Source: Gemmatimonadota bacterium (GTDB lineage Bacteria > Latescibacterota > UBA2968 > UBA8231). From it: 40,940 bases of DNA. Under the pieces are notes generated by a model that had not been told where the DNA came from, searched no databases, and worked only from the letters and a program-made list of their open reading frames with translations. Shown piece by piece: positions 1-40,940 of the stretch; positions within the stretch are counted from its first letter, which is position 1; every line of letters starts with the position of its first letter. The DNA lies in contig JABHDC010000160.1 of assembly GCA_018673255.1 (NCBI GenBank), positions 1-40,940 of the forward strand, in the 5' to 3' direction. A program made the translations under genes and the position numbers.

Positions 1-2270
1 CGCGCCAGATGCGGCTCCATCTGAGCTCTGTCACTGTCGGGTAGTGTCACATTGACCAGCATGGTCGATCGCTGCACGATGTGATCACGCACCGCCTGCA
101 ACTGCGCCAGCACGCCGGACCAGTCACTCTCGATCCGCTCCACCAACTGTCGAAGGAAGAACAGATAGCTGATCCCTTCCATCTGCTCCGAGATCCAGGC
201 GGCTTCATCAAATTGCGAGCGCAGTCGAAGTCCGACGACACTGTGGCCGCCGGGAATCAGGCCACCTTCTTCGCCGGCCTTTTCCTCGAGCACCATCTGC
301 AGGAAGCGATCACGATTGTCCAGATTCACCGTCAACAGCACATCGCGCAGGATGTCGATCAGATCCGGTACCTGGCTCAGCATGCCGCGCCCACGCACCT
401 GAAAGCGCGCTACCGCCTCATCGCCCTCGCGCTGTGATGTCACCAGCGTGTGCGCCCACATGCCACCCGTTCGTGAACCCACTCGCTGCGAGAGCCGCAC
501 GAAGTCTTCTGTCTCGGTGCCCACCTCGAACAGGGATCGGCCAAAGAGCGTCATGTACGGCAGCAGGTCCTGGGGCAACGTGCGCAGATCGAAGCCGACG
601 TCGAGATAGACGATGCCATTCGTGAACAGATCATGTGACCAGACCGGCACGCCGGCTATCGTGGACTTTTCCAGCGGGATCGTGCGAATCTGAGACTCCA
701 GATCCGAACGCTGCAAACGAGGAATCTTCGCCAGATCCTCTTCGCGATCCGGCGCCTCCTGCTGCGCCTTCAATTTCTCCGCATCCTGCTTCAGCTGATC
801 TACTTGCATGTCACTGAGCGGCGCTCGCGCCGCAGCCAGCCGCTGACGCTCTTCCTCTTCCTCCCGTGCTGCATGCTCAGCATCCGGGCGCAGGAACACC
901 GTCGCCCGATGCACATTATCCAGCAGATGCGCCCGAATCAGTCCCTCGAAGTACCCATCGCCATTCGTGCCGTGTTCCTTCACTGCGGACAGGGGCGACT
1001 CGAAGGCCAGGGGCTGGAAGGGATCTTCGTCGTAGAGCCAGCGCGACAACGAACGCAGCATGAGAATCAGCCCACGCGGATAGGATCCCGTGTTGTTTTC
1101 GCGCAGGCGAAACTCAACCGTATTCAACGAGGCACGGATCGTTTCTTTGTCGATGCCGTCACGTGCCAGCCCTTCAAGGGTCTGAGTCACGAGGGCTTCC
1201 ACCGCCTGCTCGTCCTCTTCGGCGACACCCTTCAAGCCGACAGAGAAGAAGGCCTCTTTGAGCTCGGTCTCCATGCCGCCACCGGTCAGGTCTTCACCGA
1301 GCCCCGAGTCGATCAGCGCCTTGCGCAGTGGCGAGGCCGACGTGCCGATGAGGACATGATCAAGAATCTGCAGCCCCAGACGTGTCTCGTAGTCGACCGG
1401 TTCGCCGATGAGCCAGTTGACGGCCACCATGGACTTGCCACCACCGTCGTCGTCTGTATCCGCCTCACTGACGGCGTAGGTCTCCTGCACCGAACGCGGT
1501 GCCGACCAGCGAGATTGCACCCCCACAGAGGAGTCGACCTGTCGCGATTCGAAGCCGGACAGATACTCTTCAAGGATCTCCAGACGTTTGTCCTCCGGAT
1601 CATCTCCGTAGAACCAGATCCAGGCATTGGTCGGGTGGTAGTAGTCCTGGTGGAAAGACTCGAACTGTTCCCACGTCAGATCCGGGATCGCCGCCGGATG
1701 TCCGCCGGAGTCGACGCCGTAGGTCGTGTCCGGAAACAGGATCTGCTGACAGTGCTCCGCCATCACCCGATCCGGTGATGAATTGGCCCCCTTCATTTCA
1801 TTGAAGACGACACCCTTGTAGGCCAGCGAACCGTCGTCCTCCACCTCGTAGTGCCAGCCCTCCTGCTTGAGCACATCCGGCGTCAGACGCGGATGGAACA
1901 CCGCATCGAGATAGACATCGACCAGATTGTAGAAGTCCTGCTCGCTCTGGCTGGCCACCGGGTAACAGGTCCGGTCCGGATACGTGAAGGCATTGAGGAA
2001 TGTCTTCAACGATCCCTTCAGCAATTCGACGAAGGGTTCCTTCACCGGAAACTTGCGGGAACCGCACAACACCGAATGCTCAAGGATGTGCGGCACCCCC
2101 GTGGAATCCGTCGGCGGCGTCCGGAAGGTGATCCCGAAGACCTTGTTCTCGTCCTCCGGGTTGGCGATCGATACCAGCCGCGCACCGGTCTTGTGTCGGT
2201 AGAGGCGGCCCGTGGCATTGATCTCGTCCAGCTCGCGTGTCTCGATCAGATCAAAGCTGTGCTGTGTCAT
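1..2270 (-). CDS. Presequence protease-like M16C zinc metallopeptidase (3' end cut by window)
   Basis: Likely degrades peptides inside a closed chamber, as PreP/Cym1-type M16C enzymes do. The reading frame is open from an ATG at 2270 to the window edge, about 756 codons; the family runs near 970 to 1000 residues, so roughly the last quarter lies outside. Visible residues: inverted zinc motif HILEH at 61-65, followed by CGS, and the third zinc ligand Glu158 in the VFNEMKG context, spaced as in human PreP. The N-terminus (MTQHSFDLIE) shows no signal peptide, so a cytoplasmic place is likely. It is the last gene seen in a long minus-strand block, 89 bp after the amidohydrolase. Family assignment is secure; substrate is unknown. 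Confidence 0.93.
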   Translation of the reverse strand, partial: MTQHSFDLIETRELDEINATGRLYRHKTGARLVSIANPEDENKVFGITFRTPPTDSTGVPHILEHSVLCGSRKFPVKEPFVELLKGSLKTFLNAFTYPDRTCYPVASQSEQDFYNLVDVYLDAVFHPRLTPDVLKQEGWHYEVEDDGSLAYKGVVFNEMKGANSSPDRVMAEHCQQILFPDTTYGVDSGGHPAAIPDLTWEQFESFHQDYYHPTNAWIWFYGDDPEDKRLEILEEYLSGFESRQVDSSVGVQSRWSAPRSVQETYAVSEADTDDDGGGKSMVAVNWLIGEPVDYETRLGLQILDHVLIGTSASPLRKALIDSGLGEDLTGGGMETELKEAFFSVGLKGVAEEDEQAVEALVTQTLEGLARDGIDKETIRASLNTVEFRLRENNTGSYPRGLILMLRSLSRWLYDEDPFQPLAFESPLSAVKEHGTNGDGYFEGLIRAHLLDNVHRATVFLRPDAEHAAREEEEERQRLAAARAPLSDMQVDQLKQDAEKLKAQQEAPDREEDLAKIPRLQRSDLESQIRTIPLEKSTIAGVPVWSHDLFTNGIVYLDVGFDLRTLPQDLLPYMTLFGRSLFEVGTETEDFVRLSQRVGSRTGGMWAHTLVTSQREGDEAVARFQVRGRGMLSQVPDLIDILRDVLLTVNLDNRDRFLQMVLEEKAGEEGGLIPGGHSVVGLRLRSQFDEAAWISEQMEGISYLFFLRQLVERIESDWSGVLAQLQAVRDHIVQRSTMLVNVTLPDSDRAQMEPHLA

Positions 2271-2359
2271 ATCGTCTCATTCATGTCTGCGTGTCCTCGT
2301 CGTCCTGCGTCCATCTTCGCCCTGCTCTGTTGGGGATCATGGTGTGATGATCCGTCGGT

Positions 2360-3211
2360 CTAGTCGGTCAGCCCCCAGACCTCGGCGGCCGTCCCACCCA
2401 GAATCCGGTCGCGCTGCGCTTCACTGAGGAAGTCGAATCCCTCTCGCACGAGACGCAGTTCATCCTCCAACGACAACCAGTTGTGTTTGGTGCGATGGTG
2501 CGCCGGATACCCGGTACCCCACAAACAGCGCTCGGCGCCAAAGTCATTCACCAGAGCTTTCACGAATCCGTGCATGTCGCCAAATGGGAATTCCTCTTTC
2601 GAGCGCCCCTTCACATCCGAGATCTTCACGAACAGGTTTGGCAACTGCGCCAGATCCAGGATCGGCTGCCATTCGGCAACACCGCCGTCCAGCGTCGGAT
2701 ACCCCATGTGATCGATGAGCAACTTCATGCTCGGATACCGCTTCGCGATCTCGGCAATCTGATCTGCGAAGGGCGGGCTCGTGTGGAATTGCACCACCGC
2801 CTCGTGGGCGGCCAGCACATCCCACATGGCCCGGTTGCCATCGGTGGTAAGCACCTTCACATCCGGGTAGTACATCGGGTGAAAGCGAAACCCGATCAGA
2901 CCCCGATCCTCAATCCAGTATCGTGCGGCTTCCGCATTTCCCGCCTCATCCTGCGGATCGAGCATACCATGCCCGATGAATCGACCCGGGAATCGCTCCA
3001 CCGAGTCAGCGATGTAGCCATTGTCCCACGTCGACCACGACGTCTGTACCAGCACCGTCCAATCGACCCCATTGGCATCCATATCCGCGATCAACTGATC
3101 CGCCGTGGCCGGTTCGTCCGGCTTCGATGTAAACTGCGGCGCCGTGGGCCCCACCGGATACTTCTCGGAGATCTCCCACACATGCACATGCGTATCGACG
3201 ACCAATGACAT
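2360..3211 (-). CDS. Amidohydrolase-2 family TIM-barrel hydrolase
   Basis: A 283-residue protein of the family that includes L-fuconolactonase and 2-pyrone-4,6-dicarboxylate lactonase, usually acting on lactones or decarboxylating small acids. The N-terminal strand carries the HxH metal motif (His8, His10 in DTHVHVW), and further His residues appear in QFHTSPP and LIDHMGYP. Odd point: the C-terminal motif that in most relatives reads WGSDYP or WGTDYP reads WGTGYP here, so the usual catalytic or metal-binding Asp is Gly. The protein may therefore work without metal, use another residue, or be altered in activity. The ATG has a purine-rich stretch (AAAGGCGAGAG) just upstream. It lies 39 bp after anmK and before the M16 protease. 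The substrate cannot be told. Confidence 0.85.
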   Translation of the reverse strand: MSLVVDTHVHVWEISEKYPVGPTAPQFTSKPDEPATADQLIADMDANGVDWTVLVQTSWSTWDNGYIADSVERFPGRFIGHGMLDPQDEAGNAEAARYWIEDRGLIGFRFHPMYYPDVKVLTTDGNRAMWDVLAAHEAVVQFHTSPPFADQIAEIAKRYPSMKLLIDHMGYPTLDGGVAEWQPILDLAQLPNLFVKISDVKGRSKEEFPFGDMHGFVKALVNDFGAERCLWGTGYPAHHRTKHNWLSLEDELRLVREGFDFLSEAQRDRILGGTAAEVWGLTD

Positions 3212-3250
3212 CAGACTCTCGCCTTTCGTTGTTCAGATTCCATCGGTGAA

Positions 3251-4441
3251 TCAGCTCGAGACATCCACCACGAGGGGCGGCAAGGAGATCTTACCCAGCA
3301 CCGCCGGCACACTCGCCCCTGTCGCCCCCATCACGTTCCCCGGGCGGCCCATCAGCGTCTCATTCGCCAGCACGGCAAAAGCCACCGCCTCCTTGGCATC
3401 GGCCGGTACACCCAGGTCACCGATCGAGCGCACCGACCGTGGCGCCAGCTCGTCTTCGAGCATCGCCATCAGATGATCGTTGTGCACCCCGCCACCGCTG
3501 ACCCAGACCTCTTCCAGCTGGCCCTCCGGATCGCCGAAGCGCTGCACACCGGCGCCGATCGAACTGGCCGTGAATGCGGTCAGTGTGGCCAGTAGATCCG
3601 CGCCCTCCAACCCCGACTCGATCATCAACTGTGCGAGGAATTCGGTGCCGAACTCTTCGCGGCCCGTCGACTTGGGTGGTGGCCGCCGGAAGAACTCGTG
3701 CTTCATCAGTCGGTCGACCCATTCCTCACTGGCCTGGCCTCCAGCGGCTCGGCGGCCTCCGGCGTCATAGCGCTCTCGCCCACCGCTCAGATGATCGACC
3801 GCGGCGTCGATCAGCGAGTTTCCGGGCCCCAGGTCGAAGGCGAGGATACCTGATGTTGAATCGGCCCCCGCCTGCAACGCGGTGACATTGGCGATTCCAC
3901 CAATGTTGAGCATCAGACGGCCAAGGTCAGGATGGGCAAACAGCAACAGATCGACGAGGGGTACCAGGGGTGCGCCCTCCCCGCTAGCTGCCATGTCGGC
4001 TGGCCGAAAATCGGCGATCGTCGCAATGCCCGTGTGGTGGGCGATCATCGCCGCTTCACCAATCTGCAGTGTCGAAGATGGCGAGCCCTGAGGAAGGTGA
4101 CGCACGGTCTGACCGTGACTGCCGATCAGATCCACCGCTGCCGCATCGGCTCCCCCTTCACCGATCACCGTCATCGCTGCATCGGCCAGGACGGCGCCGA
4201 GAGCCACATTTACACGACACAAGTCATCGACACGCGCATCCGGCTGGAACAACATGAACAGATCGGCGCGCAACTCATCCGGCAATGGATGCGTGATATG
4301 GGCCAGCAATTCGAATTCCGTTGTGGGACCAAATCCCTCGATGTCGACGAGCACGGCATCCACGCCATCGGCAGAGGTCCCCGTCATCAGTCCGACGATG
4401 CGGCGAGACGGCTTGGAGGCGATATCGATCAGCGTTCTCAA
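3251..4441 (-). CDS. anmK: Anhydro-N-acetylmuramic acid kinase
   Basis: Phosphorylates and opens 1,6-anhydro-MurNAc released from peptidoglycan, giving MurNAc-6-phosphate for cell-wall recycling in the cytoplasm. The 396-residue product starts the conserved core with GLMTGTSADGVDAV near residue 18 and continues through SHGQTVRH, TIADFRPADMA, MLNIGGIANVT and FDLGPGNSLID, all typical of AnmK; family length is about 370 to 390. The start is a TTG at 4441 with a GGAG box seven bases upstream, better than any ATG nearby. Only 12 bp separate it from the stop of the O-antigen-ligase-like gene, and its ribosome site lies in that gap. No murQ or other recycling gene is in the window. Confidence 0.95.
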   Translation of the reverse strand: MRTLIDIASKPSRRIVGLMTGTSADGVDAVLVDIEGFGPTTEFELLAHITHPLPDELRADLFMLFQPDARVDDLCRVNVALGAVLADAAMTVIGEGGADAAAVDLIGSHGQTVRHLPQGSPSSTLQIGEAAMIAHHTGIATIADFRPADMAASGEGAPLVPLVDLLLFAHPDLGRLMLNIGGIANVTALQAGADSTSGILAFDLGPGNSLIDAAVDHLSGGRERYDAGGRRAAGGQASEEWVDRLMKHEFFRRPPPKSTGREEFGTEFLAQLMIESGLEGADLLATLTAFTASSIGAGVQRFGDPEGQLEEVWVSGGGVHNDHLMAMLEDELAPRSVRSIGDLGVPADAKEAVAFAVLANETLMGRPGNVMGATGASVPAVLGKISLPPLVVDVSS

Positions 4442-4453
4442 GAAATATCTCCA

Positions 4454-5950
4454 TTAACTCTGTGTGTCGAGGCGCACAGGATCAGCATGGGCAGAACCAT
4501 CACCGACGCGATCTTCGACGGGCAGGATCATCACCAAGCCCATCAAGGTCGCAATGACGGCGGCAAATCGGCCATTGATCATCGAGCCATCGCTTATTCC
4601 CAGCACGAGCATCGCCACCAGCGTCGACAGGACAGCCGCAACGAAAGCGCGCACCGGTGGGGCGCGGGTACCGTGAAATACGACCAGGCAGCGACGCCCT
4701 ACACGGATACACAACCAGATGAAGAGCAGGAGCCCACCCAGGCCCATCTTCAGCCACAACGTCAGGTAGAGACTGTCGAGCGTCCAGGCCTTCCAGGTCT
4801 CGTAGCGATCGGTTTCGGGATTGAATGAATACGCCGTCAACTCCGTTCCCTGGCCAACGCCTATTACCGGATGTTTGGCAATCTCCTGCAGCGCGGTGGC
4901 GTAGTTGAGCAGTCGCGACAGAACCTGCACATCCCGCGTGTAGTCGACGAAGGTGCGAGAACGCTCCAGGGCATGGGCCGAGATGGACGTGCCCGTCACC
5001 CGCTGAAAGGCCAGGATGGTCACAACGAGGCTGCCCACAAGGCCGATGGCAAGTGCCCCACCCTTCCACCATCGACGTGTCTGGGCGGGTTGACCCGATT
5101 GCCACAGCCAGATGCTGACCAGCAGGCCGATGCCGAAGGAAACCCACATCCCACGCCCAAGGGTCAGCGCGAAACCAATTCCCGTGAATACGAAGACGGG
5201 GGGCAACCACCCACGCCATCGTTGGCGATCGTGAATGAGGTGGTTGGCGATCATCAACAGACTCAAAGGGAGCACGATCCCCTGCCGACGCGCGACACGG
5301 ACGAATCGATCACCCGCGGACAGATCGATGCTCCCGACGAATTCCAGCATGTACTCGGCGCTCACACAGGCACCGACAACGATCAGGAGCAATGGGAAAC
5401 GCGCCGTCACCGTACGGGCATCGACACCCTGCGTCGCCAGAAAGAATGCAATGAAGTAGAGTGGATATCGCACATTGCGCAGAATCACGTCGGTGTCATT
5501 GCCGTGCATGGCGCCCACGATTGCCGACAGCAGGGTCAGACCGAGGAAGACCAGCACGTGACCATCGATTTGCGTCCTTACGATCATCCACTTCCGCCGA
5601 TAGAGGATGTCGATGATGACGAAGCCTGCCGCCAGCAGCAACAGGATCTCCCAAGGCCGCAGTCCGAGTGGAATCTTGACGGTATCCGTGAGGTGAACCG
5701 GCAGGGCCGTCGCCGTCACAACCATCGCCATCACCGCCCGACGTGGGCAGAACATGACGACACCCACTGCCACGATCGCGCCCACGGCGAGCACCACGTG
5801 CAGGGGCGATAGAAATGCCGGCACCAGCACCACCAGGGCACTGAAGAAGGCACCCAGCGCGATCCACCTGGGATTGTCCGGTCGGACCTGCCAGGCCATC
5901 CGGCCGGGCCCGCCCCCCTGGGAGCTCATGCTGAAGCCGCCCTCGCTCAT
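4454..5950 (-). CDS. O-antigen ligase / polymerase-like (Wzy_C family) membrane protein
   Basis: Integral membrane protein of about 498 residues with roughly ten or more hydrophobic segments, the first two near residues 30-75. The middle shows a long soluble loop after the GRGMWVSFG segment, with GVGQGTELTAYSF and WTLDSLYLTLWLKMGLGGLLLF, the arrangement of Wzy_C/WaaL proteins that join or polymerise surface glycans at the periplasmic face. I chose the ATG at 5950: it forms an ATGA overlap with the stop of the methyltransferase gene upstream, so the two are translationally coupled; an in-frame start 54 bases earlier would overlap that gene far more. Which glycan it handles is unknown. It may serve exopolysaccharide rather than O-antigen. 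Confidence 0.83.
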   Translation of the reverse strand: MSEGGFSMSSQGGGPGRMAWQVRPDNPRWIALGAFFSALVVLVPAFLSPLHVVLAVGAIVAVGVVMFCPRRAVMAMVVTATALPVHLTDTVKIPLGLRPWEILLLLAAGFVIIDILYRRKWMIVRTQIDGHVLVFLGLTLLSAIVGAMHGNDTDVILRNVRYPLYFIAFFLATQGVDARTVTARFPLLLIVVGACVSAEYMLEFVGSIDLSAGDRFVRVARRQGIVLPLSLLMIANHLIHDRQRWRGWLPPVFVFTGIGFALTLGRGMWVSFGIGLLVSIWLWQSGQPAQTRRWWKGGALAIGLVGSLVVTILAFQRVTGTSISAHALERSRTFVDYTRDVQVLSRLLNYATALQEIAKHPVIGVGQGTELTAYSFNPETDRYETWKAWTLDSLYLTLWLKMGLGGLLLFIWLCIRVGRRCLVVFHGTRAPPVRAFVAAVLSTLVAMLVLGISDGSMINGRFAAVIATLMGLVMILPVEDRVGDGSAHADPVRLDTQS

Positions 5951-6714
5951 GCCGACGCCTGTCCATCTGGAACATCGACACCCGAACCGCGGGCATCGAG
6001 ACATCGGGCGATCATCAGGTGGTTCCAGGCGTCTGAGTGCACCGTGTGGATACGATCAAGGAGCCAGCAGCTCAATTGCGAAATCGCCATCAGGGGCCGC
6101 GTCAGTGGATGCAGGCCGATCTTCTCGAATTGCTGCAGATAGTGACAGAAGCGAGCGGCGTGGGTCACCCAGTAGCCGGCCAGAGGTGAGACCTCCTCAA
6201 CCCGCATCCCTGCGCTTTCAGCCAGGTAACGCAGGCCATAGGGCGTAAATCGATAGTAGTCGTGTGGTTCCTCGTGAATGCCCCAGATGTGGGGCGCCGT
6301 CAGGATCAGCGTGCCACCAGGGGTGAGCACACGCGCCATCTCAGCCATCAATACAGCCGGCTCCGGCACGTGCTCCAACACCTGGAATGAGACGACCGTA
6401 TCAAAACTGGCATCCGCAAATGGCAATTGCAGTCCATTCGCCCAGGCATCCGGCTGCGGCGCATCATCGTCGGGTGCAGTCTCGGCGACAAGGCGTTCAC
6501 CCGATTCTGTACCGGTCCGGCCATAACGCGCGCGGTCCACTTCGACACCGAAGGCGCGACTCGACTGCGCGGCCAGTAGTTGAGCAAAGGGGCCTCGGCC
6601 GCAGCCCACGTCGAGCAGCCGGCCATGGGCGTGAGCGACCACTGATTCCGTCACGGCGTCGGCGTGGAGGCGCTCGACGAGCCAGTTGACGTGGAAAGGG
6701 GTTGCAGCCGTCAC
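5947..6714 (-). CDS. Class I SAM-dependent methyltransferase
   Basis: A 255-residue methyltransferase of the Methyltransf_11 type. Motif I is LLDVGCGRG near residues 33-41; motif II acidic region is GVEVD; the post-motif region FDTVVSFQVLEHVPEPAVLMAEMARVL-type stretch matches ubiquinone/glycan methyltransferases. The C-terminal half contains WGIHEEPHDYYRFTPYGL, seen in many methyltransferases from surface polysaccharide clusters. The start codon is GTG at 6714, only 15 bp after the preceding stop at 6730, and the gene ends in an ATGA overlap with the ligase-like gene. That coupling suggests the acceptor is a glycan or lipid-linked sugar handled by its neighbour; this is inference from context. 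Confidence 0.88.
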   Translation of the reverse strand: MTAATPFHVNWLVERLHADAVTESVVAHAHGRLLDVGCGRGPFAQLLAAQSSRAFGVEVDRARYGRTGTESGERLVAETAPDDDAPQPDAWANGLQLPFADASFDTVVSFQVLEHVPEPAVLMAEMARVLTPGGTLILTAPHIWGIHEEPHDYYRFTPYGLRYLAESAGMRVEEVSPLAGYWVTHAARFCHYLQQFEKIGLHPLTRPLMAISQLSCWLLDRIHTVHSDAWNHLMIARCLDARGSGVDVPDGQASA

Positions 6715-6729
6715 AACGGCGCCGCCACG

Positions 6730-7959
6730 CTACTGGCGATCCCTTGCAGTATGCGGATAGTAGTCGACGACACTGCCCTGGGAATCGATGACGTAGCTGC
6801 CAGGGTAGCGGATCGTGGTGGGACAGACGTGGCCGGGAATCGCCAGCATGTAGTCACCGACCTGGGGCAACACGTGGGCATCGGTGAAGGCGAACACACC
6901 GTGCTCTTCGTTCTGCAGAATGAGTTGTGCATCCTCGTGACCGAGCAACTTCGCCCGACTTGCCAGGGGCGGGTCACCGGCAATCGCCTTGTAACCCAGG
7001 TCCGTCGTGATCGTGAGCTGGTCGGCGTGGCGATCCACGACCTGGCACAAGACCAATGCCGCCCAGCGGTAGGGCTGGTCGGCCATGCGTGTTGTGCCAT
7101 TGATATCCCAGTAGATCACGGTGCCTGGCGAACCGTGAAATCCTTCCGTGCGAGCGTATGTCGCGTAGGAGAAGGATCCCCCACCCACAATGCGTGGAAC
7201 GGACATGCCCTGCTGCTCGAGCTGGCTCTTCAGGCGCTGCAGATCCTCTACGTGCTTGCGGGCCGCCGCATCCCGGGCAGCGGGATCGCGGAAGTGCTCG
7301 TGCCCATCGTAGACGTGCAAGCCGCCCGCTTCCAGTCCTTCAGCGGCGTTGATCGCAGCGTAGAGGCCACCCGCCTCTTCGCCGAGACTGGCACCGGTGC
7401 GGTGCATGCCCACGTCGAGGTCTACCATCACAGCCAGTGTCTGCTGCCGCGCACGAGCGACCTCAGCCAGTATCTGCACGTGTCTCTCATCACCCACCGC
7501 GGCATAGGCCTGCTGATCGCGGTACTTTGCGCTGATCTCGGCGAAGCGCTCGACCTTGCGACGTTGCACCATGGGATAAGCCAGGATCGCCTCAGGGGCG
7601 CCTGCTTCCAGGCCCATCTCGAGTTCACGCAGTGTGGCACACTTGAAACCGGCGATCCCGGCCGCCAGCTGCTTCTTGGCGATGGCCTCTGACTTATGCG
7701 TCTTCACGTGCACCATCAGATTCGCGGCGCCACCGACCAGGTCGCAGAGGGCGGCGATATTGTGATCGACCATCTCTTCAAAAACGACCATCGCCGGCGT
7801 TTCGAGGCCATCAGGATCGGCGATGCGGTAAGGTTCCTGCTCGAGCATAGGGTCTGGCATCCAGAGGGAGTCTGAAGGCGACACAGGCCGGCCCGGGGCT
7901 ACCCGGTCCGGCCTGCGATATCGATTGACTTGAGGCGCCAACGAGCACACCTCCATCAT
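6730..7959 (-). CDS. D-threonine aldolase / D-serine dehydratase-like PLP enzyme
   Basis: Fold-type III PLP enzyme (alanine-racemase-like barrel plus C-terminal D-ser_dehydrat-type domain), expected to cleave or dehydrate D-3-hydroxy amino acids in the cytoplasm. The PLP lysine lies in VHVKTHKSE; barrel strands follow in GFKCATLRELE, MVDLDVGMHRTG and VYDGHEHF. The C-terminal metal-binding region of the family (HxxxxxxxxC) appears as EEHGVF and ALPGHVCPTT-like sequence near the end. Start is uncertain: the ATG at 7959 gives 409 residues, but conserved sequence begins after an internal ATG at 7860 (376 residues), which is the more usual family length. Neither has a strong ribosome site. It lies in the minus-strand block between the cupin and the methyltransferase. 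Confidence 0.87.
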   Translation of the reverse strand: MMEVCSLAPQVNRYRRPDRVAPGRPVSPSDSLWMPDPMLEQEPYRIADPDGLETPAMVVFEEMVDHNIAALCDLVGGAANLMVHVKTHKSEAIAKKQLAAGIAGFKCATLRELEMGLEAGAPEAILAYPMVQRRKVERFAEISAKYRDQQAYAAVGDERHVQILAEVARARQQTLAVMVDLDVGMHRTGASLGEEAGGLYAAINAAEGLEAGGLHVYDGHEHFRDPAARDAAARKHVEDLQRLKSQLEQQGMSVPRIVGGGSFSYATYARTEGFHGSPGTVIYWDINGTTRMADQPYRWAALVLCQVVDRHADQLTITTDLGYKAIAGDPPLASRAKLLGHEDAQLILQNEEHGVFAFTDAHVLPQVGDYMLAIPGHVCPTTIRYPGSYVIDSQGSVVDYYPHTARDRQ

Positions 7960-8015
7960 GCGTAAGCTGTTGAAATTACGATAGCTGTCTCACTGCCGCC
8001 ACTCCGGTCGGTCGC

Positions 8016-8534
8016 TCAGGACCAGGCCCGCATGAGGGGGCCACCGGCACCATAGACCGGATCGGTCACGGGTCGCGCCACGGCAGGCAGTCGAATCAGC
8101 GCCGCCTCGCGCTCAGTTGGCGAATCCCGACACAAGTCAGGCTGCCCTTCGCCCGGGTAGGCGCCGATGACGAGCAGATCAGTGCTGGCGCCGAGATTGA
8201 AGTGACTGACACCGGCGGGTATGACGACCGCATCACCAGGGCCCATCTCCAGTGCCTCGCCGCGGGGCCCACCAAATTCGACGTGAGCATGGCCTGCCGC
8301 GATCCCCAGCACCTCGTGCACATTGCTGTGGTAGTGTCGGAATGCATAGATCCCATTGCGCCAGGATCCGCCCCAGCCGTGAGCGGCGAAGAGTGCCTCA
8401 AAAGCAACCGCAAGGTCATCGTCTGCCGCATCCAGTGCGCCCTGGTAAGCCAGCAGTGGCAACGGGCTGTTGGGAAAGGTCCCATCGTCGGGAAGTTTGT
8501 AGGGCGTCCCCCGCTCGGGTGTGATCGGCATCAT
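8016..8534 (-). CDS. Cupin-fold protein
   Basis: A 172-residue single-domain cupin. The first cupin motif is FRHYHSNVHEVLGIAAGHAHVEFGG and the second PGDAVVIPAGVSHFNLG, giving the usual His and Glu metal ligands (HYH, E, H). It resembles the YjlB group of cupins, whose chemistry is not established. Its ATG overlaps the stop of the sulfatase gene as ATGA, so it is almost surely co-translated with it. That close coupling suggests a role linked to the sulfatase substrate, for example sugar isomerisation or sensing, but nothing in the sequence proves it. Confidence 0.87.
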   Translation of the reverse strand: MMPITPERGTPYKLPDDGTFPNSPLPLLAYQGALDAADDDLAVAFEALFAAHGWGGSWRNGIYAFRHYHSNVHEVLGIAAGHAHVEFGGPRGEALEMGPGDAVVIPAGVSHFNLGASTDLLVIGAYPGEGQPDLCRDSPTEREAALIRLPAVARPVTDPVYGAGGPLMRAWS

Positions 8535-9865
8535 CGAGGCCAGTTGGGTAGCTCGGCGCTGAGCAGGTCCAGCATCCGTGCCGTCAGGTCCCGCGCCGCG
8601 AGAGTCAGGTCTTCATCTTCATGAGGGTCATTCTGCAGATCGAACAGGTGGACGCGTCCGTCTGCGTGGGCGACCAGTTTGTGGCGACCGTCGTAGATCA
8701 TACGCCAGTCTTTCAGACCGCTGGTCACGTAGTCTCTGTGGGACGTCGCTTCACCGCTCAGCAGGGGTCGCAGAGATCGTCCCTCCATCTCTGGCAGCGG
8801 CGCGCCCTGGGCCCAGTCGATGAAACTGGCGCTCAGATCGTGCAGTACGACCGGCTCGTCGCTGACGATTCCCGTCTGCGCGCCCGGACCAGCGACGATG
8901 AGGGGTACCCCGGCGGAGGGATGATGCCATGTGTTTTTCCCCCAGCGCCCGTGATCACCGAGCATCTCACCATGATCAGAAGCATAGACGACGATCGTGT
9001 TGTCGAGTTCGCCTCGCGCCTCGACTTCGGCGAGGAATCGGCCCACGTGGGTGTCGATATTCTCTATCATCGCCGCGTAATTCTGCTGATTGCGCAGCAG
9101 CCCTTGCCGGTCGGGTTCGTCGTTGGCGTGAGGCTCGGGAAAATCAATATTCGCCCACCGCAGGCGCATGGAGGTCGTCACATCCATCGGGTTGTGTGGC
9201 CCCGTGAAATTGACGACCAGATGCCAGGGATGATCCTGAGGGAAGGCGCGTAGGAAACCCAGACCATTCTCAGCCACCCAGTTATCACAGTAGGCATCAT
9301 CGGGGAGCACCGTGGTGTAGGCGCCCATACACTCCTTCACCCGAGCGTGCTCTTCGACATAGGCCTCGGCCAGACCCCGCTCGTGCAGCATGGCCAGATA
9401 CGGGCCTCGGGGTTCACCATGACGCTGGAAGCTGCCACTGCCGTCGAACTTCCCCTCATTGTCGATACCCTCAGTGAATCCCCAGGCATCCAGATCACGC
9501 GACCCATCCAGTTCCCACCAGAGATTCGGTGGATTCCCGCGGCCTTTGTGCAGATCGAATTTGCCCGCACCCGCAACCCGATAGCCGGCATCGCGCACCG
9601 ACTGGTAGTAGGTCGGCTGATCCAGGGGATAGTCTTTCTCGTTCCCCGGCACGCCGCAGTGGTCGTAGCTGCGACCTGATGCCACACAGGCGCGCGATGG
9701 TGCACACAGTGGTGAACTGCACATGGCCTGCGTGAAACGCACCCCCCGCGCGGCCAGGGCGTCGATGCATGGCGTTCGCAGAGGCAGATCGGGCGTGGCA
9801 CACTTGAGCCAATCCGGTCGATGTTGATCGGGAAAGAAAAAGAGGATGTTGGGTGGCCGCGACAT
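8531..9865 (-). CDS. Formylglycine-type sulfatase (no signal peptide)
   Basis: A 444-residue type I sulfatase of the alkaline-phosphatase superfamily that removes sulfate esters. The N-terminus PPNILFFFPDQHRPDW is the usual first strand with metal-binding Asp13. The formylglycine site is C54 in CAPSR followed by ACVASGR, the canonical CxPSR form. Later metal residues appear in VVYASDHGEMLGDHG, followed by GKNTWHHPSAGVPLI. No signal peptide precedes the core, which starts at residue 4, so the enzyme appears cytoplasmic. A CAGGAAG ribosome site precedes the ATG. It sits 17 bp after a secreted protein gene and is coupled to the cupin. The substrate is not known. Confidence 0.95.
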   Translation of the reverse strand: MSRPPNILFFFPDQHRPDWLKCATPDLPLRTPCIDALAARGVRFTQAMCSSPLCAPSRACVASGRSYDHCGVPGNEKDYPLDQPTYYQSVRDAGYRVAGAGKFDLHKGRGNPPNLWWELDGSRDLDAWGFTEGIDNEGKFDGSGSFQRHGEPRGPYLAMLHERGLAEAYVEEHARVKECMGAYTTVLPDDAYCDNWVAENGLGFLRAFPQDHPWHLVVNFTGPHNPMDVTTSMRLRWANIDFPEPHANDEPDRQGLLRNQQNYAAMIENIDTHVGRFLAEVEARGELDNTIVVYASDHGEMLGDHGRWGKNTWHHPSAGVPLIVAGPGAQTGIVSDEPVVLHDLSASFIDWAQGAPLPEMEGRSLRPLLSGEATSHRDYVTSGLKDWRMIYDGRHKLVAHADGRVHLFDLQNDPHEDEDLTLAARDLTARMLDLLSAELPNWPR

Positions 9866-9882
9866 GACAGGCTTCCTGCAGA

Positions 9883-10782
9883 TTATCTGCCGAAATGGTA
9901 GGCGAAGGAGAGCCAGGGAATCGGGAAACCCTCCTGCAGCAATTCACCGATGAGCAGCGCGCCCAGATCGACGGACAGTGCACCGGAGAAGAATCGAAGG
10001 GCGACGCCGAAGGGCTGCTGTCCCAGATCGACACCCTCACCGGTGATCAACCATGACTCGGATACAACGGCCAGGTGATCTTTCAGGCGGCGTTGGAAAC
10101 CGAAGCCGATGATCGGGCCATCCAGAAATCTCGCTGGATCATCATGCCCCTTCGCCCAGCCGAGTCCGAGGCCCAGCGTGATACTCTGGTCCACATCGCC
10201 GTGTGTGGCCATCAGGAAACCGACCCCCGCCGTTCCACCATCACCGCCGGAACCGAAGGAGCCGATGAGGCTTCCCGCCGAAATGGAGGTACGCTTCGTC
10301 AGGTGTCTGGCATAACGAGGCGCGATGTAGCGGACCTGCTCTGAGAGTCCAACACCCGGAAAGGCGGACATCCCTCCCAGCATGCTGAAGTGGTTGGTGA
10401 CACCATAGGCCACAGCGGGAAAGAAGAAGAAGTGATCAGAGATGTATCCACGCCCCCTGGCCAAGGGGCGCCCCGTTGGCGCCAGCAGCAGACGCGAGTG
10501 GGTCGGGTCGTATCCAGCCCGCACGAGACGGCCGGCCCGGTCGGGCTTCACGAGGCGGCGGTCCACGATCGCCGTGACCGGAATCTGCATGCGCACACCC
10601 AGATCGGTGATGACGATGACCGTGTCACCCTGGTCTTCGATGGACGCCGCATTCACCGTTGACCCGTCCTGCAATTCCAGGATCGTTACATCAGCGACCT
10701 CCGTCGCCGTGCTCTCATCGGCGGTGGCGGGCGACATCCAGATGCAGAATAACACGAGGCATGCTGCAATGTTGTTCCTCAT
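9883..10782 (-). CDS. Secreted protein, predicted outer-membrane beta-barrel; function unknown
   Basis: A 299-residue protein not assigned to a named family. It begins with a signal peptide (MRNNIAACLVLFCIWMSPATA, cleavage probably after ATA-D near residue 21). Residues 30-75 resemble a small beta domain (LELQDGSTVNAASIEDQGDT, then VIVITDLGVRMQIP), as in SH3-like LSM/SMP modules. The rest alternates hydrophobic and polar residues with many Gly and aromatic residues and ends in PWLSFAYHFGR, a C-terminal strand typical of outer-membrane barrels. An AGGGGAA ribosome site precedes the ATG. It lies 11 bp after the threonine-aldolase-like gene and 17 bp before the sulfatase. Confidence 0.8.
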   Translation of the reverse strand: MRNNIAACLVLFCIWMSPATADESTATEVADVTILELQDGSTVNAASIEDQGDTVIVITDLGVRMQIPVTAIVDRRLVKPDRAGRLVRAGYDPTHSRLLLAPTGRPLARGRGYISDHFFFFPAVAYGVTNHFSMLGGMSAFPGVGLSEQVRYIAPRYARHLTKRTSISAGSLIGSFGSGGDGGTAGVGFLMATHGDVDQSITLGLGLGWAKGHDDPARFLDGPIIGFGFQRRLKDHLAVVSESWLITGEGVDLGQQPFGVALRFFSGALSVDLGALLIGELLQEGFPIPWLSFAYHFGR

Positions 10783-10793
10783 GACAGGTTCCC

Positions 10794-11855
10794 CTATCCG
10801 GCCGGATGAAGAGCCGCGTGAAAGGCTGCCGCCACGTCCTGGGCCTGCCGGCCGTTCATAGACGGATTGACCTTCAGCGTGAACCAGGTCTCGCCAGGTA
10901 CAACCGGCGGCAGGTGGACCTGATGGTCATGGAGCCGATCCCTGAACGATTCCAGGTCCGTGTTGGCGACATGCAATTTCACAATGTGCGTGCCATTGGG
11001 GATGCGCTCCACACGCAAGCCGGTCTGCTGATCCAATAGGCCAAACAGCTCGTCGGCTATCTGCCAGGCCGTGCGATACGAGGCCAGGAATCCATCGGCG
11101 TAGTGCAGGGCGACGGCCGCCTGCGGCCAGGCCTGAGGCAGGGATCCACCGAACATTCGTCGCGTGTGAAAGAGGCCCCCCATGTCTGCCGCCGGGCCGG
11201 CCAGAATCGCCCCGGAAGCCGAATTGAAGCACTTCGACAACGACACGAAGACGGTATCGAAATGCGCCGCAATCTTCGCCGGCTCGATACCGCAGTGGGC
11301 AGCCTCAACAAACAGGCGAGCCCCATCCAGATGCATCCGAATCTCATGCTGCCGCGCAAATTGGGAAATGCGCTCGATTTCGTCATAGCCGAATATGGCA
11401 TCCTCATGCCTGCGCACGGGCGACTCGATGGAGATCGCCTTCACTCTGGTCGCGACCCGTTCCGAGACCAGTGAGGCAACGACACCCTCCACTTCATCCA
11501 ACGTAAAACCGACCCGACCCGACGCCAGTGGAATCAGATTCAGACCGCTGAGCGTCTGTGCGCTATCGCCGATATCCCGATAGATATGGCTGTCAGCCTG
11601 CACGATCACCTTCCCCTGTGATCCGGCCAGCTGACGCAGGGCAATGTGATTGGCCATGGTGCCGGTGGGCATGAAGACGGCCTGCTCTTTGCCGAGAAGT
11701 TGGGCGAACTTCGCCTCCGCCTCCTCCACGACGCCCCCCAGCGCATACGAGTCCTGCTGTATTTCCCCGGACTGCGCGCAATCTGACAGAACCTGCGCGA
11801 ATTCTGACGGGCTCAGACGCAACCCGTCGCTGATGAAGTTGACAACTTCTGCCAT
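10794..11855 (-). CDS. Low-specificity L-threonine aldolase-like PLP enzyme (beta-eliminating lyase family)
   Basis: A 353-residue fold-type I PLP enzyme that should split L-threonine or related 3-hydroxy amino acids into glycine and an aldehyde. The PLP lysine is K208 in VSLSKCFNSASGAIL, Asp177 in MHLDGAR contacts the PLP nitrogen, and AVFMPTGTMANHIAL (residues 59-73) and SHIYRDIG match threonine aldolases. First gene of the long minus-strand block: 150 bp of non-coding DNA lies upstream. A TATACT hexamer on the minus strand near 11910 could be a -10 box but no good -35 was found. Together with the D-threonine-aldolase-like gene downstream, the block holds enzymes for both stereochemical types of hydroxy amino acid. 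Confidence 0.92.
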   Translation of the reverse strand: MAEVVNFISDGLRLSPSEFAQVLSDCAQSGEIQQDSYALGGVVEEAEAKFAQLLGKEQAVFMPTGTMANHIALRQLAGSQGKVIVQADSHIYRDIGDSAQTLSGLNLIPLASGRVGFTLDEVEGVVASLVSERVATRVKAISIESPVRRHEDAIFGYDEIERISQFARQHEIRMHLDGARLFVEAAHCGIEPAKIAAHFDTVFVSLSKCFNSASGAILAGPAADMGGLFHTRRMFGGSLPQAWPQAAVALHYADGFLASYRTAWQIADELFGLLDQQTGLRVERIPNGTHIVKLHVANTDLESFRDRLHDHQVHLPPVVPGETWFTLKVNPSMNGRQAQDVAAAFHAALHPAG

Positions 11856-12009
11856 GGATTCAGATTGCCTCTGGTGTCGGATCGATAGGAATGCGGCGAT
11901 GAAGTATAGACTCTACGCCGGGTTCCCACTCAGCAATTCGGGGTGTCGCTGTCGCGTATCGATGGGGAGATCGCTGGCCATGTGGCCCCTTCGCTAAGCG
12001 ATCCGGCCG

Positions 12010-12633
12010 CTATCTGAGAAAGTGTGCCATGCTGAGGGCGAACTGCCACCCACCCAGATCGTAGGTGAGACCATCCACCGTCGGCTGCAGTGCCCCTCGA
12101 CGCAGCCAGTGCAGTTCAACTCCCCATCGCGGCACAGGCTCGTAGGTGGCGCCCAGGGCCAGACGCCAGCCCCAGTCGTTGGCCGTGAGCGTGCGATTGG
12201 TGGTGCCCCCTGAAGTCCCACCCCCGAAGGTCCCATGCTGGCGCAGGAAGAGCAGATCCACACCGAATGTGGCGTGAAGGATCGTCTTGAAGGGATCCGC
12301 ACTCAGCCCCAGGCCAACACCGACATCGTGGAGATCCAGGTCGATGTGGGTGAGATCACTCTCCCCTCCGAAATAGTCATAACTCGCCTCGAGGGTGGCG
12401 CAGCAGAAAGGCAGTCGGAGGCCGAGATGTGGTTGGGCAACAGCACGTCGTTCGATGCGTTCGAAATACAACCCGGTCTGTCCGGCCGTCTGCGCCCGCC
12501 CCCTGGGCAAGCCACTCAGATCCGGCTCCCAGCGCTGAAAGCCGGCAGTCAGAATCGACTCGGCCCACAGAGATCCGGTGGATCCCGCAACAAACATCAG
12601 CAGAAGAATCAGCCCCAGCCGGCAGTGGCTCAT
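12010..12633 (-). CDS. Secreted protein, predicted outer-membrane beta-barrel; function unknown
   Basis: A 207-residue protein. Signal peptide at residues 1-24 (hydrophobic LGLILLLMFVAGSTG then SLWA-E). The mature part is built of amphipathic strands rich in Gly, Tyr, Trp and Leu (ATLEASYDYFGG, DVGVGLGLSADPF, WGWRLALGATYEPVPRWGVELHWLRRG) and ends with WQFALSMAHFLR, compatible with an eight-stranded barrel of the OmpW/outer-membrane beta-barrel type. It is 16 bp after the metallo-beta-lactamase-fold gene, so the two are probably cotranscribed. No family name could be given. Confidence 0.75.
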   Translation of the reverse strand: MSHCRLGLILLLMFVAGSTGSLWAESILTAGFQRWEPDLSGLPRGRAQTAGQTGLYFERIERRAVAQPHLGLRLPFCCATLEASYDYFGGESDLTHIDLDLHDVGVGLGLSADPFKTILHATFGVDLLFLRQHGTFGGGTSGGTTNRTLTANDWGWRLALGATYEPVPRWGVELHWLRRGALQPTVDGLTYDLGGWQFALSMAHFLR

Positions 12634-12649
12634 GTCAGGATCTCAGCAT

Positions 12650-13747
12650 TCAGTATCTCAGCATCGTGCCCGGAGTGGGCAGAACCCACGACCCGTCTCG
12701 GATGCCAGCACTACGAAGATGCCGCACGAAGTCTTCAGGGTTCGTGTACGGAACGGTGTACATCTGCTCCGGATCCTGCGAATAGGTATGAAAGAAGTCT
12801 TCCCAATGGATGAGCATCCAATGTCGCGGAGAGATCACCTCTTCGATCCGATCGATCAGTTCACGCTGGCCGATCAGATTCGTCGAAGCCACCGTGAGAA
12901 TCGCCAGATCGATGTCACCGTCGCCCGGATGATGCCAGTCTTCGGGAATGTGGCCCGCGTCCTGGTAGTAGATGCGGAATGGGCGCGACCCGGGCCCGCC
13001 ATTCAACTCGATCACATAGGCGAGGGTCTCGCCCAGACGCCAGTGCCTCGATCTGCCGGGCAGCCGATCGAGGGGCTCTTCCACAGACCAGGGCGACACC
13101 ATCGCACTGAAGCCATGTGGATTGGGCGGAAAGGCCACATTGGGCGCGTGGGAGGACGCAATCGGGAGGAAGCGAATGCTCCCATCATGCGTCTGCCGAT
13201 AGGTGCCCGATGTCGTTGCCGTGCGACGATCCACCTCGATGTCGACCATCGCTGGCCGGGGCCTGGCGCCGTGCAGAAGATTCACCATGGAGCGATTGCC
13301 GTAGACGGTCGTGTGCCGAGCATGCGCCTGCCAGACATAGGGCAGATCCAGCAGATGGTCGTAGTGCGCGTGGCCGACGAGAATCGCCTGCACTCGGCTC
13401 AGATCCGGCAGATACCGATCGACAAGTTCATTGCGTGGTGCCAGACACCACATCCCCACACGGAACAGAGAATTGTTAGCGAAGTAGGGCGCGGTGAGGA
13501 TCGCCGCGTCTCCGCGCTCGATCAGCAGGCCGCCCGTGCCCAGATACTGAATCTGCACACCTGCAGGCGAGACAACCGCGGGCTGTGGTCGGTAGCCGGA
13601 ATAGCCGTCAGCCGTCACCAGAGACAAACCACCCAGGCGCAGATCCACGGCGTGCTGCCGCTGCAGCAACACATCTGTCACGCCGGCCATGCCCGGGCCG
13701 GCCAGCAACCCCAACAGAATGCAGCCTATCGCGAGTCGAGTGCCCAT
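12650..13747 (-). CDS. Exported metallo-beta-lactamase-fold hydrolase
   Basis: About 365 residues starting at the ATG at 13747; a GTG five codons earlier (13762) is also possible. The signal peptide is MGTRLAIGCILLGLLAGPGM with cleavage near AG-V. The catalytic motif HxHxDH is complete as H126, H128, D130, H131 in VGHAHYDHLLD. Later metal ligands probably lie in ASSHAPN and YYQDAGHIPEDW, and the C-terminal His in LIHWEDF. The layout resembles UlaG/NAPE-PLD-like MBL proteins more than true beta-lactamases. The substrate is unknown; location is periplasmic or extracellular. It heads a two-gene minus-strand unit with the small barrel protein and faces the sugar isomerase gene across 174 bp. Confidence 0.88.
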   Translation of the reverse strand: MGTRLAIGCILLGLLAGPGMAGVTDVLLQRQHAVDLRLGGLSLVTADGYSGYRPQPAVVSPAGVQIQYLGTGGLLIERGDAAILTAPYFANNSLFRVGMWCLAPRNELVDRYLPDLSRVQAILVGHAHYDHLLDLPYVWQAHARHTTVYGNRSMVNLLHGARPRPAMVDIEVDRRTATTSGTYRQTHDGSIRFLPIASSHAPNVAFPPNPHGFSAMVSPWSVEEPLDRLPGRSRHWRLGETLAYVIELNGGPGSRPFRIYYQDAGHIPEDWHHPGDGDIDLAILTVASTNLIGQRELIDRIEEVISPRHWMLIHWEDFFHTYSQDPEQMYTVPYTNPEDFVRHLRSAGIRDGSWVLPTPGTMLRY

Positions 13748-13845
13748 ACGGGAAAATAACACAACTGGAAGACCCGGCGCACCCCGATGGTCGGCAATCG
13801 CTGCATACTGGCCTGTGCCGTGTCACCATCTTATCTTGCCGCCGC

Positions 13846-13873
13846 TTGGCCAATACGCGCGTTCACGCACAAT
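13846..13873 (+). promoter_or_regulatory. Possible sigma-70-type promoter for the sugar isomerase gene
   Basis: TTGGCC (4 of 6 matches to TTGACA) is 16 bp before CACAAT (4 of 6 to TATAAT), about 50 bp upstream of the ATG at 13922, with a GGAG ribosome box in between. The match is modest and other placements are possible. Confidence 0.3.
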
Positions 13874-13921
13874 AGAAGTCGCGCGGATCGCGTCCACCTG
13901 ATTTCGGAGAGTCCTGACCTC

Positions 13922-14752
13922 ATGCGCAAGCTTGGTTGCATGTCCCTCAGCTACAAAGACGAATTCGCCGCCGGTTCACTTGATCTGGAGGGATTCATCG
14001 ACCGTGCCCGCCAACTCGGCCTGGACGGCATCGATCTGCATACACGCGCCTTCGCCTCTGAAGATCCCGACTACCTGCGCTCAATTCGCATGCGGGCCTT
14101 GAAGAATGGCATCGCCCTCTCCTACATCGGCGTGAGTTCGAACTTCGGCGTGCCCGCCGGTGAGAAGCTGGACGAGCAGGTGACGACGGCCAAGCACTGG
14201 ATCGATGTGGCCCACTTCATGGGCATTCCCCTCGTACGCGTCTTTGCCGCCTGGATTCCCGAAGGTGACACGGAAGAGGCCGTGTGGGAACGCATGATGC
14301 CCTGCCTGAAGGAGGTCGCCAGCTACGCCCAGGAGAAGGGTGTCGTCGTGGGTCTCCACAACCACAACCATGGCTGCGTCACCCGCACCGGCAAGGATGT
14401 AAAACGGATCATCGAGGGTGTCGATAACCCCTACTTCTCCCACATCCTCGATACGGGTCAGTATGTCGGCTCGCCCGGTGCCTCCGGCGCGCGCGGCATC
14501 GAAGACCCCGCGCTCAACTTCTATGGTTCCATCGAGGAGACGGCGCCCCTGGCCGTGCACGTGCGCTGCAAGATCTACCGCATCGAATCCGGCGTCGAAG
14601 AGTGGCTCGATTACCCGCGGATCTTCAAGATCCTCGACGGCGTCGACTTCAATGGCTGGTGTTCGATCGTCTACGAGGGCCAGGACGTGGAAGCAGAGGC
14701 CACGGCTGTGCCGAAGGCCGTGAAGTATCTGCGGTCACTGATGAACGGCTGA
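13922..14752 (+). CDS. Sugar phosphate isomerase/epimerase (xylose-isomerase-like TIM barrel)
   Basis: A 276-residue AP-endonuclease-2/xylose-isomerase-like barrel protein of the IolE/IolI/YcjR type; such proteins isomerise or epimerise keto-sugars, inosose or 3-keto-glycosides. The start at 13922 (MRKLGCMSLSYKDEF) follows a GGAG box; earlier in-frame ATGs extend into poor sequence. Likely metal and active-site residues: LHNHNHG near residue 145, the Asp in SHILDTGQY and the Glu in IVYEGQD near the C-terminus. It is the first of two plus-strand genes here and faces the exported MBL gene. The exact substrate cannot be told. Confidence 0.9.
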   Translation: MRKLGCMSLSYKDEFAAGSLDLEGFIDRARQLGLDGIDLHTRAFASEDPDYLRSIRMRALKNGIALSYIGVSSNFGVPAGEKLDEQVTTAKHWIDVAHFMGIPLVRVFAAWIPEGDTEEAVWERMMPCLKEVASYAQEKGVVVGLHNHNHGCVTRTGKDVKRIIEGVDNPYFSHILDTGQYVGSPGASGARGIEDPALNFYGSIEETAPLAVHVRCKIYRIESGVEEWLDYPRIFKILDGVDFNGWCSIVYEGQDVEAEATAVPKAVKYLRSLMNG

Positions 14753-14764
14753 CCGTCGCATTTT

Positions 14765-14809
14765 GCCTCGCACATCCAGGCCAGCGATGCTGCTCCGGGT
14801 GTGCGAGGC
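14765..14809 (+). terminator. Long inverted repeat after the sugar isomerase gene
   Basis: Thirteen-base arms (14765-14777 GCCTCGCACATCC and 14797-14809 GGGTGTGCGAGGC) pair with one wobble around a 19-base loop, starting 12 bp after the stop codon. There is no T-run afterwards, so this is at best an imperfect or factor-dependent terminator. The arms contain TCGCACA and TGTGCGA, the same half-site as the sigma-54 operators elsewhere in this window, but in the wrong spacing. Confidence 0.4.
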
Positions 14810-14905
14810 GGTGACACTGCCAGATCGCTGGTCGCAACTGCCAATGCCCGGCACTCCTCAACCGTCGAACCCAGATGTTAGCCGATCACCCAGGATGCTG
14901 ATCCC

Positions 14906-15382
14906 ATGATCCGCCCGTGTCGTGCTGAAGATGTGGAAACGATCAGAGACATCGCTGATCGTGCCTGGCAGCCGATCTACGACATGTTCGAGGAGACCTA
15001 CGGGGAAGAGTTGTTCCCAATCCTTGTCACCAATCGCGACACGTCAAAGAGCGAACAGATCCAGTCCCATTGGGAACGGGCACCGGAGTGGATTCTGATC
15101 TGTGAGGAAGAGGGCGCCATCGTCGGCTTCGTCACTTTCCGCATCGACGAGAGTGCCGGCGTCGGTGAGATCGGCAACAATGCCGTGGATCCCAACTGCG
15201 GTCTGAAGGGCATCGGCCAGCAATTGTATGCGGCGGCCCTGGAGTGCTTCCGCAAGCACGGGCTCAAGGCGGCCAAAGTCGGCACGGGCCTCGACTGGGC
15301 CCACGCCCCGGCCCGACGCGCCTACGAACGAGCCGGCTTCGACGTGAAGCATGAGACGGTGACCTACTTCAAGAAGCTGTAG
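14906..15382 (+). CDS. GNAT-family N-acetyltransferase
   Basis: A 158-residue single-domain acetyltransferase using acetyl-CoA. The N-terminal strand MIRPCRAEDVETIRDIADRAW is typical of the family; motif A is VDPNCGLKGIGQQLYAAAL near residues 93-111, giving the pyrophosphate-binding Q/RxxGxG/A-like turn (KGIGQQ). The C-terminal ARRAYERAGFDVKHETVTYFKKL matches motif B. The target amine (protein N-terminus, antibiotic, small molecule) is not evident. It stands 153 bp after the isomerase gene, separated by a large hairpin, so it may have its own promoter. It converges on the DUF2812 gene. Confidence 0.9.
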   Translation: MIRPCRAEDVETIRDIADRAWQPIYDMFEETYGEELFPILVTNRDTSKSEQIQSHWERAPEWILICEEEGAIVGFVTFRIDESAGVGEIGNNAVDPNCGLKGIGQQLYAAALECFRKHGLKAAKVGTGLDWAHAPARRAYERAGFDVKHETVTYFKKL

Positions 15383-15407
15383 CGGCCACCTCTGGAAGAA
15401 AGGCCGC
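15382..15407. terminator. Weak hairpin between convergent genes
   Basis: GCGGCC (15382-15387) and GGCCGC (15402-15407) could pair around a 14-base loop in the 51-bp gap between the GNAT and DUF2812 genes. The stem is short and lacks a T-run, so the call is tentative. Confidence 0.25.
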
Positions 15408-15433
15408 CGCTCAGCTTGTCGGCGCAGCAGCAG

Positions 15434-15985
15434 TCAGACAGGTTGGCTCTGCCGCAACTGCCTGATCCGTGACTGGACCATCATGGCATTCAGGGCTGTG
15501 AACAGGATACCGATCATGAAGACACCCACAAACAGAATGACAAACCATGAGGGGTGCCTACCTGGGAAGCGCTTGAACATCCCCAGGCCGACCACCATCA
15601 TGGCCGCGAGGGACGGACTGGACGTCGCAAAGCTCAGCAGCAGTCGCTGATACTTCTGGACCTTCGATTCCGTGTCGGAAAAGAACTCGCTCGACTCACC
15701 CGCACAGTCCTCCTTCCGCCAGTATTGCCAGCCGGCCAGCGTGCCGAGATGTTCCCACCCGGCGTCCCGAATGAACTGGAAGTAGTCATCCGTCCCCTTC
15801 TTGTTGGCGAAGTCGAGTCGATAGGCGTAGGACCGCGGAGCCCCCTTGGCAAACCTGTAGCTAGCAAAGCCGCCCAGTTCGGTCAGATGCAGCCCCTGCT
15901 TCGACATGTCCGCCAGCCAGGATTCCTGGTTCTCGTCCTGCCAGGACCAGAACCACTTACGCTTGCGCACCACGTCCCCGTTCAT
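15434..15985 (-). CDS. DUF2812 membrane protein paired with PadR regulator
   Basis: A 183-residue protein with the DUF2812 domain at residues 5-100: WFWSWQDENQESWLADMSKQGLHL, then FAKGAPRSYAYRLDF and the tyrosine- and tryptophan-rich AGWEHLGTLAGWQYWRK. Two transmembrane segments follow (about 122-140 and 145-168). Such proteins are usually encoded right after a PadR-type regulator and are thought to act with it in membrane or envelope stress responses; the mechanism is unknown. Here its ATG overlaps the padR stop as ATGA, so the pair is translationally coupled and shares the strong promoter at 16379-16407. Confidence 0.9.
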   Translation of the reverse strand: MNGDVVRKRKWFWSWQDENQESWLADMSKQGLHLTELGGFASYRFAKGAPRSYAYRLDFANKKGTDDYFQFIRDAGWEHLGTLAGWQYWRKEDCAGESSEFFSDTESKVQKYQRLLLSFATSSPSLAAMMVVGLGMFKRFPGRHPSWFVILFVGVFMIGILFTALNAMMVQSRIRQLRQSQPV

Positions 15986-16323
15986 GTTGATCTCTCCGTC
16001 TCGAGATTCTGAAGCACTACCTTCCCGTTTCTGGACATGATCTCCAGCCTCTTGATCTGTTCGGCCAGCACTCCCTTGCCCCTTTCTGTGAGCCCGTAGG
16101 GCTTGCGCCGTCCCTCCTGCTTCAGGAGTCGGATCAATCCCTCCTTCTGCAGGTTCGTGAAGGCGCCATAGAGCGTACCGGCTCCGATGCTCACAGAGCC
16201 TTCACTGATCGTATCGACTTTCTGCATCACCGCATACCCATGGAGTGGTTCCACCAAGGCCAACAGTATGTAGTAGGTCGCTTCGGTCAGGGGCAGGTAC
16301 TTCGCGGTATCCAGTTCAGTCAT
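15982..16323 (-). CDS. PadR-family transcriptional regulator
   Basis: A 113-residue winged-helix repressor. The start is the ATG at 16323 with an AAGGGA ribosome box; the longer open frame upstream would read through the promoter. Residues 9-75 carry the PadR fold: LTEATYYILLALVEPLHGYAV, then SIGAGTLYGAFTNLQKEGLI and EGRRKPYGLTERGKGVL, followed by a C-terminal dimerisation helix with EIMSRNGKVVL. Members without a large C-terminal domain (subfamily 2) often repress their own operon. The promoter directly upstream carries two AT-rich palindromes placed in and just after the core elements, fitting autorepression. The ligand is unknown. Confidence 0.93.
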   Translation of the reverse strand: MTELDTAKYLPLTEATYYILLALVEPLHGYAVMQKVDTISEGSVSIGAGTLYGAFTNLQKEGLIRLLKQEGRRKPYGLTERGKGVLAEQIKRLEIMSRNGKVVLQNLETERST

Positions 16324-16362
16324 GGTGTCCCTTGGCAATGACACTCGATCTTCATTTCCTGT

Positions 16363-16399
16363 TATATCGTCTTCCGATATACTACTCGCCGATATATCG
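16363..16399. promoter_or_regulatory. PadR operator: two ATATCG palindromes
   Basis: TATATCG-N5-CGATATA (16363-16381) covers the -10 box and the start-site side; the perfect palindrome CGATATATCG (16390-16399) fills the spacer between -35 and -10. The ten bases TATATCGTCT recur at 16363 and 16393, exactly 30 bp apart, close to three helical turns. The placement would block polymerase, fitting a PadR autorepressor. Confidence 0.7.
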
Positions 16400-16407
16400 T
16401 CTGTCAA
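16379..16407 (-). promoter_or_regulatory. Strong sigma-70 promoter of padR-DUF2812
   Basis: On the minus strand a perfect TTGACA (16407-16402) is followed after exactly 17 bp by TAGTAT (16384-16379, 4 of 6 to TATAAT). The expected start site is near 16372, leaving about 49 bases of leader before the ATG at 16323. This is the best sigma-70 match found in the window. Confidence 0.8.
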
Positions 16408-16677
16408 TGTATTTTGTGTCCTTCCTGATTGCGCGGCAGGACCCCGGCGGCCAATCGGGTGGCCCTTTGACCAGTCGCCGAGTAGAGCAGGGCTCTTCGC
16501 CGTCACCCCTATGCGTCGTGATGCGACAGGCGGCACCTGTCGATGTGGGTGAACAGCGGCACGGAACGGCATTGTGTCAGGATGTCACGATCGGTCCCTC
16601 GGAGTGCTTGAGAGGGAATGTGCGGAATCAACCGGCGGAGAAGTGTCCCATGCCACGCCGGGATCTGAACTCGGCCG

Positions 16678-16776
16678 TCAGGCGACGGCCACAGGCTCTG
16701 CGCCCATCAGCTCGCGGGCGATGCTCGCCCGCTCCCACAGATGTTCCGGCCCGTAGCGGACCGTGCTGATATCCAT
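16678..16776 (-). CDS. Small open frame of 32 codons, unassigned
   Basis: An ATG at 16776, five bases after the PhyH stop codon, opens 32 codons of balanced composition (MDISTVRYGPEHLWERASIA at the N-terminus) before a TGA. The close spacing suggests translation coupled to the PhyH gene, but nothing resembles a known family and the frame could be chance or a gene remnant. The remaining DNA from 16408 to 16677 shows no convincing gene, repeat or further promoter. Confidence 0.3.
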   Translation of the reverse strand: MDISTVRYGPEHLWERASIARELMGAEPVAVA

Positions 16777-16781
16777 GAGAA

Positions 16782-17972
16782 TCAGCCCCAGCGGTCTGTT
16801 ACTGCCTCCACACCCAGCCCATCGGGCATCGCCTCGAATCGATAGCTCATCGGCCCTGACTGGTAGCCCGGCACGAATTCCTCGCCTCCGGGCGTCTTGA
16901 GCTGATCGTCCAGCCAGGCGAAGCGTGACCAGAGGATCTCCAGATCCTGAGCCGTGAAGCGCGGCCGCAGTTCGGCATCCTGCGTGAAATCCCCTCCATA
17001 ACCTGGCCGCTCGGGGTGGCCATCGAAGTGCATCTTGTGACTCAGCTTCGATAGCAGGATCACGGTGACGATGCGCCTGCCCTGGCCCGGGTGCAGCACC
17101 TCTACCGCATCGGAGAAACCCTTCGCATCCGCCTCGATCGCCGCGCGCAGGGCAACCTCTATCTGATCACACTCCTGCAGATACAGTGACCTGTGCTGCT
17201 GCCACATCTCCTGCGACTCTGCACACAGAAAGGGTGACGGATCGCCCCGTCGATGCTGCCCAAGGACGTAGGGAAACTGCTGGCCACCCAGAGACCGGAA
17301 GCCAAAGTGCACCGTGCGCCGCAGCGTCGGGCTGTAGCTGGACCCCCAGTGCAGGATCAGATTGGTGTAGACCACGGCATCACCGGCATTCAGTTCCACC
17401 TGCAGCGCGTCGGGCAATGGTCGTCTGGGGTTTTCGGCGAGCAGAGCAGTCTCCCGCGCCGTGTTGGGTCGAGCATGACTGCCGGGCACAACCCACAGTA
17501 CCCGATCGTCGTATAGCGGAAGATTCCACTGCAGGTATCCCGGGCCGTTGGCCAACAGGTCTTGCTGCAGCCCAATAACAGGCGCCTGATCGATGGGATG
17601 AATGTCGCGATGCCAGGCAGCCGGGCCGTGGTCACGTTGCGGGTTGCACATCATCATGAATTGTGTAGGTGCCACGGCCGGCGCCTGCATGATCTGCTGG
17701 CTGATCTGCATGGGCCTGCCGAGGATCAGTTCGACGGCCCGCGCCGAATCCGTGTCGTCCACGAGCCCGTCGAATGAGACCAGACGTGGTTGAGCACCCG
17801 TAGCCCAAGTGCCCTCGGCTGGATCATCAGGTCCGGCCTCCTGCCGCCAGATCACGCGCTGCCGCTCGACGAGTCTCTCGAAGGTGGCTCGCATCGCACC
17901 GAGTTCACCGGGTGCGATGATGCCCCGGACGACGACAAAACCGTCTGTATGGAGTTGTTCGGAAAGTGTCAT
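16782..17972 (-). CDS. Phytanoyl-CoA dioxygenase (PhyH)-family Fe(II)/2-oxoglutarate oxygenase
   Basis: A 396-residue oxygenase that should use Fe(II), O2 and 2-oxoglutarate to hydroxylate a small molecule in the cytoplasm. The N-terminus LSEQLHTDGFVVVRGII is the standard opening. The iron triad is H121 and D123 (WHRDIHP) with H208 (LILHWGSSYSP), and R218 is placed to bind 2-oxoglutarate; FWVVPGSH-like sequence VLWVVPGSHARPN lies between. About 50 residues longer than simple PhyH enzymes because of a C-terminal tail. It stands alone, transcribed away from the 69-residue membrane protein gene. PhyH paralogs are abundant in Poribacteria-like genomes, and the substrate here is unknown. Confidence 0.92.
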   Translation of the reverse strand: MTLSEQLHTDGFVVVRGIIAPGELGAMRATFERLVERQRVIWRQEAGPDDPAEGTWATGAQPRLVSFDGLVDDTDSARAVELILGRPMQISQQIMQAPAVAPTQFMMMCNPQRDHGPAAWHRDIHPIDQAPVIGLQQDLLANGPGYLQWNLPLYDDRVLWVVPGSHARPNTARETALLAENPRRPLPDALQVELNAGDAVVYTNLILHWGSSYSPTLRRTVHFGFRSLGGQQFPYVLGQHRRGDPSPFLCAESQEMWQQHRSLYLQECDQIEVALRAAIEADAKGFSDAVEVLHPGQGRRIVTVILLSKLSHKMHFDGHPERPGYGGDFTQDAELRPRFTAQDLEILWSRFAWLDDQLKTPGGEEFVPGYQSGPMSYRFEAMPDGLGVEAVTDRWG

Positions 17973-18040
17973 ATCCGAATGCTACGACGTGTGGGCGGGA
18001 GCCGCCATCACGCGGCCCCGGCGAATCCTTACAGTGGCCA

Positions 18041-18059
18041 GCGTGGGTGTAGACCACGC
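18041..18059. repeat. Inverted repeat GCGTGG-N7-CCACGC
   Basis: Six-base perfect arms centred at 18050, about 132 bp upstream of the start site predicted from the weak sigma-54-like element at 18156. Position suits an activator site but the sequence differs from the TGTGCG operator, so any link is speculative. Confidence 0.3.
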
Positions 18060-18155
18060 GCTACGGGAGTGTTACCTGAGGGTGCCAGTGGTGCCGGTCG
18101 CGCAGATCCACATGCTGACCGGGCACACGAGGAATCGCCAATCGGGTTCACCCTT

Positions 18156-18171
18156 CGGCACGCTTCGTGCA
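18156..18171 (+). promoter_or_regulatory. Possible sigma-54 promoter for the 69-residue membrane protein
   Basis: CGGCACG-N4-GTGCA keeps the invariant GG-N10-GC and differs from TGGCACG-N4-TTGCA at two other positions. The predicted start would be near 18182, 38 bases before the ATG. No TGTGCG operator is seen upstream, so this is weaker than the two sites near the kinase operon. Confidence 0.35.
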
Positions 18172-18219
18172 TAGCGATTGTCGTGTGCCAATGTCCCACG
18201 TAACTTTGAAGGGTGACCC

Positions 18220-18429
18220 ATGACCGATCACAGTGACGCACCGATGACGAAAGACGAAGCGCACATGCACTGGGGCCTGACCTACCTGCGCGAAGACGTC
18301 CAGGAGCTACGCCGAGAGGTCCGCGATCTGACGCGTGAGATGAATCTACGCTTCAGTCGGCAGACGGCGACGATGATCGGCGCTATGGTGACCATCGCCG
18401 CCGCCATCATCGGTGCAGTCAAGCTGTAG
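18220..18429 (+). CDS. Small coiled-coil membrane protein (69 residues), function unknown
   Basis: Residues 18-46 (LTYLREDVQELRREVRDLTR and onward) form a charged heptad-like helix; residues 50-68 (ATMIGAMVTIAAAIIGAVKL) form one transmembrane segment at the C-terminus. This resembles XhlA-like or other tail-anchored small proteins, but no family is certain. A GAAGGGTGA box sits just before the ATG. It lies between the divergent PhyH gene and the convergent DUF4886 gene. Given a possible sigma-54 promoter it might be conditionally expressed. Confidence 0.75.
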   Translation: MTDHSDAPMTKDEAHMHWGLTYLREDVQELRREVRDLTREMNLRFSRQTATMIGAMVTIAAAIIGAVKL

Positions 18430-18506
18430 CGCAGCCCACCACCGTCATAGGATTGTATCCCACCATCACGTCGTCGACCGTGAGCACGTCCGCCCCTCGG
18501 GATCGC

Positions 18507-19370
18507 TCACCTGGTCGCAACGACCGCGTCGTGGGCGACACCTGCCAGGAAACGCTGATCTTCCTCGTCCAGACCGAGTGGACAGAAAGAGGATGTGCAC
18601 ACATCGCGTCCAGTCAGGGTCTCAAACCACGTCGCGCTGGCCACGTAACAGCCGCGGACATTGAGGTGCTTCGGGTCGAGACGCAATTCGGGAATCCCAC
18701 GGAGCGTGTCGACGGCTTCCCACCAGTAACCGATGACATGGTTGTTCACCTGGCGGGGCAGAGCGGGTGGCTCTGGTTGATCAAAGTTGTAGCCGGCATC
18801 CAACTCGTACTTCCCGTCCGGTCCCTGCTCCCTCGCCTGTTGCAGAGCCGGCCCCGTAGGCAGCGTGCGCAGGCCGAGTTCCGCGACAAGATCAGCATAC
18901 ACGACGCAGATCCTCTCGTGCATCTGTCTCGTGGTCAGCTGCCATTCGGCCAGCAGAGGTGCATCGCTGCGATAAGCCCACGTGTGGTGTAGCAGGATCT
19001 CGGCCTGCGGCGCCAACTCGCGCACCAGGCCGATCAGCTTGTCGAGCCAGGGCCGGTAGGTTTCCTCGCACCAGCTGTCGACGCTGGCCTGCTGCAATGT
19101 CACCACATCCCACTCTCTTGCGACCAGCATCTGCCGCAGTGTTCCCTGCCGTGGATCATCACCAATCGCCGCACCATCGTTGTAGGTGACGAAGTCGGGG
19201 GTGGCATCGCTGTAGCGATGCAGATTCCAGTGCTTTTCCAGCGGACAGCCTCCGATGTTGGCACGTCCAATGGTCCACGTAAACTGCAAGGGCTCCCCGA
19301 TCTGGCGCAGGTACGTCAGCGCATTGTCTGCGAAACTGTTACCGATCGTCAGCAGTTCCTGGTGGCTCAT
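18507..19370 (-). CDS. DUF4886 / SGNH-like hydrolase
   Basis: A 287-residue protein with the hallmarks of DUF4886: LLTIGNSFADNALTYLRQIG at the N-terminus, where the Ser in GNSF is the candidate nucleophile; WDVVTLQQAS in the middle; and HLNVRGCYVASATWFETLTG near the end, with His as the candidate base. These proteins are related to SGNH esterases and are often found in polysaccharide gene clusters. No signal peptide is visible. The ATG overlaps the stop of the enolase-superfamily gene as ATGA, so the two are coupled. A de-esterifying step on a sugar acid is a reasonable guess. Confidence 0.82.
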   Translation of the reverse strand: MSHQELLTIGNSFADNALTYLRQIGEPLQFTWTIGRANIGGCPLEKHWNLHRYSDATPDFVTYNDGAAIGDDPRQGTLRQMLVAREWDVVTLQQASVDSWCEETYRPWLDKLIGLVRELAPQAEILLHHTWAYRSDAPLLAEWQLTTRQMHERICVVYADLVAELGLRTLPTGPALQQAREQGPDGKYELDAGYNFDQPEPPALPRQVNNHVIGYWWEAVDTLRGIPELRLDPKHLNVRGCYVASATWFETLTGRDVCTSSFCPLGLDEEDQRFLAGVAHDAVVATR

Positions 19371-20644
19371 CTCACCCCTTCACCGTCGGCCCACACCGGG
19401 CCGTCTGCTGTTTCCTTCCACAGTCGCTCGAAGGACGCCGGATCATCCTCCCCTTCCCAGAAGTCTGTCACCACATCATTTGCATAGGACGGCGGTGGCC
19501 CGGGCACCTCGAAATGATGCAGGCGTTCATGGTAGCGCATGTTGTCGTGATCGCCGGGCTGGCTCGGGTCGTGGCGCAGATGGATGGTGAGACCGCTACC
19601 GTAACGAACCCGCACCAGGCTCGGTGGCGGATCGGCCACCACCGCCTCAGCACAACACGCCAGACGATCTCGATCCAATTCGACGCCAAGTCCCGGTCCC
19701 TCCGGCACCGACACACTGCCACTGACAACCGGCATGGTCTGGGTCGTGACATCCTCTTTCCACAGATGGCAGATGTTGACGTGATCGATCGTCGCCTGGC
19801 GCACGACGGCCACTTCGTGGGCCAGAAAGGCCTGGTTGATGGTCCCACCTGCCTGCTGATACATGATGGGCGTGTCCGCCATGTCCGCCACGGCACCCAG
19901 CTTGAGTCCCAGCCCGATCGGCGCGTGGCCCGCCATATAGCCATCGACCAATCCCTTGATCATGAATTCGGCCGGCCCATGGTGGATGATAATCGGAAGC
20001 CGACAGGTCTGTCTGAGCAGTCGCCAGCCTTCCTCGTCTGTTGCCCGCACGATATCCTCAAAACGACCCGAAACAGTGAAGCCCTCGAGCGCCTCAACGA
20101 TCGGACGCATGGTGTAGTAATCTGAGTTCGCATTGAAGTCGTAGTGGATCTTGAACCAGGGCGGTGCTACCGCCTGCATCGCTTCGGCCTGAGCGATCAC
20201 GTTCTGCACCTCGTCGACGTGGTATTTCATCCAGCGGTAACCACGCGCAGCGGCCTGACGCACTTCTTCGGCCATCGCCGCCGGTTCCTGTGACACGGTC
20301 CAGGCGGCGACGGGGATCCAGGACCGCACCTTCGGTCCCATCAGTTTCCAGGCGGGCTGCCCCAGGTGTTTCCCCATCAGGTCGTACATGGCCATGCTGA
20401 GACCCAGTTCCGACTCGGTGTTGATCCAGTCGAAGGGGTCTGCACCTACACAGAGCTCGCGCACCTTCTCGACGTCGTGGCCACCACCCCAGGTCTCACC
20501 GATTCCTTCGAGGCCCGTGTCGGTATGCAGGATATACACCGTCCGAGACTGGATGGCCGGGCCATGATAACGCTGCAGCGTATGGCTGTTGAAGTCGTGG
20601 TAGGGCGGTCGGATTGGCACGACTTCCACGTCGGTGATGTGCAT
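19367..20644 (-). CDS. Enolase-superfamily (mandelate racemase/muconate lactonizing enzyme) protein
   Basis: A 425-residue member of the MR/MLE group, usually sugar-acid dehydratases. A capping domain at residues 1-110 is followed by a barrel with the KxH motif (K140-Y-H142), first metal ligand D169 with N171 (IHYDFNAN) and second ligand E196 (GRFEDIV). Odd point: the third acidic ligand, expected about 25 residues later, falls on IIIHHGP, giving His221/His222 instead of Glu or Asp. The C-terminal KLGAVADMADTPIMYQQAGG region is family-like. A GAGGTGA ribosome box precedes the ATG. It lies 9 bp after a sugar isomerase gene and is coupled to the DUF4886 gene. Confidence 0.88.
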   Translation of the reverse strand: MHITDVEVVPIRPPYHDFNSHTLQRYHGPAIQSRTVYILHTDTGLEGIGETWGGGHDVEKVRELCVGADPFDWINTESELGLSMAMYDLMGKHLGQPAWKLMGPKVRSWIPVAAWTVSQEPAAMAEEVRQAAARGYRWMKYHVDEVQNVIAQAEAMQAVAPPWFKIHYDFNANSDYYTMRPIVEALEGFTVSGRFEDIVRATDEEGWRLLRQTCRLPIIIHHGPAEFMIKGLVDGYMAGHAPIGLGLKLGAVADMADTPIMYQQAGGTINQAFLAHEVAVVRQATIDHVNICHLWKEDVTTQTMPVVSGSVSVPEGPGLGVELDRDRLACCAEAVVADPPPSLVRVRYGSGLTIHLRHDPSQPGDHDNMRYHERLHHFEVPGPPPSYANDVVTDFWEGEDDPASFERLWKETADGPVWADGEGVR

Positions 20645-20653
20645 CTCGTCACC

Positions 20654-21502
20654 TCATCGGGACAGATTCGGTTGGGTCAGCTTGTCCGTAGCGTCGACCA
20701 TCGCTTTCCACGCCTCGAGACTGTACTCCGGTCCAGCCGCGAAAGGAGGCGTCTCGATACACATCGTCCCCGCATAACCACTGTCGGCAGCCTTGCGGAA
20801 GAGGGTTGGCCAGTCGACCCGGCCGTGGCCGGGTGCCAGATGGGAATCTCGGTCACCGGCATTGTCAGCCAGATGGTAGGCGGCGAGTCGCTTCTCCATC
20901 ACGTCCTGGATTTCAGGTGCGTCATCGCCCATGGCGCACAAGGCGTGCCCCGTGTCGAGACAGAAACCCAGCGCCGGATGATCGAAGCGCTTGATGATCT
21001 CCAGGAAGTGCGTGGGCACCGAACAGAATCGCCCGCCCGCCGCCGGGAGCATGTTCTCAAGCGCGATCTTGAATCCAAGGGCCTCGGCCGCAGGCAACAG
21101 CACCTCCAGACTCTTGCCAAGGTGCCCCAGATAACGCTCCATCCCTTCCTTGGCCACATCGTAGCGGGTCGTCGTCGGATGCTGGATCCCCACCTTGGCG
21201 CCGACCCGTGCCGCCCGTTCCATCCACAACTGGATCGTCGCCACGGCAGCTTCACGCTGCGTGTTGTAGAAGGAGGAGATATCGTCGGCCGCACCGAAGG
21301 GCAGATGAAAGGTTGAGATCTTCAGACCCGCGTCTTCGAAGACACGGCGATAGGACTCGATCTCCGCATCGGACAACCCTTCCAGCAGAGGCGGGGCTCC
21401 TTCAATGCCTGACAGACCCGCGGCCAGACAGATATCCCGGATCTGTTCTGCTGATTTCCCGATGAAGCTGTAACCCGTCGTTGTGTAAGACCACTGTGCC
21501 AT
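20654..21502 (-). CDS. Sugar phosphate isomerase/epimerase (xylose-isomerase-like TIM barrel)
   Basis: A 282-residue barrel of the AP-endonuclease-2 superfamily. Expected metal ligands are visible: Glu in KIALENMLP, Asp and His in GFCLDTGHALC, a His in YHLADN, HGRVDW, and the C-terminal Glu in MCIETPPF. The opening QWSYTTTGYSFIGKSAEQI is a typical first strand and helix. An AGAGGGG box lies upstream of the ATG. First gene of a three-gene unit with the enolase-superfamily and DUF4886 genes, which together could convert a sugar or sugar acid; this is inference from order and family chemistry. It is not closely similar to the other isomerase at 13922. Confidence 0.9.
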   Translation of the reverse strand: MAQWSYTTTGYSFIGKSAEQIRDICLAAGLSGIEGAPPLLEGLSDAEIESYRRVFEDAGLKISTFHLPFGAADDISSFYNTQREAAVATIQLWMERAARVGAKVGIQHPTTTRYDVAKEGMERYLGHLGKSLEVLLPAAEALGFKIALENMLPAAGGRFCSVPTHFLEIIKRFDHPALGFCLDTGHALCAMGDDAPEIQDVMEKRLAAYHLADNAGDRDSHLAPGHGRVDWPTLFRKAADSGYAGTMCIETPPFAAGPEYSLEAWKAMVDATDKLTQPNLSR

Positions 21503-21665
21503 CCTCTGCCCCTCTCACTGGAATTGTGTTCGGGTGGACCTCGTAATCCGAGGCGTCCCGAATCTGAGCACGGATGTATGTTGATGCGTGCACGCCACGA
21601 GTGCAACCTGCAACACCCCCGGAGCGCTCCTCGTGGCAGAACTCCGCCGTCACACCGTACGCGAC

Positions 21666-21699
21666 AAAGGCGGCCACCGTGCTGCGAACGGTGACCGCC
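21666..21699 (-). terminator. Rho-independent-type terminator after the PD40 lipoprotein gene
   Basis: On the minus strand, a 12-bp stem (21699-21688 with 21680-21669, one U-G wobble) encloses a 7-base loop and is followed by TTT. It lies 88 bp beyond the lipoprotein stop and upstream of the isomerase gene, which has the same orientation. Confidence 0.55.
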
Positions 21700-21786
21700 C
21701 CATCAGGCCAGGAACCGTGTCCTGGCGACGTCGCCACGGAGGAGCCAGCGACGGGGTGTGTCGCGCCTTCACAAGACGCGAGAATT

Positions 21787-22740
21787 CTACTGGTTGTTGA
21801 GCAACCAGCCCGGTGCGTCCTGCCCGGTGGTGCCGCCCGACACATTCACGGGCAGTGTCGCCGAGAGTCGTGCCACATACGCCTGGTATCCACCAACGCC
21901 GTCGGCTTCCCAGCCGGTCCAGACGATGTGCGAGCCGTCCGGCGAGTACCGGGGGTGAAGATCGGCGCCGGGACGCGTGATCAGCCGTCGCTGCGCCACA
22001 CCTTCGGACGTCATCAGATAGATGTCGGCGGCACTGCCCTCTGCCGCATCCCGGGTCGAAACGAAGACGATGCTCTTGCCATCTGGCGACCAGTGGGGCA
22101 TGGCGTCGGTCGCCGGATCTGTCGTCAGTCGCTGCAGGTCCGTGCCGTCGACATTCACCGTGTAGATGTCGAAATCAGGGATATTGACGCCGGCTCGGTT
22201 CGATGACCAGACGATCCGCTTCCCGTCAGGCGACCATCCCGCCATCGTGTCCAGACCATCGTCATCCGTGAGACGTTGCTGGTCAGACCCATCGGCATTC
22301 ATCGTGTAGATCTCGGTCTGCCCATCGCGGTCCGATGTGAAGACGATGCGCTCACCATCCGGCGACCAGGAGGCCAGCCAGTTGTTGCTCTGCGTCGTGA
22401 GGACCGTGGGTTGGCTGCCATCCGCATTCATGACCCAGATGTTCTGGGACGAAGCCGTCTTGCGGGTGAAGACGATCCGTGAACCATCCGGTGCGCCCTG
22501 CGGCTGCCAGTCGTCTGCACCGGAGGTCAGGCGGATCTGATTCGAGCCGTCGGCATCGGCCACGAAGATCGAGGATTGATCGCCCTCGAGCAGGCTCACG
22601 ATGACCTGATGTGAAAAGACCGACGTGTCACCCGTGTCCGGTGCCCCCGAAGAGGTGGGATTGCCACCATCGTCATCGCTGCAACCGATGCCGAGGGCTA
22701 CCGTCATCGCCAGACTCGCTGCAAACACTGATCGCTTCAT
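21787..22740 (-). CDS. PD40 (TolB-type) beta-propeller lipoprotein
   Basis: A 317-residue lipoprotein. The signal peptide MKRSVFAASLAMTVALGIGC ends in a lipobox, with Cys20 as the lipid site and SDDDGG after it, so it should be anchored in the envelope. From about residue 55 there are six PD40 repeats, each with a WSPDG-like turn (HWSPDGKSIVFVS, GWSPDGKRIVWSS, SWSPDGERIVFTS) and alternating DIY/IWVMNADGS strands, making a six-bladed propeller like TolB. Such domains bind proteins or sugars. The start at 22740 is backed by the signal peptide. It follows a sigma-54 promoter at 22816 with three operator copies further upstream, so it is the likely output of the adjacent NtrC-family regulator. 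Confidence 0.92.
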   Translation of the reverse strand: MKRSVFAASLAMTVALGIGCSDDDGGNPTSSGAPDTGDTSVFSHQVIVSLLEGDQSSIFVADADGSNQIRLTSGADDWQPQGAPDGSRIVFTRKTASSQNIWVMNADGSQPTVLTTQSNNWLASWSPDGERIVFTSDRDGQTEIYTMNADGSDQQRLTDDDGLDTMAGWSPDGKRIVWSSNRAGVNIPDFDIYTVNVDGTDLQRLTTDPATDAMPHWSPDGKSIVFVSTRDAAEGSAADIYLMTSEGVAQRRLITRPGADLHPRYSPDGSHIVWTGWEADGVGGYQAYVARLSATLPVNVSGGTTGQDAPGWLLNNQ

Positions 22741-22815
22741 GGTGATCTCTCTCTTGCTGGGCACTGAGCGGCCCATGGTGTGGGAACTGGGTGATGCTTG
22801 CTTTCCCGGTCTCTT

Positions 22816-22831
22816 TGCAAGCCCCGTACCA
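22816..22831 (-). promoter_or_regulatory. Sigma-54 (-24/-12) promoter of the PD40 lipoprotein gene
   Basis: The minus strand reads TGGTACG-N4-TTGCA, one change from the TGGCACG-N4-TTGCA consensus, with GG-N10-GC intact. The start site is predicted at 22805, giving a 64-base leader before the ATG at 22740. Confidence 0.8.
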
Positions 22832-22850
22832 TGGCGAAAGAGGATCGTTG

Positions 22851-22863
22851 TATCTAGCTGATT
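22851..22863 (-). promoter_or_regulatory. Possible IHF-type bending site
   Basis: The minus strand reads AATCAGCTAGATA, one mismatch from WATCARNNNNTTR, inside an AT-rich patch between the sigma-54 promoter and its operators, about 50 bp upstream of the predicted start. This is where IHF normally bends DNA at such promoters. Short degenerate motif, so uncertain. Confidence 0.35.
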
Positions 22864-22920
22864 TATATGTATTTGGAACCGATTGTAGACACTGTATCCG
22901 TCGATGGGATCTGGTGTCAG

Positions 22921-22936
22921 TGTGCGAGGCTGCACA
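22921..22936. promoter_or_regulatory. Activator operator C (TGTGCG-N4-TGCACA)
   Basis: Eleven of twelve positions match TGTGCG-N4-CGCACA; the wider palindrome GTGTGC-N6-GCACAC is perfect. Centred about 123 bp upstream of the predicted lipoprotein start site, a usual distance for sigma-54 enhancer sites. Confidence 0.7.
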
Positions 22937-22954
22937 CGCTTGACGATGGCGACG

Positions 22955-22970
22955 TGAGCGGGTTCGCACA
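22955..22970. promoter_or_regulatory. Activator operator D1 (TGAGCG-N4-CGCACA)
   Basis: Eleven of twelve positions match the operator. Centred near -157 relative to the predicted lipoprotein start. It lies just past the response regulator stop codon and, together with D2, also forms a 14-bp hairpin. Confidence 0.55.
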
Positions 22971-22972
22971 GG

Positions 22973-22988
22973 TGTGCGAACCCGCTCC
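22973..22988. promoter_or_regulatory. Activator operator D2 (TGTGCG-N4-CGCTCC)
   Basis: Ten of twelve positions match the operator; centre 18 bp from D1, near -175. D1 and D2 are mirror images of one another, so the pair can be read either as two operators or as one everted hairpin with a 14-bp stem and 4-base loop (22956-22987). The hairpin could also act as a terminator for the kinase-regulator mRNA, but no T-run follows. Confidence 0.45.
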
Positions 22989-22990
22989 GG

Positions 22991-24466
22991 TCAGTCGGTC
23001 GGATCCGTGTCGCCGAGATCGTACTGGGCCATCCGTCGACGCAAGGTGAAACGGGTGATCCCGAGCAGCTTGGCCGCCTGTACCTGATTCCCATCCGCCC
23101 GGCGCAATGCTTCAACAACAGCGGCACGCTCGAGGCCGGACAGATCAAGAGACGCTGCCCTGGCCAGATCGAATGACCCCTCTGCCGAGTTGCCAGCTTC
23201 CCGTTCGCTGGCATCCTGCCCTGTGGATCCCGATGCACCGACCTCCTCGCCCTCCTCATCCCCTGTTGCCTGGAAATCGAGATCCTGTGGCTGAATCAGA
23301 TCAGCAGTGCAGACGATGACCGCGCGTTCCATCATGTTGCGCAGTTCCCGGATGTTTCCGGGGAAGGCATACTCGCGCAACAAACCTTCGGCTGTATGGG
23401 AGAGGCCTTGGACACTGCGGCGCGTATCGACGGCAGAGATGGCCAGGAAGTGCTTCGCCAGGAGCAACACATCTTCGCGTCGTCGGCGCAGGGGCGGCAC
23501 GGCAATGGTGTACGTGTTGAGGCGATAGAGCAGATCTTCACGGAAGTCTCCCGCCCGGACCGCCGCTTTCAGATCACGATTCGTCGCGGAGACAAATCGA
23601 ACATCGACGGGCAGTTCCTCATCGGCACCCAGCCGCCGGACGCAGCGCTCTTCCAGCACCCGCAGAAGCCGCGTCTGCATGGCCAGATCCATGTCACCGA
23701 TCTCATCGAGGAAGAGCGTGCCACCACTGGCGAGTTCGAACTGTCCCTTGCGTGCCTTGTGCGCGTCCGTGAAGGCACCCTTCTCGTGACCGAAGAGTTC
23801 ACTCTCGATCAAGTTCGGCGCAATCGCCGAGCAGTTCACGGCAATGAAGGGCCCCTGATGCCTGGCACTGGACTGATGGACCGCCCGCGCCACCAGTTCC
23901 TTGCCGGTCCCGGTCTCGCCCGTGATGAGGACCGTCGTCGTGTCGGTAGCACTCACCTGCTCGATCTGGGTCTTCACGGCCGCGATCGCGGCGCTGTGGC
24001 CGACGATGCCATCCAAGCCATATCGCTGGTCCGCCATAGCATCGAGGCGCTCAACATGGGCCCCGAGACGTTCATTCTCTCGGCGCAATTCGCGGAACTT
24101 GCGCATGCGTTGCAGCGATGCATCCAGGTCACGCAGTCGAACCGGCTTCCCAAAGAAGTCGAAGGCCCCCGCCCGCAAGGCCTCGACGGCACTGTCCATG
24201 TCACCGTAGGCGGTGATCATGATGACATCGGTTGCGGGCGACACGGTACGCACCTGGTTCAGGACCTCCACGCCATCCAGGCCCGGCATGCGCAGATCGG
24301 TGATGATCGCATCGATGGCGGTCTCGCCGGCCAGCCGGATCGCCGTCGCCCCATCCTCGGCTTCGCGTACATCGTGGCCCCGCGCGCTCAAGTGATCGCC
24401 GATGGTACGACGGACCGCCGGTTCGTCATCGACGACGATGATCTTCATGCTGATCGGTGTCGTCAT
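22991..24466 (-). CDS. NtrC-family sigma-54-dependent response regulator
   Basis: A 491-residue enhancer-binding activator. Receiver domain at 8-120 with phospho-acceptor D57 (IITDLRMPG), acidic pair in VVDDEP and Lys107 (FFGKPV). AAA+ domain at about 150-390 with Walker A GETGTGKE (183-190), sigma-54 contact loop GAFTDA (230-235; the usual form is GAFTGA) and Walker B LFLDEIG. A variable acidic linker at about 405-440 is followed by a Fis-type helix-turn-helix (NQVQAAKLLGITRFTLRRRM) at the end. Its ATG overlaps the kinase stop as ATGA. It should bind the TGTGCG-N4-CGCACA sites before the kinase and lipoprotein genes and drive their sigma-54 promoters. Confidence 0.97.
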   Translation of the reverse strand: MTTPISMKIIVVDDEPAVRRTIGDHLSARGHDVREAEDGATAIRLAGETAIDAIITDLRMPGLDGVEVLNQVRTVSPATDVIMITAYGDMDSAVEALRAGAFDFFGKPVRLRDLDASLQRMRKFRELRRENERLGAHVERLDAMADQRYGLDGIVGHSAAIAAVKTQIEQVSATDTTTVLITGETGTGKELVARAVHQSSARHQGPFIAVNCSAIAPNLIESELFGHEKGAFTDAHKARKGQFELASGGTLFLDEIGDMDLAMQTRLLRVLEERCVRRLGADEELPVDVRFVSATNRDLKAAVRAGDFREDLLYRLNTYTIAVPPLRRRREDVLLLAKHFLAISAVDTRRSVQGLSHTAEGLLREYAFPGNIRELRNMMERAVIVCTADLIQPQDLDFQATGDEEGEEVGASGSTGQDASEREAGNSAEGSFDLARAASLDLSGLERAAVVEALRRADGNQVQAAKLLGITRFTLRRRMAQYDLGDTDPTD

Positions 24467-27400
24467 GCCGACACCGCCGGCAGCATCACCTGGAATACCG
24501 TGCCCTGGCCCGGACGACTCTCGCAGGATATGTCACCGCCGTGCCGACGCACGATAGCGTAAGAAATCGACATCCCCAGACCCGTGCCCTGATCGGCTTC
24601 CTTCGTCGTGAAGAAGGGTTCGAAGATTCTCGCCTGCACTTCGGGTGTCATGCCGATCCCGCTGTCCTCGATCTCGAGTCGCACGCGAGACGTGCTCGTG
24701 TCCCATGAAGTGAGCACTCTCAACCATTTCTCCCATGGCGCGGACCGGTCATCTGGCGCCACGGCATCGACAGCGTCACGACCATTGCTCAATAGATTCA
24801 CGATAACCTGTTGAAGTTGGTGAGAATGTCCAAGGAATTCGGGCAGACCCTCCTGCAGGTCCAGTTCCAGACGGATATTGTGTTCGGCCAACTGGGCCCG
24901 CATCAATCGAAGTGCATCTTCCACCACCTCGTTGAGTGACGTCGGCACCCCCGGCTCGTGTGCCGTGTCACGCGAGAACACCCGCAGATCCCGCACCGTG
25001 TGCGCCATGCGTTCGGACAGTTCCATGACATCGCGCAGTTTCGATCGGAGGACCTCTTCGGGTAGCTCAATCTGATCAGCCAGTCGCAGGTAGAGGTCCT
25101 CTGCAACACCGGAGATGACCGTGAGTGGCTGGTTCAGTTCGTGCGCCACGGCTGCCGACATCTGCCCCATGGAGACCAGCCGCGCCGACTGCACGAGTTG
25201 TGCCTCCAGTTCACGGGCCTCCAGTGCCGCACCGATCTGCGCCGCCGTCTCATCCACGAGGGCCCGTTCCTGTGTCTCGCTCAAGGACAGGCCACTGATC
25301 AGGCAGAGCGTACCGCGGTCCGCACCACGCCACTCAAGAGACCGTTCATACACGGCCGGTGACGCTGGATCCGACCCGAAATTCCAGATCCGCCCTTCGA
25401 TGGCAATCTCGACGCGAGCACCGACAGCGCTGAGGGCATCCAGAAGCGTCTCCCCGCCACCCCGTACCACGTCGTCTACCGTTCGTGCCGTCGCCACCTT
25501 CGACCTCAGTCGATAGAGGTATCGCAGCTGCGTGAGTTCCTCATCCAACCGCTCGCGCGCCGAGGCCTCCGCAGCCAGCGACGTGCGCGTGGAGCGGAGG
25601 CGGACTTCCCGCCGGAAAACGCGCACCGTCTGCATCAGCAGGAGGCCAAGCAGTGCCACCAGGGGCACCAGAAAACGGGCATCCTTCCACCAGGGCCTCG
25701 ACACGACGAAGGCGAAGCCCGGGGGATCATCGTCGACATTCCCATCTCGATCCATGGCGCGTACCACGAGCTGGTGATCACCGGCGCTCACCCCTGCCAG
25801 GGCCACACTCGTTAGTTGCGACCAGGCGGACCACTCGGCCTCATCGAGTTGCCACTGAAACCACAGATCCTCTGTCATCGTGTCCTGCCAGCGATCCAGT
25901 CCATGCCACGCGAGATAGACGTCGCCATCCGGCGCGATCTGAGATGACACAGGGGCCAGCTCCGTTTCTGGCGGATCGACTCCGACCTGCGGACGAAAAT
26001 GCACGACCCGGCCGTCCGACGTGCTGATCCACAACGTGCCATCTTCCATCAGATGCAGCGTCGGATCGATCCACTCAAAGAACAGGCCCTCTTCGCGCCC
26101 GTAGCGCTGCCAGGTCCCGTCGAAGTATCGCGTCAGACCTTCGGAGCTGACGAACCAGGTGGACCCATCCCCCCCATCTGCGACATGGCTGATCCCATTC
26201 CCCTGCAGGCCATCCGCTTCCGTATAGAAATGCCAGTCCTTGCCATCGAACCGACCGGCGCCACCCCCCCGATTGGAGATGTAGGTAAACCAGAGGCCGT
26301 CACGATTCGGCACAAAGTCCTGAGGCTTCCCCCAGGTGACTGGAATGTCCGTCTTGTTCCACCACGTCATGCTGCCATCGTCGGCGATGATGGGCCGCGC
26401 AAAGCCGAGTTTTGTACCGAACCACAGACTCCCAGATGGCCACTCTGTGGCCCAGCTGATGTAGCTTGAGGCGAGCCCATCGGCTTTGGTGTAGGTGTGC
26501 CACCGCTGCCCATCCCAGCGATGGAGTCCGGCGCCCTCATCGCTCCTGTACTTCGTCCCCGTCCAGATCTGCCCCGTTGAATCCTCGTAGAGAATCATCG
26601 CCAGGTCCCCCTTCAGCCCGTCGGCTGGTGTGAACAGACGGACCTGGGAGCCATCCCAACGGCTCACGGCGGCGTGGCCTTCATGCTCCCCTGCCATCCA
26701 GATGGCCCCATCGCTAGCGACGAGGATCCGTGCACGCATGGAGGGGAAATCCTGCGGATACCGTGGCCACGTGGCATCGACGACACCATCTGCCAACGTC
26801 AGGATGAACCAGCCCGTTCCATCCCATCTGGCCACAGCCGCCTGGCTGTGATGATCGCCGAAGAACCACAATGATCCATCCGCCGTCTGCTGCATGCCAA
26901 AGATGGGGCCCGTCAGGAACCCGTCGGCCGCGCCATGGGCGATCCAGTGATCACCCGAGTGGCGCACGGCCTGCTCTGTGGTATGGAACCAGACATCCGT
27001 CTCGAAGCCGGGGAATCCCCCATAGAGTTCTGATGGATGGCGATACGTCGTCGATCGCCCCACGGGATCATACCGCAGGACGCGAGAGCGGCCCTCCCGA
27101 CCGTACCACACCGACCCGTCACGAGCCTGCAGACCCTTCGTGAAACCTGGGAGCTGCGGCGTATCGCTGGCATCGTAGGTGACGAGGGAGTCGCCGTCGA
27201 CGCGACAGACCTGCAGGGCCCCACCCGTCCAGATCTGGCCGTCTTCCGTACGCCAGACGTCTTGCATTCGGTACGGCGGCCCTGGGGGCGGGTAATTCGT
27301 CCATGTCTCGCCATCCCACCGGCTCAACCCGCCCTCTTGGCACGTGGTCCATACATGTCCCTCGGGTGTCGCCTCGAGATCTGTGCAGCCAATGCGCACA

Positions 27401-28053
27401 CCACCGTTGATCGTCTCTGCATGGCGTGACCACTCCCCGTCGGCGTACTGCAGAACCCCGGCGCCCGTCGCCGCCCAGATCGTACCGTCGGGCGTGGCCG
27501 TGATATCCTTTACGGTGAGGTTTGGGAAGGAAGATGGGAGCTCGACGGGGTGCCAGCGCGTTCCGTCAAAACGACACAGCCCACCCGGTCGGGAGGCGTC
27601 CCCGCTGAATCCCGCCCACAACTGACCGTCCGGTGCTTCGTACAGGACCTCGCCGTTGGCGATGTAGTCACTGATCAGACCATCGCTTGTCGTGTAGGTG
27701 GTCCAACTGATCCCATCAAAGCGGCTGATCCCTGTCGAGCGGGTGGCGAACCAAATCGAACCGTCCCGCGTCTCGATCACATCCTGCAGATCATCGTCGG
27801 CAAGTCCGTCCTCGGTGCCATACGAGAGCCACTCGATCCCATCGAACCGGTGCGCACCACGCGTGGTGGCAAACCAGATCCTGCCCTGTGAGTCTTCGTG
27901 CAGGCCTTTGAACGAGCCACCACGCGGCAGGCTGAATTCCCGCCAACGCCATGACTCCAACAGCGGATCGTCAGAAGTGACGTTGAGCGTATCGAACCCC
28001 AGAGCGGGGAGGCCCAACGCCAGAATGAAGAATGGGATGATGGATTTGGTCAT
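24463..28053 (-). CDS. Histidine kinase with periplasmic Reg_prop propeller and Y_Y_Y sensor
   Basis: About 1196 residues. The start is the ATG at 28053, giving signal peptide MTKSIIPFFILALGLPALGF; an in-frame ATG at 28083 falls inside the sigma-54 promoter. Residues about 25-720 hold more than a dozen Reg_prop repeats (pattern DGSIWFATRSTGISRFDG, then W..Y and DGL), forming periplasmic propellers. A Y_Y_Y domain (LWFQWQLDEAEWSAW and LVVRAMDRDGN) precedes a transmembrane helix (FLVPLVALLGLLLMQTVRVF). The cytoplasmic part has a linker with a possible GAF-like region, a HisKA box with His near 971 (AAVAHELNQPL) and an ATPase domain (NLLSNGRDAV, EDSGIGM, GTGLGMSIS). No receiver or AraC domain is fused, unlike Bacteroidetes hybrid sensors. 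Phosphotransfer to the coupled regulator is expected. Confidence 0.96.
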   Translation of the reverse strand: MTKSIIPFFILALGLPALGFDTLNVTSDDPLLESWRWREFSLPRGGSFKGLHEDSQGRIWFATTRGAHRFDGIEWLSYGTEDGLADDDLQDVIETRDGSIWFATRSTGISRFDGISWTTYTTSDGLISDYIANGEVLYEAPDGQLWAGFSGDASRPGGLCRFDGTRWHPVELPSSFPNLTVKDITATPDGTIWAATGAGVLQYADGEWSRHAETINGGVRIGCTDLEATPEGHVWTTCQEGGLSRWDGETWTNYPPPGPPYRMQDVWRTEDGQIWTGGALQVCRVDGDSLVTYDASDTPQLPGFTKGLQARDGSVWYGREGRSRVLRYDPVGRSTTYRHPSELYGGFPGFETDVWFHTTEQAVRHSGDHWIAHGAADGFLTGPIFGMQQTADGSLWFFGDHHSQAAVARWDGTGWFILTLADGVVDATWPRYPQDFPSMRARILVASDGAIWMAGEHEGHAAVSRWDGSQVRLFTPADGLKGDLAMILYEDSTGQIWTGTKYRSDEGAGLHRWDGQRWHTYTKADGLASSYISWATEWPSGSLWFGTKLGFARPIIADDGSMTWWNKTDIPVTWGKPQDFVPNRDGLWFTYISNRGGGAGRFDGKDWHFYTEADGLQGNGISHVADGGDGSTWFVSSEGLTRYFDGTWQRYGREEGLFFEWIDPTLHLMEDGTLWISTSDGRVVHFRPQVGVDPPETELAPVSSQIAPDGDVYLAWHGLDRWQDTMTEDLWFQWQLDEAEWSAWSQLTSVALAGVSAGDHQLVVRAMDRDGNVDDDPPGFAFVVSRPWWKDARFLVPLVALLGLLLMQTVRVFRREVRLRSTRTSLAAEASARERLDEELTQLRYLYRLRSKVATARTVDDVVRGGGETLLDALSAVGARVEIAIEGRIWNFGSDPASPAVYERSLEWRGADRGTLCLISGLSLSETQERALVDETAAQIGAALEARELEAQLVQSARLVSMGQMSAAVAHELNQPLTVISGVAEDLYLRLADQIELPEEVLRSKLRDVMELSERMAHTVRDLRVFSRDTAHEPGVPTSLNEVVEDALRLMRAQLAEHNIRLELDLQEGLPEFLGHSHQLQQVIVNLLSNGRDAVDAVAPDDRSAPWEKWLRVLTSWDTSTSRVRLEIEDSGIGMTPEVQARIFEPFFTTKEADQGTGLGMSISYAIVRRHGGDISCESRPGQGTVFQVMLPAVSA

Positions 28054-28066
28054 AGGGAGCCAATCG

Positions 28067-28082
28067 TGCAACGGGCGTGCCA
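28067..28082 (-). promoter_or_regulatory. Consensus sigma-54 promoter of the kinase-regulator operon
   Basis: The minus strand reads TGGCACG-CCCG-TTGCA, a full match to the consensus. The predicted start, 12 bases after the -12 C at 28068, is near 28056, only three bases before the ATG at 28053; the transcript would be nearly leaderless, and no Shine-Dalgarno box is seen. Confidence 0.88.
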
Positions 28083-28156
28083 TGCTGCCCGTGGTCGTGG
28101 AGATTGGCCCTCACCTCGAGAGGCAGGCCCCAGAATGGGTCTTCAAGTCCGGTGCC

Positions 28157-28172
28157 TGTGCGAGCACGCACA
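28157..28172. promoter_or_regulatory. Activator operator A (TGTGCG-N4-CGCACA)
   Basis: Perfect palindrome; with one more pair each side (CTGTGCG/CGCACAG) the arms are seven bases. Centred about 108 bp upstream of the predicted kinase start site. Confidence 0.78.
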
Positions 28173-28180
28173 GCAACCGG

Positions 28181-28196
28181 TGTGCGATCTCGCACT
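28181..28196. promoter_or_regulatory. Activator operator B (TGTGCG-N4-CGCACT)
   Basis: Eleven of twelve positions match operator A; the inner palindrome GTGCGA-TC-TCGCAC is perfect. Its centre is 24 bp beyond A, near -132. Adjacent dimer sites are usual for activators that must oligomerise. The rest of the 28054-28394 gap shows no gene. Confidence 0.75.
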
Positions 28197-28360
28197 GTGC
28201 CGCAACCGCGCTACGCGAACCAGTGACATGTGCCCCGATACGGGTACCCTCGGTCGCGTGCTGAAAACACGCCTGTCTGGCACCCAACCACGACGCCGCT
28301 GGCAACGTAAGCACCAGTTCAGGGGGCGCAGCAAGTCCGGCTCGTGACACCCATGAGAGT

Positions 28361-28382
28361 GGCCCGCCTCAGGCTTCGGGCC
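28361..28382 (-). terminator. Hairpin after the aminotransferase gene
   Basis: GGCCCG and CGGGCC pair around a 10-base loop, 12 bp past the aminotransferase stop. No T-run follows, so it may be only a partial terminator separating that gene from the sigma-54 operon. Confidence 0.4.
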
Positions 28383-28394
28383 CTGGGCCGCCAG

Positions 28395-29624
28395 TCAGTC
28401 GACCAATGCCGACCAAACCTTTCGCACACCCGCGATCGTTTCGTCGACATCCTCGTCGATGTAGCGTTCGTCTACCGGCAGACGGACAACCGACTCCTGC
28501 AGGGCATCGACATTCGGACAGGAGTCCGGGTCGTACTCGACGTCACGCCAGAAGGCCGGCACTTCCTCGGTGAGAGGATAGTATCGTTTGGTGCGCACGA
28601 GATCCGTGCGCAGGATGTTGTTCGCCGGTGACATGCCCGTGCTGATTGTCAGACCTTCTGCCCGCAGGGCCTCGACCAGGTCATCTCGGGTGGTCTTCGT
28701 ACCCGTGTAGCGCGCCGCGATCGGCCACCAGGACGGGTAGCCGCCATCGACGATGCGCGGCAGACTCAAACCTTCCAGATCGCCGAGTTCCTCGTAGTAG
28801 CGATTGGCGATCTCACGACGACGCGCCACCAGTGCGGGCAGCTTGGTCAGTTGTGCCCGACCCACCGCAGCATGTAGCCCGTTTGCACGGTAGTTCAGGG
28901 CAAAGAAGGGGATCGGCTGGCCACCACGACCGACGGAACCATCGCGGATGCAGGTCTTGTCGCGAAACAGGCTTGCGATTCTACCCGTCTCATCGTCATC
29001 GGTGCCGACGAAACCCCCGTCGCCGGTCGTCATCTGCTTCGACTCGTTCATACTGAAACCGGAAGCGTCACCAATCGATCCGACCAGGCGTTCCTTGTAT
29101 ATGCCGCCATGGGCCTGGGCGCAGTCCTCCAGAATCTTCACACCCGTCTCGGCGCCAAGGGCCATGAAGGCATCCATATCACAGGGCATGCCGGACATAT
29201 GCACAGTGATGATGCACTTGGTGCGATTCGTGATCTTCGACCGCACCGACTCGGGATCGATGAGACGCGTTTCCAGATCGATGTCGGCGAAGATCGGCAC
29301 AGCATGCAGCGCCAGGATCGCAGCGACGGTGCCGATATCCGTCATCGGCGTCGTGATCACCTCGTCACCTTCGGCCACACCAAGCGCACACAGGGCGGTG
29401 TGCAGAGCGGCAGTTCCCGAGGTCACGGTGACCATGTGTTTCACACCGAAGAATTCGGCCAGTTCTGCCTCAAAGTCCTCCACAATTCCGGCGGGGCCCA
29501 TGAGCTTGCCGCTCTCCAGCGCTTTGCGCAGCTCGACGATCTCCTCTTCCCCGTAGCGATTGGTGAGGGTGTAGGGGCTCTCTTTGGCCGGTGTCCCGCC
29601 GTGCAAGGCGAGCTGATCGGTCAT
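28395..29624 (-). CDS. DegT/DnrJ/EryC1/StrS-family sugar aminotransferase
   Basis: A 409-residue fold-type I PLP enzyme of the family that aminates keto-sugars (or in a few cases dehydrates them), normally using glutamate. Conserved features: VTSGTAALHTALCALGV near residue 67, DEVITTPMTDIGT, DCAQAHGG with the PLP-stacking and binding residues, and the Schiff-base lysine in SMNESKQMTTGDGGF. The final domain carries RANGLHAAVGRAQL, usual for the family. A GGAGATGA box precedes the ATG. It is 81 bp after the sulfatase gene and in the same direction. Which sugar it handles is not evident; with the sulfatase it may act in amino-sugar metabolism. Confidence 0.93.
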   Translation of the reverse strand: MTDQLALHGGTPAKESPYTLTNRYGEEEIVELRKALESGKLMGPAGIVEDFEAELAEFFGVKHMVTVTSGTAALHTALCALGVAEGDEVITTPMTDIGTVAAILALHAVPIFADIDLETRLIDPESVRSKITNRTKCIITVHMSGMPCDMDAFMALGAETGVKILEDCAQAHGGIYKERLVGSIGDASGFSMNESKQMTTGDGGFVGTDDDETGRIASLFRDKTCIRDGSVGRGGQPIPFFALNYRANGLHAAVGRAQLTKLPALVARRREIANRYYEELGDLEGLSLPRIVDGGYPSWWPIAARYTGTKTTRDDLVEALRAEGLTISTGMSPANNILRTDLVRTKRYYPLTEEVPAFWRDVEYDPDSCPNVDALQESVVRLPVDERYIDEDVDETIAGVRKVWSALVD

Positions 29625-29705
29625 CGAATCATCTCCTATTGTGTCGTAATGGCTGGTGTGGTCAGTGGAGGAACCTTCTCATGGTGTCCGGCTGTGGTGT
29701 CTGGC

Positions 29706-31217
29706 TCAGGCCAGATACTGCTGCATGGCGCCCTTGCGATGATCAAGACCCGGCTCGTGCGACCAGGTGTGGCCGTGATCTCTCATGACCCCACCGATCA
29801 GTTCGCGACGGTAAAGGCTGTCCAGGTTCTCATCGGCCATCTCTTCCGGATCGAAACGCTCCAGCACCAGATCCTCGAAGTGACTGGCTGCCGCCTCATG
29901 CGCCGGATCGCCGACCAGATTGTTCCACTCCCCCGGATCAGTGGCCAGGTCAAACAACTGCGCCGGATAGCGGTGCATGTAGTTGTATTTCAGGGTTCCC
30001 TGCCGCGCCATGATGCAGGGCATGCCCACCGCTTCGTGGGCTTGAGAGAACACGAGCCGTTCGGGATCCTCACCATTCTCCAGGAGCGGGAGCAGGGAGG
30101 TACCGTCATGGGGTAATGCGTCGGTGTAACCTGCCAGATCGTTGAAGGTCGGCAACAGGTCCAGCAGGGAGACCGGTGTCTCCACTGTCGATCCCGACTT
30201 CCAGCCATCAGGGAATTTCACGATCAGCGGCACGCGGCAGGACCACTCGTAGAAGCAGCGCTTCTGCACCATCTCGCGTTCGCACAGCATGTCACCATGG
30301 TCCGAGGCGAAGACGACGATCGTATTGTCGGCCAGTCCCGTCTCCTCCAGCGTGCGCAGCAGACCACCGACCTTGTCATCCAGATAACTCGTCACACCGT
30401 AGTAACCGCGACGGACGCGCGCCTGACCCACCGGATCACGCACATCATATCGCGAGATCCCGTGATAGGCGTTCAGGTTCAGATCCATCTGCGAACGATC
30501 CGCCTCGAAACCGGTGGGATACTCGGCCAGTTCGATGTCGGCCCCCTCATACAGATCCCAATAGTGTTGAGGCGCGTGGAATGGCTCATGAGGATGATGG
30601 TAGGAGGCCACGAGCAGGAAGGGCTGCTCACCATCGCTCTCTCCCTGTGCACGCAGATACTCTATCGCTCGAAAGTGGGCCTCTTCGTCGTAGCTGAGTG
30701 CCGTGTGCCACGTGTCCACTTCCACGCCCTCGGCGACGTAGTTGGTCGCATTGTAGCTGCGACGATTGGCCATCACCTCATCGGGATTGGCCCCCTTCGA
30801 CTCCTTGAGGGCGATCCACTCATCACGAACCCAGCCAAAATCAGAGGAATAGATGTCCGTCGTCAGCCGCCGTCGGAAGCCGTGCAACTGGTCGGGGCCC
30901 ACGAAGTGCATCTTCCCCGACAGCACCGTGTCGTAGCCTGCCGCCGCCAGATAGGTGGCGAAGGTGGGCTGATCACAGGTCAGGGGCGCCCCATTGTCCC
31001 AGGCGCCAATCTCGGAGGCCTGCCGCCCTGACATGATGCAGGCACGTCCCGGTGCGCACAGCGGGAAAGGCGTGTAGGCCGAGTCAAAGCGGACGCCCGA
31101 TTCAGCCAGCCCCTGCAGATGAGGTGTCTGGACGACCGGGTGGCCATAGGCGGAGGTCAGGTCCGCCACCATCTGATCGGAGACGATGAACAGGATATTC
31201 GGACGCTTCTCAGGCAT
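29706..31217 (-). CDS. Formylglycine-type sulfatase, CxPGR variant (no signal peptide)
   Basis: A 503-residue sulfatase. The opening PEKRPNILFIVSDQMVADL gives metal-binding Asp14 and shows no signal peptide. The modified residue is C54 in CAPGR (followed by ACIMSGR), where Gly replaces the usual Ser of CxPSR. Further metal residues lie in VVFASDHGDMLCERE, and the motif GKMHFVG supplies the catalytic Lys and His. Resembles choline-sulfatase/arylsulfatase-like enzymes in length. It is followed by the aminotransferase gene. The 209 bp upstream, shared with the divergent small membrane protein gene, show no clear promoter. Confidence 0.94.
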   Translation of the reverse strand: MPEKRPNILFIVSDQMVADLTSAYGHPVVQTPHLQGLAESGVRFDSAYTPFPLCAPGRACIMSGRQASEIGAWDNGAPLTCDQPTFATYLAAAGYDTVLSGKMHFVGPDQLHGFRRRLTTDIYSSDFGWVRDEWIALKESKGANPDEVMANRRSYNATNYVAEGVEVDTWHTALSYDEEAHFRAIEYLRAQGESDGEQPFLLVASYHHPHEPFHAPQHYWDLYEGADIELAEYPTGFEADRSQMDLNLNAYHGISRYDVRDPVGQARVRRGYYGVTSYLDDKVGGLLRTLEETGLADNTIVVFASDHGDMLCEREMVQKRCFYEWSCRVPLIVKFPDGWKSGSTVETPVSLLDLLPTFNDLAGYTDALPHDGTSLLPLLENGEDPERLVFSQAHEAVGMPCIMARQGTLKYNYMHRYPAQLFDLATDPGEWNNLVGDPAHEAAASHFEDLVLERFDPEEMADENLDSLYRRELIGGVMRDHGHTWSHEPGLDHRKGAMQQYLA

Positions 31218-31426
31218 GGCAGGACCTCGACGATTCAGTGGCGGATCGATCGCGACAGATTTCTGCTGGTACGGCGCTGAACCTACGCCGCCAGTGCGAT
31301 GGGCTCAACGCGCCCGACGCGCGAGCATCTCGCAGTCGATGAGGCACTGTCTGGCACTCAATAGCACTGAAGACACATAGCCGACCTCGAAGCAGGTGAC
31401 TACCTTGCTGGCGGAGGGATGCCCCC

Positions 31427-31882
31427 ATGCACACGATCCTGATCTGGTTCGCCCGCTTCTTCTGCTGCATCGCGCTCGTCGTCTTCCACGGACACTTCCG
31501 CGACCAGAACCCCTGGCTGGATTTCTTCTATCAACTGGGAGGCGATGGTACCGTTGGGCCGTCCACCTGGCAGTGGTCGAATCTGATCTCTCTGGGATAC
31601 GGCGCCATGATGCTCATCCCCCTTCTGTTCCTGGCTTCCAGCTTCGAACCGTCTCAGAGACTTCTGCAGCGCTGGTCAGGAGGCGAGAGTTTTCCCTGGC
31701 AGTGGGGGGCGCGAGCCCTCGGTCTATACCTCGTCCTGACGGGGGCAGACTTGCAGGCCAAACATGCCGAGATGGGGATAATGGGCGTTCGGGTCTTCCT
31801 GCTCCTGCTCGGGGTGGGCATCATCTTCGTCAGCTACCCGGCCGGGTGGCGCCTCATCACGCGGTGGAATCGGGCTGGATGA
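31427..31882 (+). CDS. Small polytopic membrane protein, function unknown
   Basis: A 151-residue protein with three or four hydrophobic segments: about 3-21 (ILIWFARFFCCIALVVF), 50-70 (LISLGYGAMMLIPLLFLASS), 95-112 and 122-141 (VFLLLLGVGIIFVSYPAGW). No known family recognised. A GGAGGG box seven bases before the ATG makes this a convincing gene. It is divergent from the sulfatase and its last 26 bases overlap the end of the heparinase-like gene on the other strand. Confidence 0.72.
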   Translation: MHTILIWFARFFCCIALVVFHGHFRDQNPWLDFFYQLGGDGTVGPSTWQWSNLISLGYGAMMLIPLLFLASSFEPSQRLLQRWSGGESFPWQWGARALGLYLVLTGADLQAKHAEMGIMGVRVFLLLLGVGIIFVSYPAGWRLITRWNRAG

Positions 31883-33782
31883 CGCATTCGACCCCATCCA
31901 CACTCAGCGTCGCTCTTCCTTCCCTGAACACGAATGTGATGTCCGGCGCATCGGCTCCCCGGAAGGGATAGAGCAAGGCTGCGCTCTGCCATGGTAGCGG
32001 CCGGCTGACAGCAAGGGACAGCAAGGGCGCCGGTTCGATCTTGTTGTAGCTCACCGAATACCAGCCGCTGCGCTCAGGCTCTTCTACACCGACCTCAATC
32101 CGTTCTTCATCCCAGTCTCCGGCCGCGACCAGCAACAGATTCGCATCCTCGAATTGCGTAACCACGCGGCCCGCTGCCAATTGAAGCGGACCAGGGGCGA
32201 ACTGGAATCGGGACTCGATGTGATGTACTCCTGAGCCCTCGATTCGGTCGAAGACCACCCAGTATCGCTGGTCGACGAAGACGATTTCACGATGGTGGAT
32301 GACATCGATGACATTGTCTGTTCCGTATCCGAGCGTGTAGGCGCCGGAGGCGCTCGTCCGGTTGGGTGACGTCTCGAATTGGAGAGACCCGGGAGTCTTC
32401 GCGATCCACGTATCCGGACGCCCCCGGCTGTGCTGTGGCTGTCCGTCGATGAGAATCGTCGAGTGGGCCCGGGTGCTCTTCAGATAGGGCAGGTAGGACG
32501 CAGACGATTGGTCGTAGAGATGGCGCCCTGGATCCACGATCAGATTTCTGCCGAAGGCGTGGAGCCAGAATCCGAGCTTGTCCTCGTGCTGGTGGCCGCG
32601 ACCAAAGGGCCCTGCATCGAAGGCCAGATACAGATCGCCGTCAGAGCGGGCCTGACGCAGGAAGGCGACGCCTGCATAGTCAAAGGCCTCGGGACCGAGG
32701 TCTGCAGGAATCGCATCCGCCAGCCCCAGGCGGGCCAGTCGGTCACCCAGATCCGGCACGGCGTCGGGATCACTGTCATTGAAGGCAACCTGGGCACTGC
32801 GATCCGGCACGATCGTCTGCTCCTGGTAGTGGAGCATCTTGCGCAGGGTCGCCATCGTGCGCGGCGCCAACTCTCGATCGAATGGGCGCAGACTCTCGAT
32901 GGCGGAAAGCAGATTGAAAACGACGACTCTGTGGTAGTGAGGTGTGAGTTCGTCCTGCACGCCGTCGGGCAGGATCTGGTCATCAATCTGTACGGCAAGG
33001 GTCTCAATGCAGTAGTCGATGAAGCCTTGGGTCCCCCGCAGGACGGGAAGGGTCGCCAGTGTGCCCAGGATGCCCTGGCAGCCGATCGTCGGCCAGTTGC
33101 CAGTGTGTCCATTGCTGACAATCGTGAGATAGGCGATCTGCTCGTGAGTCGACTTCAGAATCCGCAGAGTCTCGACACCGCCGATCAGCCCCGTAGCCAG
33201 CAGGGACTGTATGGTTGAGGCCCACGCCTGCAGGTGGATGGCATTGTTGAGGTAGGAACCAAAGGCGTAGCGTGTGCCCCGGAAACACTCGCCAATGTCG
33301 CACTTGCCGATCCAGTCGAGGATCAGATCGATCGCCTTGCGGGCGAAGACCGGATCCTGCGTGCGCTGATAGGCAGAGACGAGGGGCTTGAGGTAGTTGA
33401 ATCGATTGAGATCGTGCCCCCAGTGCGCCGTCCCCGGGTTGGCATCCCAGTCGATCTCGTCGCCGAGTTGATGCTCCTCGTCGTAGAAGCTGAATCGGTG
33501 TTCCAGCGCCGCACGTGCAACAGCCATCGCTGTATCATCGGCCGACACGACATGCTCGGCTGTCGGACAGGTTGCCAGAATGGCTCGACCCATCGCCTCA
33601 GGGTCAGCACTCGGAGGCAGGTCGAGTTGTGAGTCGAGAATGCCGCGCATGGCATCGGCGAATTCGACCTCCGACAGGCCTCGGTCCTCGAAGGATCCGA
33701 GGATCTCGAGGACCCGGTCGCGTCCATAACCTTTCAATTCTTCCAGATCGTCGCGGGTCCAACGGGTCGTGTCCGTCATCAT
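31857..33782 (-). CDS. Heparinase II/III-family polysaccharide lyase
   Basis: A 641-residue two-domain lyase: an alpha-toroid at about 1-360 and a beta-sandwich PF07940-type domain at about 365-641. Catalytic-region residues are visible: N224 and H226 (SNGHTGNWPTIGCQG), Y283 in LTPHYHRVVVFN, and the metal/active-site motif GRGHQHEDKLGF (H397, H399, D401). Such enzymes split uronic-acid polysaccharides or oligosaccharides (heparan, alginate and others) by beta-elimination. No signal peptide is present, so it probably acts on imported oligosaccharides, in line with the leader-less sulfatases. Two consecutive ATG codons open the frame. Confidence 0.9.
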   Translation of the reverse strand: MMTDTTRWTRDDLEELKGYGRDRVLEILGSFEDRGLSEVEFADAMRGILDSQLDLPPSADPEAMGRAILATCPTAEHVVSADDTAMAVARAALEHRFSFYDEEHQLGDEIDWDANPGTAHWGHDLNRFNYLKPLVSAYQRTQDPVFARKAIDLILDWIGKCDIGECFRGTRYAFGSYLNNAIHLQAWASTIQSLLATGLIGGVETLRILKSTHEQIAYLTIVSNGHTGNWPTIGCQGILGTLATLPVLRGTQGFIDYCIETLAVQIDDQILPDGVQDELTPHYHRVVVFNLLSAIESLRPFDRELAPRTMATLRKMLHYQEQTIVPDRSAQVAFNDSDPDAVPDLGDRLARLGLADAIPADLGPEAFDYAGVAFLRQARSDGDLYLAFDAGPFGRGHQHEDKLGFWLHAFGRNLIVDPGRHLYDQSSASYLPYLKSTRAHSTILIDGQPQHSRGRPDTWIAKTPGSLQFETSPNRTSASGAYTLGYGTDNVIDVIHHREIVFVDQRYWVVFDRIEGSGVHHIESRFQFAPGPLQLAAGRVVTQFEDANLLLVAAGDWDEERIEVGVEEPERSGWYSVSYNKIEPAPLLSLAVSRPLPWQSAALLYPFRGADAPDITFVFREGRATLSVDGVECVIQPDSTA

Positions 33783-34006
33783 TCAACTCATCTGCCGGGT
33801 CGAGGTACATCAATAGATTGAGAGCCAGGAACCGAGGCCGAGTGCCACGGCCGGGTCGCCGATTTGAGCAGAGCATAGATACTGGCATGGCCCACGGCCA
33901 TGTGTACGAAATGCGGCCCTCAGACGTCGGCCCTTGCAGTAACCATATCCGACACACGTTAATGCCCTGCAAGAGAATCCGGACGTATGAAGGAAAGAGA
34001 GACAAC

Positions 34007-34987
34007 GTGGAATACGTGAATTTTGGATCCGCTGGCCTCAAGGTCAGTCCCCTGGCCCTCGGTCTCGGGTTGCGCGGACAGGACAATCCAGCCGACGCGC
34101 AGCACATGATCGAGCACGCCCTCGACCAAGGCATCAATCTCATCGACTGTGCCAACGTCTACGGCACACTCGACGTGACCGAAAGTGCGGGCCAATCCGA
34201 GGTCATCCTTGGCAAGGTGCTCAAAGGGCGGCGAGACGACATCGTCATCACATCTAAGGTGGCCAGCCGTATGGGTCCCGGGCCGAATGATGCGGGCCTG
34301 TCCAGATCACACATCATGCGCGCCATCGAGAATTCGCTGCAGCGACTCGAGACCGACTATATCGATGTGTATCTCGTCCACGTCTTCGACGAGAGCACGC
34401 CGCTGGAGGAGACGATGCGCGCCCTGGACGACCTGGTCCACAGCGGCAAGGTGCGCTATATCGGCTGCTGCAATTTCGCCGCGTGGCAGGTGTGCAGGGC
34501 CCTGTGGGTCTCCAGTGACCTGAATGTGACACCCATGATGTGCATTCAGAATCCATACAGCCTCCTCAACCGCGAACTCGAACCGGAGATGTTTGGCCTG
34601 CTGCGCGATCAGGGACTCGGAGCCATGGCCTACAGTCCCCTCGCCGTGGGCCTCCTCAGTGGCGACTACGTGCCCGGGCAACCGGCGCCGGCAGAATCCC
34701 TGTGGGCGACGAGAATGGCCGATCGCTACGGGCAGGTCATGGCCGGCCCGGCCGGCGAGGCCATCGGCACACTGATCCGCCTGGCCGCACAGATCGGCAA
34801 GTCTCCGGCTCAACTGGCTCTGGCGTGGATCCTATCACAACCGGAGATCACGATCACCATTGCGGGCAGCGACACGATAGAGCAGCTCGACGACGCGATC
34901 GGGGCCGTGGGATGGACGCTGGATGAAGCCATCCGGCAAGAGCTGGATGACGTTTCCATGCCCTTCCTGCGCGCCAGTGGTATCTAG
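34007..34987 (+). CDS. Aldo/keto reductase
   Basis: A 326-residue NAD(P)H-dependent reductase of the AKR superfamily, oxidising or reducing sugars and carbonyls. The catalytic tetrad is complete: D47, Y52 (DCANVYG), K84 (ITSKVAS) and H125 (YLVHVFDES). Cofactor-binding residues lie in the C-terminal AGSDTIEQLDDAI region. The start is a GTG at 34007 preceded by AAGGAAAGAGAG; the frame remains open far upstream but that part overlaps the start of the lyase gene on the other strand and has no family resemblance. Followed after 7 bp by the deacetylase-like gene, so probably cotranscribed. Confidence 0.93.
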   Translation: MEYVNFGSAGLKVSPLALGLGLRGQDNPADAQHMIEHALDQGINLIDCANVYGTLDVTESAGQSEVILGKVLKGRRDDIVITSKVASRMGPGPNDAGLSRSHIMRAIENSLQRLETDYIDVYLVHVFDESTPLEETMRALDDLVHSGKVRYIGCCNFAAWQVCRALWVSSDLNVTPMMCIQNPYSLLNRELEPEMFGLLRDQGLGAMAYSPLAVGLLSGDYVPGQPAPAESLWATRMADRYGQVMAGPAGEAIGTLIRLAAQIGKSPAQLALAWILSQPEITITIAGSDTIEQLDDAIGAVGWTLDEAIRQELDDVSMPFLRASGI

Positions 34988-34994
34988 TTCGGTC

Positions 34995-36908
34995 GTGCAC
35001 CAGCCGATTCTCATCCTGCACGCAGGCCACGATCCGACGACGGCCCTGGCTGCCGAGATCCTGCGCTGCGAGGGATTTCCGTGGTTCAGCGAGGAACCAC
35101 TGGACCAGTTCACGACGGCGGCCCCGGGTGTTGTGCTGATCGTCGTAGCAGGTACCGTGACTCAAGATCAGGCCGCTGAGCGCCTTGCGGCCGCCGTAGC
35201 CGCCGGCACTCCCCTCATCGCGCTGGCTGCAGGCCAGGCACTGGCCAGAGCCTTCGGCGTCGAACTCGGTGATTCACTCACCGACGCGGAACTGGTGATC
35301 CGTGTCCCAGCGATCAGCGATCCAGCGGACGCTGATCTGCCAGGCTGGGAGCACGAGGATCAGGCGCTGCTGTGCCCCGGTGACGTCCGAACGTTGATTG
35401 CACGCACGCTGGCGAATCATCCACCGATCGCCACATTCCAGGCGCCGGCCAGCCAGGCAGTGGGTGACCGAGCAATGAGTGGCCAGGCAATTGGTGGCCA
35501 AGCAAGAGGCGCCGCCATCGCACGGGCAGAAGTGGGCGAAGGCCACGCCTGGCTCTATGGATATGACCTGTGCCAGACGATCGCCACCTTGCGACATGGA
35601 TCCGGCGCACTGGATCCGCCAGACACGTCAGGCCAGACCTGGGGTGGCCCCCGGGCGCTGTATGGCTTCTGGGGTCTGGCAGAAAAGCTCCCCCTCACGG
35701 TACCCGTCGCCGATGTGCATCAGGACGTCCTGCGGTGTCTGGTTTCCGGCGCGTTGTCCGACACGCCACTACCTCGCCTGTGGCACTTTCAGGCAGGCGC
35801 GCCCTCCGTCTTCATGGTTCGCGGTGACGGTTGCGGGGAGGAGGGCGCCGATCACGAGGTGGCCGTCATGGAAGCCCACGATGCCTTTCTCACGTTCTGC
35901 CGACCTCGTCACAGTCGTTACTCGGGCGAGTTGATGCGAGAATGGCACGACGGCGGTCATGGCATCAGCATCGAAGCCAACATCAATGGCATCACGCAGC
36001 AGACGGTGGACGATGCGACCTCACCGGACGGCAGACGATCTCTCACGGCCGCCGAACTGAACACCCATCACCTGGACGCCATCCGCGACAACCTGATCGA
36101 TCACCGCGATGCCTTCCGTGAGGAGACCGGACTGGACATGGTGAGTTTCATGACCCACTCCGCCCAGTGGACAGGTCTACCCATGGTTCAGCTGGCGCAG
36201 GAACTGGGCTGGCAGATGCTGCTGCCCTTCCAGTCCATTGATCCGCGCATGCCCGTGGGCACACAACCGGGGCCCTACGTCATGCCCACGGCCCACCCCA
36301 TGCGATACTTCGATCACGAGGCCGGGCTGCAGGATCTGTGGCACATGCCCTACCAGTGGATCGACATGATCTGGCAGACCGTGGCCAGTCAGCAGCAGGC
36401 AGGGATGACAGATCCAATGCAGCTGGCCGGCATGCTCGGACAGGATGGCGACGAGTACGGCGCCCTGGTGGCGCACTTCACCACAGAAGCCGCCCGGCGC
36501 TGGCACGTAGCCCAGGTCTGCAGCTTCCACCCGGTGTATGTGTCCAAAGCGTGGCCCTACCTGGGATCGTCACGGTCGGCACTGGAGATGGCTCTGCGAG
36601 CTGCTCAGCGAGAGGGGGCACGCTTCGACAACCTCGAGCACTGGACCGGGTTTGTGCGAGGGCGTGATGCAGTGCGAATAGTCGGCTGCCGGCAGGAAGG
36701 TGCATCGACGGTGATCACGCTGCAGACCGAGCTGGCAGTCCAGGATCTGACGCTGCTGCTGCCGGACAGCGTGTGCGAGGTCCGCGGCGAGAGGGGTGAT
36801 GCCTTGCCTCTGGTCTCAAGGCATCTGGAAGGCAGAGATCAGTCGACGGTCTGTATCGATCTGCCCGAGAAGATCCCCGTGGAGTTATGCCTGATTCAGT
36901 CGGATTAG
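34995..36908 (+). CDS. Polysaccharide-deacetylase-like protein with N-terminal amidotransferase-like domain
   Basis: About 637 residues from a GTG at 34995, 7 bp after the reductase stop. Residues 1-90 look like a flavodoxin/class-I-amidotransferase fold (ILILHAGHDPTTALAAEIL, then VVLIVVAGT, LIALAAGQALA). Residues 270-560 look like a NodB-type barrel: FMVRGDGCGEEGADHEVAVM supplies an Asp and His like motif 1, SIEANINGIT and SFMTHSAQW follow, and CSFHPVYVS may be the last His motif. Binding of a carbohydrate or peptide-linked sugar is inferred; deacetylase activity is not proven. Residues 154-173 consist of four 5-residue repeats. No signal peptide. The last four bases overlap the URO-D-like gene on the other strand. 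Confidence 0.72.
   Translation: MHQPILILHAGHDPTTALAAEILRCEGFPWFSEEPLDQFTTAAPGVVLIVVAGTVTQDQAAERLAAAVAAGTPLIALAAGQALARAFGVELGDSLTDAELVIRVPAISDPADADLPGWEHEDQALLCPGDVRTLIARTLANHPPIATFQAPASQAVGDRAMSGQAIGGQARGAAIARAEVGEGHAWLYGYDLCQTIATLRHGSGALDPPDTSGQTWGGPRALYGFWGLAEKLPLTVPVADVHQDVLRCLVSGALSDTPLPRLWHFQAGAPSVFMVRGDGCGEEGADHEVAVMEAHDAFLTFCRPRHSRYSGELMREWHDGGHGISIEANINGITQQTVDDATSPDGRRSLTAAELNTHHLDAIRDNLIDHRDAFREETGLDMVSFMTHSAQWTGLPMVQLAQELGWQMLLPFQSIDPRMPVGTQPGPYVMPTAHPMRYFDHEAGLQDLWHMPYQWIDMIWQTVASQQQAGMTDPMQLAGMLGQDGDEYGALVAHFTTEAARRWHVAQVCSFHPVYVSKAWPYLGSSRSALEMALRAAQREGARFDNLEHWTGFVRGRDAVRIVGCRQEGASTVITLQTELAVQDLTLLLPDSVCEVRGERGDALPLVSRHLEGRDQSTVCIDLPEKIPVELCLIQSD
35453..35512 (+). repeat. Four 15-bp in-frame tandem repeats
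   Basis: Units begin CCAGGCAGTGGGTGA, CCGAGCAATGAGTGG, CCAGGCAATTGGTGG and CCAAGCAAGAGGCGC; they encode QAVGD, RAMSG, QAIGG and QARGA within the deacetylase-like protein, at the join between its N-terminal and central parts. Whole-codon unit length means copy number can change without a frameshift. Confidence 0.75.
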
Positions 36909-37969
36909 GCTGTCAGCGCATCACAGGCTTCGAAGAAGGCCTGCACATTCTCCACCGGCACCTCCGGCTCCAGCACGTGCGTGGGCGCCAGCATGAGCCC
37001 CCCCTTGGACGCATCCAGTGCTTGCCCCAGATCACGCACTCTGGTGTGCATATCCTCGACGGAACCAAAGGGGAAGGTCGTCTGCGTCCCGATGCAACCG
37101 TCGAAAGCCAGACGAGTCCCGAAGCGCTTGCGAATCGCCAGCGGATCCATGCACTCGGGCTGCACCGGATTCAGGATCGTGATGCCGATCTCTACCAGAT
37201 CGTCGAGGATGTCCCAGATATTCCCGTCCGAGTGATACCACACGTGGATGTCGGGTTTTTGAGCCCTCGCCGCCGCGATCACCTTCGCCCAGCGGGGTTT
37301 CATCACCTCGCGCCACAGATCAGGCTGGAACATCATGTCGTTCTGATTCGCCACATCATCACCGGTGGCCAGGCAATCGTAGCCCGCCTTCCCTGCCGCC
37401 TCGGCGACGATGGCATTGTTGTCGCAGAACTTGTCGAGTACGACCTCAGCCCAGTCGCGCTTGAGCAGCAGGTCTTCGAGAAAGGGTATGTACCCCCTTA
37501 CCTGCCAGGCATTCTCGTACATGTGCCCCGCGAAGATCTGCGCGTGCCGTCCGGCGGCGTGGGCCTCGGCGGCCGCTTTCTCCATGGGGCCAGCCAGCCA
37601 ATCGGCGCGACTGGGGATCGGGTAGTCTTCCAATTCTTCGATCCGCGTCGCCCCGGCGAGGGGGCTGATGTATTCGGTAAAGTGGTAGAAGCCGTGGTTG
37701 ATGTGACCGCAGCCATTGCCATCGATGGTGAAACTGTCCTCACCATGCGTTTGACCGGGGTGATAGACCGAATAGTCAGGTGGCACGAAACCCTCAGGCG
37801 GCTGCAGCCCTGCACCGCCACCCGTGTCCATGTCCCAATGCTGGGATGGGTCCTGCCCCAGATGGGCCGTGAGCTTGTCGAGCAGATGGGGTGTGAAGCC
37901 AGCATGGCGCGGCACCCGATCCACGGGCTCGAAATTAGCAAATGCCAGGAACCGCTCTCTCTTCGTCAT
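36905..37969 (-). CDS. Uroporphyrinogen decarboxylase-like (URO-D superfamily) protein
   Basis: About 354 residues from the ATG at 37969, which follows a GAGGGG box; a GTG two codons earlier is the other option. The fold is that of URO-D barrels: TKRERFLAFANFEPVDRVPRH at the start, GYDCLATGDDVANQNDMMFQPDLW in the middle and HVWYHSDGNIWDILDDLVEIG towards the end. Stand-alone members of this group outside haem clusters are often corrinoid-linked methyltransferase-type (MtaA/CmuA-like) or of unknown function, and the GDD...Q and H-S-DGN residues fit that group better than HemE. No haem genes are nearby. Likely single-gene unit, tail to tail with the deacetylase-like gene. Confidence 0.88.
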   Translation of the reverse strand: MTKRERFLAFANFEPVDRVPRHAGFTPHLLDKLTAHLGQDPSQHWDMDTGGGAGLQPPEGFVPPDYSVYHPGQTHGEDSFTIDGNGCGHINHGFYHFTEYISPLAGATRIEELEDYPIPSRADWLAGPMEKAAAEAHAAGRHAQIFAGHMYENAWQVRGYIPFLEDLLLKRDWAEVVLDKFCDNNAIVAEAAGKAGYDCLATGDDVANQNDMMFQPDLWREVMKPRWAKVIAAARAQKPDIHVWYHSDGNIWDILDDLVEIGITILNPVQPECMDPLAIRKRFGTRLAFDGCIGTQTTFPFGSVEDMHTRVRDLGQALDASKGGLMLAPTHVLEPEVPVENVQAFFEACDALTA

Positions 37970-38114
37970 CTCCACCCCTCAGGTTTCCTCTCGAATCCAA
38001 AGCCACCGCTTCACACAAGCCTCTCGTACAAGAGGTCCACCTCGGAACCGCAGGTCAAGGGCACATGTCATGTGAAGAGATCGGATCAGCAATCACATCC
38101 CGGATCTCGCACGC

Positions 38115-39545
38115 TCAGGCTTCACTCCGCTCAAACACGATATCGTCCGTTCCCTCCTGCAGCGGCAGGCTCAGCTGTCCGATCTGTCCATCCCGATTGC
38201 CGAAGAAACTCCCGCGCACAGGCTCGGCGCGTGGCGGCGTGTATTCGAAGACGTCGTAGTGCCAGTGTTTCAACGGCACGTCAAATCCCTTCATCGACAG
38301 TCGCAGCTTTCCGCGCTGATGCACGACCGTCACCTTGCCGTAGCCAGGGTGTTCATACACACCGCCATACTCGGCCAGGCGGTGAGACGGCTTCGTCCCC
38401 TTGACCCGAGTGCGCAGATCCTTCGACCGACGGCTCTTGCCCGCCGCCTGCTCACGCTTGTTCATCGCTCGATACCGACTCGCCCAAGGCAAGGGCTCGA
38501 GCCCGAGGGTCCGATCGATCGCTTCCCAGGTCAGCTGGTGCGGCAGATCCGTCGTGCCATTCGTGTAGCAGACGACACCGATCCCATCATCAGGCAACAG
38601 ACTGGTGCGACAACGGAAACCGTCGATACCACCCGAGTGCGAGACGACACGGTGGCCTCGGTAGATGAGACTCGTCCAGCCCAGGGCATAACAGGGCTGC
38701 TGGAGTTCATCAAAGGTGAATGCATCGGCCGGCATGTGAGGCTGATAGAGTGACCGCATCGTCTTCGCATTCACCACACGACGCCCCTCGAAATGCCCCG
38801 CACCGAGATGCAGACCAATCCAGCGCAACATGTCGGTGACCGTCGAATTGATCGACCCCGCCGGGCCGATCGCATCCAGATTCCGATAGGTAATCTGCCT
38901 TGGCTTCTTTCCCGATGAGTCGTGGGGCCTGGCCGCGATCTTCGATGCCTCCATGGAAGCGATATCCATCGTCGTCGATGACATGCCCAGCGGATCGAGG
39001 ATGCGCGTCTGCACCTGGGCTTCCCAGGAAGAATCAGTCACCACGCCGGCCAGATAACCGGCAGCAGAATACATCATATTCTGATACTGATACCGCGTGC
39101 GCAGATCTGCCGTCGGCTGCAGATGGCGCAATCGGCGCAGCATGGTCTGCCTGTCCGCCGAAGATCCGAACCAGACATCATCGTGTCGCGGTAGACCGGA
39201 CCGGTGGGTGACCAGGTCGCGCGGTGTCATGCGTTCGGTGGCAAAGGCGTCCTGCATGCGGAAGTCGGGCAGATACTCGCGCACCGGTCGTTCCCAGTCG
39301 ATTACCCCCTCTTCAGCCAGCATGGCCAGCACGAGGCAGGTGAAGGCCTTGCTGCAGGAGCAGATGGCAAAGGGCGTATCAGCGGTGACCTCGACGCCGC
39401 GACGGGAGTCAGCCAACCCGTAGCCGTCAGCGATGAGGACCTTGCCGTCGCGCACGATCCCCAGACCGACACCCGGCACCGTCCAGGCACGCATCTGTCG
39501 GCGCACATAGGCCGGAAAGGAATCGAGTCGCATACGTGGTGCCAT
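38115..39545 (-). CDS. Serine beta-lactamase-like (class C / esterase family) hydrolase
   Basis: About 476 residues from the ATG at 39545 (GAGAGG box upstream; a longer in-frame ATG at 39608 is less likely). The beta-lactamase/DD-peptidase domain has the SxxK nucleophile S63-CS-K66 (FAICSCSKAF), a Tyr motif YSAAGYL and the third motif HSGG in VVSHSGGIDGF. Residues after about 370 form a beta-rich C-terminal domain (EYGGVYEHPGYGKVTVVHQ), as in DUF3471-type hydrolases. No signal peptide, so it is probably cytoplasmic and more likely an esterase or peptidase than an antibiotic-resistance enzyme. Lies 69 bp after the third sulfatase gene's hairpin region in the same direction. Confidence 0.9.
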   Translation of the reverse strand: MAPRMRLDSFPAYVRRQMRAWTVPGVGLGIVRDGKVLIADGYGLADSRRGVEVTADTPFAICSCSKAFTCLVLAMLAEEGVIDWERPVREYLPDFRMQDAFATERMTPRDLVTHRSGLPRHDDVWFGSSADRQTMLRRLRHLQPTADLRTRYQYQNMMYSAAGYLAGVVTDSSWEAQVQTRILDPLGMSSTTMDIASMEASKIAARPHDSSGKKPRQITYRNLDAIGPAGSINSTVTDMLRWIGLHLGAGHFEGRRVVNAKTMRSLYQPHMPADAFTFDELQQPCYALGWTSLIYRGHRVVSHSGGIDGFRCRTSLLPDDGIGVVCYTNGTTDLPHQLTWEAIDRTLGLEPLPWASRYRAMNKREQAAGKSRRSKDLRTRVKGTKPSHRLAEYGGVYEHPGYGKVTVVHQRGKLRLSMKGFDVPLKHWHYDVFEYTPPRAEPVRGSFFGNRDGQIGQLSLPLQEGTDDIVFERSEA

Positions 39546-39624
39546 GGAAGGCCTCTCGGGCAAGGGGGTATGCAGGCAGCCGAATCCTGGCCCGCCTCGG
39601 TTGCACACGGACGGGCCGATTCAG

Positions 39625-39651
39625 CCCTGACTCTGTGGAACAGACTCAGGG
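39625..39651 (-). terminator. Hairpin after the third sulfatase gene
   Basis: On the minus strand CCCTGA-G-TCTGT, a 3-base loop, then ACAGA-G-TCAGGG: an 11-bp stem with one G-G mismatch, beginning about 9 bp past the stop at 39660. No T-run follows. It could end transcription or slow RNA decay before the beta-lactamase-like gene. Confidence 0.45.
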
Positions 39652-39659
39652 GAGCAGAC

Positions 39660-40940
39660 TCAGTAGAACAGCTCGGGTGGTTTCCCCGTATTCACATCCA
39701 GCGTCGGTCCATCCGGTTCGACACCGTCCTCGATGAGCACATCCCAATACGGATCGCGCGTCTCGCGCAACATCTCCACCAGTCGCTGCCGCATGGCCGT
39801 GCACTGATCCGGCTGGCTCTGGGCAACATTCCTCTGCTCGAAGGGATCGGCCTCCAGATCGTAAAGCTTCTCACTGCGATCCTCGAGGAAGGCATACTTC
39901 CATCGTGCATTCACCAGCCCACGCCAGTCCGGCATGGTCTGCCGCCAGCGGGGTGAGCCCTGCATCTCCAACAGGATGTCGTCCGGCGCCTGGAAATCCT
40001 GCCCCATGATCGCTGGTGTGAAATCCTGCCCCTGACTCCAGCGCGGCATCTCTTCTCCCACGAGCCCAAGTGTCGTGCTCAGCAGGTCGACGAGACTGAA
40101 CATGCCATCATCGATCAGCCCCCGCGCCGGAATGTGTCCCGGTCGATGGAAGATCGCCGGAATGCGCACGGACTCTTCGTGGCAGTGTTCCTTGGTGTTG
40201 TACATACCGTGACTGCCCATGTAGTCTCCATGATCGGAGAAATAGACGGTCAACGTGTCGTCGAATCCCTCCGTCGACTGCACCGTTTCCATCAGCCGGC
40301 CGATATTCCAGTCGAGATTCTCGATCATCGCGTAGTAAGTAGCGAGGTGTTTCCGCATCTCGTCCCCACCACTGAAATTCTCCCGCAACTGCAGCGCGCC
40401 CAGGTCGAATCGGTCCCACTCATCTGGCACGATCAGCGGAAAATGAGGCGGCGTCACCGACAGAACCAGAAACAACGGCTCGTCGCCGTCGTAATTCTGC
40501 AGGTACTCGATCGCCATGTCGGTCAGCGCGTCGGTCTCGTATCCCTCCAGGGGCGTCGGGTCAATATCATCGCCCGCATAGATCGAGCTGTTGAAGTGCT
40601 GGTTCAGATTCTCAAACCCGTACCAATCCTGAAATCCGGCCCGATGACATTCCGGCGTGCGATTGCGTGAACCGCCATCGAAGCGCCCCGTCGTGTCCTC
40701 ACGCACCGACTTCGGCACCTGATTCTTGACGATCCCACAATGCCATTTGCCGAAGTAGGCCGTGCGGTAACCGGATGTTCGCAGCTGGGTGGCGATACTC
40801 GGCGACGTGGGTTTGTACACATCAAAGAAGCCCTGCACCGCGCCGGCGTGCGCATGCCGGCCACTAAAAATCGTCCCGCGCGAGGGTGTGCAGATCGGGC
40901 AATTCGCGTAGGCCCGGTCGAAACTCACCCCTTCGCCAGC
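39660..40940 (-). CDS. Formylglycine-type sulfatase (5' end cut by window)
   Basis: The frame is open to the right edge (AGEGVSFDRAYANCP at the truncated start), so the true N-terminus with the first metal-binding Asp is outside; about 425 residues are visible. The modified Cys is in ICTPSR, the canonical CxPSR, followed by GTIFSGRHAH. Catalytic and metal residues: GKWHCG, YFSDHGDYMGSHG with DHG, and NTKEHCHEESVRIP. The rest matches large arylsulfatase/iduronate-sulfatase-like enzymes. Whether it has a signal peptide cannot be seen. It is cotranscribed or at least co-directional with the beta-lactamase-like gene. Confidence 0.94.
   Translation of the reverse strand, partial: AGEGVSFDRAYANCPICTPSRGTIFSGRHAHAGAVQGFFDVYKPTSPSIATQLRTSGYRTAYFGKWHCGIVKNQVPKSVREDTTGRFDGGSRNRTPECHRAGFQDWYGFENLNQHFNSSIYAGDDIDPTPLEGYETDALTDMAIEYLQNYDGDEPLFLVLSVTPPHFPLIVPDEWDRFDLGALQLRENFSGGDEMRKHLATYYAMIENLDWNIGRLMETVQSTEGFDDTLTVYFSDHGDYMGSHGMYNTKEHCHEESVRIPAIFHRPGHIPARGLIDDGMFSLVDLLSTTLGLVGEEMPRWSQGQDFTPAIMGQDFQAPDDILLEMQGSPRWRQTMPDWRGLVNARWKYAFLEDRSEKLYDLEADPFEQRNVAQSQPDQCTAMRQRLVEMLRETRDPYWDVLIEDGVEPDGPTLDVNTGKPPELFY

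Follow-up and report, generated by a model that had tools for sequence, protein, structure and literature searches.

The sensor kinase and the NtrC-type response regulator listed in Table 1 probably constitute a split two-component system, whose regulator would activate both its own operon and the gene of a TolB-like lipoprotein via sigma-54. The genes, their domains and the promoter cores are present as described below in the window, that is, the whole stretch of 40,940 nt that was analysed. The kinase, regulator and lipoprotein genes are all placed on the minus strand with two separate gaps, and the start of the regulator gene overlaps the stop of the kinase gene by 4 bp. The kinase appears to be of the surface-sensor kind with which gut bacteria detect sugars, wired here to sigma-54 instead.

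Table 1. Genes, promoter cores and palindromes of the putative circuit (positions in the window)
Feature	Position	Strand	Description
Sensor kinase	24463..28053	-	1196 aa; Pfam Reg_prop, HisKA, HATPase_c
NtrC-type response regulator	22991..24466	-	491 aa; Pfam Response_reg, Sigma54_activat, AAA_lid_14, HTH_8
PD40 (TolB-like) propeller protein, lipoprotein-like signal	21787..22740	-	317 aa; 4 PD40 stretches
-24/-12 core TGGCACGCCCGTTGCA, kinase-regulator operon	28067..28082	-	0 mismatches
-24/-12 core TGGTACGGGGCTTGCA, lipoprotein gene	22816..22831	-	1 mismatch, outside GG/GC
Operator-like palindrome TGTGCGAGCACGCACA	28157..28172		0 mismatches; centre ~-108 (kinase)
Operator-like palindrome TGTGCGATCTCGCACT	28181..28196		1 mismatch; centre ~-132 (kinase), 24 bp from 28157-28172 copy
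Operator-like palindrome TGTGCGAGGCTGCACA	22921..22936		1 mismatch; centre ~-123 (lipoprotein)
Hairpin from two weaker palindrome matches (1, 2 mismatches)	22955..22988		inverted repeat I1, perfect 14 bp

Promoter cores were searched for in the 40,940-nt window as TGGCACG-N4-TTGCW with GG and GC fixed, and the expectation was calculated from a Markov model. The perfect core occurs once, ahead of the kinase gene (0.0099 expected); when one mismatch is allowed 0.26 cores are expected, and those observed are the perfect one and that of the lipoprotein gene. Both carry GG and GC at the correct spacing and are near consensus (0 and 1 mismatches), in agreement with the original observation of a consensus promoter before the first gene and a near-consensus one before the second. 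Transcription of the kinase operon is predicted to start at ~28056, ~3 nt ahead of the ATG at 28053, and no Shine-Dalgarno match was found at the kinase start; hence, if both calls are right, the mRNA would be nearly leaderless. For the lipoprotein gene the predicted start is ~22805, with a leader of ~65 nt. A weak sigma-70-like site (9/12) is located in the lipoprotein gap at 22920-22891; sites of this type are near chance level (6 found versus 3.5 expected over 16 kb). The circuit had been described as self-contained, which overstates the case because rpoN, the gene of sigma-54 itself, is absent from the 40,940-nt window.

The palindrome TGTGCG-N4-CGCACA, with at most one mismatch, is found at four sites of the window versus 0.26 expected: 28157-28172, which is perfect, and 28181-28196, 22921-22936 and 22955-22970, with one mismatch each. 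All four are non-coding and lie in the gaps upstream of the kinase and lipoprotein genes, whereas at up to three mismatches the window contains no excess (28 found versus 32 expected). In a test that left both the 6-base half-site and the gap (0-10) free, the kinase and lipoprotein gaps had four sites in common, while none of 1000 shuffled pairs exceeded two; among 66 real gap pairs this pair alone reaches four, two others reaching three with another motif. Hence, the dyads are common to both gaps beyond chance. The two kinase dyads are 24 bp apart, which does not amount to a whole number of turns. The outer layout of the dyad, TGT-N10-ACA, is that of NifA sites, described as usually placed at least 100 bp upstream (PMC2820453). 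Enhancers are usually found 80-150 bp upstream (PMC4987338), and the dyad-to-promoter spacing falls within the range of known enhancers, as had been anticipated.

The observation of two or three palindromes per gene, ~105-175 bp upstream, is confirmed at -108 and -132 from the predicted start site for the kinase and at -123 for the lipoprotein, but the count of three at the latter is doubtful, because the copies at -157 and -175 are the arms of a single hairpin and only 22921-22936 is a clean copy. The arms (22955-22970, 1 mismatch; 22973-22988, 2 mismatches) form a structure of -33.5 kcal/mol (z -6.75; 0 of 200 shuffles as good) that begins at the regulator stop codon, is not followed by a T run and lies outside the eight terminator-like sites predicted. 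It may be a 3'-end hairpin, an operator, or both.

The lipoprotein signal contains Gly-Cys at residues 19-20, with Gly at lipobox position -3, where Leu, Val or Ile is usual. The AF2 model of the protein (pLDDT 86.1) has TolB as its best Foldseek match (TMq 0.76). None of the 120 homologues listed comes from a contig with the length of those of the kinase relatives (17056 or 13280 bases), but the window's own protein is also missing there and nothing is concluded from this result; the best near-full-length match among those listed is P0258 (47%). In an unlikely reading, the kinase operon is sigma-54-dependent and autoregulated while the lipoprotein gene is no real target, its core having arisen by chance and its palindromes belonging to the hairpin region at the 3' end of the regulator gene. 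The mismatch in a core of which 0.26 are expected, the two of three dyads that are hairpin arms, the sigma-70-like site in the same gap and the lack of an orthologue with related contigs among the homologues listed would all fit that reading; however, the dyad at 22921-22936 lies outside the hairpin with a single mismatch, and dyads common to both gaps are unlikely to occur by chance.

CRP-type sites have a 5-6-5 layout that is also fitted by the dyad, and TGTGC-N6-GCACA resembles TGTGA-N6-TCACA. The palindrome might then be the site of another regulator, for example of CRP/FNR type, with the NtrC-type protein acting elsewhere. This is quite improbable: the sites are located 108-132 bp upstream of -24/-12 cores and beside the gene of an NtrC-type regulator, whereas directly activating CRP sites are usually nearer to the promoter. 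Arms with the same CGCACA/TGTGCG ends build a hairpin at 14765-14809 with no sigma-54 core nearby, so that the half-site is not confined to the kinase and lipoprotein promoters. Nevertheless, it is very improbable that TGTGCGA/TCGCACA are hairpin elements that recur without acting as operators, whether as hairpins at 3' ends or as a small palindrome in dispersed copies. Such a reading could draw on the arms shared by the hairpins at 22951-22992 and 14765-14809 and on the 14 copies of TGTGCGA in the window (seven in non-coding DNA). However, the heptamer is not clearly over-represented (14 versus 9.0 expected; 10 of 100 shuffles contained as many), and the kinase dyads are placed ahead of a gene, with a folding energy only moderately better than that of shuffled sequence (z -2.09; equalled in 7 of 200 shuffles).

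In the proposed two-component system the kinase is composed of a signal sequence, a double beta-propeller (~36-690), an Ig-like domain (~696-784), one transmembrane helix (~792-818), an alpha/beta domain (~859-920) that reads as GAF-like in the model without a database match, a HisKA domain with H971 within HELNQPL, and the HATPase. Its Reg_prop match in Pfam is 4.6e-17, and the AF2 model (pLDDT 80.7, pTM 0.62) contains ~60 strands at 37-686. The best Foldseek match is the periplasmic domain of BT4663, with FixL chimeras and ZraS lower down, and the kinase core is FixL/ZraS-like by sequence and fold. The assignment as a Y_Y_Y sensor stands in part: the Pfam Y_Y_Y model gives no match up to E 5, but strands are modelled at 696-784, where that domain should sit. 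Neither a receiver nor an AraC DNA-binding domain was found in the kinase with Pfam, and the NtrC-type regulator is encoded next to it; kinase and regulator are thus split, as proposed.

The regulator combines a receiver Asp, an AAA+ domain with a GAFTGA-type loop and a Fis-type HTH, the features of an NtrC-type bacterial enhancer-binding protein (Response_reg 1.1e-28, Sigma54_activat 2.5e-70, HTH_8 2.2e-12). D57, K107 and the core Walker residues are invariant in a 10-member alignment, and the loop reads GAFTDA in 110 of the 120 proteins listed, query included. The relatives P0004 (73%, kinase) and P0122 (78%, regulator) each come from a single contig, which measures 17056 bases in both cases; they are therefore very probably adjacent, and one relative very probably has the same kinase-regulator pair. 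P0001, P0122, P0123 and P0124 have an identical recognition helix, GITRFTLRRRMA. P0123 was not counted as an independent case: its C-terminal half reproduces P0001 letter for letter while the N-terminal half is divergent, which suggests a chimeric assembly or recombination. Loci L001-L004, found by scanning genome contigs with two peptide patterns (regulator check on ORFs of at least 80 aa, E up to 1e-5), were rejected as orthologues, with 24% identity and regulator matches only inside the propeller proteins themselves. When 288 genomes of the phylum to which G001 belongs (G001 itself having been found via L002) were searched with P0002, nearly all of the matches listed were to the generic kinase domain, and this line was dropped.

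Taking these features together, we propose the following model. Outside the membrane, the propeller kinase would respond to a ligand or to a signal from the envelope, and it would then phosphorylate the receiver of the adjacent regulator. The regulator would then bind the dyads 108-132 bp upstream of the sigma-54 promoter of its own operon and the dyad ~123 bp upstream of that of the lipoprotein, assemble an AAA+ ring and open both promoters. The outcome would be positive autoregulation and the induction of a TolB-like lipoprotein, presumably surface-located, which may act as a binding protein or feedback partner.

The wiring is known from E. coli, while the sensor head and the output differ from those of ZraPSR and Proteus QseEGF; neither ZraS nor GlrKR/QseEGF is known to contain a propeller. 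In a control, the same scan of the E. coli K-12 zraP/zraS gap gave one core per strand (1 and 2 mismatches) and, among 13 dyad rows listed, paired GAGTAAA/TTTACTC dyads between the cores, which we take to be the ZraR sites. As here, the zraS and zraR genes overlap by 4 bp. The ZraPSR system of E. coli and Salmonella resembles the present one in the overlapping kinase and NtrC-type regulator genes, the sigma-54 promoters for operon and envelope protein, and the autoregulation (PMC4987338, PMC8249747). ZraR is reported to drive the sigma-54 promoters of zraSR and zraP, and its enhancer is given as not known in a review table (PMC4987338). However, zraP is divergent and one intergenic region serves both promoters, in contrast to the three minus-strand genes and two gaps found here, and the output ZraP is a zinc-dependent periplasmic chaperone instead of a PD40/TolB-like propeller. 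The promoter and dyad anatomy for ZraPSR-type activation of both promoters is found here, as read from sequence alone.

GlrR, an NtrC-type response regulator, is described as binding the 18-bp dyad TGTC-N10-GACA (PMC4987338, PMC8745638), similar in style to the present dyad but different in spacing; in E. coli it is located ~125 bp upstream of glmY, ahead of a -24/-12 core. In Proteus mirabilis, glmY-qseE-qseG-qseF are transcribed together from a promoter that depends on QseF (PMC8745638). This cluster also contains an outer membrane lipoprotein gene, qseG (in Proteus by homology to E. coli), but placed between the kinase and regulator genes, and the targets given for GlrR are glmY and glmZ, which encode small RNAs (PMC4987338).

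On the input side, one-piece proteins with Reg_prop, Y_Y_Y, Sigma54_activat and HTH_8 exist in databases (P0044, P0070, P0072 and P0110; domain make-up rescanned for P0044, P0072 and P0110). They join propeller input and sigma-54 output, as here, but in one chain without kinase or receiver. Bacteroidetes hybrid two-component systems have an AraC output. BT4663, a hybrid heparin sensor of that group and the top fold match, shares the double-propeller periplasmic sensor (PMC3243724) but holds all two-component domains in one protein, in contrast to the kinase without receiver or AraC domain and the separate sigma-54 regulator found here. ReeS of Clostridium perfringens is, like this kinase, a histidine kinase of non-hybrid type whose putative sensor domains are of this kind, and is described as an orphan whose cognate regulator was not determined (PMC3762733). 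The statement that no such circuit is known was thus too strong in view of ZraPSR wiring, Proteus glmY-qseEGF, ReeS and the one-piece activators; a literature search on propeller sensors with sigma-54/NtrC or with kinases, and on Latescibacter with sigma-54, with most subscription journals outside its coverage, found no description of such a circuit among the titles and abstract openings listed.

Domain lists suggest that propeller heads may have been exchanged among AraC, SpoIIE-phosphatase and sigma-54 outputs. We tentatively raise the possibility that, in a non-Bacteroidetes lineage, the double-propeller head of glycan sensors has been joined to sigma-54 enhancer control, both in split kinase/NtrC pairs such as the present one and in one-piece propeller/AAA+/HTH activators. 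These would be the all-or-none, ATP-gated equivalent of the hybrid glycan sensors of Bacteroidetes, and the present circuit would combine near-leaderless positive autoregulation with a TolB-like surface lipoprotein as binding or feedback partner. If so, a well-known class of extracellular glycan sensor would be tied to a promoter type that is silent without its activator, in a host group presumably known mainly from metagenomes. TGTGCG-N4-CGCACA together with a -24/-12 core would provide a concrete operator for regulon mapping wherever the regulator is encoded.

Heparinase and sulfatase genes are found near the circuit. Their gaps contain neither a dyad nor a core with up to one mismatch, and membership of these glycan-enzyme genes in the regulon is therefore unsupported within the window. 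No kinase relatives were found in viral contigs, which contain 14 distant relatives of the regulator (32-47%).

The gene order of the locus is given in the table below. Pfam assigns Reg_prop repeats, HisKA and HATPase_c domains to the kinase, in which the scan found neither a receiver nor a DNA-binding domain, while the regulator contains a receiver, a sigma-54 AAA+ and a Fis-type HTH domain. The kinase and its NtrC-type partner are thus separate proteins, as the original prediction had proposed.

Gene order at the kinase locus, in the direction of transcription
Feature	Coordinates or length	Strand	Remark
DegT-type gene	28395-29624	minus	first of the series
Gap DegT-type gene/kinase gene	341 bp		upstream of kinase gene
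Kinase gene	24463-28053	minus	
Regulator gene	22991-24466	minus	4-bp overlap with kinase gene
Gap regulator gene/lipoprotein gene	250 bp		upstream of lipoprotein gene
PD40 lipoprotein gene	21787-22740	minus	last of the series

Scanning the whole window for TGGCACG-N4-TTGCW, with GG and GC held fixed, gave a single perfect sigma-54 core at 28067-28082 (0.0099 expected) and a single core with one mismatch at 22816-22831 (0.26 expected at up to one mismatch). Both lie on the right strand upstream of the kinase and lipoprotein genes, so that the claim of a consensus and a near-consensus promoter at these positions stands above chance. If transcription is taken to begin 12 nt beyond the C of the -12 element, the predicted lipoprotein leader is about 65 nt long, and the kinase RNA would start at about 28056, 3 nt ahead of the ATG at 28053. 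No Shine-Dalgarno match of at least 4 nt was found at the kinase start; such matches occur in 15 of the 27 genes examined versus 29% of random positions. On this reading of the sequence, the kinase mRNA may be nearly leaderless. The lipoprotein gap also contains a weak sigma-70-like site (22920-22891, 9/12), of a kind whose frequency is near chance.

The dyad TGTGCG-N4-CGCACA occurs four times in the window at up to one mismatch against 0.26 expected, and all four sites are non-coding while 85% of the window is coding by a liberal gene list. At up to three mismatches there is no excess (28 sites, 32 expected), which confines the signal to the strong sites. Since the motif had been picked by eye, both the 6-base half-site and the gap were left variable in a further test counting the sites common to two intergenic gaps. 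The kinase and lipoprotein gaps have four sites of one motif in common, whereas none of 1000 dinucleotide shuffles gave more than two. Among 12 real gaps, only this pair out of 66 reached four, two others reaching three with a different motif, and random real pairs of equal lengths never scored above two (0/967; 1000 drawn, near pairs skipped).

On the lipoprotein side, the sites 22955-22970 (one mismatch) and 22973-22988 (two mismatches) pair with each other as a single perfect 14-bp stem, whose start coincides with the regulator stop codon (-33.5 kcal/mol; 0/200 shuffles as stable). Because no T run follows and the site is absent from the terminator scan output, the stem could be a 3'-end hairpin, an operator or both. 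A second strong 3'-end hairpin, at 14765-14809 (-33.6 kcal/mol) shortly past the AP_endonuc_2 gene, has the same CGCACA/TGTGCG ends, likewise lacks a T run and has no sigma-54 core with up to two mismatches nearby in the window scan. Moreover, the regulator, 14765-14809 and DUF2812 gene ends fold best of the 15 examined (-37.3, -33.6 and -30.7; random mean -17.6). This like-ended hairpin without a core, together with the strong folding at gene ends, favours the hairpin reading of 22955-22988. Hence, of the two or three dyads originally assigned to each promoter, the two at the kinase promoter persist, while the three on the lipoprotein side reduce to one clean dyad (22921-22936) and two hairpin arms.

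As a positive control, the identical core scan on the E. coli zraP/zraS gap returned one core per strand, with 1 and 2 mismatches, and between them, among 13 dyad rows, two GAGTAAA/TTTACTC dyads 76-116 bp from the predicted starts, which we take to be the ZraR sites. The window dyads lie at -108 and -132 (kinase) and -123 (lipoprotein) from the predicted starts. These distances fall inside the range that a review states for enhancers of sigma-54 promoters, 80-150 bp (PMC4987338); the table of that review marks the enhancer of ZraR as not known. In its outer layout, TGT-N10-ACA, the dyad agrees with NifA sites (PMC2820453), and it is similar in style to the GlrR sites TGTC-N10-GACA, which are 18 bp long. 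On the basis of spacing, dyad layout and the control, we propose that the adjacent regulator would bind the dyads upstream of both promoters, activating its own kinase-regulator operon by positive autoregulation and also the lipoprotein gene.

The circuit logic proposed here is also that of ZraPSR and of Proteus mirabilis qseEGF. ZraR governs the divergent sigma-54 promoters of zraSR and zraP (PMC4987338) and bound a single main target, the zraSR/zraP spacer, indicating autoregulation (PMC8249747); glmY-qseE-qseG-qseF form one P. mirabilis operon with a QseF-dependent promoter (PMC8745638). The E. coli qseG product is an outer membrane lipoprotein. Propeller/YYY sensors typify the hybrid systems of Bacteroidetes (PMC3243724). 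The orphan kinase ReeS, with putative propeller/YYY sensor domains, is not a hybrid and has no known cognate regulator (PMC3762733). Among the papers listed by the literature searches, titles and abstract openings described no propeller sensor with sigma-54, split or one-piece. The claimed novelty therefore narrows: the wiring is already known, and the sensor and the output are new to it.

P0003 and P0004 are full-length kinases with 73% identity to the window kinase, and P0122 is a regulator with 78% identity. P0004 and P0122 each come from one contig, 17056 bases long in both cases, so that a second organism very probably carries the kinase and regulator genes as a linked pair. The window regulator (P0001) and its homologues P0122, P0123 and P0124, of which P0123 is not independent, have an identical recognition helix. 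The C-terminal half of P0123 is identical to P0001 and its N-terminal half divergent, which we read as a probable chimeric assembly or recombination. The few organism-named regulator homologues among the 120 matches listed include two Candidatus Latescibacteria/Latescibacterota and one Gemmatimonadetes, which points to a host probably belonging to such a group. Five of the 120 kinase homologues listed (P0044, P0070, P0072, P0096 and P0110) combine Reg_prop and Y_Y_Y with the sigma-54 AAA+ domain (PF00158) in one chain. On domain rescan of P0044, P0072 and P0110, HTH_8 of P0072 fell below cut-off; P0096 terminates within the AAA+ domain. P0072 and P0110 have no signal-peptide or transmembrane peak (highest 1.12 and 1.16), as if their propeller were cytoplasmic, and P0070, with a borderline peak (1.42 at 744), may lack its start.

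In the kinase model (pLDDT 80.7, pTM 0.62), residues 37-686 contain 60 strands, enough for two propellers. Further strands follow at the Y_Y_Y position, then a transmembrane helix and a GAF-like domain, which precedes the kinase core. Of the predicted Reg_prop/Y_Y_Y head, Pfam recognises the Reg_prop repeats, but its Y_Y_Y model gave no match to the kinase even at E 5. The top Foldseek match is to a heparin/heparan-sulphate sensor, BT4663 (periplasmic domain; E 2.4e-34), with uncertain domain placement given a target-normalised TM-score of 0.42 and an rmsd of 11.8; FixL chimeras and ZraS match the cytoplasmic part from rank 16 onward. The lipoprotein is modelled as a TolB propeller (TMq 0.76), and its lipobox-like motif ALGIGC has a Gly at -3, a departure from the usual pattern.

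Heparinase II/III, sulfatases and an SGSH_C domain are encoded near the kinase locus; with the fold match to a heparin sensor, they may hint at a related ligand. No strong dyad or sigma-54 core precedes these genes in the window. Between 2360 and 40928 lie three sulfatases, heparinase II/III, PhyH, two xylose-isomerase-like, one MR_MLE and a Thr-aldolase-like enzyme, and DUF4886, a content like that of a glycan- and sugar-acid-degrading environmental bacterium. Another palindrome, CGGATC-N10-GATCCG (up to one mismatch), is common to gaps 1-803, 1779-2359 and 11856-12649, which are long and may contain unlisted genes; among 7-mers in non-coding DNA of the window, CAGATCC is the most frequent, with 10 copies. 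At 15434-16572 a PadR-family regulator gene is followed, with a 4-bp overlap, by a DUF2812 gene, a common pairing.
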